Shown here: in pieces, positions 1 through 64,000 of the stretch
Numbering within the stretch: position 1 is the first letter of the stretch
How the letters are laid out: each line of letters starts with the position of its first letter
Assembly (NCBI RefSeq): GCF_900129875.1
Contig: NZ_FQXC01000002.1
Span: 186,001 to 250,000, forward strand
From: Marivita hallyeonensis
Lineage (GTDB): Bacteria; Pseudomonadota; Alphaproteobacteria; Rhodobacterales; Rhodobacteraceae
Direction: 5' to 3'
DNA: 64,000 nucleotides
Program-made: the position numbers and the translations under genes
Notes under the pieces: model-generated
Told to the model about the DNA's origin: nothing
What the model saw: only the letters and a program-made list of their open reading frames with translations
Database searches by the model: none

Positions 1-365
1 TTGTCTACATCGCCATCATGATGTGGCGGCACGCCAAGGATCCTTTGCCCGATACCAGTGCGCAACCGCCACGCAGCGCGTTCTCCGCCATCTGGTTCGG
101 TTTTGTCACCTTCGCGTCCAACCCCAAGACTGCCGTCTTTTTCGGCGCCGTCTTCGTGGGTCTGGTCCCCGCCGACACACCGCTTTCCATCCGCGTGCTC
201 TTGCTGGCGATTATCTTCGCGAACGAAACGCTGTGGTACATCCTCGTCGCCCGCATCTTTTCCTTTCAACACGCGCGCAGCGCCTATGGCCGCCTGAAAA
301 CCGGCATCGACCGCGCGTTTGGCGGGTTGATCGCGCTCTTCGGCGTGCGTATCGCCCTGTTCTGA
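1..365 (+). CDS. LysE family translocator, C-terminal part
   Basis: This is the 3' end of an inner-membrane amino-acid exporter of the LysE/RhtB family; the start lies before the window. The visible 120 residues contain the segment [18 protein letters not shown], matching the LysE pattern of an NPK-type motif next to a hydrophobic helix. Two more hydrophobic helices follow, and the protein ends at a TGA at 363-365. Family members export basic or neutral amino acids, but the substrate cannot be read from this piece. The gpt gene follows after 17 bases on the same strand with a GGAGG ribosome site, so the two may be cotranscribed. Confidence 0.8.
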
Positions 366-382
366 TCATTCCGGAGGATCCA

Positions 383-886
383 ATGACCGACCGTCTGCCG
401 CATGAAAAAGGCTTCCACGTAAGCTGGGATCAACTGCACCGCGATGCCCGCGCGCTGGCCTGGCGCCTCGACGGCCAAGGCCCCGATGACGGCGCCTGGA
501 AGGCGGTGGTCGCCATCACCCGGGGCGGTATGGCCCCTGCCATGATTGTTGCGCGCGAACTGGACATCCGCATGGTCGATACGATCAGCGTAAAAAGCTA
601 CAACCACCAGACCCAGTCCGAACCACAGGTGATCAAATCCCCCGATATGGACGTGGTCGGTGATGGCACCGGTGTTCTGGTGGTGGACGACCTCGTGGAT
701 ACCGGGCGCACGCTCGAGGTGGTTCGGGCTCATATGCCCAACGCGCATATCGCGACCGTTTACGCCAAACCAAAGGGGCGCCCGCAGGTCCAGACCTTCA
801 TCACCGAGGTCAGCCAGGACACCTGGATCTTCTTCCCCTGGGACATGGCCCTGCAATATGTCGAACCCTACCGGGGCAAAGACTGA
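383..886 (+). CDS. gpt: xanthine-guanine phosphoribosyltransferase
   Basis: This cytoplasmic purine-salvage enzyme transfers phosphoribose from PRPP to xanthine or guanine. The 167-residue product aligns along its length with E. coli Gpt (152 residues). Shared features are an N-terminal [17 protein letters not shown], the segment [10 protein letters not shown], the PRPP loop [13 protein letters not shown], and a C-terminal DTWIFFPWD, the last being typical of Gpt rather than Hpt. The start at 383 is chosen because GGAGG lies six bases upstream; longer reading frames here would overlap the LysE gene. A hairpin repeat element follows the stop codon. Confidence 0.9.
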
Positions 887-893
887 CCCGCAG

Positions 894-986
894 CTTCTCT
901 GTTTCGCATATACCTCGGGGTGAATTGGCCGAAGGCCAAGAGGGGCAGCGCCCCTGAACCATACCAAACCAGCGCGCCGCAGGCGC
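894..986. repeat. Three-hairpin intergenic repeat, copy 1
   Basis: The element opens with CTTCTCTGTTTC and ATACCTCGGGGTGA. Three small hairpins follow: TTGGCC-GAA-GGCCAA (925-939), AGGGGC-AGC-GCCCCT (941-955) and GCGCC-GCA-GGCGC (974-986). A second copy at 5683-5769 has the same order, with loop and flank differences but intact stems. It lies between gpt and the aminotransferase gene and may act as a terminator or RNA processing site. Similar GC-rich intergenic repeats are, from memory, common in Rhodobacterales genomes. Confidence 0.75.
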
Positions 987-1005
987 ACACTCTGGAGAAC
1001 CCGAC

Positions 1006-2202
1006 ATGACAACGCGGACCCAAGCCACGTTTGCGCCCCCGGTCATGGAAGCCCGCCGCTGGCTCGAAGGCGCGACGTTTCCGGACAACCAGCCGCTGAT
1101 CAATGTCAGCCAGGCCGCCCCGGTCGATCCACCCCCCGCGCCGCTGCGCGACGCGATGGCCGAGGCGTTGACTGAACCCGACACGCATCTTTACGGACCG
1201 GTACTTGGCCTGCCCGCGCTGCGCGAGGAACTCAGCGACCAGTGGTCCGCGCATTACCACGGCACCGTAACCCCGTCGCAGGTCGCCATCACCTCAGGCT
1301 GCAACCAGGCCTTCGCGGCGGTAATCGCGGCCCTGTGCGATCAGGGGGACGAGGTCATCCTGCCGACGCCGTGGTACTTCAATCACAAGATGTGGCTCGA
1401 CATGTCCGGTGTCACCGCGATCGCGCTCAAGACCGGGCCCGACCTGATTCCCGACGCGTCACTGGCAGGGGCGCTCATCACCCCCCGAACCCGCGCCATC
1501 GCTCTGGTGTCACCCAACAACCCGGGCGGCGTGGAATATCCCGCCGACACACTCAAGGCATTCTACGACCTTGCACGCGCAAACGGTCTCAAGCTCATCG
1601 TCGACGAAACTTACCGCGATTTCGACAGCCGTCCGACGCCACCGCACGGCCTGCTCTCCGACGCTGACTGGTCCGATACGCTGATACAGCTCTACTCATT
1701 CTCGAAGGCCTACCGCCTCACCGGTCATCGCGTCGGCGCGATCATCGCCGATCAGGCGCTTCTTGCCGAAGTCGAAAAGTTCCTCGACACCGTCGCCATC
1801 TGCCCGCCGCAACTGGGCCAGAAGGCCGCGCTCTGGGGACTTCGGAACCTGAAAGACTGGCTTGCCGGCGAAAGGGAGGAAATCCTCGACCGGCGCGCGG
1901 CGATCCATGACAACATGCCCCTGCTCGACGACAAGGGATGGCGGCTGATGGGGTGCGGGGCGTATTTCGCGTATCTTGAACATCCTTTCGCCGAAAGCAG
2001 CGCAACACTGGCTCCGAAACTGGTGCGGGAAGCGGGCATCCTCGCCCTGCCCGGCACCATGTTCACCCCCGCCAACGACCCGTCGGGCGCGCGGCAGTTC
2101 CGCATCGCCTTCGCCAATGTCGACCGTGAGGGGATCACAACCCTGTTCACCCGTCTTGCCGCACTGGACTGGCCCCTTGCGAGCCCGACCGCTGCCGCGT
2201 AG
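1006..2202 (+). CDS. PLP-dependent class I/II aminotransferase
   Basis: A 398-residue cytoplasmic fold-type I aminotransferase. Visible landmarks are YGPVLGLPALREELS near residue 63, the substrate/cofactor loop SPNNPGG at 169-175, the pyridine-binding aspartate and tyrosine in VDETYRD (D200, Y203), the Schiff-base lysine in SFSKAYRLTGHRVG (K234), and a C-terminal FRIAF carrying the carboxylate-binding arginine. The sequence resembles aspartate/aromatic aminotransferase-like proteins, but the substrate cannot be assigned. The start at 1006 has GGAG about 9 bases upstream. The next gene (ppiD-like) begins 41 bases downstream on the same strand. Confidence 0.88.
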   Translation: MTTRTQATFAPPVMEARRWLEGATFPDNQPLINVSQAAPVDPPPAPLRDAMAEALTEPDTHLYGPVLGLPALREELSDQWSAHYHGTVTPSQVAITSGCNQAFAAVIAALCDQGDEVILPTPWYFNHKMWLDMSGVTAIALKTGPDLIPDASLAGALITPRTRAIALVSPNNPGGVEYPADTLKAFYDLARANGLKLIVDETYRDFDSRPTPPHGLLSDADWSDTLIQLYSFSKAYRLTGHRVGAIIADQALLAEVEKFLDTVAICPPQLGQKAALWGLRNLKDWLAGEREEILDRRAAIHDNMPLLDDKGWRLMGCGAYFAYLEHPFAESSATLAPKLVREAGILALPGTMFTPANDPSGARQFRIAFANVDREGITTLFTRLAALDWPLASPTAAA

Positions 2203-2243
2203 ACACACGCAAATCAACGGCGAAGAGCAAGGAACACACCGCT

Positions 2244-4088
2244 ATGGCGATGGGCAAAGGCAAACTGTCAAAGACCTTCATCTGGATCCTGATGGGCCTG
2301 CTGTTCGTGGGTCTTGCGGGCTTTGGCGCGACCAGCCTGACCGGCACCGCGCGCTCGGTTGCGACGGTCGGCGAAAAGGAAGTGTCGACCGACGCCTATG
2401 TCACCGCCCTGCGCAACGAGATCAACGCCTTCGCCGCGCAGGCCGGACGCGCCGTTCCCATGTCCGAGGCGCAGGCACTTGGCATTGACCGTCAGGTGCT
2501 GGCGCAACTGATCACGGCGCGCAGTCTCGACAACGAAGCAGCGAGCATCGGCTTGTCTGTCGGCGATGAAGTGGTCGCGGACCAGCTTGCCCAGGTCCCG
2601 TCGTTCCGTGGCAGCGATGGCACATTCAACCGGGAATCCTACCGCTTCGCCCTGCGCAATCAGGGGCTGTCGGAAGCCGAGTTCGAAGAGCAGCTGCGCG
2701 ACGAGACCGCGCGCACCATCCTGCAAAGCGCCCTGATCGCGGGCAACACCCTGCCGGACACCTATATCGATACGCTGCTCGCCTATACCGGCGAAACCCG
2801 GGACTTCACCTGGGCGCGGCTGACCGGATCGGATTTGCAGACCGGCCTGCCCGAGCCGTCCGAGGCCGACCTGCAGGCGTATTACGAAGACAATATCGAT
2901 GCCTATACCCTGCCCGAGCTGCGCGACATCACCTACGCGTGGATCACGCCTGACATGATCGTCGACACCGTCGAAGTCGAAGAGGACACCCTCCGCGCCG
3001 CTTATGACGAACGCTTCGATCAGTTCAACCAACCCGAACGCCGCCTCGTCGAACGTCTCGTCTACAGCGACACCGCCGCGGCCGAGGCGGCGCTGGCGCG
3101 TCTGAATGACGAGTTGCGCTTCGAAGACCTCGTAGACGAACGCGGTCTGGCACTGGACGACGTGGACATGGGCGACGTCACGCAGGACGCGTTGGGCGAC
3201 GCCGGTGACGCGGTCTTCAACGCCGAGGTCGGCGAGGTGGTTGGCCCGCTACCGTCAAACCTTGGACCGGCACTCTTCCGCGTGAACGCCGTGCTCGACG
3301 CGCAGGTGACGACCTTCGAAGACGCCCGCCCAGATCTGCGCGGCGAACTGGCGCTCGATCGCGCGCGCCGCGTGATCGAGGCCCTCGCGCAGACGCTGGA
3401 CGATGAATTGGCCGCTGGCGCCACGCTCGAGGAACTGGCAGAGACCACCGAGGCCGAACTTGGCCAGATCGACTGGTTCCCCGGCGCGGACGGAGCGATC
3501 GCGGCCTATGAAGCCTTTGGCGAAGCCGCCGCGCAACTGACCGAAGGCGATTTCCCCGAGATTCTCCAGCTTGGCGATGGTGGCATCTTTGCCATGCGCC
3601 TGAACCGCATCCAGCCGCCCGCACCGCAGCCGATCGAGGATGTGATCGACCAGGTCCGTCGTGGCTGGGACACGCGCGAGCAAACCGCACAGCTGATGGG
3701 CCTTGCCGAAGGCGTCGCCGCGCAATTGTCGGGCGGTGCGGCCTTCGAAAGTGTCGAACTGACACCGACGACCGAAACCGGCCTTGGCCGAAACGCTCAA
3801 ATCACGGATCTGCCGGCTGATCTGCTCACCGCCGTTTTCGAGATGAACGTCGGGAATGCACGGGCCATCGCGGGCGTTGGTGACGTCATCCTGCTTCGTC
3901 TCGATGCAATCAACCCGGTCGACCGCAGCGATGAAACCATGGATCTGCTGGCGCAGGCCCTGCGCAACCAAGCGTCGAACGACATCGCCGAGGATCTGTT
4001 CCGCGCCTTTGCAACCAGCATCCAGCGCACTGCCGGTGTCGAGGTCAACCAGACCGCGATAAACGCCGTGCACGCCTATATCCAGTAA
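2244..4088 (+). CDS. ppiD: PpiD-like peptidylprolyl isomerase / SurA N-domain chaperone
   Basis: A 614-residue membrane-anchored periplasmic folding factor. It has a short basic N-terminus, one transmembrane helix at about residues 10-32, then a SurA-type N-terminal chaperone domain (LGIDRQVLAQLI; SFRGSDGTFNRESYRFALR is the conserved FNRE region). A divergent PpiC rotamase region follows (about 230-360), and a helical C-terminal part. PpiD proteins sit near the Sec exit and assist newly exported proteins. The start could be 2244 or 2250 (MAMGK); an AGGA-like site precedes 2244. The trpE start lies three bases after the stop, so the two genes are very probably cotranscribed. Confidence 0.88.
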   Translation: MAMGKGKLSKTFIWILMGLLFVGLAGFGATSLTGTARSVATVGEKEVSTDAYVTALRNEINAFAAQAGRAVPMSEAQALGIDRQVLAQLITARSLDNEAASIGLSVGDEVVADQLAQVPSFRGSDGTFNRESYRFALRNQGLSEAEFEEQLRDETARTILQSALIAGNTLPDTYIDTLLAYTGETRDFTWARLTGSDLQTGLPEPSEADLQAYYEDNIDAYTLPELRDITYAWITPDMIVDTVEVEEDTLRAAYDERFDQFNQPERRLVERLVYSDTAAAEAALARLNDELRFEDLVDERGLALDDVDMGDVTQDALGDAGDAVFNAEVGEVVGPLPSNLGPALFRVNAVLDAQVTTFEDARPDLRGELALDRARRVIEALAQTLDDELAAGATLEELAETTEAELGQIDWFPGADGAIAAYEAFGEAAAQLTEGDFPEILQLGDGGIFAMRLNRIQPPAPQPIEDVIDQVRRGWDTREQTAQLMGLAEGVAAQLSGGAAFESVELTPTTETGLGRNAQITDLPADLLTAVFEMNVGNARAIAGVGDVILLRLDAINPVDRSDETMDLLAQALRNQASNDIAEDLFRAFATSIQRTAGVEVNQTAINAVHAYIQ

Positions 4089-4091
4089 CCG

Positions 4092-5606
4092 ATGGCCGTC
4101 CTGATCCCCGAATATGACAGCTTCGCCCGCGCCTATGAGGCGGGTGAAAACCAGGTGGTCTATGCCCGCCTTGCCGCTGACCTCGACACGCCCGTGTCTC
4201 TGATGCTGAAGCTCACCGGCGCGGCCAAGGATGCCTTCGTTCTGGAAAGCGTGACGGGCGGCGAGGTGCGCGGACGCTATTCGATCATCGGGATGAAGCC
4301 CGACATCATCTGGCAGTGCCACGGAACAAAAAGCCGGATCAACCGATCCGCCCGATACGACCCGGACGCCTTCGAAGACCAGAGCGACGACCCGCTGACA
4401 ACACTGCGCGCGCTGATCGCCGAATCGGAGATCGATCTGCCAGCCGACCTGCCCCAGGCCGCAGCCGGCCTGTTCGGCTACCTGGGCTACGACATGATCC
4501 GGCTGGTCGAACACCTGCCCAACGTCAATCCGGACCCGCTCAACCTGCCCGATGCGGTGATGCTGCGCCCCTCGGTCGTGGCGGTTCTGGACGGTGTGAA
4601 AGGCGAGGTCACCGTGGTGTCCCCCGCCTGGGTCAGCGATGGCTTGAACGCGCGTGCCGCCTATGCACAGGCGGCGGAACGGGTCATGGATGCGGTGCGC
4701 GATCTGGAACGCGCCTTGCCCCAGCAGGCGCGGGAAATGGGCGACGCGGCCGATATTGCGCCGCCCGTGTCGAACTTCACGCATGAAGGCTACAAGGCCG
4801 CCGTGGAAACCGCCAAGGATTACATTCGCGCCGGTGACATCTTCCAGGTGGTGCCCGCGCAGCGGTGGACGCAGGACTTTCCACTTCCACCCTTCTCTCT
4901 TTATCGTTCTCTCAGAAGAACTAATCCATCACCTTTCATGTTTTACTTTAACTTTGGCGGCTTTCAGGTCATCGGGGCCAGCCCCGAGATCCTCGTGCGG
5001 GTCTTCGGCAATGAGGTCACCATCCGCCCCATCGCCGGCACCCGCCCGCGCGGCGCGACGCCCGAAGAGGACAACGCGCTCGAAGCGGACCTGCTGACGG
5101 ACGCGAAGGAATGCGCCGAGCATCTCATGCTGCTCGACCTTGGTCGGAACGATGTGGGCCGGGTCGCCAAGATCGGCACCGTGCGCCCCACCGAGAAATT
5201 CATCATCGAACGCTACAGCCACGTGATGCATATCGTTTCGAATGTCGTGGGCGAACTGAGCGACGAGCATGACGCCCTCTCGGCCCTTCTCGCGGGGCTA
5301 CCTGCCGGTACGGTCAGTGGCGCACCGAAAGTGCGCGCGATGGAGATCATCGACGAATTGGAGCCGGAGAAACGCGGCCTTTACGGCGGCGGCGTCGGCT
5401 ATTTCAGCGCGGGCGGCGACATGGACATGTGCATCGCGCTGCGAACCGCCCTGGTGAAGGACAAGAAACTGTACATCCAGGCCGGCGGCGGCGTGGTCTA
5501 TGACAGCGATCCCGAAGCCGAATACCAAGAAACCGTTCACAAATCGAACGCCATCCGCCGCGCCGCCGCCGACGCCGCTCGCTTTACCGGAGACGGCAAC
5601 ACCTAG
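4092..5606 (+). CDS. trpE: anthranilate synthase component I
   Basis: Catalyses chorismate to anthranilate, the first step of tryptophan synthesis, with glutamine-derived ammonia supplied by TrpG. The 504-residue protein has the N-terminal feedback-binding region (LESVTGGEVRGRYSIIG) and the chorismate-binding domain with FQVVPAQRW, RRTNPSPFMFY, GASPEILVR, AGTRPRG, LGRNDVGRV, GTVSGAPKVRAMEIIDELE and the C-terminal GGGVVYDSDPEAEYQET. It directly follows the ppiD-like gene. No trpG, trpD or trpC follows; the gene ends at a hairpin repeat facing sufE. Bases 4878-4958 use AT-rich codons quite unlike the rest of the gene, although the encoded motif is conserved. Confidence 0.95.
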   Translation: MAVLIPEYDSFARAYEAGENQVVYARLAADLDTPVSLMLKLTGAAKDAFVLESVTGGEVRGRYSIIGMKPDIIWQCHGTKSRINRSARYDPDAFEDQSDDPLTTLRALIAESEIDLPADLPQAAAGLFGYLGYDMIRLVEHLPNVNPDPLNLPDAVMLRPSVVAVLDGVKGEVTVVSPAWVSDGLNARAAYAQAAERVMDAVRDLERALPQQAREMGDAADIAPPVSNFTHEGYKAAVETAKDYIRAGDIFQVVPAQRWTQDFPLPPFSLYRSLRRTNPSPFMFYFNFGGFQVIGASPEILVRVFGNEVTIRPIAGTRPRGATPEEDNALEADLLTDAKECAEHLMLLDLGRNDVGRVAKIGTVRPTEKFIIERYSHVMHIVSNVVGELSDEHDALSALLAGLPAGTVSGAPKVRAMEIIDELEPEKRGLYGGGVGYFSAGGDMDMCIALRTALVKDKKLYIQAGGGVVYDSDPEAEYQETVHKSNAIRRAAADAARFTGDGNT

Positions 5607-5682
5607 CGGTTCCGCTAACTCAACGGCCCACAACCACCGTAACTGGAATTCCCGGCGTCGGTTGCCACGCAAGCCCCCGTCA

Positions 5683-5769
5683 CTTCTCTGTTTCCCAAAT
5701 ACCTCGGGGTGAGGCCGCAGGCCGAGGGGCAGCGCCCCTCAAAACCACAACAGAGCGCGCCAAAGGCGC
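5683..5769. repeat. Three-hairpin intergenic repeat, copy 2
   Basis: Same layout as the copy at 894-986: CTTCTCTGTTTC, then ATACCTCGGGGTGA, then hairpins GGCC-GCA-GGCC (5713-5723), GAGGGGC-AGC-GCCCCTC (5724-5740) and GCGCC-AAA-GGCGC (5757-5769). It fills the gap between the convergent trpE and sufE genes and ends six bases before the sufE stop codon. A bidirectional terminator role is plausible. Confidence 0.75.
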
Positions 5770-5774
5770 TCAAT

Positions 5775-6188
5775 TCAACTCGCGGATACTTTCGCGAACC
5801 CCTGCAGCCGCTCGATCATCGCGCGCAATCCGTTCGACCGTTGCGCCGACAGGTGATCGTTCAATCCAAGCCGTCCCAATTCCGCCCGTGCATCGATCGA
5901 GGCCACCTCGGTCGGCGGCAATCCGTTGTAGAGCTTGCGCAAAACGGCAATGAGCCCGTTCACGATCATCGCGTCGCTTTCGCCTTCGAATTGAATCACA
6001 CCGTCTTCGATCTGCGGATGCAACCAGACCTGGCTCGCACAGCCCTCGACCTTGGTGGCGGGCACCTTGAGAGCCTCGGGCAATGGGTCCATCGCCTTGC
6101 CCAGCTCGATCACCATGCGATAGCGGTCTTCCCAGTCGTCAAGATACTCGAAATCCTCGACAATCTCTTCAAATGCGGCGTTGGCCAT
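5775..6188 (-). CDS. sufE: SufE family cysteine desulfuration protein
   Basis: SufE accepts persulfide sulfur from the desulfurase SufS and passes it to the SUF Fe-S scaffold in the cytoplasm. The 137-residue product has the conserved region KVEGCASQVWLHP; Cys50 corresponds to the sulfur-accepting Cys51 of E. coli SufE. The start at 6188 (MANAAFEE) is preferred over an upstream GTG because GGAGA lies 8 bases before it. The gene stands apart from any suf operon in the window, as often happens for sufE in alphaproteobacteria, and it is convergent with trpE. Confidence 0.88.
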   Translation of the reverse strand: MANAAFEEIVEDFEYLDDWEDRYRMVIELGKAMDPLPEALKVPATKVEGCASQVWLHPQIEDGVIQFEGESDAMIVNGLIAVLRKLYNGLPPTEVASIDARAELGRLGLNDHLSAQRSNGLRAMIERLQGFAKVSAS

Positions 6189-6321
6189 GCCTGTCTCCGA
6201 TGTCGAACGCGTCTGCCCGCACACCTAGGCAGACATGGCACAAACGTCCACCCCGGGCTTGGCGCTTTTCAACGGCGGCACAATCGGTTACGTCGGAGAC
6301 ACACAGGCAGGGAACCCGACC

Positions 6322-6837
6322 ATGCGTAAATCCGTGACGCTCCTGATCCTCGCAACGGCGATGCTGACCGGGTGCGCCGCCGTCAGCGAAAGCCGCTTCA
6401 ACCCGTTCAACTGGTTCGGATCAAGCACACCGGACCCCGCCGCGATGAACCCGGCAGAAAGCGAGACCAACCCGCTCATTCCGGCCCGCCGCATTTCCTT
6501 CTTCCGCAACAATCAGCCCGAGGCCTTCGAGGGACGTCCCATCGCCGAGGTCACCGAGCTTCTGGTCGACCGCCGTCCCGGCGGGGCCATCATCCGCGCC
6601 ACCGGCGTGGCAAGCCGGATCGGTCCGTTTGACGTTCGCCTGATTGCCGACGAGGACGCCAGCGATGCGACCACGCTTGTGCTTGATCTGCGGGCCCTGC
6701 AGCAGCCCGGTCCACGCAGCGTTGGTCCACTGGCGCGTCAGGTGACTGTTGCGCGTTGGATCACCGATCAGGACCTGCGCGGCATCCGCACAATCACCGT
6801 GCGCGGCGCGAACAATGCCCGATCAGTGCGGCGCTAA
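6322..6837 (+). CDS. predicted lipoprotein of unknown function
   Basis: A 171-residue protein with a lipoprotein signal: MRKSVTLLILATAMLTGC, lipobox LTGC with Cys18 as the modified residue. The mature part begins with a low-complexity Asn/Pro-rich linker (SRFNPFNWFGSS, PDPAAMNPAES). A compact domain of about 110 residues follows and contains VTELLVDRRPGGAIIRATG. I recognise no catalytic motif. The start at 6322 is chosen because the signal peptide begins there and AGGGA lies upstream; a longer frame from 6235 would bury the signal. It is divergent from sufE and convergent with rnd, ending three bases before it. Confidence 0.75.
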   Translation: MRKSVTLLILATAMLTGCAAVSESRFNPFNWFGSSTPDPAAMNPAESETNPLIPARRISFFRNNQPEAFEGRPIAEVTELLVDRRPGGAIIRATGVASRIGPFDVRLIADEDASDATTLVLDLRALQQPGPRSVGPLARQVTVARWITDQDLRGIRTITVRGANNARSVRR

Positions 6838-6840
6838 GAC

Positions 6841-7998
6841 TCAGATCTCGATGATCTCGACGTGTTTGCCTTTCGCGGTCAGGGCGATCTGACCGTCGCA
6901 CAGGCGAAGCGCGTCCTCACCGAACACCTCCCGCCGCCATCCCCTTAAGGCCGGGATGTCGCGCTTTCCCGCCGCCAGGGCATCCAGCTCCGCCGCGGAG
7001 GCAATAAGCTTGGACGCCACGCCGGACGCCTCTGTCTTCGCCTTCAACAGCACGCGCAACAGATCGGCCAGTGCCGGATTGACCTGCGGCGATTGGCGCG
7101 ACGTGTCGACCTCGGGCAACTGCTCCTTGGGCGTGCTGGCCGCCTTGTGAACGGCTTTCAGGATCCCGTCCGCAATCTCACCCTTGCGCGCCTCACGCAG
7201 CAACAGGCGGGACCGGCCAAGCTCCGCCGTGTCTTTCGGCTTGGTCGAGGCCAGCTCGACCAGCGCATCGTCCTTGAACACGCGATTGCGCGGCACGTTC
7301 CGCTCTTGCGCATAGGTCTCGCGGAACCGCGCGAGTTCCTTGACAAAGGCCAGAAAACGCGGCGCGTTCGACCGCGTCTTGACCCGCTTCCACGCGTTCT
7401 CAGGGTGAGTGACATAGGTGTCGGGCGCCAGAAGCGCGGCGATCTCTTCTTCGACCCATTTGTGGCGGCCCGATTGCTCCAACCGCGTGCGCAAGTGCTC
7501 GTAGATCACGCGAAGATGCGTGACGTCGGCCAGGGCATAGGATTTCTGATTGTCGGACAGTGGCCGCCGCGACCAGTCGGTGAAGCGCGAGGACTTGTCG
7601 AGCGACTCTTTCGCGATCTTGCGTACCAGCGTCTCGTAACCCACCTGCTCGCCGAAACCCGCGACCATGGCCGCGACTTGCGTATCGAAGAGCGGCTCGG
7701 GAATGACGCCATGGTCGATATAGAAGATTTCTAAATCCTGACGGGCCGCGTGGAACACCTTGACCACATCCGGATCGCGGAACAGGTCCAGCAAGGGATC
7801 AAGCGACAACCCATCGACCAGCGGATCGACCAGCACAGCATCACTGTCCCCGTCGCCCTTGAAGGCCAGCTGGATCAGGCACAGCTTGGAATAATAGGTC
7901 CGTTCGCGGAGGAATTCGGTATCGACGGTCACATAAGGGCTTTGCGACGCGCGGTCACAAAATGCCGCGAGTTCCGCCGTAGTCGTCACGATGTGCAT
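6841..7998 (-). CDS. rnd: ribonuclease D
   Basis: A 385-residue 3'-5' exoribonuclease of the DEDDy class that trims tRNA and other stable RNA 3' ends. Exo I is VTVDTEFLRERTYYSKLCLIQLA (D26, E28), the middle motif lies around FHAARQDLEIFY, and Exo III is YALADVTHLRVIYEHL. An HRDC-type helical region follows, including RSRLLLREARKGEIADGI. The length matches the family (about 375-390). It stands alone, with the lipoprotein gene facing its 3' end and purN ending 91 bases upstream. Confidence 0.93.
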   Translation of the reverse strand: MHIVTTTAELAAFCDRASQSPYVTVDTEFLRERTYYSKLCLIQLAFKGDGDSDAVLVDPLVDGLSLDPLLDLFRDPDVVKVFHAARQDLEIFYIDHGVIPEPLFDTQVAAMVAGFGEQVGYETLVRKIAKESLDKSSRFTDWSRRPLSDNQKSYALADVTHLRVIYEHLRTRLEQSGRHKWVEEEIAALLAPDTYVTHPENAWKRVKTRSNAPRFLAFVKELARFRETYAQERNVPRNRVFKDDALVELASTKPKDTAELGRSRLLLREARKGEIADGILKAVHKAASTPKEQLPEVDTSRQSPQVNPALADLLRVLLKAKTEASGVASKLIASAAELDALAAGKRDIPALRGWRREVFGEDALRLCDGQIALTAKGKHVEIIEI

Positions 7999-8089
7999 AA
8001 TTCGGGTCGTTCATTATCGGTTCTTGTTCTTCACCCCGCACCCGATATAGCGGAAATGCGCGGGGTTGAATAGCTCAACTGCGGACCGA

Positions 8090-8683
8090 TCAGGTCAGGT
8101 CAAGCCGCGACCGGTCGCCTTCGGCCACCCGGCGTAGGATTTTCGGATAAAGATCATGCTCTTGCACCAGAACACGCGCGGCCAGCGTTTCGGGCGTGTC
8201 GTCGGGTAACACGGGTACCCGCGCCTGACCCAGAACCTTGCCTCCATCCAGTTCCGCGGTCACTTCATGCACCGAACATCCGGCCTCTGCATCCCCGGCT
8301 TCAATGGCGCGGGCATGTGTGTGCAGACCCTTGTATTTCGGCAAAAGCGACGGATGGATATTGAGCATCTTGCCGTCCCACCGTTGGACAAACCCTTCGG
8401 TCAGGACGCGCATGAACCCGGCAAGGCAAATGATGTCCGGACGCACCTGATCGAGCACCCGGTTCAGCGCCACCTCGAACGCGGCGCGATCCGACCCGAA
8501 CGGCCGATGATCAACGACCGCGGTCGGAATGCCCCGCGCCTGTGCTTTCGCCAGACCGCCCGCATCGGGTTTGTTGGACAAGACAAGCACGGGCCGGGCC
8601 GGGTGATCCCCGGTCATGTCCTCGACCAGCGATACCATGTTGGAACCGCCACCCGAGATCAGGATCGCAACGCGTTTCGTCAA
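8090..8683 (-). CDS. purN: phosphoribosylglycinamide formyltransferase
   Basis: Catalyses the folate-dependent formylation of GAR in purine synthesis. The 197-residue product begins [15 protein letters not shown] and carries the catalytic block [26 protein letters not shown] (the Asn, His, and then Asp in the [11 protein letters not shown] region). The start is a TTG at 8683 that overlaps the purM stop as TTGA. A much longer upstream frame is only an out-of-frame reading of purM. The start/stop overlap suggests translational coupling, which fits two steps of one pathway. Confidence 0.93.
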
Positions 8684-9726
8684 AGCAGACTGCCGGAATA
8701 GGCAACGCCGGGCTGTCCGGTTACGGTGCCGATCTCGGACACCGTCTCGCCTGCATCGCGCAGGACCTGGGCGATCTCGTCCTTCCGGTCCGCCGCCACG
8801 ACAACGATCATGCCGATACCGCAATTGAAGGTTTTGAGCATCTCGCCCTCGGACATTCCGCCCGTCTCGGCCAACCAGCGGAAGACTGGCGGAAGGGTCC
8901 ATGCCGACAGGTCGATCTGCGCGCAGAGGCTCTCGGGCAGCACGCGCGGCAGGTTCTCTGTGAGCCCGCCACCGGTGATATGCGCCAGCGCATGCACGCC
9001 GCCCGCCTTCACCGCAGAAAGCGCCTGCGTGACGTACAGCCGTGTGGGTGTCAAAAGCGCCGCGCCCAGTGATCCCTCCGACCAGGGACAATCCGCGTCC
9101 CACCCAAGGCCAGAAACGTCGACGAGCTTGCGCACAAGGCTGTAGCCGTTGGAATGCACGCCGTCCGAGGCAAGACCCAGCAGCACGTCACCTTCGGAGA
9201 CGCCGCTGGGCAGGTCACCGCCCCGCTCCATCGCGCCCACGGCAAACCCCGCGAGGTCGAAATCCCCCGCCGGGTACATGCCCGGCATCTCCGCCGTTTC
9301 CCCGCCGATCAGCGCGCAGCCCGACCGGGCACATCCTTCGGCGATCCCTTCGATCACGCGCGCCGCAATATCGGTCTCAAGCTTGCCTGTGGCGAAATAG
9401 TCGAGGAAAAACAGAGGCTCTGCGCCTTGGCAAACCAGATCGTTCACGCACATCGCAACAAGGTCGATGCCCACACCGTCGACATGGCCGGTGTCGATAG
9501 CGATCCGCAATTTCGTGCCGACGCCATCGGTGGCCGCCACCAGAACCGGGTCGGTGTAGCCTGCCGCCTTGAGATCGAACAACGCCCCGAACCCGCCGAG
9601 ACCGGACATCACACCGGGCCGCGCCGTGCGCTTGGCCGCAGGCTTGATCCGCTCCACAAGCGCGTTGCCCGCATCGATATCCACACCCGCATCCGCGTAG
9701 GTGATGCCGTTCTTGCCGTCTGTCAT
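8680..9726 (-). CDS. purM: phosphoribosylformylglycinamidine cyclo-ligase
   Basis: AIR synthetase, which closes the imidazole ring in purine synthesis using ATP. The 348-residue protein has the conserved [16 protein letters not shown] start, [57 protein letters not shown], the [16 protein letters not shown] region and a C-terminal [15 protein letters not shown]. It is the first gene of the purM-purN pair and is divergent from the nuclease gene at 9872, with about 145 bases between them for promoters. Confidence 0.96.
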
Positions 9727-9871
9727 AGCGCGTCCCCAACGATGTGGCGCGGCCTTAGCGCAGGCGCACTGCGAAGTCCATGCGACGCAACAAATCTGTT
9801 ATACTGCCCTGCGAGCGTGGCGTGAATTTTGGCCCGCCCTGACCCGCAATTTTCAAAAGAAGGAATTCACC

Positions 9872-10774
9872 ATGGCAGATCCGATTTCCATCCTCTGGAC
9901 CCCCGCGGGGTTCAACTTGCCCTCTCTTGGCGCGCGCGCCCTGGTCGATGTCAGCGATGGCGACACCCCAAACATCCGCATGCCTATTCGTATGCTGTCC
10001 GTGGACACACCCGAAGTCACCGCCAAGTCAGACGCAGGCGCAGCACGACGAGATGCGGATTTCGACGAGTTGGCAGCATGGATCCGGCAAGGCGACGCGC
10101 CGGTGTCGCAGGACTTCGCCACCTACATCCTGCCGCTGATCGACGGGACGCAGGCCGGGACGCGTCAGTTCACGCAGGGCAAAGCCGCCAGCGCCTGGTT
10201 CAAGGCGCGGGTCGATTCCCGTCTCGTCCGCCCGAATGGCCGCCGCAGGAACCTCTTCCTGCGCTCGGCGGATGAGCAGTTCGACAATTACGGCAGGCTC
10301 CTTGCCTATGTCGCCCCGTCCTATTCCGGCGCCGAGCTGTCGACGATGACCCGGGCAGAGCGGGCGACCTTCAATCTCGACCTGATCGAAAGCGGCCACG
10401 CCGCACCTTTCGTGATCTACCCGTCTGTCCCGGGCGAGTTGGATCTACCGATGCTGGTGAGGGCCGCTTTGGACGCGCAAACGAACGGACGCGGGCAGTA
10501 CGCCGATCCCTTGTCGCTCACCGGCTACGAGTACCGCATGGTCGAAAAGCTGCATCGCATCACCAAGAAGATCGTGCGCGGAGATCGCCTGAGTTACCGC
10601 GAAAAGATCGCATGGCGCAGTCGCTATTGCGCCGACATCCGGGACCGGACGCTACACGGGCCCGAGGCCTACATGGCCTTTCCACCGGCCTATCGCCTGT
10701 GGCTCTGGCCCGATGACGTGCAAGAGGCGATGGGCGCGCTCAACCTCGTCCCGTCGCCGACGCTTGTCACATGA
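9872..10774 (+). CDS. staphylococcal nuclease-like (thermonuclease family) protein
   Basis: A 300-residue protein whose first 150 residues follow the SNase pattern: VSDGDTPNIRMPIRML with a DGD calcium-binding motif at D29-D31, SVDTPE with D45 and E48, and FDNYGRLLAYV with R142. These match the Asp21, Asp40, Glu43 and Arg87 roles in staphylococcal nuclease. Unlike typical SNases there is no N-terminal signal peptide. The insert between the motifs is long, and a C-terminal half of about 150 residues has no motif I recognise. The ATG at 9872 is supported by AAGGA 9 bases upstream. Confidence 0.72.
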   Translation: MADPISILWTPAGFNLPSLGARALVDVSDGDTPNIRMPIRMLSVDTPEVTAKSDAGAARRDADFDELAAWIRQGDAPVSQDFATYILPLIDGTQAGTRQFTQGKAASAWFKARVDSRLVRPNGRRRNLFLRSADEQFDNYGRLLAYVAPSYSGAELSTMTRAERATFNLDLIESGHAAPFVIYPSVPGELDLPMLVRAALDAQTNGRGQYADPLSLTGYEYRMVEKLHRITKKIVRGDRLSYREKIAWRSRYCADIRDRTLHGPEAYMAFPPAYRLWLWPDDVQEAMGALNLVPSPTLVT

Positions 10775-10815
10775 CTTGACGCGCTCCGGCGGTCTGGTAC
10801 TGAAACAGTCATGGC

Positions 10816-10892
10816 GGGCCTGTAGCTCAATTGGTTAGAGCAGAGCGCTCATAACGCTTTGGTTGCAGGTTCGAGTCCTGCCGGGCCTACCA
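10816..10892 (+). tRNA. tRNA with CAU anticodon, probably tRNA-Ile2
   Basis: A 77-base cloverleaf with encoded CCA: acceptor GGGCCTG/CGGGCCT, D stem GCTC/GAGC, anticodon stem GAGCG/CGCTT with loop CTCATAA, T arm GCAGG-TTCGAGT-CCTGC. The CAU anticodon could mean Met or lysidine-modified Ile2. The acceptor stem has C4-G69 and C5-G68, which are reported TilS determinants in E. coli, and an A discriminator, and it looks Ile-like. I therefore favour Ile2. An automatic scan may label it tRNA-Met. Confidence 0.93.
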
Positions 10893-10907
10893 TATTTTAC
10901 CAAACGG

Positions 10908-11627
10908 TCAAAAAACGCATTTCGAGACATCAGGCGTCGTCGCCCGCCAGCGAAGCGCATCGGCGATCAGTTTGGGCACATCCGGGTGGAGACCGATGGG
11001 ATCAAGGACGATGCCCTCGAAACCCGAAGCTGCAACCGCCGCTGGCAGATCCTCCAGAACGTGCCCACGCCGCGCCGCGAAGAATGGCAGGCAGATGGCG
11101 TTCGTCCCGAGGCCAGACAGCGCGTCTTCAAGTGAGGGGTCTTCTTCCACGAACCCGCATCGCACCGAGTTCGGTTTGACCACATCCGCGACCTGTTCGG
11201 CAAATCGCCGTGTCGCGTCCGACACACGTCTTGATTTACCCGAACCGTGGCCAGCCACGACCAGATCGGTTTTGTACGGATCAAGGCTGTTTTCCGTACA
11301 AACGGTCCGACACCAGTTCGCCGCGAGCATCGGCAAAGTGCAGTCCATCCCGAAACTCACCAATTGCGGACCAACCCCGTCTGCCAATCGTTTCGGAAGT
11401 TGCGATTGCGTGAACCAGCCGTCGGCCATGAACATCGGGTACACAAGCGCGCCGGGACGATCCGCGCTCAGCGCCTCGATCCGCCCTTCCGCCGCCAGCG
11501 TCACACCGTCGATCCGTGCCTCGGGCAGGTGCCGCGCGACGTCAGCCGCCAGCGCGGCGATCTCGGCCTCGCCGACCTCGGGATCGGAGGGCTGACCATG
11601 GCTGACGATCAAAGCGCTGAAGGACAT
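10908..11627 (-). CDS. sirohydrochlorin chelatase/CbiX-like protein
   Basis: A 239-residue protein of the CbiX/SirB superfamily. It has the N-terminal LIVSHGQPSDPE and a second, duplicated-domain motif VVAGHGSGKSRR; such His residues bind the metal in CbiX and SirB chelatases. Further landmarks are YPMFMADGWFTQSQLPKRL and VCLPFFAARRGHVLEDLP. The presence of both halves is consistent with a two-domain CbiX arrangement. No cobalamin or siroheme genes are nearby, so the metal and porphyrin substrate are uncertain. It converges on the tRNA gene, ending 15 bases beyond it. Confidence 0.7.
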   Translation of the reverse strand: MSFSALIVSHGQPSDPEVGEAEIAALAADVARHLPEARIDGVTLAAEGRIEALSADRPGALVYPMFMADGWFTQSQLPKRLADGVGPQLVSFGMDCTLPMLAANWCRTVCTENSLDPYKTDLVVAGHGSGKSRRVSDATRRFAEQVADVVKPNSVRCGFVEEDPSLEDALSGLGTNAICLPFFAARRGHVLEDLPAAVAASGFEGIVLDPIGLHPDVPKLIADALRWRATTPDVSKCVF

Positions 11628-11660
11628 GCCGCGTTCACTTCACCCGTTACCCGGTAGCAT

Positions 11661-12428
11661 CTAGCGCGGCGCCATCCGAATGGCACCATCGAGACGGATC
11701 ACCTCGCCGTTGAGCATCGGGTTTTCCACGATGTGCCGCACGAGCTGTGCGTATTCCGACGGGTCGCCGAGGCGCGACGGGAACGGCACCTGCGCGCCAA
11801 GACTGTCCTGCACCTCTTGTGGCAGACCTTCGAGCATCGGCGTCTTGAACAGCCCGGGCGCGATGGAGCAGACGCGAATCCCAAGCGGTGCGAGGTCCCG
11901 TGCCATCGGTAGGGTCATTCCCACGACCCCACCTTTGGAGGCTGCATAGGCCACCTGACCGACCTGCCCCTCGTAAGCGGCAACCGACGCGGTGTTGACG
12001 ATGACACCCCGCATGCCATCACCATCAAGAGGATCGTTTTCCGACATGATTGCAGCGGCTTGTGTGGCGACGTTGAACGTGCCGATCAGGTTCACGTTGA
12101 TTGTTTTGACGAACACCACTGGATCATGCGCCGCGCCCTTGGACACGGTTTTGGCTGCGGGCGCGATGCCGGCGCAATTCACCGCAATGTGGACGGCGCC
12201 CAAGGTCTCTTTCACCGCATCCATCGCAGCGGACACGCTGGTGGGATCGCTGACATCGGTTTCGACAAACATGCCATCGAGCGTCTTCGCCAGGTCAGTG
12301 CCCGCGCGGGTGTTCATGTCGAGGATCGCAACCTGCGCGCCGACCTCTGCCAGCGCCGTCGCGGCGGCGGCCCCGAGGCCCGACGCGCCTCCGGCAATGA
12401 TTGCCGTGGTCTTGTTGGTGATGTGCAT
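11661..12428 (-). CDS. SDR oxidoreductase, 3-hydroxyacyl-CoA dehydrogenase type
   Basis: A 255-residue classical short-chain dehydrogenase resembling HSD17B10-type 3-hydroxyacyl-CoA dehydrogenases. It has an NAD-binding AGGASGLGAA, NCAGIAP, the catalytic block NTASVAAYEGQVGQVAYAASKGGV (Ser, Tyr-x3-Lys), IRVCSIAPGLFKTPML and a C-terminal NGEVIRLDGAIRMAPR; the last two are characteristic of the HSD10 group. The likely role is NAD-dependent oxidation of short or branched 3-hydroxyacyl-CoA. It is divergent from the acyltransferase gene, and a perfect palindrome lies between the two. Confidence 0.85.
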   Translation of the reverse strand: MHITNKTTAIIAGGASGLGAAAATALAEVGAQVAILDMNTRAGTDLAKTLDGMFVETDVSDPTSVSAAMDAVKETLGAVHIAVNCAGIAPAAKTVSKGAAHDPVVFVKTINVNLIGTFNVATQAAAIMSENDPLDGDGMRGVIVNTASVAAYEGQVGQVAYAASKGGVVGMTLPMARDLAPLGIRVCSIAPGLFKTPMLEGLPQEVQDSLGAQVPFPSRLGDPSEYAQLVRHIVENPMLNGEVIRLDGAIRMAPR

Positions 12429-12527
12429 CGCAAGTCCCCCTTTTTCCCGCCTTTCTCTTTATGGCGCGTGGAAAGCCCGTGGCAAGCCATCCGGCGCAAT
12501 TCACAAACCAGCGTCGAACGGGCTTTG

Positions 12528-12547
12528 ACGCGATTTCGAAATCGCGT
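12528..12547. promoter_or_regulatory. 20-bp perfect palindrome in a divergent promoter region
   Basis: The sequence ACGCGATTTCGAAATCGCGT is identical to its reverse complement over all 20 bases. It lies 100 bases upstream of the SDR gene (minus strand) and 52 bases upstream of the acyltransferase start (plus strand). A looser inverted repeat (AAGCG...GCGCTT) follows at 12551-12570. It could be a repressor operator shared by both genes; no regulator gene is adjacent. Confidence 0.45.
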
Positions 12548-12598
12548 ATCAAGCGTTTTCCAAAGCGCTTCGTCGCGCGGTTTTTCCCGAGGTCTCGA

Positions 12599-13531
12599 TT
12601 GGCCAAGCCAAAGAAAAAGAAGCGCAAACACAAACCGGGCGGGTGGCAGGACTGGCTGTCGGACCGGATCCTGCGCGGCGCGATCTGGCTGGCGCTGCGA
12701 CTGCCGATCCGCGCTCGGTTATGGCTCATGGGGCGCTTGGTCCGCCATCTCGTGGCCCCGCTTGCGGGCTACCGGCAACGTGCCGAGGAAAACCTCAGAC
12801 ACATCTGGCCCGACATGGGTGTGCTCGACCGGCGTCGTCTGGCCGATCTGGTTGCGGACAATGCCGGTCGGACGATGATCGACAATTACGATGTGCATGG
12901 CCTCATGCGCCGGATGCAACACGCGACCGTCTCCGGCGAAGGGCTGGCCGCGGTGGAGGCGGCGAAGGAGGCCGGGCAACCGGTGTTGTTCGTCACCGGT
13001 CATTTCGGCAATTTCGAAGCGCCGCGCGCCGCGTTGGTGGCACGGGGCTACCGCATCGGCGGGCTGTATCGCCCGATGTCCAACCCGTTCTTCAACGCGC
13101 ATTACGCAGCGAATATGCACGCCCTGTCCGATCCGGTGTTCGAACAGGGCCGACGCGGCACCATGGGTCTGGTCAAGCACATTCGCGAAGGCGGAATGGG
13201 TGTTTTGCTGTTCGATGTGTATGACAGCGCAGGCGCGACCATCGATTTCATGGGGCAACCGGCCCCGACGCTGACGTCAGCCGCCGATATCGCGCTCAAG
13301 ACCGGCGCGCTTCTGGTGCCCTTCTTCGGCATCCGCCAGCCGGATGGTGTCAGTTTCGAGGCCGTGTTCGAGGCTCCCATCGAACATGGCGATCCGGTCG
13401 AGATGATGCGGGAAGCGACGCGGCGGCTTGAGGCGCGCGTCCGTGCGCATCCCGAGCAGTGGTTCTGGATTCACCGGCGCTGGAAACCGAAGCGTCAGCG
13501 CAAGCGCGCCGCCGCCAAGATGGCGCCGTGA
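12599..13531 (+). CDS. LpxL/HtrB-family lysophospholipid or lipid A acyltransferase
   Basis: An inner-membrane-associated acyltransferase of about 310 residues. The catalytic HX4E motif is HFGNFE (H135, E140 from the TTG start), and the C-terminus has the family's typical WFWIHRRWK. Substrate-pocket blocks such as GLYRPMSNPFFN and GGMGVLLFDVYDSAGATIDFMG are present. I prefer the TTG start at 12599 because GAGG stands six bases before it. The upstream ATG at 12461 would add 46 very basic residues and put the palindrome inside the gene. Its 3' end overlaps the convergent DUF1223 gene by 37 bases. Confidence 0.82.
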   Translation: MAKPKKKKRKHKPGGWQDWLSDRILRGAIWLALRLPIRARLWLMGRLVRHLVAPLAGYRQRAEENLRHIWPDMGVLDRRRLADLVADNAGRTMIDNYDVHGLMRRMQHATVSGEGLAAVEAAKEAGQPVLFVTGHFGNFEAPRAALVARGYRIGGLYRPMSNPFFNAHYAANMHALSDPVFEQGRRGTMGLVKHIREGGMGVLLFDVYDSAGATIDFMGQPAPTLTSAADIALKTGALLVPFFGIRQPDGVSFEAVFEAPIEHGDPVEMMREATRRLEARVRAHPEQWFWIHRRWKPKRQRKRAAAKMAP

Positions 13532-14193
13532 TTCTTGGCTTGAACCAGGACAACGATCGGCGCTGATCCGGTCACGTTCACGGTTTTCGACAGAGGCGCA
13601 GTGCCGTTCCAATCACCGATATCGCGCCATTCGGTCACGATATGGCTGTAGGTCAGTGTTTTGCCCGCGTTTTCGCCGCGCGGGATCGTGACGTTTTCGT
13701 AAGGCGTGTAGCGCACGAGGATGATATCGGCATTCGACATTCCGGATTTCGCCGGAGCGGCAACGGAAAGCGTTGTGCCGTTGCGCGCAATGTCGAGCGG
13801 CACCAGCATGCCTTTGCGCTCGTACTCCTGAATCAGATCCGCCACATCCATCGCGCGATTGCCGACAACGTCCTTTGAGCCATTGATGACCATCTGCGGC
13901 GTGTAGATCGTGCGATTGCCGAAGCTGCGTGCATATCCCTTCTGGCGCTTGGTGAAGGCGGCATGCGCAAATTCGTCTTTCCAGCCGATGTAATCCCAGT
14001 AATCGACATGCAGCGCGAGGGCGATGATATTGTCACGCTCACCCAGTCGGGCGAGCATTTCATCGGCGGGTGGGCAGGAGGAACAGCCTTGAGAGGTGAA
14101 AAGCTCGACCACCACCGGCGCGTCTTCCGCGCGCGCAGTCGTCACCGACGCGCCCATGATTATGGCCGCCAGTACTGCCCAAAGCTTGCCCAT
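13495..14193 (-). CDS. DUF1223 family thioredoxin-like exported protein
   Basis: A 232-residue protein with a cleavable signal peptide (residues 1-22, ending TTARA). A thioredoxin-like domain follows with VVVELFTSQGCSSCPPADE; Cys37 and Cys40 form the CxxC pair. YIGWKDEFAHAAFTKRQKGYA and YTPQMVINGSKDVVG are conserved blocks of DUF1223. The periplasmic location and CxxC suggest a redox role, but the partner is unknown. It is divergent from acnA and convergent with the acyltransferase gene, overlapping it by 37 bases. Confidence 0.85.
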   Translation of the reverse strand: MGKLWAVLAAIIMGASVTTARAEDAPVVVELFTSQGCSSCPPADEMLARLGERDNIIALALHVDYWDYIGWKDEFAHAAFTKRQKGYARSFGNRTIYTPQMVINGSKDVVGNRAMDVADLIQEYERKGMLVPLDIARNGTTLSVAAPAKSGMSNADIILVRYTPYENVTIPRGENAGKTLTYSHIVTEWRDIGDWNGTAPLSKTVNVTGSAPIVVLVQAKNHGAILAAARLR

Positions 14194-14422
14194 AGAATGT
14201 GTGGTCCTGTTCGTTCTTACCCTGCCGAAGATGTAACTTCACCCGATTGAAATAACCAATCAAGGTTTTGCGAGAGCGCGCGATCTCGGGTCCGTTCCCC
14301 TGCTCTGAAATAATTGTGTGCAATAGTATACCAAAATCGTCGCACCCCCCTTGATCGAGTCATACGCATGGGGCAAAGAGCAGGCAGACTTCCTGAATTT
14401 TCTCGCTTTAAGGAGCCATGTC

Positions 14423-17212
14423 ATGCCCATCACGGTTGGTCAGGACACCGCCAAGACCCGCAAGACACTAACGGTCAACGGTACGTCCATCGCGTATTAC
14501 TCCATTCCCGCGGCAGAAGCGGCCGGGCTTGGATCGTTTTCCAACCTGCCCGCCTGTCTCAAGGTGGTTCTCGAAAACATGCTGCGGTTCGAAGACGGCA
14601 AGACCGTCAGCGTCGACGATATCAAGGCCTTCGGGACGTGGGGCGAAAACGGCGGTCAGAACCCGCGCGAGATCGCCTATCGTCCGGCCCGCGTGTTGAT
14701 GCAGGACTTCACCGGCGTGCCCGCCGTGGTCGACCTTGCCGCGATGCGCGACGGGATTGTGGCGCTTGGTGGCGATCCGGAAAAGATCAACCCGCTGAAC
14801 CCGGTCGATCTGGTCATCGACCACTCGGTCATGATCGACGAATTCGGCAACCCGCGCGCCTTCCAGATGAACGTGGACCGCGAATACGAACGCAACATGG
14901 AGCGCTACACCTTCCTCAAATGGGGCCAGTCGGCGTTCAACAACTTCCGCGTCGTGCCGCCGGGAACAGGCATCTGCCACCAGGTGAACCTGGAATACCT
15001 TGCCCAGACCGTCTGGACCGATGCGGATCAGAACGGCGAACAAGTCGCCTACCCCGATACGCTTGTTGGCACCGACAGCCACACGACGATGGTGAACGGC
15101 GCGGCGGTTCTTGGTTGGGGCGTTGGCGGGATCGAGGCTGAAGCCGCGATGCTGGGTCAGCCGATCTCGATGCTCATCCCAGAGGTCATCGGGTTCGAAC
15201 TGACCGGCGAGATGATGGAAGGCACCACCGGCACGGATCTCGTGCTCAAGGTGGTCGAGATGCTGCGCGAAAAGGGCGTGGTCGGCAAGTTCGTGGAATT
15301 CTACGGCACCGGGCTCGACACTCTGCCGCTGGCGGATCGCGCGACCATCGCCAACATGGCACCTGAATACGGTGCGACCTGTGGTTTTTTCCCGATCGAC
15401 GACGAAACGCTCCGCTACCTGACCAACACTGGCCGCGACAAGGATCGCGTGGCGCTGGTCGAGGCCTATGCGAAGGAAAACGGCTTCTGGCGGGATGCGG
15501 ATTACGCACCGATCTACACCGACACGCTGAGCCTTGATATGGGCACCATCGTGCCTGCCATTTCCGGTCCCAAGCGCCCGCAGGACTACATCGCGCTGAC
15601 CTCTGCAGCGACGGCGTTCGGTGAGTACGTCAAGGGCATCCGGTCGGGCCAGGATGCCAGTCCGAAAGAGGAAATCCGCTGGGAAGGTGAAGGCGGCGCG
15701 CCGGAGCCGACCGAGATCCCGGGTGATGAGGGTCATCACAAGCGTGGTTATGTTCAGACCGACGATGGCCATTACCAGTTGCATGACGGCTCTGTCGTCA
15801 TCGCGTCGATCACCTCCTGCACCAACACGTCGAACCCGTACGTGATGATCGGTGCCGGACTTGTGGCCCGGAAGGCTCGCGAGAAAGGCCTGACGCGCAA
15901 GCCGTGGGTCAAGACATCGCTCGCGCCCGGCTCTCAGGTCGTGTCGGCCTACCTAGAAGCCGCGAATCTGCAGGAAGACCTCGACGCCATCGGGTTCAAC
16001 CTCGTGGGCTATGGGTGCACCACCTGTATCGGCAACTCCGGTCCGCTGGAGGAAGAAATCAGCAAGTGCATCAACGACAATGACCTGATCGCTACGTCGG
16101 TCCTGTCGGGCAACCGCAACTTCGAAGGCCGGATCAGCCCGGATGTGCGCGCCAACTACCTCGCCTCCCCGCCGCTCGTGGTGGCCTACGCGCTGGTCGG
16201 TGACATGAACGTGGACATCGCCAAGGAACCGCTGGGGCATGATCAGGACGGCAATGACGTCTACCTCAGGGACATCTGGCCGACGTCGAAAGAGGTGGCG
16301 GAACTGGTCGAACAGACCGTGACCCGCGAGGCGTTCCAAACCAAGTATGCCGACGTCTTCAAGGGCGACGAGAAGTGGCAGGGCGTGGAAACGACCGATG
16401 CCAAGACCTATGACTGGCCGCCGACCTCGACCTACGTCCAGAACCCGCCCTACTTCCAGGGCATCACCATGGACACCAAGAAGATCGAGAACATCGAAGG
16501 CGCGAAGGTGCTGGCCCTGCTTGGCGACATGATCACCACCGACCACATTTCTCCGGCTGGATCGTTCAAGGACACGACCCCTGCGGGCAAGTACCTGATC
16601 GAACGTCAGGTGCCACAACGCGAGTTCAACTCCTACGGCTCCCGCCGTGGCAACCACGAGATCATGATGCGCGGCACATTTGCCAACATCCGCATCAAGA
16701 ACGAAATGCTGGATGGCGTCGAAGGCGGTTACACCAAAGGACCGGACGGCAATCAGACGTCGATCTTCGATGCCGCCATGGCCTATCAGGAACAGGGCAC
16801 ACCGCTCGTCATCTTCGGTGGCGAACAGTACGGCGCTGGCTCGTCGCGTGACTGGGCTGCCAAGGGCACGGCGCTCCTGGGTGTCAAAGCAGTCATCGCG
16901 GAGAGCTTTGAACGTATCCACCGCTCCAACCTCGTGGGCATGGGCGTCATCCCGTTCGAATTCACCGGCGGAGACACCCGCAAGTCGCTGAAACTCACGG
17001 GCGAGGAAACCGTGGCGATCCACGGCCTCGACAGCGTGACACCGCTGGCCGAAGTGCCCTGCACGATCACCTACGCGGACGGCACCGAGAAGACGATCAC
17101 GCTCAAGTGCCGGATCGATACGGCGGTCGAGATCGAATACATCGAGAACGGAGGCGTCTTGCACTACGTGCTGCGCAACCTCGCCAGCGAAGACGCGATC
17201 GCGGCAGAGTAA
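14423..17212 (+). CDS. acnA: aconitate hydratase
   Basis: A 929-residue TCA-cycle aconitase of the AcnA/IRP1 type that interconverts citrate and isocitrate with a 4Fe-4S cluster. The three cluster cysteines are Cys466 in SITSCTNTS and Cys532 and Cys535 in GYGCTTCIGNSGP, with the same spacing as E. coli AcnA Cys435, 501 and 504. The C-terminal swivel domain has the GDMITTDHISPAG and YGAGSSRDWAAKG motifs. The ATG at 14423 is preferred over a longer frame because AGGAG lies nine bases upstream. A strong terminator follows, so the gene is probably monocistronic. Confidence 0.97.
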   Translation: MPITVGQDTAKTRKTLTVNGTSIAYYSIPAAEAAGLGSFSNLPACLKVVLENMLRFEDGKTVSVDDIKAFGTWGENGGQNPREIAYRPARVLMQDFTGVPAVVDLAAMRDGIVALGGDPEKINPLNPVDLVIDHSVMIDEFGNPRAFQMNVDREYERNMERYTFLKWGQSAFNNFRVVPPGTGICHQVNLEYLAQTVWTDADQNGEQVAYPDTLVGTDSHTTMVNGAAVLGWGVGGIEAEAAMLGQPISMLIPEVIGFELTGEMMEGTTGTDLVLKVVEMLREKGVVGKFVEFYGTGLDTLPLADRATIANMAPEYGATCGFFPIDDETLRYLTNTGRDKDRVALVEAYAKENGFWRDADYAPIYTDTLSLDMGTIVPAISGPKRPQDYIALTSAATAFGEYVKGIRSGQDASPKEEIRWEGEGGAPEPTEIPGDEGHHKRGYVQTDDGHYQLHDGSVVIASITSCTNTSNPYVMIGAGLVARKAREKGLTRKPWVKTSLAPGSQVVSAYLEAANLQEDLDAIGFNLVGYGCTTCIGNSGPLEEEISKCINDNDLIATSVLSGNRNFEGRISPDVRANYLASPPLVVAYALVGDMNVDIAKEPLGHDQDGNDVYLRDIWPTSKEVAELVEQTVTREAFQTKYADVFKGDEKWQGVETTDAKTYDWPPTSTYVQNPPYFQGITMDTKKIENIEGAKVLALLGDMITTDHISPAGSFKDTTPAGKYLIERQVPQREFNSYGSRRGNHEIMMRGTFANIRIKNEMLDGVEGGYTKGPDGNQTSIFDAAMAYQEQGTPLVIFGGEQYGAGSSRDWAAKGTALLGVKAVIAESFERIHRSNLVGMGVIPFEFTGGDTRKSLKLTGEETVAIHGLDSVTPLAEVPCTITYADGTEKTITLKCRIDTAVEIEYIENGGVLHYVLRNLASEDAIAAE

Positions 17213-17235
17213 GCGCTACATTATTCAACAAAGCG

Positions 17236-17267
17236 AAAGGCGAGCGGTCCCGCTCGCCTTTTCTTTT
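17236..17267 (+). terminator. rho-independent terminator of acnA
   Basis: A 12-bp stem, AAAGGCGAGCGG paired with CCGCTCGCCTTT (17236-17247 with 17250-17261), is followed by TTCTTTT. It starts 23 bases after the acnA stop codon. Confidence 0.88.
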
Positions 17268-17377
17268 GGCCTTTTGCGACGTTTTCAGACACGCAGCAAT
17301 CAAAGCTTGAAGCCCATCCTGTCGCCTGCCACGATATCGGCATTCCCGCGTGATTTTCGAGTGGAAGGGTGCACGTT

Positions 17378-17752
17378 ATGAATTTTCAAGACGCCGTTAG
17401 AACATGCCTTTCCAAATACGCCACATTCTCGGGTCGCGCGGCGCGGTCGGAATTCTGGTGGTTCGTCCTGTTTCTGATGGTCATGAATCTACTGCTCGCC
17501 ATCCTCGACCGAGCGCTCTTCGGAGTGACGTCCGACGGTCAGCCGATTTCGATTATCGGGGCCGTTTTCTCTCTGGCCATCATCCTGCCGTCGATTGCCG
17601 TTGGTGTCCGCCGATTGCACGATCTGGACAAGTCGGGATGGTGGTATCTTCTGATCCTCATCCCGTTCCTCGGCGCGCTGGTCCTTATCTACTTCTTCGT
17701 TCAGAAAGGCAGCGCGGGCGAGAACCGCTTTGGCCCTGACCCCTTGGCTTGA
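17378..17752 (+). CDS. DUF805 family membrane protein
   Basis: A small inner-membrane protein of 124 residues. It has the DUF805 signature: an N-terminal cytoplasmic stretch FQDAVRTCLSKYATFSGRAARSEFWWF, hydrophobic helices, the conserved VGVRRLHDLDKSGWW, then two more helices and a polar tail ending FGPDPLA. No biochemical function is established for most of the family. ATG 17378 is used; a GTG at 17369 in the same frame would add three residues. It stands alone after the acnA terminator. Confidence 0.85.
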   Translation: MNFQDAVRTCLSKYATFSGRAARSEFWWFVLFLMVMNLLLAILDRALFGVTSDGQPISIIGAVFSLAIILPSIAVGVRRLHDLDKSGWWYLLILIPFLGALVLIYFFVQKGSAGENRFGPDPLA

Positions 17753-17817
17753 TCCGTGCATGCGCTTGCGCATCCTGAGACAGTCGCAAACGATAGTTAA
17801 GTCCAAAGGAGACTGCG

Positions 17818-18501
17818 ATGAAGGTTGTGCTTGTCACCGGTGGCGCACGCGGGATCGGTCGCGGTATTGTCGAGGCCTTTGCCAGCGATCACGCGGTATC
17901 ATTCACCTACAACACGACTGAGCCAGATGGGGTTCTGACTAAGCTGCGCAGTGTCCACGCGATCAAGGCCGATTTGGCGGAGCGTGCGGCGGCACAAGAG
18001 ATTGTCGACGCAGTGATCAACCGGTGGGGTCGACTGGATGTCATTGTGAACAATGCAGGCGTGGTGGAGCCAGATGATGGTGACATGGCGCGGACCTTTG
18101 CCGTAAACGTCACGGCGCCAATGCACTTGCTGGAGGCGGCGTTGCCTCACCTCAAGTCCGGGGCGTCCGTCATTAACATTTCCTCGATGAACGCACGCCT
18201 GCCTGCGATGGGGGCTGCCGGGTATTCCGCCAGCAAGGCGGCGCTCGATACCTGGACCAAGGGAATGGCCAAAACTCTTGGCCCTCGCGGCATCCGTGTC
18301 AATGCGATCGCGCCCGGAGCGATCGAACGCACAGAGTCGCCGCGTCCAGAGAAATTGGTTCAGAAGTTTGTGGATCTGACGGCCCTCGGACGGGTTGGCA
18401 CCCCCAGCGATGTGGCTGGCGTGGTGCGATTTCTGGCATCGGATGCAGCCGGTTTCATCACCGGCGAAATATTGGGCGTGACCGGCGGATACCGTCTCTA
18501 A
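17818..18501 (+). CDS. SDR family oxidoreductase
   Basis: A 227-residue short-chain dehydrogenase. It has the cofactor motif VTGGARGIGRG near the N-terminus, NNAGVVEP, the catalytic INISSMNARLPAMGAAGYSASKAALD (Ser, Tyr-x3-Lys) and VNAIAPGAIER. The C-terminal FITGEILGVTGGYRL is typical of FabG-like enzymes. No substrate can be inferred, and the neighbours are unrelated. A ribosome site, AAAGGAG, lies about six bases before the ATG. Confidence 0.85.
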   Translation: MKVVLVTGGARGIGRGIVEAFASDHAVSFTYNTTEPDGVLTKLRSVHAIKADLAERAAAQEIVDAVINRWGRLDVIVNNAGVVEPDDGDMARTFAVNVTAPMHLLEAALPHLKSGASVINISSMNARLPAMGAAGYSASKAALDTWTKGMAKTLGPRGIRVNAIAPGAIERTESPRPEKLVQKFVDLTALGRVGTPSDVAGVVRFLASDAAGFITGEILGVTGGYRL

Positions 18502-18624
18502 TTCGACAAATTTGTGCAACTGCTGGCACATCCTGTCGCATGTGACAGCCTGTACCCTACACTTTTGTCGGGCTTGCCCCCATTTTCAGGTCTCAACAGG
18601 CACACTTTACTGACGAGTTACGAC

Positions 18625-18726
18625 ATGAAACTGCTGACGCTGGTCCAGACAGCCGCGCTGCTGCTTATTGCGGGCGCGAGCGTATTCGCCGGGACAACGG
18701 ATTCGCTTCCGATCACCCTGCCCTGA
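18625..18726 (+). CDS. possible 33-residue exported peptide
   Basis: A short open frame encodes a Lys-start peptide that is mostly a signal-like hydrophobic segment (LTLVQTAALLLIAGASVFAG) followed by about ten residues. It ends four bases before the convergent ccmG stop. There is only a weak ribosome site (GACGAG). It could be a real small membrane or exported peptide, or chance. Confidence 0.3.
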   Translation: MKLLTLVQTAALLLIAGASVFAGTTDSLPITLP

Positions 18727-18730
18727 GCGA

Positions 18731-19270
18731 TTACTCTGCCAGGGCAGAGTTGAGCGCTGGCACGAAGCGCTGTTCATAGTCAGTCCCGACCAACGGCCCG
18801 GCGAAACGGAACAAAACCGTGCCATCCCGATCCACGATGAAGGTTTCCGGTGGCGCGGTCACGCCCCAGTCGATGGACGTGCGCCCCGCGGGATCAAACG
18901 GCACCGCGATGAACGGATTGCCGTCCTGAGCCAGGTATTGTGATGCGGTGTTTTCCCGGTCGCGAATGTTCACGCCAATGATCGGAATGCCATCCGCCTG
19001 CATTTCCAGCAGTTTCGGGTGTTCAAGGCGGCAGGGTGGACACCAGCTGGCCCAGAAATTGACGAGTGTCACCTCGCCCGACTGGAACATCTCGGGCGAG
19101 AACGGCGCGTAGCCGGGAAGGGGCAGCGTCGTGATCTCTGGCGCCGGTTGACCGACGCGCGTCGACGGCAGGCCCTGCGGGTCTTCACGGAACATGCCCA
19201 CGTAAGCCAGCACCGCAAACGCCGCGAAGAGCACCGGCGGAAGCACCATCAGCGGCGAGATTTTAGCCAT
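18731..19270 (-). CDS. ccmG: DsbE/CcmG thiol:disulfide oxidoreductase for cytochrome c maturation
   Basis: A membrane-anchored periplasmic thioredoxin-like protein (helX in Rhodobacter) that reduces apocytochrome c cysteines before haem attachment. The 179-residue product has an N-terminal transmembrane anchor (about residues 5-24). The active site is NFWASWCPPCRLEHP with Cys77 and Cys80, and the cis-proline region is GVTAPPETFIVDRDG. The start at 19270 is chosen because its ATGGCTAA overlaps the ccmD stop by eight bases; a longer frame runs back into ccmD. It is the last gene of the ccmABCDG block. Confidence 0.93.
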   Translation of the reverse strand: MAKISPLMVLPPVLFAAFAVLAYVGMFREDPQGLPSTRVGQPAPEITTLPLPGYAPFSPEMFQSGEVTLVNFWASWCPPCRLEHPKLLEMQADGIPIIGVNIRDRENTASQYLAQDGNPFIAVPFDPAGRTSIDWGVTAPPETFIVDRDGTVLFRFAGPLVGTDYEQRFVPALNSALAE

Positions 19271-19418
19271 TGCGCACCTTGCGGCTCTCGACCTCTTCCA
19301 AGGCGGCACGTACCTTCCGTGCCCGGCGGACGCTGATCCATGTGATCAGAAGCAGCATGACGAAGGTGACGCCGTACGAGCTCAGCACTTCGAATGCGTA
19401 TTTGCCCAGATCCGGCAT
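19263..19418 (-). CDS. ccmD: haem exporter protein CcmD
   Basis: A 51-residue gene, easy to miss because of its size. It encodes MPDLGKYAFEVLSSYGVTFV, then a single hydrophobic helix (MLLLITWISV) and a basic, charged tail (RRARKVRAALEEVESRKVRNG), which is the usual CcmD plan. CcmD helps release holo-CcmE from the CcmABC complex. Its ATG shares one base with the ccmC stop (TGATG), and its stop overlaps the ccmG start by eight bases, so translation is probably coupled. Confidence 0.9.
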   Translation of the reverse strand: MPDLGKYAFEVLSSYGVTFVMLLLITWISVRRARKVRAALEEVESRKVRNG

Positions 19419-20146
19419 CAGGCTTGACCCTCACGCGCCAGAAGCGCCCGTGTACGACGTGCGCGGATCTCGGTCTGGGTGCGCAGAAAGACGAGCGCCA
19501 CGAAGAGAAGCGCAAACCCCAGCATGCTGATGACTGCCGGGTACCAGAACACGTCCGAGATGTTCTCTTCCCGATCCAGAGAGAATGTCGCCCCCTGGTG
19601 CAGACCCTGGTTCCAGAAATTAACGGCATACCGGCTCAGGATCGCAAAGACCGACCCGACGAGGCAGAGGATCGAGGTCAGATCCGCGGCCGTGTCATCG
19701 TTCTCGATGGCTTCCCACAGGGCGATATAGCCGAGGTAGAACAGGAACAGGATGAGGAAGGACGTCAGGCGTGGATCCCATTCCCACCACGTGCCCCACA
19801 TGGGCTGGCCCCAGAAAGCGCCCGTGACCAGTGCGATGACGGTCATGACCGCGCCTACGGGTGCAGCGGCGCGCGCCGCAAGGGCCGAGACATGATGACG
19901 GCGCACGATCCAGATGAGCGACGCGACAAGCATCATCAGCCAGGCGTTGATTGCCATAAGCGCGGACGGCACGTGGATGTAGATGATCTTGACCGTGGAC
20001 CCCATGCGGAAATCATCGGGCGTGAAGAAGAAGCCCCAGATCAACCCGGTAGCGAGACATCCGGCAGCCAACACCCAAATCCATGGCAACACCTTGTCGG
20101 TGGTGCTGATGAACTTTACCGGATTGGCGTATTCCCACAAAGACAT
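19418..20146 (-). CDS. ccmC: haem exporter/haem-handling protein CcmC
   Basis: A 242-residue inner-membrane protein with six predicted helices that loads haem onto CcmE. It carries the tryptophan-rich haem-binding motif WGTWWEWD at residues 117-124 and the conserved histidines in IYIHVPSA (H58) and in VNFWNQGLHQG. Gene order ccmA-ccmB-ccmC-ccmD-ccmG on the minus strand matches the Rhodobacter hel cluster. ccmB ends 58 bases upstream, and ccmD overlaps by one base. Confidence 0.96.
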   Translation of the reverse strand: MSLWEYANPVKFISTTDKVLPWIWVLAAGCLATGLIWGFFFTPDDFRMGSTVKIIYIHVPSALMAINAWLMMLVASLIWIVRRHHVSALAARAAAPVGAVMTVIALVTGAFWGQPMWGTWWEWDPRLTSFLILFLFYLGYIALWEAIENDDTAADLTSILCLVGSVFAILSRYAVNFWNQGLHQGATFSLDREENISDVFWYPAVISMLGFALLFVALVFLRTQTEIRARRTRALLAREGQA

Positions 20147-20204
20147 GGGTGTCAGGTAGGCGGTTTTTCGAGCGCCTTCAATTCAAAAAACCGCATGGGA
20201 CGTG

Positions 20205-20861
20205 TTACCGCAGATTGATCTTGAGAACGGCAGCGCTGGCAAATGGCAGAAGTGCGATCACGCCAAAGCTGATCCCGGCCAAAAGCATCAACGGCGTCTG
20301 CACAGAGAGACCGTCTGCGCCGCGGCGCGCGACCTCGGCTCCGAAGATCAGCGTCGGCACGTAGAGCGGCAGCACGAGCAAGGACATCAGCAATCCGCCG
20401 CGTTTCAACCCAACGGTCAGCGCCGCGCCGAACGTGCCGATCACACTCAGCGCCGGTGTGCCGACCGCGAGACTGATGAGCACCCATTGATACGCAGGCC
20501 CAGGCAGGTTGAGCAGCACGCCCAGAACCGGGGCCGCGAGGACCAGAGGCAAGCCCGTGGTGATCCAGTGGGCCAGCGCCTTGATCGTAACGATGCTTTC
20601 CATCGGCAAAGGCGCGGTCGCCAAAAGGTCGAGCGACCCATCCTCCCAATCCAGCGCCAGAATGCGGTCGAGCGACAAAAGACAGGCCAACAGGGCTCCG
20701 ATCCACAGGATACCGGGCGCGATCCGCGAAAGAAGGTCGGTTTGCGGACCTACGCCGAAGGGGACGAGCACTGTGACGATAAGGAAGAACGCCAATCCCA
20801 ACCCGAACCCGCCGCCCGCGCGGAAGGCCAGCATCAAGTCGCGCATCAGCAGCGCCCTCAC
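20205..20861 (-). CDS. ccmB: haem exporter protein CcmB
   Basis: The membrane subunit of the CcmAB ABC complex, needed to release haem-loaded CcmE during cytochrome c maturation. The 218-residue product is very hydrophobic, with about six helices. It has typical CcmB blocks: [42 protein letters not shown] and [15 protein letters not shown]. Its start overlaps the ccmA end by four bases (ATGA). Confidence 0.95.
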
Positions 20862-21472
20862 AGGAAGGCCTCATCCATCTGACGTGCTTTGGGGCCTGCT
20901 TTGAAGGGGCTGAGGTCCAGCACACGCGCCTCGCTGAGTCCCAGATCGATATGGGTTGCCATCAGCGCACTGCCGCCTGAGGACAGGTGGTGTCGCACGG
21001 CGTCAGCAAACAGCGATACAGACGCGGCATCCAAGGAAACGGTCGGTTCATCCAGCACCCAGATCGGGCGCCCGGTCACCATCAGTCTCGCCAGGCCCAG
21101 ACGGCGTTTTTGACCGGCGGACAGGGTTCCGGCCATCCGCGCGCGAAGTTCGATCAGGTCAAAGGCCGCCAGGGCAGGTTCAACGTCGCTCAGACCAAAC
21201 ACCGACGCCCAGAACCGAAGGTTCTCGGTCACGCTCAGCATGGCCTTTAAACCATCGGAATGACCCGCGTAGGCGATCTGGTCCTCCGCCCGTGACACGA
21301 TGCCGGCCTCGACCGGTTGCAAACCCGCGATGCTGCGCAGAAGTGTGGTTTTTCCGACCCCATTTGGCCCGCGCAGTACCAGCGCTTCGCCCGCGGCAAG
21401 CTCGAACGAGACCCCTTCGAGGATCGTCAGACCGCCGCGCGTCACCGCCAAATCTTGGACCGTCAATGTCAT
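20858..21472 (-). CDS. ccmA: haem exporter ATP-binding protein CcmA
   Basis: The 204-residue ABC ATPase of the cytochrome c maturation system. Walker A is GPNGVGKTT (35-43), the signature is [14 protein letters not shown], and Walker B is [13 protein letters not shown]. It is the first of the five ccm genes and lies 93 bases downstream of the Mth938-like gene, so it may have its own promoter or share the secDF transcript. Confidence 0.95.
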
Positions 21473-21565
21473 GGCTCGGGCTTAGACCACGGGCGCGACC
21501 GCTAAAAGCGCCAAAATGTCTCTGCCGCGTAATCGAAACTGGTCGGCGTTATCGCTGCAACGGCG

Positions 21566-21922
21566 TCAGGTGACCGGCAGGACCGCAAGCGCGACCCGCC
21601 GTCCTTCGGACAGAAGCACGTTGTAGGTGCGGCAGGCGGCGGGGGAACTCATCACCTCGACCCCGAGCCCCGCCTCTTCCAGCGCGTCACGCAAGTCAGC
21701 CGGCAGGTGCGCAATCTCGGACCCGGTGCCGACAAAGAGCACGTCCACTTCTTTGGCCAACGCTGCCAAGGTCTTTGCGTCATCGTAACCGCCCCACGCG
21801 GACGTGCCCTTGGCCCAGGTCAGCAGGGGGGCTTCGTGTTTTTCGCCACCGATCCGAAAGAAACCCGGTCCATAGCCCTCAACAGGCAGTGCGTCGGTGT
21901 AAACTACTTCGTTCAAGCGCAT
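21566..21922 (-). CDS. Mth938-like (NDUFAF3-related) protein
   Basis: A 118-residue single-domain protein of the Mth938/AAMDC/NDUFAF3 group. It has GYGPGFFRIGG, the stretch DVLFVGTGSEIAHLP, and a C-terminal MSSPAACRTYNVLLSEGRRVALAVLP. Bacterial relatives often lie beside secDF, and the mitochondrial relative NDUFAF3 is a complex I assembly factor; the bacterial role is not settled. Here it sits between a TauE gene and ccmA. Confidence 0.82.
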   Translation of the reverse strand: MRLNEVVYTDALPVEGYGPGFFRIGGEKHEAPLLTWAKGTSAWGGYDDAKTLAALAKEVDVLFVGTGSEIAHLPADLRDALEEAGLGVEVMSSPAACRTYNVLLSEGRRVALAVLPVT

Positions 21923-21934
21923 GCGATGTGCCCC

Positions 21935-22693
21935 TTACACGGAATCCCAGAGTGGCAAGCCCGCCAACGTGGCTGCGGCGATAATGGCATAAGCTACGAG
22001 CCGGTAAAACCGTTCCCGATCCGGTACAAATAGGGCTTGCCCAACGAGGGTTCCAAGACCGTAGGGGATCAGGAAAAGCAGCCCCAGAAGGACGGAAGTC
22101 AATGTAAGAAGGCCTTGCAAGTACATGAGCGGCAACAACAAAAGGCTGGTGACGGTCAGAAAGACGATGGTCGTGGCACGGGTCACCGCAACGCGATCGC
22201 GACCGGCGAGCTGAAAGAGCACCATGATCGGACCCAAGAGCCCGCTCACACCACCGACGAACCCCGTGGCCAGTCCGATACCAGCCCGGGTCACGGTGTT
22301 CGGCTCTACCGAATACCGCCAGCCTGCGATAAGCGCGAGAAGTGTGACGGCGCAGACGATCACGACGACCCAGCGAATGACGGTGACATCCGTGCGGCTG
22401 AGCACCCAGAAGCCGACCGAAGCGGCAATCGTGGCCGACATAATCAGGATCGACACCCCTTTCCGGTCCACAAGTGGCAATGCCTTCGGCACCACCGTGA
22501 AGAATGAAGACAAGGCTGAGACGGAGAAAGCCGCGATGGCGACCGCTGGCGGGAGGAAGACAACGGCCACCGGCATGTAGATGAGCGCGGCGCCAAAGCC
22601 TGCGAAGCCATAGACGATGCCGGCAACCAGCACCGTCAATCCCAGCCAGACCAGCCCCGCCGTTTCCAGCGCGGCTGTCAGGGCCTCAAGCAT
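21935..22693 (-). CDS. TauE/SafE family sulfite exporter-like permease
   Basis: An inner-membrane protein of 252 residues with about eight hydrophobic helices. It has the family's GFGAALIYMP region and FVGGVSGLLGPIMVLFQLAG. Members export sulfite, sulfoacetate or other small anions, but the substrate here is unknown. The ATG at 22693 overlaps the secF stop by eight bases (ATGCTTGA), which favours it over the GTG two codons earlier. Its position between secF and the Mth938-like gene is unusual. A second TauE-type gene occurs at 39894. Confidence 0.82.
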   Translation of the reverse strand: MLEALTAALETAGLVWLGLTVLVAGIVYGFAGFGAALIYMPVAVVFLPPAVAIAAFSVSALSSFFTVVPKALPLVDRKGVSILIMSATIAASVGFWVLSRTDVTVIRWVVVIVCAVTLLALIAGWRYSVEPNTVTRAGIGLATGFVGGVSGLLGPIMVLFQLAGRDRVAVTRATTIVFLTVTSLLLLPLMYLQGLLTLTSVLLGLLFLIPYGLGTLVGQALFVPDRERFYRLVAYAIIAAATLAGLPLWDSV

Positions 22694-23654
22694 CCACACC
22701 CGAAAACTGGTTGCCGGTCGTGTCCGTCGGCTTTGTCCAGTCGCGCTTTACGCCGAGCCACAAGAGGATCGCCGAGGCCACGAAGATCGACGAATAGGTT
22801 CCGACGATCACACCCCAGATCATGGCGAAGACGAAGCCCCGGATCACGTCACCGCCCAGAACGAACAGCGCGATCAGTGCCAGAAGCGTGGTGGCGGAGG
22901 TCATGAATGTCCGGCTCAGCGTTTCGTTGATCGAGATGTTCAGAACCTCCTTGAGATCCTTTTTCTTGTATTTGATCAGGTTCTCGCGGACGCGGTCGAA
23001 AACAACCACCGTGTCGTTCAGCGAATACCCCACAATCGTGAGAAGCGCCGCGATGATGGCGAGGTCGAACTTGATCTGCAGTTCCGAGAAGATGCCGATG
23101 GTGAGGATCACGTCATGCACCAAGGCAGCGACCGCCCCGAGTGCAAACTGCCATTCAAACCTGAGCCAAATGTAGATCAGAACCGCGCCAATCGCCAAAA
23201 GCACGGCAATCGCTGCGGTCTGTATCAATTCGCCGGACACTTTCGGACCCACCGATTCTACCGAGACGAACTGGATGTCCGGCACAACGGCGACCATCGC
23301 CGCCTCTACTGCGCGGATGACCTCGGGCGTTACCGCCTCTTGGCCTTCCTGCGCCTGAATGCGGATCATCGCCACGTTCTGGTCCGGCCCGAAGGTCGGG
23401 TCGAACACTTCGGAGATCACCACGTCGCCGAGCGCCAAAGGCGTGAGCGCGTCTCGGTACGCACCAACATCCACCGGCTGTGTCGACTCCGTCCGGATCG
23501 TCGTACCGCCGCGGAAGTCGATCCCGTAATTCAGACCCTGCAAAAGGAACGACACGAAGGCGAGAACAACCAAAACGCCGGAGATGCCAAACCAGAGTTT
23601 CCAGCGGCTGAAGAAATCGAAATTCGTGTTCTGTTTGACCAGTCGCAAGCGCAT
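22686..23654 (-). CDS. secF: protein translocase subunit SecF
   Basis: A 322-residue subunit of the SecDF complex that uses proton motive force to help proteins leave the Sec channel. It has the first helix with FWFGISG-like start, then GIDFRGGT, then the periplasmic P1 region. The RND-type helices include GYSLNDTVVVFDRVREN, and a C-terminal membrane block includes ETLSRTFMTSATTLLAL. It follows secD with one base between them, and its end overlaps the TauE gene. Confidence 0.96.
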   Translation of the reverse strand: MRLRLVKQNTNFDFFSRWKLWFGISGVLVVLAFVSFLLQGLNYGIDFRGGTTIRTESTQPVDVGAYRDALTPLALGDVVISEVFDPTFGPDQNVAMIRIQAQEGQEAVTPEVIRAVEAAMVAVVPDIQFVSVESVGPKVSGELIQTAAIAVLLAIGAVLIYIWLRFEWQFALGAVAALVHDVILTIGIFSELQIKFDLAIIAALLTIVGYSLNDTVVVFDRVRENLIKYKKKDLKEVLNISINETLSRTFMTSATTLLALIALFVLGGDVIRGFVFAMIWGVIVGTYSSIFVASAILLWLGVKRDWTKPTDTTGNQFSGVDA

Positions 23655-23655
23655 A

Positions 23656-25317
23656 TCAGACCTCGATCGTCTTGGGGCGACGGCGTTCGAACCACATCAC
23701 GATCAAAAGCCGGGTGACAAAAATGGCGGTGAAAACCGAGGTCATGATGCCAAGACCCAGTGTAATCGCAAAGCCGCGCACTGGACCGGAGCCCATGACA
23801 AACAGAATGACCGCCGTGATGAATGTGGTGATGTTCGCGTCGAGGATGGCCGACAGCGCCTTCTCGTACCCCAGCTCGATCGCGCGCGCCGGGCCTTTGG
23901 CCGTTTTCAACTCTTCGCGGATCCGTTCGAAAATCAGCACGTTTGCATCCACGGCCATGCCGACCGTCAGGACGATCCCGGCGATGCCCGGCAGGGTCAG
24001 CGTGGCACCGATCAGGCTGAGCAGTCCGAAAATCAGGCCGATATTGATGATGAGCGCCACATTGGCAAAGAGGCCGAAAAGACCGTAGCTTAGCCCCATG
24101 AACACCAGCACGGCCACGAAGGCGATGATAGTGGCGATGCGGCCCGCTTCGATACTGTCCTGACCCAGTTCAGGGCCGATTGTGCGCTCTTCCAAGAACT
24201 CCAGACCGGCCGGCAAAGCCCCCGCGCGGAGAAGCACGGCGAGCTGGGTCGATTCCTCCACCGTGAAATTGCCGGTGATGATACCCGAACCGCCCGGGAT
24301 GTGGCTTTGGATCACCGGCGCGCTGATGACTTCGTTGTCCAGAACGATCGCGAAGGGATTGCCGATATTCGCCGCCGTATAATCGCCGAACTTGCGCGCG
24401 CCCGCCGGGTTGAACCGGAAGTTCACCGCAGGCCGCCCGTTCTGGTCGAAACTGGGCTGGGCATCCACCAGCTCTTCGCCGGTCACCACGGGCACCTGTT
24501 CCAGCGTGTAGAATACGCCGCCCTCATCCAGCGACGGAAGGATTTCGTTGCCCACACCGGGCGATGCGGCTGCATCCGTTCCGCGCCCAACCACCGGTTG
24601 GAATGTCAGCTGCGCGGTCGTGCCGATGATCTCTTTCAACTCCGCAGCCGAGCCGATGCCCGGCACCTGGATCAGGATGCGGTCACTGCCCTGCCGCTGG
24701 ATCGTGGGTTCGCGAGTGCCGACCTCATCGATCCGGCGACGGATGATTTCGAGGCTCTGCATCATCGTACGTTCGTCGGTCGCAAGCTGCTCGGCCTCGG
24801 ACAAGGTGACGACGATGTCGCTACCATCGGCGCGCACTTCGAGGTCGTTGCTCAACGCGCCGGTCAGGGACACGACCGGTTGCGACAGGCCGCGCACAAG
24901 CTCAAGTGCACGCGCCATGCCGTCGGGCTCTGATATACGGACTCGCAGTTCGTTCGCCGCCGAGGGTTGCAGACGGATGGTGCCGACCGTGTCCCGCTCA
25001 GGCCGCAGCACATCGCGCACCTCGGGCCACAACGCTTCGAGCCGGGCGGCATAGACATCTTCGACCTGCACTTCGGCAAGCAAATGCGCCCCGCCGCGCA
25101 GATCGAGGCCAAGGTTCACCAATCCAGACGGAAGAAAGGACGGCCAGTCACCGCTTTGTTCCAGCAGCTCGGGCGTCTCACCCGTCAGCTCGATCGCGGC
25201 CATCGCATCGTTGTATTGTTCGACGCGCGGATAGAACAGGTTCGGCAGGGCCAGCACCAGACCGACGGCGACCGTGGTCCAGATCAAAAGGCGCTTCCAG
25301 AGATCGATCTGAAGCAT
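23656..25317 (-). CDS. secD: protein translocase subunit SecD
   Basis: A 553-residue SecD with the N-terminal helix, the GLDLRGGAHLL motif, the large periplasmic domains (INEVGTREPTIQRQGSDRILIQVPG-type block), then six helices including the GMAVDANVLIFERIREE motif. It works with SecF and YajC at SecYEG. The order yajC-secD-secF on the minus strand is the usual one, with yajC ending 32 bases upstream. Confidence 0.97.
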   Translation of the reverse strand: MLQIDLWKRLLIWTTVAVGLVLALPNLFYPRVEQYNDAMAAIELTGETPELLEQSGDWPSFLPSGLVNLGLDLRGGAHLLAEVQVEDVYAARLEALWPEVRDVLRPERDTVGTIRLQPSAANELRVRISEPDGMARALELVRGLSQPVVSLTGALSNDLEVRADGSDIVVTLSEAEQLATDERTMMQSLEIIRRRIDEVGTREPTIQRQGSDRILIQVPGIGSAAELKEIIGTTAQLTFQPVVGRGTDAAASPGVGNEILPSLDEGGVFYTLEQVPVVTGEELVDAQPSFDQNGRPAVNFRFNPAGARKFGDYTAANIGNPFAIVLDNEVISAPVIQSHIPGGSGIITGNFTVEESTQLAVLLRAGALPAGLEFLEERTIGPELGQDSIEAGRIATIIAFVAVLVFMGLSYGLFGLFANVALIINIGLIFGLLSLIGATLTLPGIAGIVLTVGMAVDANVLIFERIREELKTAKGPARAIELGYEKALSAILDANITTFITAVILFVMGSGPVRGFAITLGLGIMTSVFTAIFVTRLLIVMWFERRRPKTIEV

Positions 25318-25349
25318 GTTGGATAGGTCCGATGCAGGCTAGGAAAGGG

Positions 25350-25637
25350 TCAGGTATTCGCGGGTTCGGTCTTGGACATGACCTGCACGATGGTGTTCTG
25401 CACCACGCGCACCTTCACACCTTCCGCAATTTCGACGTCCAGCTCGTTGTTTTCCTTGACCTTTACAACCTTGCCGATCAACCCGCCCTGGGTCACGACC
25501 ACATCGCCCCGGCGCAGCGCCTCGACCATCTTCTGATGCTCTTTCATCTTCTTCTGCTGCGGACGGATCAGCAGGAAATACATAATCGCGAAGATCAGAA
25601 TGAGCGGAATAAACTGGGCGATTGCGCTGCCTTCCAT
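25350..25637 (-). CDS. yajC: preprotein translocase subunit YajC
   Basis: A 95-residue SecDF partner with one N-terminal transmembrane helix (residues 7-24) and the conserved FLLIRPQQKKMKEHQKMVEALRRGDVVVTQGGLIGKV. The start at 25637 gives the normal YajC length; a far longer upstream frame would run across the divergent protease gene. It is the first gene of the long minus-strand run that ends with ccmG, so the promoter should lie in 25638-25832. Confidence 0.95.
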   Translation of the reverse strand: MEGSAIAQFIPLILIFAIMYFLLIRPQQKKMKEHQKMVEALRRGDVVVTQGGLIGKVVKVKENNELDVEIAEGVKVRVVQNTIVQVMSKTEPANT

Positions 25638-25832
25638 GGCGGGCTCCTTGTTGATGGGTGGGCACACGTGGCGGGGCGGCACCCAACGCTGTATTGCCGG
25701 AAAATTTGCGCGGAACCTATGTTGACCTGTCGGGCTTTGCAAGGCGGCTTGCCGAGAGAGATCGAGGCGATCGGTTGTCTGTGGAAAGGACATTCGTTGC
25801 AAGGCTTCCGATTTTTTATCCTGCACCTTGGC

Positions 25833-26519
25833 ATGGCGCGGAAATTGCGCCTTAAGTCGGCCATGCGATGGGGTTGGATCATTTTGGCGCTGTGCTGGAC
25901 CGCAGGACATGCGTCCGCCACGGAGTTGTCTGTTCTGCCGCGCGAAGATCACGCGCAGTGGCAGGCCGTGGGACGGCTCAACGTATCCGGCTTTCGAAAC
26001 CGGGAGATGTGTACAGGGGTACTGATCGCGCCGGATCGCGTTCTGACAGCCGCACATTGTGTCTCGGGGACTGACGGTCTTGGCCCCCGGCCCGACGAGT
26101 TCACTTTTGTCGCGGGCTGGCTTCAGGGCACAGCGGCGGATAGCGCGACTGGCGCGTCCATCTGGGTGCACCCAAAGGCCTATGCGGAAGGTTTGCTCAA
26201 TATCCGTTTCGACATTGCGTTGCTTGACCTTGCGCGTCCCCTCGACATTCCCCCGCTGCCATTGTCCACCAGCGCCGCAGCACCTTTCGGTATTGTGGGG
26301 TACTCGACCCGACGGCCACATATGCTGAGTGCGTCATTTGAGTGCGACGGCCAGACCCTTACCAATCTGCTGCGCCTCGACTGCCCCGTATTGCCCGGCA
26401 ATTCCGGGGGGCCCGTACTGACCCGCGACGGTGACAGGTGGTCGGTGACCGCGGTTGTCAGCGCGATGGGCCAGAGCGGTGCACTGGCAGTGCCGGTGAG
26501 CCTTTTGCCGGAAGACTGA
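25833..26519 (+). CDS. secreted trypsin-like serine protease
   Basis: A 228-residue chymotrypsin-fold (S1) protease. A basic start and hydrophobic core (WIILALCWTAGHASA) form a signal peptide. The catalytic triad is visible: His75 in LTAAHC, Asp127 in FDIALLDL and Ser191 in PGNSGGPVL. The likely location is the periplasm or outside the cell. Starts at 25833 and 25863 (MRWG) are both possible, and neither has a good ribosome site. It is divergent from yajC; serS starts 85 bases downstream. Confidence 0.82.
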   Translation: MARKLRLKSAMRWGWIILALCWTAGHASATELSVLPREDHAQWQAVGRLNVSGFRNREMCTGVLIAPDRVLTAAHCVSGTDGLGPRPDEFTFVAGWLQGTAADSATGASIWVHPKAYAEGLLNIRFDIALLDLARPLDIPPLPLSTSAAAPFGIVGYSTRRPHMLSASFECDGQTLTNLLRLDCPVLPGNSGGPVLTRDGDRWSVTAVVSAMGQSGALAVPVSLLPED

Positions 26520-26604
26520 CCGCCGGTCCTTAGCCCCTACCATGTATCCGAATTCCGGTGCATAAGGCCGCCGAACACCCGAGCGAGTCAGAAGGACAAG
26601 ACCC

Positions 26605-27897
26605 ATGCATGACATCCGAGCCATCCGCGAGAACCCCGCTGCGTTCGACGCGGCGCTGTCGCGTCGTGGATTGGAGCCGGTCTCGTCCGAAATCCTGAAA
26701 ATCGACGAAGACCGGCGTGCTGCCATCCTCGCGGCCGAAACCGCACAGGCGGACCAGAACAAGGCGGCGAAAGAGATCGGCAAGGCCAAGACTTCGGGTG
26801 ATGAGGCCGCCTTTGAACGCCTGCGCGATGAGGTTTCGGCCAAGAAGGCTGCGGTCGCCGAGATGCAGGCGCGCGCCAAAGAACTGGACGACACCCTGAG
26901 CACGTTGCTCATGGGTCTGCCGAACCTGCCGCACGACGACGTGCCGGTTGGCGAGGACGAAGAGGACAATGTCGAGGTCCATCGCTGGGGTACGCCTCGG
27001 GACTTCGACTTTCAGCCGAAAGAGCATTTCGAGATCGCGGGCGTGCAGCCCGGCATGGATTTCGAGACCGCCGCGAAGCTATCCGGTTCGCGCTTTGTCG
27101 TGATGTCGGGTGCCGTTGCGCGGCTACACCGCGCCCTGGCGCAATTCATGCTCGACACGCATATCTCGGAAAATGGTCTGATCGAGACATGGACGCCGGT
27201 CCTTGTCCGCGACGACATGATGTACGGTACGGGTCAGCTGCCGAAATTCGGTGAAGACAGCTATCAGACCACGAATGGCTGGTGGCTGGTGCCCACGGCA
27301 GAAGTGACACTGACAAACATCGTCAACGGCCTCACGGTGGAGGAGGATTACCTGCCCCGCCGCTACGTCGCGCACACGCAGTGCTTCCGTTCCGAGGCGG
27401 GCAGCGCCGGGCGCGACACGGCGGGCATGCTGCGCCAGCATCAGTTCGAGAAGGTCGAGATGGTGTCGGTCACCCATCCCGACAAAAGCCGCGAAGAGCT
27501 GGACCGGATGACCGGCTGCGCGCAGGGCATCCTCGAACGGCTCGGTCTGCCCTACCGCACGGTTGTGCTCTGCACCGGGGACATGGGCTTTGGCGCACGG
27601 CGCACGCATGATATCGAGGTCTGGCTGCCAGGGCAGAACACCTATCGCGAGATCAGCTCGGTCTCGGTTTGCGGGGACTTTCAGGCGCGTCGCATGAACG
27701 CCCGGTTCAAACCGGCCGGTGGCGGCAAGCCGGAATTTGTCCATACGCTGAACGGATCCGGCCTTGCCGTGGGCCGGTGCCTCATTGCCGTGCTTGAAAA
27801 CGGACAGGAGTCTGATGGATCCGTCACCCTGCCCGAAGCGTTGCATCCTTGGTTAGGCGGTAAGACCCGCATCAGCGCAAACGGAGAAATGGTCTGA
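26605..27897 (+). CDS. serS: seryl-tRNA synthetase
   Basis: A 430-residue class II synthetase that charges tRNA-Ser and tRNA-Sec. It has an N-terminal antiparallel coiled coil (about residues 25-100). Motif 2 is [21 protein letters not shown], and motif 3 is [14 protein letters not shown] preceded by FVHTLNGS. The length is normal. An AGAAGGACAAG ribosome site precedes the ATG. The next gene starts four bases after the stop and may be cotranscribed. Confidence 0.97.
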
Positions 27898-27900
27898 TCG

Positions 27901-28602
27901 ATGGAAAGGCTCTGGTCCGTACTCGTCGTCACCGCTGCAGTGTTGTTTGCGGCATCGCCTTGGTTCACCGAGGGCTTCAACGGGTTTGAGCCTGATCAGT
28001 TCCCGGTCCCACAGGACAACCCGCCCGTGCAACCGGCGGGGTACGCCTTCGCGATCTGGGGATTGATTTACCTTTGGCTGATTGTCGGCGCTGTCTTTGG
28101 CCTGATCAAGCGCAGCGACGATCCGGACTGGGCGCCCATGCGCCCGCCCCTCGTGCTCAGCCTTGCCATCGGTGCCACATGGCTGCCTGTCGCCAACCTG
28201 TCGCCTGTGCTGGCGACAATCCTGATCTGGGCCATGCTGGCGACCGCGTTTCTCAGCCTCTTCCGCGTCGGGGACACCGACCGGTGGTTCCAGCAAGCGC
28301 CCGTGGCGATCTATGCCGGGTGGCTGACCGCTGCATCCTCCGTTTCGATCGGATTGCTGCTGGGCGGCTACGGTGTCCTGAGCGGCACATGGTCCGCGAT
28401 CGTGGCGTTGTCGATTGGTCTGGTGATCGCACTTGTGGCGCAATACCGTCTGCATCGCGCGCCGGAATACGGGATCACGGTGATTTGGGCCCTGATTGCC
28501 GTCATCGTTGCCAATTCGGGACCGATCAACATCGCCGTCGTGGGGCTTTGCGTGGTTGGCATTATCGCGATTCTGGCCCTGCGCGGGACAGACACCGAAT
28601 AG
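27901..28602 (+). CDS. TspO-like tryptophan-rich membrane protein
   Basis: A 233-residue inner-membrane protein with about six to seven hydrophobic helices and many tryptophans. The segments YAFAIWGLIYLWLIVG and APVAIYAGWLTAASSVSIG resemble the TspO/MBR-related families seen in actinobacteria and cyanobacteria. True TspO is shorter (about 160 residues, five helices), so this is at best a distant relative and its ligand is unknown. It starts four bases after serS and converges on the next gene across a tandem hairpin region. Confidence 0.6.
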   Translation: MERLWSVLVVTAAVLFAASPWFTEGFNGFEPDQFPVPQDNPPVQPAGYAFAIWGLIYLWLIVGAVFGLIKRSDDPDWAPMRPPLVLSLAIGATWLPVANLSPVLATILIWAMLATAFLSLFRVGDTDRWFQQAPVAIYAGWLTAASSVSIGLLLGGYGVLSGTWSAIVALSIGLVIALVAQYRLHRAPEYGITVIWALIAVIVANSGPINIAVVGLCVVGIIAILALRGTDTE

Positions 28603-28606
28603 AGCC

Positions 28607-28649
28607 GTTTCCGTCACTGGAAACAGGCGGATGTGTCACCACATCCGCC
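28607..28649. terminator. Tandem hairpins between convergent genes
   Basis: Two inverted repeats lie back to back: GTTTCC-GTCACT-GGAAAC (28607-28624) and GGCGGATGTG-TCAC-CACATCCGCC (28626-28649, 10-bp stem). They fill the 54-base gap between two genes that end facing each other. There is no T tract, so this may act as a bidirectional pause or processing site rather than a classical terminator. Confidence 0.55.
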
Positions 28650-28656
28650 CGACCGA

Positions 28657-29529
28657 TCATCCCATCGCGCGCAGGCGTTTGATCAGGCTGGACGTGTCCC
28701 AACGCCCACCGCCGAGTTTTTGCACGTCCTTGTAGAACTGATCGACGAGCGCCGTCACCGGCAGGGACGCGCCCACTTCGTCGGCGGTATCGAGGCAAAT
28801 CCCAAGGTCCTTGCGCATCCAGTCCACTGCGAAACCGTGGTTGAACTCGTCGTCGATCATCGTCTCATAGCGGTTCGACATCTGCCACGATCCGGCTGCG
28901 CCCTGGCTGATCACCTCGACCACCGCGCGGCCATCAAGCCCGGCTTTTTCAGCGAAATGCAGCGCCTCGCTCAGGCCCTGAACCAGCCCGGCAATGGCGA
29001 TCTGGTTGCACATCTTGGTCATCTGCCCTGCCCCGCTGTCACCGATGCGGCGGCAGATCCTGGCATAGGCATCAATCACCGGCTCTGCGCGGGCAAACAC
29101 GTCCTCGTCTCCGCCACACATAACCGACAGAACCCCGTTCTCTGCCCCGGCCTGCCCACCCGAGATCGGCGCGTCGACAAACCCGATTCCCTGATCCGAC
29201 GCCGCCGCATACAGTTCGCGCGTCACTTTCGCCGACACCGTTGTATGGTCGACGAACGCGGTGCCGTCCGACATGCCCGCGAACGCACCGTCGTCGCCAA
29301 GGCACACGCTGCGCAGGTCATCATCGTTGCCGACGCAGGACATCACGAATTCCGCGCCGTCGGCTGCCGCCTTGGGCGTCGCCGCGTGGGATCCGCCGAA
29401 TTCCGACGCCCAGGCCTCGGCCTTGGATGCGGTCCGGTTGTAGACCGTCACCTCGTGACCGGCCTTCGACAGATGCCCGGCCATCGGATATCCCATGACC
29501 CCAAGACCCAGAAATGCAACTTTTGCCAT
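28657..29529 (-). CDS. 3-hydroxyisobutyrate dehydrogenase-like NAD(P)-dependent oxidoreductase
   Basis: A 290-residue beta-hydroxyacid dehydrogenase family enzyme. It has VAFLGLGVMGYPMAGHLSKAG with a Rossmann GxGxxG motif, YNRT for cofactor choice, FVDAPISGGQAGAENGVLSVMCGG (substrate-binding motif), the catalytic lysine region GAGQMTKMCNQIAIAG, and a C-terminal KDLGICLD. Substrates in the family include 3-hydroxyisobutyrate, tartronate semialdehyde and gamma-hydroxybutyrate. The ATG at 29529 (MAKVAFLG) is preferred over a start ten codons earlier. Confidence 0.88.
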   Translation of the reverse strand: MAKVAFLGLGVMGYPMAGHLSKAGHEVTVYNRTASKAEAWASEFGGSHAATPKAAADGAEFVMSCVGNDDDLRSVCLGDDGAFAGMSDGTAFVDHTTVSAKVTRELYAAASDQGIGFVDAPISGGQAGAENGVLSVMCGGDEDVFARAEPVIDAYARICRRIGDSGAGQMTKMCNQIAIAGLVQGLSEALHFAEKAGLDGRAVVEVISQGAAGSWQMSNRYETMIDDEFNHGFAVDWMRKDLGICLDTADEVGASLPVTALVDQFYKDVQKLGGGRWDTSSLIKRLRAMG

Positions 29530-29674
29530 GACGCACGCTCCCCTCGTATTCAGTGCCATTTCGCTGCCTCTACCTGACGCCGCGCCCCCCTCTTGGCAAG
29601 GGCTGACGTGTTCTGTAGGGCCATGCGCATGATGGATGGGTCCTTGGAACCGACTGCAAAGGGGTGAAACCGGC

Positions 29675-32140
29675 GTGGCGCTGATATTCAGAGCACTTGT
29701 CTGGCTGACAACAGCGGCGCTGGTGATCGGCGTGGTTGCGGCCGTGTCGATCTACTACCTCGCCTCGCGCTCCTTGCCGGATTACGACAAGGTCATTCCG
29801 GTCTCGGGCCTGACAGCGGATGTCGAAATCGTGCGGGACAACTCCGGCGTGCCGCACATCTTTCCGGCCTCCGACCGCGATGCGTTCTTCGCTTTGGGAT
29901 ACGCGCATGCCCAGGATCGCCTTTGGCAGATGACCCTGATGCGCCGGACCGCGCAGGGACGGTTGTCGGAGTTGTTCGGCAGCCGCACGGTCGAGAACGA
30001 CAAGCTGCTCAGACGGCTGGACCTGTACCCGCTGGCCGTCCAATCGGTCGACGTGCAAGATGCGCGCACGCGAGACGCCCTTGACGCCTATGCTGCGGGC
30101 GTCAACGCCCGCATCACCGAGATCAACCGAGATAGTCTTGGCCGGGGGGCGCCCGAGTTTTTCATGTTCAATGCGCCCATCGCCCCATGGCAGCCCGCGG
30201 ATTCGCTCGCCATGATCAAGCTGATGGCGCTGCAACTGTCCGGCCATTTGAGCGAGGAGGTCTTGCGCGCCCGCACGTCGCTTCTTTTGCCAGACGAAAA
30301 CCGGCTGGCCGATCTCCTGCCGGACATCCCCGGTCAGGGTGTGGCTGCATTGCCGGAATACGCTGCGCTTGTCCCCGGCGCTGACGCGGCCACGCGATTT
30401 GCACAGGCGGACCCGGACCCGATGCTGTGGCCCGTACCACGGCGCGGGCTGGCTGGGGCGTCGAACGCATGGGCGGCCGATGCATCGCGGTCAGCTACCG
30501 GGTCAACATTGATGGCGAACGATCCGCATCTGGGGTTTACCGCCCCGGCGATCTGGTATCTCGCGCGGATTGACCTGTCCGTCGGGGGTGTGATCGGTGC
30601 CACGATTCCAGGCATTCCCGCCATCATGGCGGGCCGATCCGAGAACATCGCATGGGGCGTTACATCATCTTACCTCGATGATCAGGACGTGTTCATCGAA
30701 GAGCTCAACTCCGACAACCCCGAGCAGTACCGCACACCGGATGGCTTCAAGGAGTTCATCACCCGCCGCTCCATCATCGAGATCAAGGATGCGCCGCCTG
30801 TGACCTTGACCCTTCGCTGGAGCGACAATGGTCCGATCCTGCCCGGAACGCGGTTCGACCTTGGCACCATCACGCCACCCGGACACGTGACCGCGCTCAG
30901 CTGGACCGCGCTCAGCCCGCGCGACACGTCGATGACGGCGGCGGTGAACCTCATGTACGCCGGTTCGGTCGAGGAAGCGCTCGACATATCCAAAGGCTAT
31001 GTGGCGCCATCGCAAAACCTCACGGTGATCGACGCAGACTCCATCGCGATGAAGGTGATCGGTGCCCTGCCCCGGCGCGACGACAGCCATCAGAGCCAAG
31101 GACGTCTGCCATCGCTCGGTTGGCGCCCAGAGAACCGTTGGCAAGGTATGTTCCCGGACGACTCAAACCCCGTATTCCTCAATCCGACCGGCGGCATTGT
31201 CGGCAATACCAACAACAAATCGGTCGACCGACCCTTCCCGCTGCACCTGAGCTTCGACTGGGGCGACAGTCAGCGCGTGATGCGCTGGCAAGGTCTGATG
31301 CAAGGGCGCGAGGTTCACACGCGGGACAGCTTTGTCGAGGCACAGCTCGATACGGTTTCGATCACGGCGCGGGCGCTCTTGCCGCTGATCGGTGCGGATC
31401 TCTGGTTCACAGGAGAAGCTGCCCCCGAGGGCACGCCCGAACGGCTGCGGCAGCGCGCGCTCGACCTACTCGCCAACTGGAACGGCGAGATGAATGAGCA
31501 TCTGCCGGAACCGCTGATCTATTCCGCCTGGCTGCGTGCATTACAGGAGCGTCTGATCCGTGATGACCTTGGCCCACTGGCGTCAGAGTTCACGCATGTC
31601 GAGCCTTTGTTCATCGAACGCGTGTATCGCGATGTGGACGGGGCCAGCGCGTGGTGCGACATCATCCGGTCCGCCGCTGTGGAAAGCTGCAGCGATATCG
31701 CCCGCCTCGCGCTTGACGATGCGCTGGTTTGGATATCCGAAACCTACGGCACCGCACTCGAGTCGCTGCGCTGGGGCGATGCGCATCAGGCAACTCACGA
31801 CCATGCCGTACTCGGCGACGTGCCGATCCTGCGCTATTTCGTAAACATCCGCCAAAGCACATCGGGTGGCGATCATACGCTGATGCGCGGGCGTGTCTCA
31901 GGCGAAGACCCAAACCCGTTCCATAATGTTCATGGCGCGGGGTATCGCGGTGTCTACGATTTCGCTGACCCCGACAGCTCTGTCTTCATCCTGTCAACCG
32001 GACAATCCGGTCATTTCCTGTCCCGGCATTACGACGACATGGGCATCCTGTGGCGGCGGGGTGAGTACATTCCGATGTCTCTTGACGCTGATCTTGCGCG
32101 CGCCGCATCGGTGGGGATCACGCGACTGGTGCGTGAATAA
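29675..32140 (+). CDS. penicillin acylase family N-terminal nucleophile hydrolase
   Basis: An 821-residue exported precursor. Residues 5-30 form a transmembrane or signal segment (FRALVWLTTAALVIGVV). The alpha region then contains NSGVPHIFPASDRDAFFALGYAHAQDRLWQM, typical of the family. The linker ends GLAGA, and the nucleophile serine starts SNAWAADASRS (near base 30461), where self-cleavage would create the N-terminal Ser. Family enzymes cleave amides such as penicillins, cephalosporins and acyl-homoserine lactones, so quorum quenching is possible. The GTG start at 29675 has AAGGGG 10 bases upstream; ATG 29636 is an alternative. Confidence 0.85.
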   Translation: MALIFRALVWLTTAALVIGVVAAVSIYYLASRSLPDYDKVIPVSGLTADVEIVRDNSGVPHIFPASDRDAFFALGYAHAQDRLWQMTLMRRTAQGRLSELFGSRTVENDKLLRRLDLYPLAVQSVDVQDARTRDALDAYAAGVNARITEINRDSLGRGAPEFFMFNAPIAPWQPADSLAMIKLMALQLSGHLSEEVLRARTSLLLPDENRLADLLPDIPGQGVAALPEYAALVPGADAATRFAQADPDPMLWPVPRRGLAGASNAWAADASRSATGSTLMANDPHLGFTAPAIWYLARIDLSVGGVIGATIPGIPAIMAGRSENIAWGVTSSYLDDQDVFIEELNSDNPEQYRTPDGFKEFITRRSIIEIKDAPPVTLTLRWSDNGPILPGTRFDLGTITPPGHVTALSWTALSPRDTSMTAAVNLMYAGSVEEALDISKGYVAPSQNLTVIDADSIAMKVIGALPRRDDSHQSQGRLPSLGWRPENRWQGMFPDDSNPVFLNPTGGIVGNTNNKSVDRPFPLHLSFDWGDSQRVMRWQGLMQGREVHTRDSFVEAQLDTVSITARALLPLIGADLWFTGEAAPEGTPERLRQRALDLLANWNGEMNEHLPEPLIYSAWLRALQERLIRDDLGPLASEFTHVEPLFIERVYRDVDGASAWCDIIRSAAVESCSDIARLALDDALVWISETYGTALESLRWGDAHQATHDHAVLGDVPILRYFVNIRQSTSGGDHTLMRGRVSGEDPNPFHNVHGAGYRGVYDFADPDSSVFILSTGQSGHFLSRHYDDMGILWRRGEYIPMSLDADLARAASVGITRLVRE

Positions 32141-32229
32141 ACCCCAACGCGCGTTTTCCGTCGATGTTCTTGGGAACTCCTTTGGGCATGGTGCGTTACG
32201 CCTCCTGTAGAGAGACCAAGGAGGTACTC

Positions 32230-32568
32230 ATGGCGACGTCATCGACCGCGAAAGCGAACGGCTCACAGAAACCCGCAGATATGGAAGCACTGAATGCGCA
32301 GATCAGCGAGTTGCGCAAGGATCTGAGCGATCTTGTTGGCATCGTTGGTCAAATGGGGTCCAACGCCAAGGACTCTGCCGCGGACACCGTCGCGGACCGC
32401 ATCAATAGCCTTGCATCCAAGGCCGAGAATGCGAAGACCGAGGCAGAGCTGCGCGCCCTGCTGCTCAAGGAAAAAACCGAAGACACAGTGCGCGAGCAGC
32501 CTGCAACGGCGTTGCTGATCGCAACTGGCATCGGCTTTCTTGTCGGCACATTCATGTCGCGGCGCTAA
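32230..32568 (+). CDS. YqjD/ElaB-like (DUF883-type) membrane-anchored protein
   Basis: A 112-residue protein with a Lys/Glu-rich coiled-coil region (about residues 15-85), a short REQPATALLIATGIGFLVGTFM transmembrane helix and a terminal SRR. This is the layout of E. coli YqjD and ElaB, which tether ribosomes to the membrane in stationary phase. The start at 32230 has AAGGAGG eight bases upstream. It is followed directly by a YqjE-like gene, the same neighbour as in E. coli. Confidence 0.72.
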   Translation: MATSSTAKANGSQKPADMEALNAQISELRKDLSDLVGIVGQMGSNAKDSAADTVADRINSLASKAENAKTEAELRALLLKEKTEDTVREQPATALLIATGIGFLVGTFMSRR

Positions 32569-32569
32569 T

Positions 32570-32890
32570 ATGCTGAGTTTATTGAAGTTTCAGGCCCGGG
32601 CCGCTGTGCGGCGCGGGCTCTCCGTGCTTATTGGCGGTGTCTTCGCAGCCATCGGCCTCGGTTTTCTTACCCAAGCTGCGTGGTCTTATCTGGCTACCCA
32701 GTATTCTTCTTTGATTGCCTCCCAGGTTGTTGGAGGCGTTTTTGTCGTTATGGGTCTCGGCGTCATCTTGTTGTCGAAACGCCGGTCTAAACGCGCTGCA
32801 GCGCGCGCATCAACGCCGACGCAAAACCTCGCCATGGTCGAAGCGTTCCTCGTTGGCATGCAGGCAGGCCAGTCGCGCGGTCGCGGGTAA
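32570..32890 (+). CDS. YqjE-like phage holin superfamily membrane protein
   Basis: A 106-residue protein with two transmembrane helices (about residues 18-42 and 52-70) separated by a short polar loop, then a basic tail (SKRRSKRAAARAS). This fits the YqjE/holin superfamily III group, which usually follows yqjD-like genes. Its role is unknown. The stop codon of the previous gene is one base before the start, and the AI-2E gene begins one base after its own stop, so the three genes form one unit. Confidence 0.65.
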   Translation: MLSLLKFQARAAVRRGLSVLIGGVFAAIGLGFLTQAAWSYLATQYSSLIASQVVGGVFVVMGLGVILLSKRRSKRAAARASTPTQNLAMVEAFLVGMQAGQSRGRG

Positions 32891-32891
32891 C

Positions 32892-33926
32892 ATGGCGGAC
32901 GCCATCCCACACTACGCCACGCTGCGCACATTTGCGCTGTGCGCCTTGGCCAGTGTCGTGGTCATCGGTGCACTGTTTTTGACCAAGTCCATCATGGCGC
33001 CACTGGTTCTTGCGTTTGTCTTTGCCGTGGTGCTGGCCCCCATTCACGACCGTTTGTGTCGGATGCGCATCGGCAGTGGTCTGGCAGCGGCGCTCGTTTT
33101 GCTTGCCCTCTTGGTGATCGGCGCCATCAGCGCGTTTCTGGCAGAACCCATTGTCATCCGCATCCTCGATGAAATCCCGAACATTCAGCGCGAAGTCCGC
33201 CTCTTGATCTTCGAAATCAGAGCCGAGTTTCGTGATCTCGAAGAACTCAATCAGAATGTCCAGTCCATGATGGGCACGGATGACGACGGCGACAGCAGCA
33301 GCGCGTCGCCGATGCCTAGTCTTTTCGACGCGGTGTTCTTTGCACCCCTGATCCTGGGTCAGGCCCTGATGTTCTTTGCAGCCTTGTTCTTCGCATTAAC
33401 GGAAAGGCGGGCCATTTACCGGTCGGCGGCGCGGGCGTTTCGTAAAGCCTCGCTCAAAAGCCGTCTGGCCCGGGCCGAACGTGCCGTCGCGCGCTATTTC
33501 GGTACCGTGGCTCTCATCAATATCGGCTTGGGCATCTGTGTCGCCATTGGGCTGTCGGCGCTGGGGCTTCCCATGGCTTATGCCTGGGGTGCTGCGGCGG
33601 CCGTGATGAACTTCCTGCTCTACGTCGGACCGGCGATCATGGTGGGCGCGCTTCTTCTTGCCGGTATTCTGAATTTCGACGGGTTGATGGTCATCGCGCC
33701 AGCGGCGGTCTACCTCGCCATTAACGCGATGGAAGCGCAGTTCGTGACACCATCAGTTGTCGGAAAACACATGGATATCAGTCCGTTACTGGTCTTCCTG
33801 TCAGTGGTTTTCTGGCTCTACCTCTGGGGTCCGGTGGGCGCTATCGTGGCCATCCCGCTTCTTGTTTTCTGCGCCGGATACCTGTCCCAAGAGGAAACAG
33901 AGCAAAGCAGGTTATCAGCGGCCTAG
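32892..33926 (+). CDS. AI-2E family transporter
   Basis: A 344-residue inner-membrane protein with about seven or eight helices. It has the PerM/AI-2E pattern: an N-terminal pair of helices with PLVLAFVFAVVLAPIHDRL, a central amphipathic segment (EIPNIQREVRLLIFEIRAEF), and conserved C-terminal helices with FLLYVGPAIMVGALLLAG and NAMEAQFVTPSVVGKHMDISPLLVFLSVVFWLYLWGPVGAI. Some members export autoinducer-2, others act in sodium-proton exchange; the role here is open. The last four bases overlap the convergent hflX gene. Confidence 0.85.
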   Translation: MADAIPHYATLRTFALCALASVVVIGALFLTKSIMAPLVLAFVFAVVLAPIHDRLCRMRIGSGLAAALVLLALLVIGAISAFLAEPIVIRILDEIPNIQREVRLLIFEIRAEFRDLEELNQNVQSMMGTDDDGDSSSASPMPSLFDAVFFAPLILGQALMFFAALFFALTERRAIYRSAARAFRKASLKSRLARAERAVARYFGTVALINIGLGICVAIGLSALGLPMAYAWGAAAAVMNFLLYVGPAIMVGALLLAGILNFDGLMVIAPAAVYLAINAMEAQFVTPSVVGKHMDISPLLVFLSVVFWLYLWGPVGAIVAIPLLVFCAGYLSQEETEQSRLSAA

Positions 33927-35197
33927 AGCGTCTCGAACTGGCGTGCGTCTTTGGCGGACCAGCGCACCGTGAGGTGGTAGCCGTCTTCGTCCTGTTGCTC
34001 GGACTCGACGAGGGCTTTGTCAAATAGCCACGCCCGTTTGCGACCCTCATCGAAGGTGAGGTGAACAAGCTCCACCCGCCTCTCGCCCACAAGCACACGG
34101 TTGACGGCCGCAAGGAGCGCGTCCAACCCCTCTCCGGTCAGGGCGGATGTCGCATAGACGGCGTCGTCCCGTTCTGCCCGAGTGAACGCCGCTTCGCGGT
34201 CTTCCGCAGGCATCACGTCGATCTTGTTCCAGACTTCAAGCATCGGGGTGGTTTCCGTCACACCCAGCGAATTGAGGATCTCCCGCACGTCCTGAGCCTG
34301 CTCCTCGGTTTCCGCGTGGCTGATGTCGCGGACGTGCAGGATAAGGTCCGCCGCCAAAACCTCTTCCAGCGTCGCCCGAAACGCGGCAACCAGCTCTGTC
34401 GGCAGGTCCGAGATGAAACCCACCGTGTCGGACAGGATGACCTCCGGCCCGTCCGGCAGCTTCACGGCGCGCATGGTCGGGTCAAGGGTCGCGAACAGCA
34501 TGTCCTTCGCCATGACCTCGGCCCCGGTGAGCCGGTTAAACAGCGTCGACTTCCCGGCGTTGGTGTACCCCACAAGGGCCACGATCGGATACGGCACCTT
34601 GGCGCGTGCCGCCCGGTGCAAGCCGCGCGTCTTGACCACCTTGTCCAGCTGGCGCCGCAGACGCACAAGTTGATCGTCAATCGCGCGCCGGTCCGCTTCG
34701 ATCTGGGTTTCGCCCGGACCACCGACAAAGCCCAGACCGCCACGCTGACGTTCAAGGTGCGTCCAGGCCCGTACAAGCCGCGTACGCTGATAGCTGAGCG
34801 CGGCCATCTCGACCTGAAGCACACCTTCCCGCGTCGCCGCACGGTCGCTGAAGATCTCGAGGATGAGGCCCGTCCGGTCCAAAAGCTTGACGCCCCAGGC
34901 CTTCTCCAGGTTGCGCTGTTGCACGGGGGTGACCGGGCCGTCGACCAGGACCAGTTCAATGTCCTGCGCTTTAAAAAGCGCCTCTAACTCATTGATTTTG
35001 CCCGAGCCAAACAACGCGCCCGGTTGAGGTTTTGGCAGCCGGACGACATCACTTCCCACGACCTCAAGACCGGGCAAGGCAGCCGCCAATGCCACGGCTT
35101 CCGCCAAGGCGGGTTCCGCCGCCCGCCGGGTGCGATCCGAAGTGATGTCAGGATGCAGAACCCATGCGCGGGTCACATGCGCCTTGTGTTCTTTCAA
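33923..35197 (-). CDS. hflX: GTPase HflX
   Basis: A 424-residue ribosome-associated GTPase that splits stalled or heat-damaged ribosomes. It has an N-terminal HflX-specific domain with [33 protein letters not shown], the P-loop GYTNAGKS at 210-217, [36 protein letters not shown] and NKID. It follows hfq with a four-base start/stop overlap (ATGA), the common hfq-hflX arrangement in proteobacteria. Confidence 0.96.
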
Positions 35198-35433
35198 CTT
35201 TCGCCTTCGCCGTCATAGAGATTGATCGGCTGTGCTGGCATGATGGTTGAAATGGCGTGCTTGTAGACAAGCTGTGATTGTCCATCACGGCGCAGCAGCA
35301 CACAGAAGTTATCGAACCACGTGATGACACCTTGCAATTTCACACCATTGATGAGGAATACCGTCACCGGCACCTTTGTCTTGCGGACATGGTTGAGAAA
35401 TGCGTCCTGAAGATTTTGCTTGTCGGATGCCAT
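35194..35433 (-). CDS. hfq: RNA chaperone Hfq
   Basis: A 79-residue Sm-like protein that pairs small RNAs with mRNAs. It has the Sm1 region [35 protein letters not shown] and the Sm2 motif [10 protein letters not shown]. The Sm2 motif is YKHA, as usual. Its own promoter probably lies in the 122 bases between it and trkH. It is coupled to hflX downstream. Confidence 0.97.
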
Positions 35434-35555
35434 AAAAATTGCCTTTGTTCTTTTTCTTACCGCGCGGTCGGACGTGATTTGCGGTCACTATGTCGTGCGA
35501 CCTCAGTGAATTCCAGAGGAAAAACAAGGAATTTGGGCAGAGTGTGTTTTGCGGC

Positions 35556-37070
35556 TCAATCCTGCCAGAGATCCGGTGTCACAATCACCACCAAGGCTAG
35601 CAATTCCAGACGCCCCATGACCATCGCAATGGCGGCCACAAGCTTGGGCCCTGCCCCCAACTCGATGAAGTTCAGCCGCCCGGCCTCCACCACTTCGATG
35701 AGAGGTCCGCAATTCGACAAGACGGCCACGGCGAGCACCAGCGATTGCTCGAACGGGATGTTGAACGCCGCAAAAGCGATCGTGGTCGCCGCCAGCGTAA
35801 TGGCGAAAATCATGAAGAAAACCCAGGCGATAAAGGCGCCTTCGCGCCGCGTCCGCCGCGACACCAGCCCGGACCGGCCGATCGAGGACGGATGCACCAA
35901 TCGGTCCACCTCGCGCATTCCGTTGATGATCAGAGCAAAAACCCGCAGCAGCTTGACACCGCCAGCCGTCGTGGCCACCCCACCCCCGATCATCGCCAAT
36001 GCCATCAGGATCAGCCCCGGCGTCTCAAGCCCCGACCAGGCCTGCGCATCCACCCAATCGACACTGACGAACCCCGTGGTCGTGAGGAACGACAACACGG
36101 TAAAGGCCGCCCCCCAGAGGGCGCGCAACCCGGCCAACAAGTTGTCCTGATCGCCGATATCCAGCGCGGCGAGGAAATGCCTCAGAAACAGGATGACCGG
36201 CACCATCAGAACAATGGCAAGGCCCAACCGGAACTCGGGGTCAAAGAGCAGCCCCTGCTTTTCGGAACTGCCCGTATCCTTCGAAAACGTCATCCGCGAC
36301 AGCGCAAACATCAGGAACAGCGCCAGGATCACTTCGCCGGTAAAGCCGCTCGCCGCTCCTTCCGGCCCCCCGACCGGGGAAATTCCCGAGGTCGACATGA
36401 TGCTCATCGCATGGGTCAGCGCGACGAAGGGCGCATCTCCGACCACGATCAGCAAACACCAAAGCGCAAGCGTCAGAAGAGTATAGGTCGGCACCAGCAC
36501 CGATGCGCTACGCGCAAGACGGCTTGCCGGATCGGCCATGTCCCGCCGCGCTGCGCCCGCCACCAGATCCTGCCCCGGCTCGCGCAGTGAAGTGACCTCG
36601 AACCCGCCAAGGTTCAGGGGTGCAAGGATCGCCGCCGCCGCGACCCACATGAGCAATCCGCCCATCCAGCCCACCTGCGCCCGCCACAGGTGTTCCGCCA
36701 TCGACAACCGTTCGGGCGCGAAGAGCGGCAACCCGGTGGTCGACAGGCTCGACACCATCTCCACGTAGGCGTTCAGGAAAGACGTCGTCTGCACCGACTC
36801 GTAGAACGGCACGGCAAGAACAGCCGGCAAGACGATGAAGGTCCCCAGCAAGGCCAGAAGCTGCCGGATCGCGCTGCGGTTATGGGGCCGGTTGGCCAGA
36901 GCGAAAGCCACCAGCGCACAAAGAATGAGGCCGATTAGCCCCGAATAGAAGAAACTGCGTGCATCCTGAAAGGACTCGCTCCAAAGCGCCACGCTCGCCG
37001 GGAGGATCATCGACGCCGACGCAAGGCCCGTCAGCAGAAGCAGAAATGGCAGGCGGGACAGAACCGGCAT
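35556..37070 (-). CDS. trkH: TrkH family potassium uptake protein
   Basis: A 504-residue potassium channel subunit that works with TrkA. It has repeated M1-P-M2 units: P-loop segments such as SLSTTGLPLFAPE, MSTSGISPVGGPEG, LTTTGFVSVD and AVLSNCGP, each with a filter-like glycine. The Trk C-terminal glycine is in the last filter, and there are about ten hydrophobic helices. trkA ends three bases upstream of the start, so the pair is cotranscribed on the minus strand toward hfq and hflX. Confidence 0.93.
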   Translation of the reverse strand: MPVLSRLPFLLLLTGLASASMILPASVALWSESFQDARSFFYSGLIGLILCALVAFALANRPHNRSAIRQLLALLGTFIVLPAVLAVPFYESVQTTSFLNAYVEMVSSLSTTGLPLFAPERLSMAEHLWRAQVGWMGGLLMWVAAAAILAPLNLGGFEVTSLREPGQDLVAGAARRDMADPASRLARSASVLVPTYTLLTLALWCLLIVVGDAPFVALTHAMSIMSTSGISPVGGPEGAASGFTGEVILALFLMFALSRMTFSKDTGSSEKQGLLFDPEFRLGLAIVLMVPVILFLRHFLAALDIGDQDNLLAGLRALWGAAFTVLSFLTTTGFVSVDWVDAQAWSGLETPGLILMALAMIGGGVATTAGGVKLLRVFALIINGMREVDRLVHPSSIGRSGLVSRRTRREGAFIAWVFFMIFAITLAATTIAFAAFNIPFEQSLVLAVAVLSNCGPLIEVVEAGRLNFIELGAGPKLVAAIAMVMGRLELLALVVIVTPDLWQD

Positions 37071-37073
37071 CGA

Positions 37074-38450
37074 TCAGAAGAAATCGATGGAGACCTGCAG
37101 CAGGCGCTCGACCTCTGGCACGTCCTTGGCCAGCGTGAAGATCACCACCTGGTCGCCCTCCTCGATCACCATCGCACCGGTCGGACGCACGATCTTGCTG
37201 CCCTTGCGCACCGCGCCGACGATCACGCCTTCAGGGAAGTCGATATCGCGCATTTTCTGGCCCGCCATCGGTGACGTCGACAGAACCTCCGCCTCGATCA
37301 CCTCTGCCTCCGCATCGCCGATGGAATAGACCGCCCGCACCCGCCCGTGCCGGAAATGCCGCAGGATCGAACTCACCGTCACGGAACGCGGATTGATATA
37401 GGCGTCGATCCCCAGCGGCTCCATCAGCGGCTCAAGCGTCGGGTCATTGATGAGGGCAATCGCCATCGGGCAACCTTCGGATTTCGCCCGCACCGCGGCC
37501 AGCATGTTGACCTTGTCGTCGTCGGTCACACACAGCACCGCATCGGCGCGTTCGATATTTGCCTCCTGCAGCAGCGCCACGTCCAGCCCATCGCCGTGCA
37601 GCACAATCGTGCGTTCCAGCGCCTCCGCCGCCCGCTCCGCACAGACGCGGTTGCGCTCGATCACCTTGGCCCGGATACGATCCGCCCGCGCCTCGAGCTC
37701 CTTTGCCACGGTCAGCCCCACATTGCCGCCGCCGATGATGACCACGCGCTCCTGCTTGCGGTGGGTCTTGCCGAAGATTTCCAGCGCGCGGCGCACGTCT
37801 TCGTTGTGCACCATGATATAACAGGCGTCCCCGGCGAAGAGCTGATCTCCCGCCTCGGGCGCAAAGAGTGTGCCTTCCCGCCGGATGCCCACCACGATAG
37901 AGCGCAGGGTCGAGAACAGGTCCGTCAGCTGGCGCAACGGCGTGTTGATGATCGGGCAGTCATCGTCGATGGTCAGCCCCATCAGCGACGCCTCACCGTC
38001 AAGGAACTTCTCCGTGTCGAACGCCGCCGGAGCGCTCAGCCGCTGCAGCGCCGCCTCCGCCACTTCCATCTCGGGGCTGATCACCACGTCGATGGGCATG
38101 TGGTCGCGGCGGTAGAGGTCGGAGTAGATTGCTGTCAGGTAGGATTTCGACCGCAGCCGCGCGATCTTGCGCGGCACCTCGAACACCGAATGCGCGACCT
38201 GACAGGTCACCATGTTGACCTCGTCCGAATGGGTCGCCGCGATGATCATATCCGCATCGCGCGCACCCGCCTTTTCAAGCACATCCGGATAGGACGCAAA
38301 CCCGGCGATCCCTTGCACGTCAAGGCTGTCCGTCGCCCGCCGCACCAGGTCGGCGTTGTTGTCGACGACAGTCACATCATTGCGCTCTCCTGAGAGATGC
38401 CGCGCAATCTGCCAGCCAACCTGACCCGCTCCGCAGATGATAACCTTCAT
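37074..38450 (-). CDS. trkA: Trk system potassium transporter TrkA
   Basis: A 458-residue cytoplasmic gating subunit with two tandem RCK units. The first Rossmann motif is VIICGAGQVGWQIARHL at the N-terminus, with an acidic VVDNN, and the second is VVIIGGGNVGLTVAKEL around residue 233. Each RCK is followed by a TrkA-C domain (SPMAGQKMRDIDFPEG is in the second). It binds NAD(H) or nucleotides and controls TrkH. In many alphaproteobacteria ntrX lies directly upstream; here that position holds other genes and then an ntrX fragment. Confidence 0.94.
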   Translation of the reverse strand: MKVIICGAGQVGWQIARHLSGERNDVTVVDNNADLVRRATDSLDVQGIAGFASYPDVLEKAGARDADMIIAATHSDEVNMVTCQVAHSVFEVPRKIARLRSKSYLTAIYSDLYRRDHMPIDVVISPEMEVAEAALQRLSAPAAFDTEKFLDGEASLMGLTIDDDCPIINTPLRQLTDLFSTLRSIVVGIRREGTLFAPEAGDQLFAGDACYIMVHNEDVRRALEIFGKTHRKQERVVIIGGGNVGLTVAKELEARADRIRAKVIERNRVCAERAAEALERTIVLHGDGLDVALLQEANIERADAVLCVTDDDKVNMLAAVRAKSEGCPMAIALINDPTLEPLMEPLGIDAYINPRSVTVSSILRHFRHGRVRAVYSIGDAEAEVIEAEVLSTSPMAGQKMRDIDFPEGVIVGAVRKGSKIVRPTGAMVIEEGDQVVIFTLAKDVPEVERLLQVSIDFF

Positions 38451-38830
38451 GGCGTTCGCCCGTACCCGGGCCCCTTGGCTGTGACTTGAAGAGGTGTGTG
38501 ACAGAGCCTCGCTGTGGGGTCAATTCCGGAGGGCGCGTGTTTACCGGCGCCAAAAACCTCGCTTGGTGCAAAGAGACCGAAAAATGTCTGAAATCTGCAC
38601 AGGTTAAGTCGCACAATTCCGGAAACGGAGCGTCTCCATGCTGACACCAATGAATGCTGAGGACCGTCTACGCCGTCGATACGCCCATTGATCCAAATCA
38701 ACAAAAATCTGCGGCGTACATGGGAGTGTAGGACCTCCGAGTAAATGGCCTTGGCGCTGGCCTGAAGGGCCGGAGACGTAAGCCCTAGTTCCAAGCCGTT
38801 TGCTCAGCAAAACAGAAGACAGGTGACGCT
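38451..38830. other. 380-base gap with one FNR-type site
   Basis: Between the divergent trkA start and the small lipoprotein gene I see no credible coding frame. The decamer CAATTCCGGA occurs near 38521 and 38610. The FNR-type box at 38688-38701 is listed separately. The rest has no structure I can name. Confidence 0.6.
38688..38701 (+). promoter_or_regulatory. FNR-type (FnrL/DnrD) binding box
   Basis: TTGATCCAAATCAA is a perfect match to the FNR consensus TTGAT-N4-ATCAA. It lies 130 bases upstream of the lipoprotein start. In a class II layout (box centred near -41.5) the transcript would start near 38736. It suggests control by oxygen limitation, and possibly nitric oxide if a Dnr-type protein binds. 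Confidence 0.72.
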
Positions 38831-38989
38831 ATGAAACTCTTTGCAAGTTCCCTTCTCATCGGGGCCATTCTCGCCATGTCCGGATGCACGGAGCCTGACA
38901 CATACCCGGTAACGGGTATCGAGTGTGATCCGAATGATCCGGTGCAAGACATGGATGCAAGCGAATGCACCGCGGTGTCGGGGATTTAG
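38831..38989 (+). CDS. tiny predicted lipoprotein (52 residues)
   Basis: The frame encodes a signal (KLFASSLLIGAILAMSGC) with lipobox AMSGC, Cys19 being the lipid-modified residue. A mature part of about 33 residues follows, rich in Asp, Glu and Pro and with two further cysteines (VTGIECDPNDP and DASECTAVSG). AGGTGA precedes the ATG by six bases. It sits under the FNR-type box and ahead of the phosphoribosyltransferase gene. I do not recognise the family. Confidence 0.72.
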   Translation: MKLFASSLLIGAILAMSGCTEPDTYPVTGIECDPNDPVQDMDASECTAVSGI

Positions 38990-39031
38990 AGCGACATTCA
39001 GGGATGACTTGCTCCACGGGAGGAGGCGTGC

Positions 39032-39700
39032 ATGGTCGTCTTTCTGAACCGCGCTCACGCGGGTAAGGCCCTGGCGGAGGACATTGCCCGACGCAACTAT
39101 CCGGATCCCGTGGTCCTCGCCTTGCCGCGCGGCGGAGTACCGCTCGGCGCAGAGGTTGCCCGACGCCTGAATGCACCGCTCGACCTGGTGATGGTCCGCA
39201 AGATCGGTGTTCCGTCCCGGCCCGAATTGGCTGCAGCCGCAGTCGTTGATGGCGCGGACCCCGAGATTGTCTTGAATGAGGACGTCATGCGCATGGCAGG
39301 TCTCGACCGGGACGATATCGACAGGCTCGCTCAAGCTCAGCTTGAGAAAATCGCGCAGCGCAGGGAGCGCTACTTCAAAGGGCGCGTGCGTCAGGAGATC
39401 GCTGGCAAGACTGCAATCCTTGTGGATGACGGAATCGCCACCGGCGCGACAACCCGCGCGGCACTGGCCGCGGTGCGTCGCCAGAAACCAGCCCGGCTGG
39501 TGTTGGCAGTGCCCGTCGGGCCCGACGACACGCTGCGCGCTTTGAAGGATGAGGTCGACGAGGTGATCTGCCTTGAGACACCCGAATTCTTCAATGCAGT
39601 TGGCGCACATTACAGGGAATTCTCACAGGTCTCCGATGAAGATGTTGTCCGCATCCTGCAAGACCTGGACTCCGTGTCCGATGGGAATGGCGGCACCTGA
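39032..39700 (+). CDS. phosphoribosyltransferase family protein
   Basis: A 222-residue type I PRTase-fold protein. It has an N-terminal GKALAEDIARR, LALPRGGVPLGAEVARRL, the PRPP-binding loop AILVDDGIATGATTRAAL and a C-terminal EFSQVSDEDVVRIL. The group is often found with erythromycin esterase, universal stress or anaerobic-response genes, and its substrate is unknown. ATG at 39032 has GGGAGGAGG nearby. It lies 42 bases after the small lipoprotein gene and probably shares its FNR-type promoter. Confidence 0.82.
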   Translation: MVVFLNRAHAGKALAEDIARRNYPDPVVLALPRGGVPLGAEVARRLNAPLDLVMVRKIGVPSRPELAAAAVVDGADPEIVLNEDVMRMAGLDRDDIDRLAQAQLEKIAQRRERYFKGRVRQEIAGKTAILVDDGIATGATTRAALAAVRRQKPARLVLAVPVGPDDTLRALKDEVDEVICLETPEFFNAVGAHYREFSQVSDEDVVRILQDLDSVSDGNGGT

Positions 39701-39893
39701 GTTTCGGCCAGGATAGGTGGTTGCGCTTGGGTCGCAGCCGCTCAGCGAGGGGCGGCATTAGGGCGTGTCTCACGTCCGAGTTGAAGCCACATGGCACCGA
39801 TTTTCGACCTGACGTTCTGCACATCGACATCAACGAATTCGGACAGGTTGTCTGGTGGCGACGCGTGCCAGATGACGGACTCGCGTAACGTGC

Positions 39894-40652
39894 TCAAATT
39901 TCCGCCAAAATGGTTGCCACAAGGCCGGTTGCACTCAGGGCGATGAGCAATCCGAACACCACCCTTTTGTACTGCCCGGGCTGCGCCGACGCGAAATGCC
40001 GTGACCCTAACCAAACACCGGCGGCCAGCAGTGGCACAGACGTGAAAAAACGAGTGATTGCAACGGTATCGTAATAGCCCGCGTAGATGAGCAGCGCGCA
40101 GGCCCAGAGATCCGCGAAAAACAAATACGCGATCATCGTCGCGCGTATCGAAGTCGCTCTTGCGTCAGAGAAATTCAGAAAAAGAGCCAGCACGAGACCA
40201 CTCAACGCTGCCGCACCGTTGATGACGCCAACAAACGAACCGACCACGGCGTAGGATGTTTGGGAAAAACTGAAACGCCGCGTTCCTGTGAAGATCAGAT
40301 AGACGCTCGACAGAAAGACAAAAGACAACGCGAGTATCCGCAGGGTCGCGTCGGGAAAGTATCCAAGAAGGAAGATACCGATTGGTGTACCGATTGCACC
40401 AGTCACCAACAGGGTTCCAAGTGCACTCCAATTCACGTCCCGAACGATGCCACGCGCTTGTACAGACGACGCGGCCAACTCGAGCGCGATCGACAATGGG
40501 ACAATCTCGGCAAGTGGCAACTTGAAGGACAGTCCCGCAAACAACACCCCGGTGAACCCAAATCCAGAGAAACCCCGGACGTACGACGCCGCAAAAAGAA
40601 CGGTCGCATAGAAAAAGGTATCGAAGACAGATAGGTAAAAAAGGTCTTCCAT
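39894..40652 (-). CDS. TauE/SafE family permease
   Basis: A 252-residue inner-membrane protein with about eight helices and the TauE-type duplicated pattern: SYVRGFSGFGFTGVLFAGLSFKLPLAEIVPLSIALEL in the first half and VGSFVGVINGAAALSGLVLALFLNF in the second. The substrate is unknown, and the family exports small organosulfur or other anions. Its base composition looks lower in GC than its neighbours by eye. It is separated from the PRTase gene by 193 bases that show no gene. Confidence 0.8.
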   Translation of the reverse strand: MEDLFYLSVFDTFFYATVLFAASYVRGFSGFGFTGVLFAGLSFKLPLAEIVPLSIALELAASSVQARGIVRDVNWSALGTLLVTGAIGTPIGIFLLGYFPDATLRILALSFVFLSSVYLIFTGTRRFSFSQTSYAVVGSFVGVINGAAALSGLVLALFLNFSDARATSIRATMIAYLFFADLWACALLIYAGYYDTVAITRFFTSVPLLAAGVWLGSRHFASAQPGQYKRVVFGLLIALSATGLVATILAEI

Positions 40653-41054
40653 CGAATGCTCAGAGGATTTGCGGTGAAAACGCTTCGGGAAGCGCTGTGC
40701 AGAGGCAAGATGAGTCCAATGCTAATACAGGTTTTCGCATCTGAGTTGACTTTGAAAACACTTCACAGCGACATGAGAGACGAGAACTTAGCCAAAAATC
40801 ACAGCCAGGCCGCTCGGCGCTTATCCCATTCCCTCACCTCCTTCGTTTCCTACACTTACTTTGCACCTCATCGCGCACCACCCTCTGGATGGCTTCGATC
40901 ATCGCGAAAACGGGCCGCTTGACCCTGATCTGGATTAATCCCCTAGGAACCGCTCGCTGCTTGGTGCTTTGACATTCGCTTTCGGCGCGGCGCGATCCGA
41001 AAGCGTCGGAATCCTCACCTTGATCGTTCTGCACGGGACCTAATTATTGACAAT
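40653..41054. other. 402-base gap without a recognised gene
   Basis: This AT-richer stretch lies between the divergent TauE and rhomboid genes. Short open frames here lack conserved motifs or good starts. One small perfect inverted repeat (CGCTTC-GG-GAAGCG near 40680) is the only structure I see; promoters for both genes must lie here. Confidence 0.55.
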
Positions 41055-41654
41055 ATGGAAACGAAAAACCGAATGCGTGTCATCCTCTTCAGGGTCGCGG
41101 GGCTTGCAATGTTCGTTGGCGCATTGTGGGTCATCCAGATCATAAACTGGGCGACGGGCTATAGCCTCAACACCGCATTCGGACTGTTGCCGCGCCACCC
41201 GGAAGGCTTGGACGGCATACTCGGGATGCCAATGCTCCACGGCAGCTTCAACCATCTCATTTCGAACACGCCACCCCTCTTGGTGATGGGCTGTCTGCTT
41301 GTATCAACGGCCACACGCGCGCTTGTCACTGTGAATAGCGTGATCGTTGGCGTCGGCGGCGTGCTGGTCTGGCTGTTTGGCAGTTTTGCCATCCATGTCG
41401 GCGCGTCCGGATTGGTGTTTGGATGGTTCGGCTTTCTGGTAACACGCGGTCTTGTCGACAGGTCGCCAATCACTCTTGGCGCTGCACTGCTCGTCGGCGC
41501 GATTTATGGGTCGATCCTATGGGGCGTTCTCCCCGGCCAGCCGGGTGTCTCATGGGAAGCGCATCTTTTCGGTACAATTGCAGGCGCGATCGCGGCGATG
41601 GTCGTCCGCAGCCACGTTCACGCGCCGCGTTTGCGAAATGTGGAGACCCGGTAG
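41055..41654 (+). CDS. rhomboid family intramembrane serine protease
   Basis: A 199-residue inner-membrane protease with about six helices. The catalytic pair is Ser118 in HVGASGLVFG (GASG motif) and His170 in SWEAHLFGTIAGA. The oxyanion and fold residues in LHGSFNHLISNT are present (His67, Asn71). Rhomboids cut transmembrane segments of target proteins, and no substrate is suggested by context. Its ATG lies close after an AT-rich stretch with no clear ribosome site. It converges on the ntrX remnant. Confidence 0.85.
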   Translation: METKNRMRVILFRVAGLAMFVGALWVIQIINWATGYSLNTAFGLLPRHPEGLDGILGMPMLHGSFNHLISNTPPLLVMGCLLVSTATRALVTVNSVIVGVGGVLVWLFGSFAIHVGASGLVFGWFGFLVTRGLVDRSPITLGAALLVGAIYGSILWGVLPGQPGVSWEAHLFGTIAGAIAAMVVRSHVHAPRLRNVETR

Positions 41655-41702
41655 ACCTGGCGCCAACGTGCTCAGGACCGGATCAACAGGAATATTCAAA
41701 AT

Positions 41703-41775
41703 TTAACAAACACTTAATAGGTCCACTTCGGACCCAATGTTTCGCGTGCGAAACAATAGGGCCAAAACGGACCTA
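41703..41775. other. Hairpin cluster between rhomboid and ntrX remnant
   Basis: Nested inverted repeats: TAGGTCC (41718-41724) with GGACCTA (41769-41775), a local GGTCC-ACTTC-GGACC hairpin (41720-41734), and GTTTCGC-GT-GCGAAAC (41739-41754). A TTAA-N7-TTAA motif (41703-41717) also lies here. This is most likely the old transcription end of ntrX plus the rhomboid terminator. Confidence 0.5.
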
Positions 41776-41780
41776 TCCAG

Positions 41781-42122
41781 TCACGACGCCGCTTCGGCCC
41801 CCTCTTCGAGATACGCGACGCGGCTGCCCGCTTTGGAGCTTGTCACCACGCCCAGTGACTTCAGCTTGCGGTGCAGCGCGCTGCGTTCCATGCCGACGAA
41901 GCTCGCCGTGCGGCTGATGTTGCCGCCGAAGCGGTTGATCTGGGTGAGCAGGTATTCCCGTTCGAACGCCTCGCGCGCCTCGCGGAGCGGCATGGTGGCG
42001 AGCGTGCCCGACAGGACCACCCGGCCCTCCTCGTCCGCCGTGGGCGCCGTGTCCTGCGGAAGTTCGCGGGCCGAAATGTCGCCCGTCCCCTCACCCAGGA
42101 TCAGCACCCGTTCGATCACATG
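41781..42122 (-). pseudogene. ntrX: ntrX 3' remnant (NtrX C-terminal domain only)
   Basis: About 114 codons encode the C-terminal end of the response regulator NtrX: VIERVLILGEGTG (end of the AAA+ region), then the Fis-type DNA-binding domain MPLREAREAFEREYLLTQINRFGGNISRTASFVGMERSALHRKLKSLGV. A full NtrX has about 460 residues with receiver and sigma-54 AAA+ domains, which are absent. Upstream of 42122 the frame continues as unrelated sequence to a GTG at 42176. In related genomes ntrX is followed by trkA; here 3.3 kb separates them. Confidence 0.82.
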
Positions 42123-42249
42123 AAGCACCCATTGTGCGACGCTGCGTTGAAGGCGTTGCCGGAAAAGCGGCGGCACTACATGTCCTCCCCGACCGCTGCC
42201 AACACGATCATAGCTTCTCCGACGGCCAAACCCCGACCCGCTTTGATGG

Positions 42250-44316
42250 TCAGCGTTTGGGACTCAGTTCCTTCGAGTGGAAGATGTCACCGGTCAACCA
42301 CGCCGGCCAGTCTCTTTCAAAAAACGACCTTGCGCCACCATGCTTGCGATTTGCACGCGAGGACACGACCAGATGGTCGCCATCGTACTGCACGATCAAT
42401 TGTTCTTGTTTGTCGGCGTCCCGTTCCGCACGAAAGCGGGCATCGGCGATGGGTCCCTTGACAGTTTGGGGCAAAGCCTCGCCCTCGGGGTCGCAAATTG
42501 CGCGCGCTCCACGGCTTCCGCCACCTTGTGCAATATAGGTGTCGAGCGCTGCGAGCACGGCCTCTGACGCCAAGGCCATTTGCTGCCACTGTAGGACACG
42601 TGCGGCCTCGGATGGGCGCGACACGGTGATGCCGTGCTGTCTGATTTCGCTGTTCAATCGCTGGGCTTCACGACGTGCCGCTGCCACGTCGGTGGGGGTG
42701 CATAATATGCCCGCCTTGTCGCTCATCCTCGCCTGGATTTCCGCGCGAACACCTTTGACGGACAGGCGGCCATTGTTGGTGAGCACCTTCTGGAGGTGTT
42801 CAACGGCATGGGCCACTGCGGAGGTCACGTCGTCTGTACACGTCGGTGCGCCAAGTGCGCCGATATGCTCGGCCACGCGCGTTCCGAACACTTGTCCGGC
42901 ATTGAGCGCCGACCCCCCTGGCCGTGTTGCACCATGGGTGCCTGCGGCCTCACCCACGGCGTAGATGCCCGGCACATTGGTACACCCCCATGTGTCGACG
43001 GCGATTCCGCCATTCATGTGCTGGTGGTTGACCGCGAATTCCAGCGGGTCCTTGGTGATATCGACCTTGTAGCGCCTGTAAAGTTCAATCGCGAGCGGGT
43101 TCATGTGGCGCAACCGATCAATGGGCAAAACCTGATTTGCCCCCGCGCTGCGCAGATAGGACGCCACATCGTCATCCAGCCGATCGAGGCTGAAATCCCG
43201 ATCAATCGCAAGTGGGTTGCGATTGAAGTCCATGAAGACCCGCCGCCCGGCTTGTCCTTCCCGAAAGATTGCCAAATCAATGAGGCTTGACTGAAAATCC
43301 AGCATTCGGCTCGCATGGAACGGCCATTGATAGCCTTTGCGAAAAATGTTTGAGGCCATCTCTTGGGTCGAGCGGTAGTACTCGGCCAGAAAGTGATGTT
43401 CGCCCCCGTCGGCATCAACCGAATAGATATGCGGGATGACCTGCACATAGGTGCCGGAGAGGTTCCACGGGAACCCTTCTCTCCGCGTGCCGATACCGAA
43501 CTGGTTTTCAGTAATGTTGGTCAGTTCCAACCCTGTCTCAAGTGCAAGACCGAGTGTTCCGAAACAACCGTTCGGGAAAACGCTGTCGCGATATAGCTCG
43601 CCCGGCCCGCCAGCAGCCAGGACCAGCGCGGAACAGGCATAGACCGTAAGACCATAGGGATTTGTTTCGGTGCTGTCCTTGGAACGGATCGCCAGCACAC
43701 CACAAACACGGCCCTTATCCCTGAGAACCTTGACGACAGTCGTTTGGTTGAAAAACGAAATGCCCAGGCGGATCGCCTCTTCGGCCAAGACCTTGACCAT
43801 CAACCGGGATGTGCGCGGCCCACAAGACGTCGCACGACCGACCTCGTCGTGATCTGTCTGGTAGCGCAGCGTGCCGCCCAGGTGATCCTGCGGCAGAGGA
43901 AGGCCAAGGTATTGAAGCGATGCCATCGCACGGACCGAACCGACCGCTTCGATATAGGCCATATCTTCGTCCATCGCGCCGCCCGCACCGATCGAGGCGG
44001 CCAGATCGAAAAAGTTGTCGCCCTGGTCCTTGGTGTTGGCGGTGTGCAGCGTTTGCTTGTCGGATCCTGAGCAGGCGGATGTTCCGCCCCACGCGCTTTG
44101 GCTGAGTATGACGACATCCACGTTTCGCCGCTTCATCTCCACAGCAGCGCGCAGTCCCGCAGCGCCGCTCCCGACGACGATGGCGCCAGCGCGGTGCAGT
44201 GGAATGGTGTAGCTGTTGACGACCAGCATTTCGGCTGCACCCGGTTCAGAGCTCAGCCGTGGCATTGCCACGTCGGTCAACGCATCGAGGATGTCTTGTG
44301 GGACACAGAGGGCCAC
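42250..44316 (-). CDS. FAD-dependent oxidoreductase, fumarate reductase/L-aspartate oxidase type flavoprotein
   Basis: A 688-residue flavoprotein. The ADP-binding motif is AIVVGSGAAGLRAAVEMKRRNVDVVILSQS, then GGTSACSGSD, CSALVLAAGGPG and the C-terminal FAD block HMNGGIAVDTWGCTNVPGIYAVGEAAGTHGATRPGGSALNAGQVFG. The layout follows the succinate dehydrogenase/fumarate reductase flavoprotein family. No iron-sulfur or membrane-anchor subunit is encoded nearby, so it probably works alone or with an unlinked acceptor. It is the last gene of the catabolic operon, 21 bases after the Gfo/Idh gene. Confidence 0.82.
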   Translation of the reverse strand: MALCVPQDILDALTDVAMPRLSSEPGAAEMLVVNSYTIPLHRAGAIVVGSGAAGLRAAVEMKRRNVDVVILSQSAWGGTSACSGSDKQTLHTANTKDQGDNFFDLAASIGAGGAMDEDMAYIEAVGSVRAMASLQYLGLPLPQDHLGGTLRYQTDHDEVGRATSCGPRTSRLMVKVLAEEAIRLGISFFNQTTVVKVLRDKGRVCGVLAIRSKDSTETNPYGLTVYACSALVLAAGGPGELYRDSVFPNGCFGTLGLALETGLELTNITENQFGIGTRREGFPWNLSGTYVQVIPHIYSVDADGGEHHFLAEYYRSTQEMASNIFRKGYQWPFHASRMLDFQSSLIDLAIFREGQAGRRVFMDFNRNPLAIDRDFSLDRLDDDVASYLRSAGANQVLPIDRLRHMNPLAIELYRRYKVDITKDPLEFAVNHQHMNGGIAVDTWGCTNVPGIYAVGEAAGTHGATRPGGSALNAGQVFGTRVAEHIGALGAPTCTDDVTSAVAHAVEHLQKVLTNNGRLSVKGVRAEIQARMSDKAGILCTPTDVAAARREAQRLNSEIRQHGITVSRPSEAARVLQWQQMALASEAVLAALDTYIAQGGGSRGARAICDPEGEALPQTVKGPIADARFRAERDADKQEQLIVQYDGDHLVVSSRANRKHGGARSFFERDWPAWLTGDIFHSKELSPKR

Positions 44317-44337
44317 TTGGGTCTTCCTTTCTCGGGT

Positions 44338-45504
44338 CTAGATATCGACCCAGACACGCTGCTCTGAGGAGGTCATGCAGGCATCAACGATCTGGCAGAT
44401 ATGGTGTCCCGTTTCGAACGTGGGCCACATAGGCGTGCCCGTGGTGATCGACTTGATGACTTCGGCCGCTTCGATGATTTTGCTTTCGTTGTAACCAAGC
44501 GCAAAGTTTGGCAGCGGCAGAAAGGCACCATAGGTCGGGTGTTCGGGGCCCACATCGATTTCACGAAAACCCCTTCGCCCGATGGGATCGTCATTGGAAT
44601 AGAACCGAAGACGGTTCACTTCATCGAAGGTGTAGGCAAGGCTACCCTTGGTTCCGTAGACCTCATAGGTCTGCATAAATTTGCGTCCTGTGGCGACGCG
44701 ACTGAAGTCGACCAAACCTTTGGCACCGTTTTCAAATGTGCACAGGACGTTGGTCCCATCGGCGTTCGTGATATCGCCCCATTTGGTGTGCTGGGCCACA
44801 TCGGGTGCGGCGCCACCAAGGTCCAGACCCTCGACAATGGGACGTTTCGGCGTGGTGATGTAGCTGTCTGCAATCAGCGATGACACGCGCCCTACGAGAA
44901 ACTCCATGAAGCTGAAGACATGGCTGCCCGTGTCGCCAATGATCCCGGTCGGCGCCAGCGCGCCGTTGGCCCGCCACATATAGGGCGCCAACGGATCGCC
45001 ATAGACATCGATATGCTGGCAGGCTTTGAAGAGTTTGATCTCGCCAATCTCTCCGGCATCGATGATTTCCTTTGCGCGGTCATGGATCGGGTTGCGCGGG
45101 AAAGCATGACCGACGCGCGTTATGACGCCCTTCTCACGGGCAATGTCGGCCAGTTCGCGGGCCTGCTGCGCCGTGTCGGCAAGCGGTTTTTCACAAGAGA
45201 CGTGTTTGCCCGCTAGCAACGCGGCTTTGGCGACGTCAAAATGCAGATTGTCCGGCAGGCAGATATCAATCAGGTCGATATCGGGGTCATTCACAGCCTC
45301 TTCCCAGCGGTCCAGAATCTTTGCTCCCGGCGCCCGGAGCGCGACGTCTTTCGCAGCCGCAGAATTCGCCACGACCAGAGCCGCGACATGAGCCGTGCCG
45401 CCCTCCGTTCCAAAAAAATGCGGAAAGGTCTGGTAGGCCATGGTGTGCACCTTGCCCATCCACCCCGCTGCCCCAAGGACAGCCACGTTCACGACGGTCA
45501 TCAT
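44338..45504 (-). CDS. Gfo/Idh/MocA family oxidoreductase
   Basis: A 388-residue NAD(P)-dependent sugar or polyol dehydrogenase. The Rossmann motif is VAVLGAAGWMGKVHTMAY, and the catalytic region is HVSCEKPLADTAQQARELADIA with the conserved EKP. The C-terminal beta domain includes GDTGSHVFSFMEFLVGRV, where the conserved Asp and His lie near the active site. Enzymes of this family oxidise or isomerise sugars, inositols and 3-keto glycosides. ATG at 45504 or 45501 is possible. It lies 18 bases after the LacI gene. Confidence 0.9.
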   Translation of the reverse strand: MMTVVNVAVLGAAGWMGKVHTMAYQTFPHFFGTEGGTAHVAALVVANSAAAKDVALRAPGAKILDRWEEAVNDPDIDLIDICLPDNLHFDVAKAALLAGKHVSCEKPLADTAQQARELADIAREKGVITRVGHAFPRNPIHDRAKEIIDAGEIGEIKLFKACQHIDVYGDPLAPYMWRANGALAPTGIIGDTGSHVFSFMEFLVGRVSSLIADSYITTPKRPIVEGLDLGGAAPDVAQHTKWGDITNADGTNVLCTFENGAKGLVDFSRVATGRKFMQTYEVYGTKGSLAYTFDEVNRLRFYSNDDPIGRRGFREIDVGPEHPTYGAFLPLPNFALGYNESKIIEAAEVIKSITTGTPMWPTFETGHHICQIVDACMTSSEQRVWVDI

Positions 45505-45522
45505 GCGCTCCTGTTCGTTGTG

Positions 45523-46527
45523 TTACGCGCTACTGGACGCCCGGACGACAAGCCGCACAGGGCTACGCGCCGTCGAGGGCGGCGCTACTCCGTCCTTGAT
45601 CCAGGCGACGATTTGTTTGGCGGTCGAGGCCGCGAAATCCGGGATATCGCAGCTTATGGTGGTCAGCGGAGGATAACTGTCCTGTCCGTCTTCGATGTCG
45701 TCGAAACCCACAACCCGGAGATCGGACCCAACTTTAATGCCCAGATCCGGGCAAGCGGAAAGCACCCCCAAAGCAACGAGATCGTTAAAGCATATTGCGC
45801 CGTCGACCTCTGGGAACTCGTCTTGCAGCCTTCTTGCCAAGGACTTGCCGAAGGCGCGTGTCGCCTGGCCCGTAAGGATCACAGGGTTCTGACCACGTTC
45901 GGCCAATACGGCCAGGTAGCCTTGCATCCTTTCGCGGGTCACGGGGCGGCCTTCAAGCCCGCCCAAGAACGCAATATTCTTGCAACCCTGTGCAATCAGG
46001 TGTTCTGCCGCGAGCCGCCCGCCATGCAGATAGTCAGGCGCGAGAAACGGATATGTTCCCTCGACACGTTCGAGCGAACGGAAAACCTGAAGTGTCGGCG
46101 TGTTCGCCGCGTCCAAGACCGCGAGCGTTGCAGCCTCGTCCCCGTAGCTAGGTGAAATGACAAACCCGGAAACCCCGTGTTCAACGAGCGACGAAATCAT
46201 CTGTGACTGCAGCTTTGGATCCTCGTCGGTATTTGCCAGCACCGTCGCAAAGCCGGCCTTTGCCAGTTCCATCTGAAAGAGCGCCGCAAACTCCGTGAAG
46301 AAGGGGTTGCGCAGGTCGTTGATCACAAGCCCGATCAGCCCGGAGCTGGCAGAACGCAGCGTCGCAGCCGAACGGTTGTAGACATAACCGATATCGACCA
46401 TTGCCTGCCGCACCGACTTGCGCGTCTCGTCCTTGACGGCGGAACTGCCCTGCAAGACCAGGCTCACCGTGGATTTCGAAACCCCGGCTTCCTTGGCCAC
46501 ATCAAGGATGGTTGGACGCTGCTTCAT
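45523..46527 (-). CDS. LacI family transcriptional regulator
   Basis: A 334-residue repressor. The N-terminal helix-turn-helix with hinge helix is PTILDVAKEAGVSKSTVSLVLQG (residues 5-27), followed by a periplasmic-binding-protein-like sugar sensor (IGLVINDLRNPFFTEF, GFDDIEDGQDSYPPLTTI). It is embedded in the sugar-uptake and oxidation operon and very likely regulates it. LacI proteins bind symmetric sites with a central CG, and two such sites lie at the operon promoter (58111-58122 and 58132-58145). Confidence 0.92.
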   Translation of the reverse strand: MKQRPTILDVAKEAGVSKSTVSLVLQGSSAVKDETRKSVRQAMVDIGYVYNRSAATLRSASSGLIGLVINDLRNPFFTEFAALFQMELAKAGFATVLANTDEDPKLQSQMISSLVEHGVSGFVISPSYGDEAATLAVLDAANTPTLQVFRSLERVEGTYPFLAPDYLHGGRLAAEHLIAQGCKNIAFLGGLEGRPVTRERMQGYLAVLAERGQNPVILTGQATRAFGKSLARRLQDEFPEVDGAICFNDLVALGVLSACPDLGIKVGSDLRVVGFDDIEDGQDSYPPLTTISCDIPDFAASTAKQIVAWIKDGVAPPSTARSPVRLVVRASSSA

Positions 46528-46547
46528 ATTGTTTCTCCAACTGACCG

Positions 46548-46555
46548 CGTTCCAA
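46548..46555 (-). promoter_or_regulatory. Possible LacI half-site before the lacI gene
   Basis: On the minus strand TTGGAACG is followed by CGGTCAG in the 33-base gap between the Dabb gene and the repressor gene. It equals one half of the operon operator TTGGAACGTTCCAA. A single half-site is weak evidence; it could be an autoregulatory site or chance. Confidence 0.25.
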
Positions 46556-46560
46556 TCAAC

Positions 46561-46869
46561 CTAGACATCGAGATCGAGAACCAAAATACCATCGATTCCG
46601 CCCACCGCGTTCGCCACAAGCTGACCACCAAGAGCTTTGTGCGCCTCGTTATCGGCATAGTTTTGCAGCGCGTCCCAGCTCTCAAAATCGATGACGAAAC
46701 CGTGCATGTAGCCGCGTTCGATCTGCTCGGGGCTCTCCGAGCGTCCACCGGTGAACCCACTTGCGTTCGGCAGGCTGTCAGCCAGCGCTGACAGGCCGCT
46801 ATAGATCCCATTGATGGTCTCTTCAGACGTCTCTGGTTTGAATTTGGTAAGAACGATGTGCCGGATCAT
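46561..46869 (-). CDS. Dabb (stress-responsive A/B barrel) domain protein
   Basis: A 102-residue single-domain protein. It starts MIRHIVLTKFKPETSEE, has MHGFVIDFESWDALQNYADNEAHKALG in the middle and ends GILVLDLDV; these are the standard Dabb landmarks. Dabb proteins form dimeric alpha/beta barrels, some of them enzymes (for example lyases or cyclases) and some binding proteins. Its start overlaps the GMC gene end by four bases, so a role in the same pathway is likely, though which one is unknown. Confidence 0.85.
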   Translation of the reverse strand: MIRHIVLTKFKPETSEETINGIYSGLSALADSLPNASGFTGGRSESPEQIERGYMHGFVIDFESWDALQNYADNEAHKALGGQLVANAVGGIDGILVLDLDV

Positions 46870-48458
46870 AGTGGCATTCCCTGATCTTGTTTGATCATGT
46901 CGGCGGCTTTCTCACCGATCATGATAGACGTAGCATTGGTGTTGGAAGAATTGACCGTTGGCATGACCGAGGCATCGGCCACACGGAGACCATCAAGCCC
47001 GTTGAAGCGAAGGCGCGGGTCGAGCACCGCCGCCTCATCATTGCCCATTCGGCAGGTGCCCGCACAATGGTGCGAGGTCTTGGAGTGGACGCAGATGAAA
47101 TCGAAGTAGTCTTCGTCCGTTTTTACTTCCGGTCCCGGCAACCGTTCAGCGAAAATAAAATTGCTGAGCGCGGACTGAGCGAGTATCTCCTGTACCAGTT
47201 TCAAGCCCCGGATCGACATTTCAAGGTCATAAGGATCAGACAGGTAGTTCGGGTCGATCAGCGGCATGTCCTTTGGATTGGCGCTTTGCAGCCGCACAGA
47301 GCCACGCGACCGAGGCCGCAGGTGACAGGCGTTGAGCGTGACACCTCCATTGGGCATTGCCTCGACGCCCGCCTCGATCCCCGTGCCAAGACCCAGATGC
47401 ATCTGGATATCGGGGGAACGGGCGTTCTCGTCCGCATACCAGAACCCGCCGGTCTCAAAGAGGCTGGAGGCGACAGGTCCCTTGCGGGTAAAGACATATT
47501 GCAACGCCGCCAGCGCGGACATGTGCAGCTTGGCATAACGGTCATAGGTGTGCGGTCCCGTGACCTCGCAAATGGAATAGAGATCAAGATGGTCTTGCAG
47601 GTTTTCCCCGACATTCGGCTGGTCATATACCACGTCGATGCCGAGGCTTCGCAGGTGATCCGCCGGACCGATCCCCGAGAGCTGCAGCAGACGCGGCGAC
47701 CCAATCGCACCCGATGACAAGATCACTTCCCGATCTGCAGTGATCTTGGTTCCGTCCGCCATCTCGACACCCTTGGCGCAACCGTGTTCGACCAGGATGC
47801 GCTTGACCTGCGCTTTCATACGGACGGTGAGGTTGGATCGGCCCTTCGCCTGACCCAGAAACGCCATCGCCGCCGATGACCGCCGCGCTTTCTTCTGGGT
47901 CAGCTGGTAATACCCTGCCCCGTCCTGCTTTTCTCCATTCACATCCGTGGTTTTTGGAATTCCGAGCTGGCCCGCGGCCTCAATGAAAGCATCGCAAATC
48001 GGCAAGGGCGCGGCGGGCATCGAAACCCCCAAAGGGCCGCCCTTGCAATGATAGCGGCCATCATATGTGTCGTTGTCTTCGGACTTCTTGAAATACGGCA
48101 GGACCTCTTCAAAGCTCCATCCGTCGCAGCCCATTTGACGCCACTCGTCATAGTCTTGCGCAGCACCCCGGGTGTAAATCTGCGCGTTTATGGCAGATCC
48201 GCCGCCGATGACTTTTGCTTGGGTGTAATTGAACACCTTGTGTTTCATCGCCTTTTGCGGCGTTGTGGACCACCCCCATGACCCTATGCCCTTGGTCATC
48301 TTCGCAAATCCCGCAGGCAGATGAAAAAACGGGTGGCGGTCGCTTCCGCCCGCTTCGAGCAGCAAGACCCGCGCGCTTGGATCTTCAGACAAACGCGCGG
48401 CGATGGCCGAACCCGCGGATCCGCCGCCAATAATGATGAAGTCGTATCCTTGGGGCAT
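46866..48458 (-). CDS. GMC family oxidoreductase, choline/alcohol dehydrogenase type
   Basis: A 530-residue FAD flavoprotein. The dinucleotide-binding motif is YDFIIIGGGSAGSAIAARLSEDPSARVLLLEAGG, followed by YTQAKVIGGGSAINAQIYTRG. The catalytic His lies in HHCAGTCRMG, and the C-terminal Asn-rich ATSIMIGEKAADMI block is present. It resembles choline dehydrogenase, AlkJ and polyethylene-glycol dehydrogenase enzymes, which oxidise primary alcohols to aldehydes. Its start and the preceding GMC gene share one base (overlap at 48458). Confidence 0.9.
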   Translation of the reverse strand: MPQGYDFIIIGGGSAGSAIAARLSEDPSARVLLLEAGGSDRHPFFHLPAGFAKMTKGIGSWGWSTTPQKAMKHKVFNYTQAKVIGGGSAINAQIYTRGAAQDYDEWRQMGCDGWSFEEVLPYFKKSEDNDTYDGRYHCKGGPLGVSMPAAPLPICDAFIEAAGQLGIPKTTDVNGEKQDGAGYYQLTQKKARRSSAAMAFLGQAKGRSNLTVRMKAQVKRILVEHGCAKGVEMADGTKITADREVILSSGAIGSPRLLQLSGIGPADHLRSLGIDVVYDQPNVGENLQDHLDLYSICEVTGPHTYDRYAKLHMSALAALQYVFTRKGPVASSLFETGGFWYADENARSPDIQMHLGLGTGIEAGVEAMPNGGVTLNACHLRPRSRGSVRLQSANPKDMPLIDPNYLSDPYDLEMSIRGLKLVQEILAQSALSNFIFAERLPGPEVKTDEDYFDFICVHSKTSHHCAGTCRMGNDEAAVLDPRLRFNGLDGLRVADASVMPTVNSSNTNATSIMIGEKAADMIKQDQGMPL

Positions 48459-49942
48459 TAAGCGACAAGCTCCGTCTCGGCGATGTGGCGCCCCGCACGG
48501 AGCGCGAGGGCAGCGATCGTCAGCGCCGGGTTGACGGCCGCCGACGTCGGCAGAACCGACGCATCGACAATAAAGAGGTTCGAGTGGTCATGGCTGCGAC
48601 AGTAGCTGTTGACGACGCTTGTGGTGGGCGCATGTCCCATCCGCGCGGTTCCGCATTGGTGGGAGGGCGTGCGGCGGTCAAACGGCTTGGAGACAACGAC
48701 CGGAAAACCAGCCTGCCGCAGCTTCGATTTGAGTGTTCTTACAAGCTGCTCATGCGCAGCCCAATTGGAGCGCTGCCAGTCCAGTTTGATCTTCCCGTTC
48801 CGAAGCGTCACCCGGCTTTCGGAATTCGGCAAGTCCTCGGACATGGCGTAGAAGTCAAAGCTGCGCGCCGCCACGAAATCGGCGAGCCAGCGCGGCAACC
48901 CGGAATTGGCGGCAAGGATCGGCCCCGTCACCTTGCCCAGCATCTGAACGTTGCCCAAAGCAGGACGGTCACCCGTTGGCAGGTAGAAGTCGTTCAGCAT
49001 CAATGTCTTCTGATAAACGCTGCGGTTCTTTCGGAAAGGATGCAAAGCCAGAACCGCCGAACAATTGTGGTTCATGAAATTCCGGCCGACCTGATCAGAC
49101 CGGTTTGCGAGACCGCTAGGATAGTTTTCGTTGGCCGATCGCAACAGCAGTGCAGCCGTTTGAACAGCCCCTGCCGCGACAACGACGATGGATGACGTCA
49201 AGGTCTCGCCCTGCCCCAGCCTTGCCCCAATGACACGGCCTGTGTCGTCGACTTCGAGCGCCTCAACGGTGCACCTTGTGCGTAAGGTGACGTTCCTGTG
49301 GCTCAGCGCCATTGCGAGCCCGCCCGTCTCGGCATCCATTTTCCCGCGCCCAGTGTTGGGGAACGCATCCCAGGTGGTCTGGCCGCCGGACAACCAAACG
49401 GTCAGATCCACGCCCAGCGGAATGGGAGACGGCCGGAGCCCCACTCGGGAAAGGCGGCTGCGTAAGATTTCGACATCGGGCTCATCTGGGACAGGCGGAT
49501 AAGGGTAAGACCCTGAATGATAAGGCTCGGTGGGATCCCCCGTGGCACTGCCCCTCACGTGATAGAGGTCTTCAGCCGCCTGGTAGTCGGCTTCAAGCTC
49601 ACCGTAGTCGATCGGCCAGCCGGGCGTCGTACCGCCGGGGTGTGCAACTGAACCAAAGTCGGCTTCCCGGTACCGGATCAGCGCAGCACCGTAGAATTTG
49701 GAATTGCCGCCAACATTGTAGTAGTTGCCGGGATTGAAAGGCCGGTCCGCCCCGTCCAGCCATTCTTCATCCGGGCGAAAGACCCCGTCGCGAAAGATCG
49801 CATCCGGATCCCGATCAATGGCGGAAGGTTGTAAATGCTCCCCGCGCTCCAGAATCAGGATCCGGCGGCCAGTTGGGGCCAAGGCGGCAGCAAGTGTGGC
49901 GCCCCCCATGCCAGACCCGATTATGATGACATCTGCGTCCAT
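48458..49942 (-). CDS. GMC family oxidoreductase, sugar dehydrogenase type
   Basis: A 494-residue FAD enzyme. The motif DVIIIGSGMGGATLAAAL is at the N-terminus and VGGNSKFYGAALIRY in the FAD loop. The catalytic HQCGTARMG precedes a C-terminal DASVLPTSAAVNPALTIAALALRAG with the active-site Asn. The sequence resembles gluconate 2-dehydrogenase, pyranose or glucoside 3-dehydrogenase-like members more than the choline type. No twin-arginine signal is visible, so it is probably cytoplasmic. It overlaps the ABC ATPase gene by one base and the second GMC gene by one base. Confidence 0.85.
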   Translation of the reverse strand: MDADVIIIGSGMGGATLAAALAPTGRRILILERGEHLQPSAIDRDPDAIFRDGVFRPDEEWLDGADRPFNPGNYYNVGGNSKFYGAALIRYREADFGSVAHPGGTTPGWPIDYGELEADYQAAEDLYHVRGSATGDPTEPYHSGSYPYPPVPDEPDVEILRSRLSRVGLRPSPIPLGVDLTVWLSGGQTTWDAFPNTGRGKMDAETGGLAMALSHRNVTLRTRCTVEALEVDDTGRVIGARLGQGETLTSSIVVVAAGAVQTAALLLRSANENYPSGLANRSDQVGRNFMNHNCSAVLALHPFRKNRSVYQKTLMLNDFYLPTGDRPALGNVQMLGKVTGPILAANSGLPRWLADFVAARSFDFYAMSEDLPNSESRVTLRNGKIKLDWQRSNWAAHEQLVRTLKSKLRQAGFPVVVSKPFDRRTPSHQCGTARMGHAPTTSVVNSYCRSHDHSNLFIVDASVLPTSAAVNPALTIAALALRAGRHIAETELVA

Positions 49943-51054
49943 CAGGGAGCGATACGCATTTCGGTTTCAGGATCGAATGCGACAGCCTTCTCCATGTTCA
50001 CGCTAAACTTGAAATCTGCTCCGGGACGAACGTCAGCGTCCGAGCGCATACGCGCAATCACGTCTTTGCCACCGAGCGTCATCGTGACGAAGGTGTCGGA
50101 ACCTGCGGGCTCTGTCACCGTGATCCGGTTTGTCATCGGCGCAATGTTGGAGGATTTACGGTCCGCCGCGTCTTCATCCGTGATCGTCTCTGGCCGGATA
50201 CCCAGCATGATGCCGCGCCCGTCCCACGCTGCCAGATTATCCTGGCTGAAGGGCAGCTCTGCCGGTGTCCCGTCATGAAGTTCGACAACCGCAAAGGGCC
50301 TGCCATCCTTTAGCGCGACTTTTGCGGGCATCACGTTCATCGCAGGCGATCCCATGAACGTCGCCACAAAGATGTTCGCCGGGCTATCGTAGATTTCCTG
50401 AGGCGTTCCCAGCTGTTGAACATACCCACCATACATCACCGCGATCCGCGTGGAGAGCGTCATGGCTTCGATCTGGTCATGGGTGACATAGACGATTGTT
50501 GTGCCCAACTTCTGGTGCAGCTTTTTGATCTCCGTGCGCATGTCGACGCGCAGCTTGGCATCCAGATTGGAGAGCGGTTCGTCGAACAGAAATACATCCG
50601 GGTCGCGCACCAGCGCACGACCCATCGCCACCCGCTGACGTTGACCACCTGACAGCGCCCCGGGCTTGCGGTCGAGCAACTGCTCAATCTGCAGCAACTC
50701 GGCCACTTCTTTCATCGCCTTCTCGCGCTCTGGCTTGGGAATGCCGTGCATCTCAAGCCCAAAGGTGATGTTCTGGCCCACCGTCATGTTGGGATAAAGA
50801 GCGTAGCTCTGAAACACCATCGCGATATTGCGCTTGGACGGGTGGACCCCGTTCATCACCTGATCCTTGATCCGGATTTCACCGCTGCTGATCTCTTCGA
50901 GCCCGGCGATCATGTTCAGCAGTGTGGACTTGCCGCAACCGGATGGGCCGACAAGAACAAGAAACTCGCCTTCTTCAATGGAGATATGGACCTGATGAAG
51001 AACCTCAACCGCGCCGTAGGACTTGGTGGTGTTGTCGATGTCGAGAAAGCCCAT
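49942..51054 (-). CDS. carbohydrate ABC transporter ATP-binding protein (UgpC/MsmX/MalK type)
   Basis: A 370-residue ATPase of the CUT1 sugar-import family. Walker A is GPSGCGKS (36-43), the signature is LSGGQRQRVAMGRALVRDP, and Walker B is FLFDEPLSNLDAKLR. The TOBE/OB regulatory domain at the C-terminus carries ETITDEDAADRKSSN. It energises the two permeases just upstream, with four bases between its start and the MalG-like gene. Confidence 0.94.
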   Translation of the reverse strand: MGFLDIDNTTKSYGAVEVLHQVHISIEEGEFLVLVGPSGCGKSTLLNMIAGLEEISSGEIRIKDQVMNGVHPSKRNIAMVFQSYALYPNMTVGQNITFGLEMHGIPKPEREKAMKEVAELLQIEQLLDRKPGALSGGQRQRVAMGRALVRDPDVFLFDEPLSNLDAKLRVDMRTEIKKLHQKLGTTIVYVTHDQIEAMTLSTRIAVMYGGYVQQLGTPQEIYDSPANIFVATFMGSPAMNVMPAKVALKDGRPFAVVELHDGTPAELPFSQDNLAAWDGRGIMLGIRPETITDEDAADRKSSNIAPMTNRITVTEPAGSDTFVTMTLGGKDVIARMRSDADVRPGADFKFSVNMEKAVAFDPETEMRIAP

Positions 51055-51058
51055 GTGA

Positions 51059-51943
51059 TTATCCTTTCACGGAGCCCGCCATCAGGCCGCGCACGAAGTA
51101 GCGGCCGGCGACGATGTAGACGAGCAGGGTTGGAAGGGCAGCGAGGATCGCGCCAGCAAAGTGAACATTGTATTCTTTCACGCCGGTCGATGACTGTACG
51201 AGGTTGTTGAGCGCAACCGTCATTGGCTGACTATCCGCCCCTGCAAAGGAGGCACCGAACAGGAAGTCGTTCCAGATGTTCGTGAATTGCCAGATGATCG
51301 AGACCACAGCGATGGGACCTGAGGACGGCAGAAGGATGCGCCAGAAGATCTGGAAGAACCCCGCGCCGTCGATCTGGGCTGCGCGAATGAGTTCGGTCGG
51401 GAAAACGGCGTAGTAGTTGCGGAAATAGAGCGTGGTGAACCCGATCCCGTAGACCACATGCACCAGCACCAGCCCCCAGGTGGTCCCGGCCATGCCCATC
51501 AGGCCCAGCATCCGTGCCATCGGAATCAGCACGATTTGGAACGGAATGAAGCAGGCAAAGAGCATCAGGCCGAACAGGATCGTATCGCCCCGGAAGCGCC
51601 ATTTCGTCAGCACATACCCGTTGAGGGCGCCCAAAACGGTTGAGACGATCACAGCCGGCACCACCATCTTGATGGAGTTCCAGAAGTACGGCTTCAGACC
51701 TGTTGGATCGACGCCGATCTGGGCAGAGGACCAAGCCTTGGCCCAGGGTTCCAGCGTGAAGACCTGCGGCAGGTTCATCATGCCACCGCCGGTGATCTCG
51801 TCGAGCGGTTTAACCGAGTTCACCACCATCACGTAAAGTGGCAGCATGTAGAACAGAGCAAAGAGCAGCAGAACGAGATAGATCAGCGTCCGAGTCACAC
51901 GGCCTGTGCGGATCGCGGAATCTTGAGTGGCGAGGGACATCAC
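51059..51943 (-). CDS. carbohydrate ABC transporter permease (MalG-type)
   Basis: A 294-residue CUT1 permease with six predicted helices. The EAA loop, ELIRAAQIDGAGFFQIFWRILLPSSGPI, contacts the ATPase; its alanine-glycine core is intact. Its start overlaps the end of the MalF-type gene by four bases (ATGA). Confidence 0.93.
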   Translation of the reverse strand: MMSLATQDSAIRTGRVTRTLIYLVLLLFALFYMLPLYVMVVNSVKPLDEITGGGMMNLPQVFTLEPWAKAWSSAQIGVDPTGLKPYFWNSIKMVVPAVIVSTVLGALNGYVLTKWRFRGDTILFGLMLFACFIPFQIVLIPMARMLGLMGMAGTTWGLVLVHVVYGIGFTTLYFRNYYAVFPTELIRAAQIDGAGFFQIFWRILLPSSGPIAVVSIIWQFTNIWNDFLFGASFAGADSQPMTVALNNLVQSSTGVKEYNVHFAGAILAALPTLLVYIVAGRYFVRGLMAGSVKG

Positions 51944-52833
51944 TTCTTCTCCCGCAATTCAGCGTAAAGATAGGGGATCATGATCGCCGCGACGGTCATC
52001 AACATGATCGTGGCAGAGGCGGCACCAATGCCCATCTGGTTGCGACTGAACGTGTAGGAATACATGAACGTCGCGGGCAACTCGGTCGCTCGGCCAGGGC
52101 CGCCACCTGTCAGGGCAATCACAAGGTCAAACGTCTTGATTGCAAGGTGGCTGAGGATCACGAACGCCGACAGGAATGCGGGTCTCAACTGCGGAATGAT
52201 AATCCGGCGATAGAGGTTCCAGTTCGACGCGCCGTCCATCTGTGCGGCCTTCAATATCTCGTTGTCGATCCCGCGGAGACCAGCGAGGAACATCGCCATG
52301 ACAAAGCCGGACGTCTGCCAGACCGCTGCAAGAACAACGGTGTAGATCGCGAAGTCGCGGTTCTTGATCCAGTCGAATTCAAAGCTTTCCCAACCCCAGG
52401 TCTGCAGGACGTTTTCAAGCCCGATCCCGGGATCAAGAAACCATTTCCATGCAGTCCCGGTCACGATGAACGACAGCGCCATCGGATACAGGTAGACGGT
52501 GCGGATCACGCCCTCTGCCCGGATTTTCTGATCAAGAAAGATCGCAAGGCCGAGCCCAAGGATGGTGCAGATGGAAATGTAGAGCGCGGCAAAGATACCC
52601 ATGTTCGAAAGGGAAATTTTCCAATGGCTCAGGCGCCAGAGCTTGGAATAGTTTTCCCAGCCGACCCAACCATAAGAGGGCAACAATCGGCTGTCCGTGA
52701 ATGACAGATAGACCGAGAAGATGATGAACCCGTAGACAAAGACGAGAACCATGGCCAGCGACGGTGAAAGCACGAGTTTCGGCAACCAGGATTGAAGTCG
52801 CGTTTTGAAATCCACGTCGGCAGAATGTGCCAT
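51940..52833 (-). CDS. carbohydrate ABC transporter permease (MalF-type)
   Basis: A 297-residue CUT1 permease with about six helices. The EAA motif is ILKAAQMDGASNWNLYRRIIIPQLRPAF. The N-terminal cytoplasmic lead is followed by LVLSPSLAMVLVFVYGFIIF. Like many glucose-type importers it is short (no MalF-style periplasmic insert). It lies 95 bases downstream of the binding-protein gene, a gap that carries a stable hairpin. Confidence 0.93.
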   Translation of the reverse strand: MAHSADVDFKTRLQSWLPKLVLSPSLAMVLVFVYGFIIFSVYLSFTDSRLLPSYGWVGWENYSKLWRLSHWKISLSNMGIFAALYISICTILGLGLAIFLDQKIRAEGVIRTVYLYPMALSFIVTGTAWKWFLDPGIGLENVLQTWGWESFEFDWIKNRDFAIYTVVLAAVWQTSGFVMAMFLAGLRGIDNEILKAAQMDGASNWNLYRRIIIPQLRPAFLSAFVILSHLAIKTFDLVIALTGGGPGRATELPATFMYSYTFSRNQMGIGAASATIMLMTVAAIMIPYLYAELREKK

Positions 52834-52876
52834 AACGCGCCCCCTCTTTAGGCTGGACGATCTAAAAGCTTTGGGT

Positions 52877-52909
52877 GTGGTAGGGCGGCACCAATCGCCG
52901 CCCCACCAC
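52877..52909 (-). other. Intercistronic hairpin after the binding-protein gene
   Basis: GTGGTAGGGCGGC (52877-52889) pairs with GCCGCCCCACCAC (52897-52909) with one mismatch and a seven-base loop. It lies between the binding-protein stop and the first permease. Such hairpins often protect the upstream mRNA so that binding protein exceeds permease. Confidence 0.65.
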
Positions 52910-52928
52910 GGGGAGGATCGTCTCGGAG

Positions 52929-54182
52929 TTACTGGGCGATTTCGACAGCAGTCACGAGTTCGTCGAGTGCGGTTTCACTATCGAACTCTCCGTTGAAGTG
53001 CGCAGTGATCACGTCATACATGGCGTTCTTGACGGCAGCCGGATTGGCGTGGCCGTGGGCCATGGAACCGAAGAGGTTGCCGCTTTCAGCTGCTGCTGCG
53101 AGGTCGGCCATGCCCTGCTTGCCGCAAGCGTCAAAGTCAGCATCGGACACGTCCGTCCGCGCTGGAACAGACCCTTTGACCACGTTGAATGCGGACTGGA
53201 ATGAGGGCGACAGGATGGCTGAGGCAAGTGCCGCCTGTTCAGCCGACACCGCACCACCCTGATCGAACATCATGAATTGGTCGGCGTTGAACGTGACTTG
53301 GTCCTGCGTGCCCGGGAAGCGGAAGCAGAGGAAATCCTCGCCCGGGACTTTGCCCGCATTCAGGAACTCACCCTTGGCCCAGTCGCCCATCATCTGGAAA
53401 CCGGCTTCACCGTTGATCACCATCGCTGTTGCGAGGTTCCAGTCACGGCCCGAGAAGTTCTCGTCCAAATTGGCGCGGATCACAGCCATCCGGTCGAAAG
53501 CGACTTTCATCTCATCCGAGGCAAGTGCTTCCGGGTCGAGATCGATGAAGGCGGCTTTGTAGCCATCGGGGCCGAGTGCAGACATGGCGACTGCGTCAAA
53601 CACGGTGGCATCCTGCCAGGGCTGACCCCCATGGGCGATCGGAATCACGCCAGCGGCAGCCAGCGTTTCCAGTGCCGCGGCAAAGTCTTCCCAGGTCTCA
53701 GGAACGGAAATCCCATTGGCGTCCAGAACGGCCTTGTTGGCCCAGACCCAGTTGGTGGAGTGCACATTCACCGGAGCGGAGACCCATGCACCATCAACTT
53801 TGGCGAATTGCTGCAATGCTGCTGGCACCACGTTGTCCCACCCTTCGGCGGCGGCAACTTCGTTGAGGTTGGCAAGTGCGCCTTCGTTGGCCCAGTCGAG
53901 GATGTCAAAGCCAAGACCCTGAACTGCGGTCGGCGCGTTTCCGGCTGTGACGCGGGCGCGCAGCACGGTCATTGCTTGTTCACCCCCACCACCAGCGACA
54001 GGCATATCGGTCCAGGCAATGCCTTGGCTTTCCAGATCACCTTTAAGCACGTTGAGCGCGGCGGCTTCGCCACCAGACGTCCACCAATGCAGGACTTCAA
54101 CGCCATGCCCGTCTGCTTTTGCTGCACCTGCAGCTGCAGTTAAGGCCAGCGCGATTGCTGTTGTCTTCATGTAAGAACGCAT
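52929..54182 (-). CDS. carbohydrate ABC transporter substrate-binding protein, glucose/GtsA type
   Basis: A 417-residue periplasmic binding protein. A signal peptide ([18 protein letters not shown]) ends near residue 24. The mature start [24 protein letters not shown] and [18 protein letters not shown] strongly resemble GtsA-type glucose binding proteins of Pseudomonas and Thermus. The ligand is therefore probably a hexose, a glucoside or a close relative. ATG 54182 has GGAGG seven bases upstream. ALDH ends 41 bases upstream across a hairpin. Confidence 0.9.
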
Positions 54183-54211
54183 TTGGATACCTCCCATTTC
54201 GCGTATCATTT

Positions 54212-54234
54212 CAAGCGCATTGATTACGCGCTTG
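54212..54234 (-). other. Hairpin enclosing the aldehyde dehydrogenase stop codon
   Basis: CAAGCGC (54212-54218) pairs with GCGCTTG (54228-54234) around a nine-base loop that contains the TAA stop of the aldehyde dehydrogenase gene. It lies 30 bases upstream of the binding-protein start and may cause processing or differential stability here. Confidence 0.5.
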
Positions 54235-55747
54235 CCTTCACCCAAGGTTTTCGGCTGTCGCGTCCCACGCGCATCACCAAGGATTTCACCTCAAGAAACT
54301 CGTCGTAGCCGTAGCGGCCGATCTCGCGGCCCTGACCGGACTGTTTGACCCCGCCGAACGCCAGCTCCGGATAGCCATCCATCCAGGTATTCGTCCAAAC
54401 CGTGCCTGCCTTTGCGTGGCGGGCGTATTCAAGGCAGGTGTGAATGTCATTGCTCCAAATTCCTGCCGACAGACCGTACTCACTGTCATTGGTCAGCGCG
54501 ATGGCCTCCTCCAGCGTCTTGAAGGTCAGCACCGTCAGAACCGGACCAAACACTTCTTCACGGGCAATCGGCATATCGGGCGTCACATTGCTGATGACTG
54601 TCGGTTGGTAGAATTGCGGGCCAAGCCCCTCGACCGAGAGCGCTCCGCCGCCAAGCTCAAGCTTGGCCCCCGCCGCAACGGCTTCTTTCACGTAGCCGTC
54701 GATCTTCGTCTGATGCTCGGCCGTCACAATCGCGCCTACTTGCGTGTCGGGGTCCATCGGGTCACCGAATTTCACCTTGCGTGACAACGCCACCACACGC
54801 GCAACGAAGCCCTCGGCAATGCTCTCATGAACAATGATCCGGCTTGACGAGTTGCAGCATTGGCCAACGTTGAAGTAGATGCCGAAGGTCGCCGCGTCAG
54901 CGGCATTCTCCAAATCTGCATCGGGCATGATGACCTGGGGGTTCTTGCCACCAAGCTCCAGCGCAACTTTTTTGAGTGTGCCCGCCGAAGCTTCAGTGAT
55001 CATCTTGCCGACAGCGGTGGAACCGGTGAACGTCACCATATCAACGTCGGCATGTGTCGACATCACACTGCCAACAGGCTCACCATGGCCAAGCACGATG
55101 TTGCACACCCCTGCGGGAAGTCCCGCTTCGATCAGCAACTCACCCATCATCACCGTTGAGGACGGCGTCATCTCAGAAGGTTTCACGACAACCGTGCACC
55201 CTGCCGCCAGCGCAAAGGGCAGCTTTTGTGACAGGATCCAGAACGGGAAATTCCAGGGCGTGATAATCGACACCACGCCGATAGGGTCTTTGACAACCAC
55301 GCCCAGCATATCCGCGCCCAAGCTGTTATGACTGTCCCCATGAGAGGTCCGGGCCAACGAAGCAGCATAGCGCCACAGGTCCGCGGCCCCCGCCACTTCG
55401 CCAAGCGCCTGGCTGATGGGTTTGCCGCTTTCCAGCGTCTCCTGCACGGCAATGCGTTCGACGTTGGCTTCGATCAGATCGGCCACTTTCAACAGCACGG
55501 CAGAGCGTTCCTTGGCGGAAATGCGGCTCCAGACACCAGCATCAAAAGCCTTGCGAGCCGCCGCAATGGCATCCGCTGTCACAGCCGCATCGCCCTTGGC
55601 CGAGACACTCACAACGGTATCGTGGGAGGGCGACACGCGCTGGAATGTCTCGGCCCCTTCAACCCAATTCCCGTCGATCAGATGACGACCAAGAAAGGTG
55701 GCTGGTAAGGCGGTTTGGATGGCTGTGTTGATTGTTAAATCGTTCAT
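54224..55747 (-). CDS. NAD(P)-dependent aldehyde dehydrogenase
   Basis: A 507-residue ALDH superfamily enzyme (betaine-aldehyde-like). The general base is Glu264 in [12 protein letters not shown], and the catalytic cysteine is Cys298 in [11 protein letters not shown]. The cofactor-binding NFPFW and VVKPSEMTP regions are present. It likely oxidises an aldehyde made by one of the GMC enzymes to an acid. The stop of the enoyl-CoA hydratase gene is three bases before its start. Confidence 0.92.
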
Positions 55748-55750
55748 GAA

Positions 55751-56518
55751 TCAGAGTCCGGTGAATTTGGGCGCGCGTTTCTCAAGGAAGGCGGTCACGC
55801 CTTCGTTTCTGTCGTCGCTCGCAGCGGCGGCAGCGCTTGCCATGACTTCAATTGCAGCGGCTCTGTCTTCTCCGACAGCGCCGTGGATCATCGCCTTGGC
55901 GAGCATGTTGGCGCGCGGGGACATGTCTTGAAGTGAACGTGCAATGTCATTGGCGGCGGTAAGAACATCTTCCGATATGTCGGCAGAAAACCCGAGGGCT
56001 TGCGCCCGCTCGGCAGTGATCCGACGTCCAAAAAGCGCCATTTCCTTAACAACAGGTTCAGGCAACAACCGCGTCAGCCTTTGGGTGCCGGACCACCCCG
56101 GCACAATGCCAACCTTACCCTCTGGCAAGGCCAGCGTGGTGCGTGGTGCCAGAACCCGGATGTCACAGCACGCCGCAAGCTCGAGGCCCCCGCCGAATGC
56201 GTGGCCGTTGAGGGCCCCGATCGTCGGTTTGGAAAGTGTCGCCAAGCGGTCGAACACGCGATGCCCTTCGCACACCCAGAAACGGGCAAAGTCGGCAGGG
56301 CTCAGCGGACCCCATTCGGCAATGTCCGCCCCACAGCAAAACGCCTTGGGCCCCGCTCCGGTCAGGATCACCGCCCGGATTTCCGGAGCCCTTTCAACGG
56401 CTGTCAGATGATCTTCAAGCTGGCGCAACATGGTCATGGTCAGCGCGTTCAGCTTGGCTTCGTTGGCTAGCCTCAGCACGGCAATGGCGCCGTCATATGA
56501 GCAGGTAATCTCGCTCAC
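55751..56518 (-). CDS. enoyl-CoA hydratase/isomerase family protein
   Basis: A 255-residue crotonase-fold enzyme. The oxyanion-hole segments are AFCCGADIAEWGP and LNGHAFGGGLELAACCDIRV. The usual second catalytic glutamate position in PEGKVGIVPGWSGTQRL is retained (Glu of LPEGKVG and the PGWSG loop). It probably acts on an acyl-CoA formed by the CoA-transferase encoded just upstream; the two genes overlap by four bases (ATGA). Confidence 0.88.
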   Translation of the reverse strand: MSEITCSYDGAIAVLRLANEAKLNALTMTMLRQLEDHLTAVERAPEIRAVILTGAGPKAFCCGADIAEWGPLSPADFARFWVCEGHRVFDRLATLSKPTIGALNGHAFGGGLELAACCDIRVLAPRTTLALPEGKVGIVPGWSGTQRLTRLLPEPVVKEMALFGRRITAERAQALGFSADISEDVLTAANDIARSLQDMSPRANMLAKAMIHGAVGEDRAAAIEVMASAAAAASDDRNEGVTAFLEKRAPKFTGL

Positions 56519-58086
56519 AGGACCAACCCCATGGGCGCTTCTGACAGCAGCTCTTTGGGCATCTGCCGCGCGTTCTCCGCCACCTGGACCCGGCCTCGGG
56601 ACGCGCCCACGATGTGTTCCTGCGGATCAATCCCGGGCATGATTTCCGTCGCGATCAAACCGTTGCCGGTCAGCTCGATCACGCAGCGTTCGGTCACGTA
56701 GATAACGTTTTGGCCCTGCTCCAGTGCCCGCTGGCCCGAGAACGTAACATGCTCAACCTCGTCCACCATTTTGGTGAACTTGCCCGGTGCCTCGATGTTG
56801 ATGGCGGTGTTCGACAGACTGATTTTTGCACCCGCCTCGAACCACCCCGAGAACACGATGTTCCTGGCCTTTGCGGTGATATCCACAAACCCGCCGCAAC
56901 CGGCTGTCAGATATGGCTTTTTGCCCAGTTTCGAGACGTTGACATTGCCTTGCACGTCAATCTCGAGAAACGACAGAAACGAGACATCGAAGCCAGCGCC
57001 CTGAAAGTAGATGAATTGTTGTGGCGACGGGACATAGGCGTCCGCGTTCGACGCACAGCCAAACGCAAAACCGGTCAGCGGCACGCCCCCGACTGCCCCT
57101 TGTTCAATGGCCCAGGTCACGGCATCCGGATGGCCTTCTTCAAGCAACACACGCGGCACCATGGCACTGATCCCAAACCCGAGGTTGGCCGTCATGCCAC
57201 GCTTCAATTCCTGTGCCGCACGGCGGGCGATCACCTTCTCGACGCCATGCACCGCCAGTGAAAAGCTGTCCCAAGGGCGCATGATCTCGCCCGAGATCGC
57301 AGGGTCATAGAGCGTTTCCGTGGTCTGTTTCTGATCCGGATCCACGACCACGCAGTCAACCAGATGGCCCGGGACCCGCACATCATGCGGACGGAGCGAA
57401 CCATTCGCGGTCACGCGTTTCACTTGGGCGATTACCAGACCGCCATTGTTCCGTACACAGATCGCCTGTTCCAAACCGCCCAAATAGGCCCCCTCGTGTT
57501 CGTACGTCAGATTGCCCCGCTCGTCGGCTGTGGTGGCGCGGATGATGGCGACAGTGGGCACTACGTTGGGAAAGTGCAGCCATGTTTTTCCGGCGAATTG
57601 GACCCGATCGACAATTGGTGCCGCAGCCCCGCGCTCGTTCATCGCGCAACCCTGCCGCTGCGGATCGACGAAGGTATCAATCCCAACTTCAGTCAGTACA
57701 CCCGGACGATGCGCCGCGGCCTCACGATGCATGTCGAACAGGATCCCCGATGGTACGTTGTAGGCCGCAACACGGTCCTCTACGATCATCTTCCAGATTT
57801 CTGGCATCTCTACGCTTGAAGGCCCAGAAGGGTACGAACCTGCCAAGACCCGGGACAGCAATCCGTTCTTCGCGATGTGATCCATACCCTTCACGCCATA
57901 AACATCGCCTGCTGCAATCGGATGGAGTGAGGTGATATCGCGCGGGTGACCTTCGGCATCGAAACGCGCACCAATGGCAGCCAAAACCGCATCGGGGCAG
58001 CCCAAGGTAGACGACGAGGAAACCGTCATCACCGCCCCGTCCTCAATCCGCGAAACCGCCTCTGCAACTGGAACAACCTTGGTCAT
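56515..58086 (-). CDS. acyl-CoA:carboxylate CoA-transferase (propionate CoA-transferase/YdiF type)
   Basis: A 523-residue single-chain class I CoA-transferase. The catalytic glutamate is Glu328 in the motif WAIEQGAVGGVPLTG, and other blocks are GVKGMDHIAKNGLLSRV and FSGQRALEQGQNVIYVTERCV. It moves CoA between carboxylates, so it probably activates an acid produced by the ALDH. The ATG at 58086 is used; a longer frame to 58128 would run through the operator sequence. It is the first gene of the operon. Confidence 0.9.
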   Translation of the reverse strand: MTKVVPVAEAVSRIEDGAVMTVSSSSTLGCPDAVLAAIGARFDAEGHPRDITSLHPIAAGDVYGVKGMDHIAKNGLLSRVLAGSYPSGPSSVEMPEIWKMIVEDRVAAYNVPSGILFDMHREAAAHRPGVLTEVGIDTFVDPQRQGCAMNERGAAAPIVDRVQFAGKTWLHFPNVVPTVAIIRATTADERGNLTYEHEGAYLGGLEQAICVRNNGGLVIAQVKRVTANGSLRPHDVRVPGHLVDCVVVDPDQKQTTETLYDPAISGEIMRPWDSFSLAVHGVEKVIARRAAQELKRGMTANLGFGISAMVPRVLLEEGHPDAVTWAIEQGAVGGVPLTGFAFGCASNADAYVPSPQQFIYFQGAGFDVSFLSFLEIDVQGNVNVSKLGKKPYLTAGCGGFVDITAKARNIVFSGWFEAGAKISLSNTAINIEAPGKFTKMVDEVEHVTFSGQRALEQGQNVIYVTERCVIELTGNGLIATEIMPGIDPQEHIVGASRGRVQVAENARQMPKELLSEAPMGLVL

Positions 58087-58110
58087 GCGAGCCCCCCGAT
58101 GCTCCAGTTT

Positions 58111-58122
58111 TGGAACGTTCCA
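58111..58122. promoter_or_regulatory. LacI-type operator, distal copy (O2)
   Basis: The perfect palindrome TGGAACGTTCCA lies 25 bases before the CoA-transferase start and overlaps the expected transcription start. Its centre is 22 bp, about two helical turns, from that of the copy at 58132-58145. Confidence 0.8.
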
Positions 58123-58125
58123 TAC

Positions 58126-58154
58126 CAAATATTGGAACGTTCCAAAAGAAGCAA
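58126..58154 (-). promoter_or_regulatory. Predicted operon promoter with operator in the spacer
   Basis: On the minus strand TTGCTT (58149-58154) and TATTTG (58126-58131) form a -35/-10 pair with a 17-base spacer. The operator TTGGAACGTTCCAA lies within that spacer. The architecture fits simple repression by blocking RNA polymerase. Confidence 0.6.
58132..58145. promoter_or_regulatory. LacI-type operator, spacer copy (O1)
   Basis: TTGGAACGTTCCAA is a perfect 14-base palindrome with the central CG usual for LacI-family sites. It lies between the -35 and -10 of the operon promoter. The LacI protein encoded at 45523-46527 is the natural candidate to bind. Confidence 0.82.
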
Positions 58155-58193
58155 GGAAAATTTTGACAAAGCAAAGCTCAAAGATTTCAATGG

Positions 58194-58373
58194 TCAGGAA
58201 GTCTCGTAGAGTTCTAACGGCAGACCGTCAGGGCCTCGGAAGAGTGCAAAGCGCCGGCCAGAATATTCACCGATTCGATTGGGTCGACGGGATATCCCGC
58301 CCCGCAAGCTCGACAATCGCGTATCAAGATCGCTCAGGCGAAACGCAAGATGCCCAGGATCAGGATGACTGAC
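58194..58373 (-). pseudogene. VOC/glyoxalase family C-terminal remnant
   Basis: Sixty codons without a proper start encode VSHPDPGHLAFRLSDLDTRL and, nearer the stop, EYSGRRFALFRGPDGLPLELYE. These are the C-terminal landmarks of a VOC metalloenzyme subunit (GHLAFR with its metal His, DPDGxxxELYE with its metal Glu). A full VOC protein has about 120-150 residues. The 5' half is missing, and the frame runs directly into the TRAP operon terminator at its upstream side, marking a deletion or recombination joint. Confidence 0.7.
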
Positions 58374-58380
58374 CGAAACA

Positions 58381-58414
58381 AGGAAAAACGCGGGCCGAGG
58401 TTGGCCCGCGTTTT
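58381..58414 (-). terminator. rho-independent terminator of the TRAP dctPQM operon
   Basis: On the minus strand a 12-bp stem (AAAACGCGGGCC with GGCCCGCGTTTT, 58385-58396 with 58403-58414) is followed by a T-rich stretch. It lies six bases after the dctM stop at 58420. Confidence 0.85.
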
Positions 58415-58419
58415 CGGTG

Positions 58420-59862
58420 TCAGTTCCCGTAGGCCACAGACGGCAGCCACGTCGTGAGTGCCGGGTAGTAGAAGACGATCAGCAACCCGGTCAGCTGCAA
58501 GAGCACGAAGGGGATGATCCCTTTGTAGATATGCCCCAGTGTCACACCGGGCGGGCAGACCCCCTTGAGATAGAAGAGCGCAAACCCGACGGGCGGTGTC
58601 AGGAACGAGGTTTGCAACGTCACCGCCACGAGGATCGCGAACCAGACCACCGACGGGTCGCGTACCTGATCAAAGCCCGGCACCGCGAGATCGAGCGCCA
58701 GAATGATCGGCAGCATCAGTGGCATGATGATGATGGTGATCTCGATCCAGTCGAGCAGGAAGCCCAGAAGGAACACGATGAACAGGATGAAGGCGACTGT
58801 CATGTAGGGATCGTCGAAGGCGGACAGAACCATGTTCTGCACGATCTCGTCCCCGCCATAGCGGCGCAGCACGAAGGCAAAGAAGTTCGCCGCCAGGAAG
58901 ATACCGACGATGTAGCCGGACGTATTCAGCGTCGACCGGCTCACATCGCGCAGCACCTTCAGGTTCAGCCGTTTGTTCGCCAGCGCCAGCAGCGTCGCGC
59001 CCATCGCGCCCAAACCGGAGGCTTCGGTCGGCGTCGCGAACCCTGCAAAGATCGACCCGAGCACCAGCAGGATGAGCAGCATTGGCGGCACAACGGCCAG
59101 CAGCACTTCCTTCACTTCGGCCCAACCCACGTCCTCCGTCCGCTCGGGCGCGGGCATGGCCTTTGGGTTGATCAGACCGTAGACGACGATGAACACGATG
59201 TAGAGCGCGCCAAGGATCAACCCCGGAAACAACGCCCCCATGAAAAGGTCGCCGAGGCTGATCGCCAACTGGTCCGACATGATCACGAGCATGATCGACG
59301 GCGGGATCAGGATGCCCAAGGTCCCGGCGCTGGCAATCGTGCCCGTCGCAATCGGCTTGGAGTAGTTCTGCTGCATCATCGCGGGCAGCGCCATCACGCC
59401 CAAAAGCGTCACCGACGCCCCGATCACGCCAGTGGACGCTGCGAGGATGATGCCGATTAGCATCACGGTCAGCGACAGGCCCCCTTTGAGACCGCGGAAC
59501 AGCTTCTGCATCGCATGCATCATGCGCTGCGCCACACCGGATTGGTCCAGCATCAGCCCCATGAAGATGAACATCGGCAGCGCGACAAGAACCGGGTTCT
59601 TGACGATATTGCCGAACAGACGCCCCGACAGCGCCTGCAAGCGCTGGTACGAAATGCCCGTGCGATCGAACTCGATGATGTCGCGGAAACTCGACCGGAA
59701 CGGATCGAGGAAGAATTCGGCGATCAGCACGAAAACAAGACTGACGCCAACAAGCGCCATCGCCACCGGGATGCCGCGGAACAGCATCCAGATGAAGGTG
59801 AGGAACATCGCGAGGACCGCGACCTCGTTCAAGGTCAGGAACTGACCGATAAAGCTCAGCAT
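58420..59862 (-). CDS. TRAP transporter large permease subunit (DctM)
   Basis: A 480-residue integral membrane protein with about twelve or more helices. It is the ion-coupled translocator of a TRAP system. DctM blocks include GASVTLLGVMALPAMMQQNYSKPIATGTIASAGTLGILIPPSIMLVI and GFLLDWIEITIIIMPLMLPI. It works with the small permease and binding protein encoded just upstream in the order P-Q-M. The start at 59862 follows the small subunit stop by 11 bases. Confidence 0.94.
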   Translation of the reverse strand: MLSFIGQFLTLNEVAVLAMFLTFIWMLFRGIPVAMALVGVSLVFVLIAEFFLDPFRSSFRDIIEFDRTGISYQRLQALSGRLFGNIVKNPVLVALPMFIFMGLMLDQSGVAQRMMHAMQKLFRGLKGGLSLTVMLIGIILAASTGVIGASVTLLGVMALPAMMQQNYSKPIATGTIASAGTLGILIPPSIMLVIMSDQLAISLGDLFMGALFPGLILGALYIVFIVVYGLINPKAMPAPERTEDVGWAEVKEVLLAVVPPMLLILLVLGSIFAGFATPTEASGLGAMGATLLALANKRLNLKVLRDVSRSTLNTSGYIVGIFLAANFFAFVLRRYGGDEIVQNMVLSAFDDPYMTVAFILFIVFLLGFLLDWIEITIIIMPLMLPIILALDLAVPGFDQVRDPSVVWFAILVAVTLQTSFLTPPVGFALFYLKGVCPPGVTLGHIYKGIIPFVLLQLTGLLIVFYYPALTTWLPSVAYGN

Positions 59863-59873
59863 GGTTCCGCCCC

Positions 59874-60713
59874 TTATTCAGTAGCGCTGTCGCTGCGGTC
59901 CAAAAGACGCGCGACACCGATCACCACAAGCGTCAGCACGATGGTGATGACGATGGTATATTTCATTTCCCAGGGACCCAGGTCGAACTCGCCAAAGATT
60001 GCGTGCCGCCCCACGTCGCGGGTGGTCATGTCCGCAGGCCCTGTCAGGTAGACCGCCCACCACAGCGCGTAGTAGATCGCAAGGTTGATGGCGAACATCG
60101 TCGACGGAAACGCGAAGAGCAGTTTCTTCCACAAGACGGGGTCGGTCAGGCCCGACAGGTAGCGTATATAGGCCGCCCAGATCGCCACGGCGACGAACAG
60201 GAAGCTGACATTCATGAAGACCTTGAGCATCCAGAGATTGTGCAACCCGTTCGGGCTGTCCGATCCTTCGTCGGCAGCGACCGAGGCGATCGCGTAGCCG
60301 AGTGTCACGTCCCAGCACAGGATGATGAAGGGCAGAAACAACCAGCCTAGCGCGAAGATCTCGTATTTGTACTTCTTCCGCTTGGGGAAGTTGTCATAGA
60401 AGATGTCGACCCGCACGTGGCTGTTCGTCGTGACCGCGTAACCGATCCCGATCAGCACAGCGGCGCCGTAGATCCACCATTGCAGGTCGTCCATCCAAGC
60501 CTGGTTGCCCGGTCCGATTTCAGAGCGCCCAAGCGTCCGCAACACCACTTGGGCGCAGATGACCAGCATCAGAATGGGGAACAGCCAGGCGAAAAAGTTG
60601 GACACCTGCACGATGAACCGGTCGCCCCGGTTATGATGTTCGCGCCCGGCCTCCCCCGGATCGGTGATCGCAATGCTGCCGTCCGGTGCGACGACTTCCT
60701 CGGCCTTGTCCAT
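59874..60713 (-). CDS. TRAP transporter small permease subunit (DctQ)
   Basis: A 279-residue membrane protein with about five hydrophobic helices, longer than the classical DctQ (about 170-220). The family core is RTLGRSEIGPGNQAWMDDLQWWIYGAAVLIGIGYAVTTNSHVRVDIFYDNFPKRKKYKYEIFALG. The start at 60713 (MDKAEEVV) is preferred because GGGAGG precedes it; a longer frame to 60818 runs into the intergenic DNA. The binding-protein gene ends 127 bases upstream. Confidence 0.88.
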   Translation of the reverse strand: MDKAEEVVAPDGSIAITDPGEAGREHHNRGDRFIVQVSNFFAWLFPILMLVICAQVVLRTLGRSEIGPGNQAWMDDLQWWIYGAAVLIGIGYAVTTNSHVRVDIFYDNFPKRKKYKYEIFALGWLFLPFIILCWDVTLGYAIASVAADEGSDSPNGLHNLWMLKVFMNVSFLFVAVAIWAAYIRYLSGLTDPVLWKKLLFAFPSTMFAINLAIYYALWWAVYLTGPADMTTRDVGRHAIFGEFDLGPWEMKYTIVITIVLTLVVIGVARLLDRSDSATE

Positions 60714-60840
60714 ACGGCCCCCTCCCCAGATATGACGTGGCGCGCGCGGCGCCGGATCACACGGGGTCATACTCCACCCCGTGCAAAACTCTGGCCCGGT
60801 CGACCCGGGCCAGAGCAAACCTCACACGTTCAGCGCAGGA

Positions 60841-61890
60841 TCAGTTGCGCGGACGCGGCAGGTAGATGGTGTCGCCCCAGGTCTTGTACCCGGCGCGGAA
60901 TTCCTGAAGGTCGTCCCAGACTTCCTTAAAGTACGCATCCTCTGCGGCCAGTTCTGCGGCCACTTCGTTCCACGCATTCTCGAACGCGGCGAGCATCTCT
61001 GGCGGCCACTGCTTGATGGTCACGCCGTTATTTTCGACGTTGTCCTGCATCGCTTCAAAGTTGGTGGCTTCACCCTCGGCGTAGTTGTCGGTGATGTTCG
61101 CCATGCAGGCGATCTCGATCTGCGCCTGGCTGCGCTCGTCCAGATCGTCCCAGCGATCCTTGTTGATCAGCAACTCGAACAGGGTCGCAGGCTGGTGCCA
61201 GCCCGGGAAGTAGTTGAACTTCGCAATGTTGTGGAAGCCCAGACGCGCGTCGATCCGCGGCATGGAGAATTCGGTCGCGTCAATTGCACCGCGCTCCAGC
61301 GCCGGGAAGATGTCACCACCGGCCAGAAGCGAAGTGGACACGCCCAGACGCTGCATCACTTCCGCGCCAAGGCCGAAGAAGCGCATGTTCAGACCTTCGA
61401 GGTCGGCCAGCGAATTGATTTCGTTCTTGAACCAGCCCGACGTTTCCGGCGCGATCAAACCGCAGGGAATGACGTGCACGTTATAGCCGTTCTCGTCGTA
61501 CATGCGCTGGAACAGCGTCGCGCCATCGTCATACATCATCCACGCCAGGAATTCGCCCGCTTCCGGACCAAACGGCACAGCCGCAAAGAGCGACGCCGCA
61601 GGGATCTTGCCCTGCCAGTAACCGGATGTGGTGTAGGCTGCGTCAACCGATCCGTTCGACACCGCGTCAAGCGCTTCAAGCGCGGGGACAAGCTCACCGG
61701 GATCGAACTGCTCGAACTCGACACCTTCGGAGATGGAGTTGATCTTCTCGGTGAAGTTCACCGCCGAGGTGCCGAGGATCGGCAGGTTCTTCCCGAAGGC
61801 GGACGTCATCTCAAAGGTTTCCTGCGCGCTCACAGCAGACGTCAGGGCAATGCTGGCAGCCGCAGCCGCAGCAAAAGTACGAATGGTCAT
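60841..61890 (-). CDS. TRAP transporter substrate-binding protein (DctP)
   Basis: A 349-residue periplasmic binding protein with a signal peptide ending SAVSA (about residues 1-22). It resembles the TakP/DctP7 group: AAYTTSGYWQGKIPAASLFAAVPFG, GWFKNEINSLADLEGLNMRFFGLGAEVMQRLG with the ligand-carboxylate arginine, and ATEFSMPRIDARLGF. Members bind 2-oxo acids, chlorobenzoates, mannitol-like or other organic acids, and the substrate here is unknown. It is the first gene of the dctPQM unit. Confidence 0.92.
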   Translation of the reverse strand: MTIRTFAAAAAASIALTSAVSAQETFEMTSAFGKNLPILGTSAVNFTEKINSISEGVEFEQFDPGELVPALEALDAVSNGSVDAAYTTSGYWQGKIPAASLFAAVPFGPEAGEFLAWMMYDDGATLFQRMYDENGYNVHVIPCGLIAPETSGWFKNEINSLADLEGLNMRFFGLGAEVMQRLGVSTSLLAGGDIFPALERGAIDATEFSMPRIDARLGFHNIAKFNYFPGWHQPATLFELLINKDRWDDLDERSQAQIEIACMANITDNYAEGEATNFEAMQDNVENNGVTIKQWPPEMLAAFENAWNEVAAELAAEDAYFKEVWDDLQEFRAGYKTWGDTIYLPRPRN

Positions 61891-61931
61891 GATAACCCTC
61901 CCAGGTTGTTGTCGGACCCTCCCCAGGTCCT

Positions 61932-61952
61932 TTGGTAATAGTTTCTTACCAA
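61932..61952. promoter_or_regulatory. Inverted repeat at the dctP promoter
   Basis: TTGGTAA (61932-61938) and TTACCAA (61946-61952) form perfect 7-base arms around a 7-base spacer. The repeat lies 42 bases upstream of the dctP start, just downstream of the predicted -10 box, where a repressor such as a GntR-family protein could act. Confidence 0.5.
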
Positions 61953-61958
61953 TTCGGC

Positions 61959-61986
61959 GTATAACAGCCGGACCGGCATGTGTTAA
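61959..61986 (-). promoter_or_regulatory. Predicted dctP promoter
   Basis: On the minus strand TTAACA (61981-61986) and TTATAC (61959-61964) are separated by 16 bases, a fair sigma-70 pair. The inverted repeat at 61932-61952 lies at the expected start of transcription. Confidence 0.45.
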
Positions 61987-62138
61987 TACCCAGTTCTACG
62001 GAACGGGCGGCCTTTGAACGACCGCTCTCCCTCTCCTCGTCTCGGTCCGGCGAGGTTAGCAGCGACACTCAGGATCGCAAGGGCCGTTCCCAAGCGGCGG
62101 TATCCCTCAGCGCCACCCGACAACCGAAGACGCGGGGC

Positions 62139-63635
62139 TTAGTACAACCAGAACAACGTGATCGCCGGGAACATCACCAACAGGATCACCCGGACGATGT
62201 CCGAAGCCACGAACCAGATCACCGCCTTGTAGGTCGCCATCATCGGCGTGTCCTTGTCCATCGAGTTGATAATGAACAGATTCATCCCCACCGGTGGCGT
62301 GATCAGGCCAACCTCAACGACGATCAGAACAAGGATGCCAAACCAGATCGCCACCCATTCGGCTTCGATCCGATTGGCCATGCCCTGCGTGACACGAATG
62401 TCGAGCGCCTGCATCTGCTCTCGGGTCAATTCCACCCCGCTCGCAATCGCCGCTTCGATCGATCCGAGCATGTCCTGCGTCATGCCCTCGGGTATGCCGA
62501 CTGCCAGCACCTCCCGCGCCGCTTCCGCCTGCATCGCCGCAAGATCGACAAAGCCGAAATCCATGACCGAAATGACCGGAAAGAAGATCGGAATCGTCAA
62601 GAGAATCATCGAAAGGCTGTCCATCAGGCAGCCAAAAATCAGGTAGAAGAGAAGGATCAGCGACAGCACCATGAACGGGCTCAAGCCCATGTCCACCACC
62701 CAGTTCGACAATTCCTGCGGCACCTGTGTCAGCGCCAGAAAACCGTTATAGAACGACGCCCCCAGCACGATGAAAAAGATCATCGCGGTCGCCACCGCCG
62801 TCTGAATGATGCTCTGCTTGAACACGTGCCAGGTCAGGTTGCCCGACGCCAGCGCAATCAGTCCGGTGCCCGCAGCCCCCACGGCGGCCCCTTCGGTGGG
62901 CGTGAACCAACCCAGGTAGATACCACCAACGACAAGCCCGAACACCAGAAGAACCGGCCAGACATCGATCAGCGCGCGCAACCGCTCCGCATAAGGAACC
63001 GCCTCGCGCATCCCCGCGGCCTCCGGGTGGCGGCGCACATAGAGTGAGATGGTCAGCATGTAACCCAAAGCTGCCAGAAGCCCGGGGATGAAGGCCGCGA
63101 GAAACAGCTTCGCGATGTTCTGTTCGGTCAGGATCGCATAGATGACAAGGATCACCGACGGCGGGATCAGGATACCCAACGTGCCACCCGCCGCGAGCGT
63201 GGCGGTCGAAAACCCGCCGGAATATCCATTGCGCCGCAGTTCGGGCAACGCCACCCGGCTCATCGTCGCCGCCGTTGCCAGAGACGATCCACAGATCGCA
63301 CCGAACCCGGCACACGCCCCGACCGATGCCATGGCAACACCGCCCTTGCGGTGCCCAAGCCACGACTCCGCCGCCTTGAACAAAGCCGACGACATGCCGG
63401 ACAGGGTCGCGAACTGGCCCATTAACAAGAAAATCGGAATAATCGACAGCGAATAGCTGGAAAACGTTGAATATGTCTCGGACTTCAGTCGCGCCAGCAC
63501 CACATCCGGGCTGCCCAGGGCCAGCCACAACCCGCCAATCCCGCAGAGCATCATGGCCAGCCCGATCGGCGCGCGCAGAAAGATCAGTGCCAACAGCACC
63601 GGGAACGACCAGATGCCCAGTTCCAGCATGCTCAT
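62139..63635 (-). CDS. TRAP transporter large permease subunit (DctM), second system
   Basis: A 498-residue DctM paralogue with about twelve or more helices. Landmarks are GACAGFGAICGSSLATAATMSRVALPELRRNGYSGGFSTATLAAGGTLGILIPPSVILVIYA and YLIFGCLMDSLSMILLTIPIFFPVI. About 50 residues are inserted before its last helices (AAMQAEAAREVLAVGIPEGM). Its start overlaps the small subunit gene end by four bases. It differs clearly in sequence from the first DctM. Confidence 0.93.
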   Translation of the reverse strand: MSMLELGIWSFPVLLALIFLRAPIGLAMMLCGIGGLWLALGSPDVVLARLKSETYSTFSSYSLSIIPIFLLMGQFATLSGMSSALFKAAESWLGHRKGGVAMASVGACAGFGAICGSSLATAATMSRVALPELRRNGYSGGFSTATLAAGGTLGILIPPSVILVIYAILTEQNIAKLFLAAFIPGLLAALGYMLTISLYVRRHPEAAGMREAVPYAERLRALIDVWPVLLVFGLVVGGIYLGWFTPTEGAAVGAAGTGLIALASGNLTWHVFKQSIIQTAVATAMIFFIVLGASFYNGFLALTQVPQELSNWVVDMGLSPFMVLSLILLFYLIFGCLMDSLSMILLTIPIFFPVISVMDFGFVDLAAMQAEAAREVLAVGIPEGMTQDMLGSIEAAIASGVELTREQMQALDIRVTQGMANRIEAEWVAIWFGILVLIVVEVGLITPPVGMNLFIINSMDKDTPMMATYKAVIWFVASDIVRVILLVMFPAITLFWLY

Positions 63636-64000
63636 AGGGCGTCAGATCCGCTTGCAGGCAGGATCGACCGCCCCGTCGCCGCGAGTGTCACTCGCCCGAT
63701 GGCGCAAAAAATCGCCGTCACCGACGCAACCAGCGCCGCGACAAAACTCGCCGCATAGGCCCACCAGATCGGAAACTGCAGCAAAAACGTCGTCTCACCG
63801 TTGTTGATCTTGTCCATCATCCCGGCGCTCAACCGCCAGGTGATCAGGAGGATGACCAGCGTCAAGACGACCTCCCAGAAGGCCTGCAACCAGCGGTTCA
63901 CCCGCTCCGACATGGCCGAGGTGAAGATGTCCACGGTCGCGTGCCCGGAATAAAGCTGGCAGATCGGCAGAAACGCAAAGATCGCAAAGGCTATGCCCGC
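63632..64000 (-). CDS. TRAP transporter small permease subunit (DctQ), second system, 5' end cut
   Basis: The last 122 residues of a DctQ protein; the frame stays open through the window end, so the start is outside. It contains LYSGHATVDIFTSAM, which is typical of DctQ (the CQLYSGHATVDLF block), two hydrophobic helices and a Ser/Asp tail. It is the partner of the DctM that follows with a four-base overlap. The GTG at 63934 is an internal codon, not the start. Confidence 0.85.
   Translation of the reverse strand, partial: AGIAFAIFAFLPICQLYSGHATVDIFTSAMSERVNRWLQAFWEVVLTLVILLITWRLSAGMMDKINNGETTFLLQFPIWWAYAASFVAALVASVTAIFCAIGRVTLAATGRSILPASGSDAL

Follow-up and report, generated by a model that had tools for sequence, protein, structure and literature searches.

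The window analysed here is a stretch of 64,000 nucleotides from Marivita hallyeonensis, corresponding to positions 186001-250000 of a 776-kb contig (C10) in a genome of 4.19 Mb assembled in 20 contigs. The window carries hflX, hfq, trkH and trkA, followed by three small cargo genes, a palindromic element and the 3' end of an ntrX gene. The latter is fused abruptly to a large block of catabolic and transport genes that runs beyond the end of the window (Table 1).

Table 1. Features of the trkA-ntrX region, numbered from the first base of the window unless a contig or stretch is named
Feature	Position	Strand	Remarks
hflX	33923-35197		NCBIfam HflX, above cut-off
hfq	35194-35433		NCBIfam Hfq, above cut-off
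trkH	35556-37070		NCBIfam TrkH, below cut-off
trkA	37074-38450	-	NCBIfam TrkA, above cut-off; conserved far-side neighbour
trkA-side cargo	38451-41702		Three genes
Phosphoribosyltransferase gene	39032-39700	+	trkA-side cargo
TauE/SafE gene	39894-40652	-	trkA-side cargo
Rhomboid-like gene	41055-41654	+	trkA-side cargo
Left repeat copy	41703-42118		Self-BLAST and whole-genome search
Palindromic element (ELEM)	41703-41778		Closely follows the ntrX stop; forms the repeat's outer edge (76 bp)
18-bp core palindrome, TGTTTCGCGYGCGAAACA	41738-41755		Pattern search
3' end of ntrX	41781-42118	-	Codons 361-471 and stop
Chimeric ORF	41781-42176	-	Putative gene; 131 aa, of which 20 derive from foreign sequence and 111 make up the NtrX tail
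Junction of ntrX and inserted block	42118/42119		Non-homologous; alignment stops abruptly
Inserted block, window part	42119-64000		Catabolic and transport genes; runs on to C10:267274
FAD-binding oxidoreductase gene	42250-44316	-	Last of a gene row pointing at the fragment
Right repeat copy	C10:267275-267690		39,572 bp from the left copy, beyond the window end
Intact ntrX	L005:5354-6769	-	471 aa; on C10, outside the window

The 111 NtrX residues of the chimeric open reading frame (ORF) are identical to residues 361-471, the C-terminus, of an intact NtrX encoded elsewhere on the contig, and the 20 residues preceding them are unrelated. In the fragment, the match to the NCBIfam NtrX model does not begin until position 359 of 452 (model positions 359-452), and Pfam detected the Fis-type HTH_8 domain alone (E 3.6e-11); receiver and sigma-54 interaction domains were found in the fragment by neither Pfam nor the NtrX model. 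Since AAA_lid_14 occupies residues 310-390 of intact NtrX, the AAA+ lid is reduced here to about its last 30 residues. An earlier note on this DNA had described ntrX as cut down to its AAA+ end and Fis-type DNA-binding domain, and this description stands: HTH_8 and the last ~30 lid residues are what remains, and no full-length ntrX lies upstream in the same frame.

The chimeric ORF starts at a GTG inside the foreign sequence, and GGAGG lies 7 nt before this codon; upstream matches of at least 5 bases to such a motif occur at ~5% of start-like codons. The ORF follows the FAD-binding gene after 73 bp on the same strand, so that a transcript shared with the catabolic genes is conceivable. A simple scan of 41500-42400 recognized neither a terminator nor a promoter. 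The predicted product may be a free NtrX-type DNA-binding domain. As the adjacent genes are transcribed towards the fragment, the catabolic operon ends at this point rather than beginning there, as had been stated.

Self-BLAST of the surrounding 95 kb revealed two directly repeated copies of a 416-bp sequence with 97.1% identity (E given as 0.0), a match that is not due to chance. The repeat is made up of the 338 bp at the 3' end of ntrX and the 78 bp that follow the stop codon (to 41703), the latter stretch being absent from the earlier note. Similarity breaks off abruptly on both sides, at 42118 (inside ntrX) and at 41703. The suspected insertion or rearrangement breakpoint is therefore real, 42118 being a non-homologous join; unrelated sequence had been placed beyond 42122, and the abruptness of that break was rightly seen, but the last matching base is 42118.

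Searching the genome with the ntrX tail returned one further place, which lies on the same contig at a distance of 39.6 kb (C10:267353-267690, 97% identical). The ntrX found there matches the NCBIfam NtrX model over its full length (749 bits against a curated cut-off of 600) and has the Pfam domains Response_reg, Sigma54_activat, AAA_lid_14 and HTH_8. It adjoins ntrY, ntrC, ntrB and dusB; an NtrY_N domain was detected in its neighbour by Pfam, and among the neighbouring products DusB scored above its NCBIfam cut-off and NtrC and NtrB below theirs. By its full-length model match, its domains and its ntrY neighbour, this copy is an NtrX response regulator. The question of whether an intact ntrYX exists elsewhere, with its 3' end duplicated here, is thus settled by the whole-genome search: a 471-aa ntrX stands beside ntrY, and the 97.1% repeat is found at both ends of the block. 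Because the intact gene lies at the block's other end and the repeat at both, the fragment is a duplicated scar and ntrYX has not been lost. It is best read as a leftover copy from the entry of a gene block, an ordinary and clearly readable scar of gene transfer.

The two repeat copies differ at 12 of 416 positions, three of them non-coding and nine in the ntrX part, and all nine coding differences are synonymous third-position changes. With a synonymous share of ~26-28% among the single changes possible in this stretch, nine out of nine would arise without constraint with a P of about 6e-6 to 1.2e-5, which suggests that both copies diverged as parts of a working ntrX. An old decaying pseudogene was ruled out, since decay would bring amino-acid changes and the copies differ synonymously only. 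Most simply, the two tails would be alleles of two related strains rather than the result of decay after copying in this genome. Selection acting on the tail ORF would produce a pattern that looks alike, and this bears on a different explanation, an old duplication within this genome in which selection has preserved the tail ORF in the role of a small DNA-binding protein. Such an origin agrees with the open frame, the intact HTH_8 domain and the GGAGG 7 nt before the GTG, as well as with the purely synonymous changes, but it leaves the 39-kb unrelated block between the copies unexplained. Moreover, direct repeats within one genome tend toward loss or homogenisation, and congeners carry no second ntrX tail. 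We consider this explanation quite improbable.

An attempt to pick the native copy by its distance to congeners failed, the copies differing too little in their match counts. Both are about equally distant from all 16 congeners (counts differ by at most 4 of 307-338 sites per congener), so that neither can be named foreign. The right copy retains a CCGAACC-like flank that is found in several congeners and is missing from the left copy, which may give a weak hint as to which one is native.

Between the repeats, from 42119 to C10:267274, 33 genes were called, one of which (63632-64270) was scanned only in part. Their families include FAD-binding, GFO/IDH/MocA, LacI, GMC oxidoreductase, ABC and aldehyde dehydrogenase; enoyl-CoA hydratase, CoA-transferase, two sets of TRAP components and short-chain dehydrogenase; and ketopantoate reductase-like, AMP-ligase, TctABC, LysR and methyltransferase. 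Four of the 33 genes match no Pfam family. Two related LysR genes stand in opposite orientation (L004:11853-12788 and L004:13130-14086; 72% identical over 205 bp). At its left end the block resembles a collinear cluster in other genera at up to 74%, with matches in 48 of 394 genomes, and its right end is matched in 19 of 394 (own genome included in both counts). The strongest DNA matches to the two ends, among plasmid records and the 394 family genomes, reach just ~73-75%, which reveals no near source for the cargo. The G+C content in 2-kb steps is not decisive: it is 58-61% over that part of the cargo which lies in the window and 59-64% over most of the flank. A mobile-gene remnant at 42119-42420 was considered and rejected, the best other match being 39 bp long at E 1e-4.

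No integrase, transposase, replication or partition family was detected by Pfam among the 33 called genes. Genome-wide, a search confined to Phage_integrase, the tyrosine type, gave 16 matches, none of them on the 776-kb contig C10. One known kind of genomic island sits at the 3' end of a conserved gene, carries an integrase and leaves the target gene complete. The present locus is like such islands in that cargo lies between direct repeats of a gene's 3' end and the target gene is complete, and one could propose a site-specific island that used the ntrX 3' end as attachment site and rebuilt the gene; a gene 3' end repeated at both flanks is a resemblance of just this kind. Unlike such islands, however, the block came with no tyrosine integrase that we could find, either on C10 or among the called cargo genes, which disfavours an integrase-driven island. 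In addition, the repeat, at 416 bp and 2.9% divergence, is long for an attachment site, and the ntrX 3' end is not reused in relatives (second tail in 0 of 16 congeners). A site-specific island is accordingly very unlikely.

Gene order around ntrX was compared, one gene at a time, with the corresponding contig stretches of 16 congeners, the stretch of G011 being extended. Both trkA and ntrX are on the stretch compared in nine of them, as neighbours across a spacer, at a distance of 0.27-4.8 kb in eight and of 21.3 kb in G011; in the other seven the contig stops between the two genes. The order ntrY-ntrX-trkA-hfq-hflX, which had been taken as usual, is thus right in that trkA neighbours ntrX in 9 of 16 congeners, but trkH stands between trkA and hfq, and a spacer separates trkA from ntrX. 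The order trkA, trkH, hfq, hflX is conserved in congeners. This synteny comparison, in which none of the 16 congeners showed a second ntrX tail, agrees with the duplicated scar suspected earlier. Across 394 family genomes, two tail matches at E 1e-20 or better occur in three (own genome, G037 and G345). G037 and G345 are incomplete, fragmented assemblies (79% and 76% complete).

On the trkA side of ntrX, 73-76 of the 76 bases of the palindromic element are matched in 12 of the 16 congeners and 60 in G009; none was found in the stretches covered of G010, G014 and G016. The spacing from element to ntrX is 1.1-1.2 kb in eight congeners. The element directly abuts ntrX in the own genome (G000), G003 and G006. 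In G001 a gene with an FGE-sulfatase domain (L056:8751-9851) lies between element and ntrX, and a similar stretch was detected by tblastx in eight more congeners. Within 400 bp outside the element on the trkA side, just three comparisons among 15 sequences (G009 left out) gave a match. In our genome this side holds the small cargo, whose rhomboid-like protein has relatives at up to 76% identity, spread over many Rhodobacterales, among the best 80 of 112. Together, these results show that a cargo slot of variable content between trkA and ntrX is a general feature of the genus, and that duplication of the ntrX tail is rare. As a separate observation, the contig stops at most 3 kb downstream of ntrX in six of the 16 congeners (L057, L060, L067, L068, L069 and L071, all among the seven in which it stops between trkA and ntrX), against 1.3 expected (P about 0.001, from rounded contig counts); there may be repetitive sequence downstream of ntrX in those six.

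We propose, with a probability of roughly 0.55, that the fragment was left as a scar by a horizontal acquisition in which a second cargo allele was brought in by homologous exchange at ntrX and a non-homologous join at 42118. The flanking repeats, the intact ntrX, the slot in relatives, the synonymous-only changes and the lack of a detected tyrosine integrase all support acquisition. DNA from a closely related strain would have entered the cell, carrying a large cargo beside its own element and ntrX 3' end. On the ntrX side, this donor would have recombined by homology in ntrX or beyond, leaving the ntrX of ntrYX complete, and its far end would have joined the resident ntrX at 42118 without extended homology. 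The resident ntrX tail, the palindromic element and the older small cargo (rhomboid, TauE and phosphoribosyltransferase genes) would have stayed beside trkA, the outcome being two cargo alleles in tandem with an ntrX tail between them. The order of events, which copy is foreign, and the use of two crossovers (one homologous, the other illegitimate) instead of a circle are inferred.

The locus has two features expected of a scar of homology-facilitated illegitimate recombination (HFIR), a homologous segment at one end (416 bp, 97.1%) and a non-homologous join at the other (42118), and the kind of event is already known. In a study of E. coli conjugation, such recombination is rare, at 3e-10 per recipient cell, a rate that concerns small linear DNA and not 39 kb (PMC3240628). 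An HFIR-like model has been proposed for orphan immunity genes in the T6SS effector-immunity arrays of Vibrio cholerae (PMC5361080). Our locus is like those arrays in having one homologous anchor, one non-homologous end and no integrase in evidence, with the old 3' part orphaned behind new cargo. It is unlike them in that its insert spans 39 kb and carries mainly catabolic and transport genes, in that it shows only a single event, and in that what was orphaned is the tail of a regulator, without known advantage.

The main rival, to which we give about half the weight of acquisition by homologous plus illegitimate recombination, is a circle carrying the 416-bp ntrX tail that entered the resident ntrX through a single homologous crossover. 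A plasmid cointegrate formed by a single homologous crossover is a Campbell insertion of this type and has the same final map: the exact arrangement observed, with direct repeats at both ends and one complete and one truncated ntrX, would follow from that one crossover, with no need for an integrase. Such a circle must, however, already have captured an ntrX tail from a near relative. A plasmid search with 41703-64000 yielded no near match (80 of 72,556 records, each over at most 10% of the query) and, unlike a plasmid cointegrate, the called cargo genes include no plasmid backbone family, neither replication nor partition, with the four that match no family at all to be borne in mind. We consider the circle less probable than acquisition by the two crossovers.

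The map is known from the assembly alone, and the copies differ as alleles of two strains would, which fits an assembly error or a mixture of two strains. Against this, the genome is listed as 99.99% complete with 0 contamination, the contig is 776 kb long, and the join at 42118 links non-homologous sequences, which is unusual for a misassembly driven by repeats. We regard an assembly error or strain mixture as very unlikely, and acquisition by homologous exchange with a non-homologous join remains our preferred reading.

The element at the outer edge of the repeat was then characterized. Elements of this kind, 60-76 bp long and built of palindromes, stand at 17 places in the own genome with a conserved core, the 18-bp sequence TGTTTCGCGYGCGAAACA, which we take to resemble parS sites. 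The outer 76 bp are predicted to fold into a hairpin of -39.4 kcal/mol on the minus strand (z -5.1) and -27.9 kcal/mol on the plus strand (z -4.5); an Rfam match of this hairpin to a microRNA model, at 32 against a cut-off of 130 bits, was taken as chance. The core is present in 28 of the 120 family genomes examined (own included) and a reversed control pattern in none. A literature search for the 18-bp core string returned no match, and we make no claim that the element is unpublished.

In four other genera the core adjoins RepB/ParB-like genes, which match NCBIfam partition_RepB at E 2e-15 to 4e-19 without reaching its curated cut-off; on contig C17 of the own genome it stands after such a gene, and on the three plasmid records examined among 76 with a match it lies 1.5-1.7 kb from annotated ParB genes. 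From these neighbours it looks like a putative parS of plasmid type. In other genera (L215, L216, L217 and L218), 2 to 5 copies of the core, with up to 2 mismatches, are grouped within 0.5-4 kb next to ParB-like genes, and these groups are likely to be centromere clusters. Integron attC-like cassette sites, suggested by two copies in the slot of G015 and by clusters elsewhere, were dropped as an identity for the element, the clusters adjoining ParB-like genes.

Stretches holding the element were compared between the own genome and G015, 14 from each (L187-L200 and L201-L214, the G015 set covering 280 kb), all chosen for containing the core. Eleven of the 14 own stretches are orthologous to one of the 14 from G015, and 11 of 12 ortholog-bounded intervals with an element in the own genome have one in G015 too. 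Most copies, being at shared positions, do not look mobile. The motif TTAA-N7-TTAA, presumably a CtrA-box-like motif, occurs at a constant distance from the core (at least 7 of 8 bases) in 8 of 17 own copies and 5 of 16 G015 copies, the figure for random places being 0.0001. It is missing from all four copies located on C17 and the G015 counterpart of that contig.

A difference in length of more than 300 bp between the two genomes was found for 7 of the 12 element intervals, compared with 12 of the 52 further intergenic intervals in which both gaps measure at least 60 bp (p 0.023) and 19 of 125 of all other intervals (p 0.0017); for convergent pairs only, the figures were 2 of 4 with the element versus 3 of 18 (p 0.21). 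With a 500-bp limit, the same three comparisons gave p values of 0.051, 0.0024 and 0.026. The length excess of element intervals is modest, and the control intervals lie near elements.

Two other element loci were followed through the congeners, and both have gaps of variable length, as the trkA-ntrX slot does. At L188 (C9:235.7 kb) the flanking blocks are 158 bp apart in the own genome, whereas gaps of 0.5-3.0 kb were measured in 14 of 16 congeners; the element keeps with the same block in 13 of 16. At L191 (C9:920.5 kb) gaps were measured in 13 of 16 congeners and vary between none and 29 kb; the element is within the aligned block in only three, which speaks against a simple rule. Cargo sits on one fixed side of the retained element at two of three loci examined and not at the third. 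A parS-like element kept at many shared chromosomal positions might mark slots that repeatedly take up foreign cargo, trkA-ntrX being one of about a dozen, with partition-type DNA binding or the hairpin biasing where cargo settles. We consider this unlikely; if it were true, the finding would gain interest. The parS-like sites of the genus are the part that might repay a specialist's attention.

For the organism, these results mean that ntrYX is not lost, and that a large catabolic block can enter the chromosome while both neighbours stay intact and no integrase is found. With 416-bp direct repeats at its ends, ordinary recombination is predicted to be able to remove 39,572 bp and leave one complete ntrX. 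The acquisition of the block should therefore be reversible.
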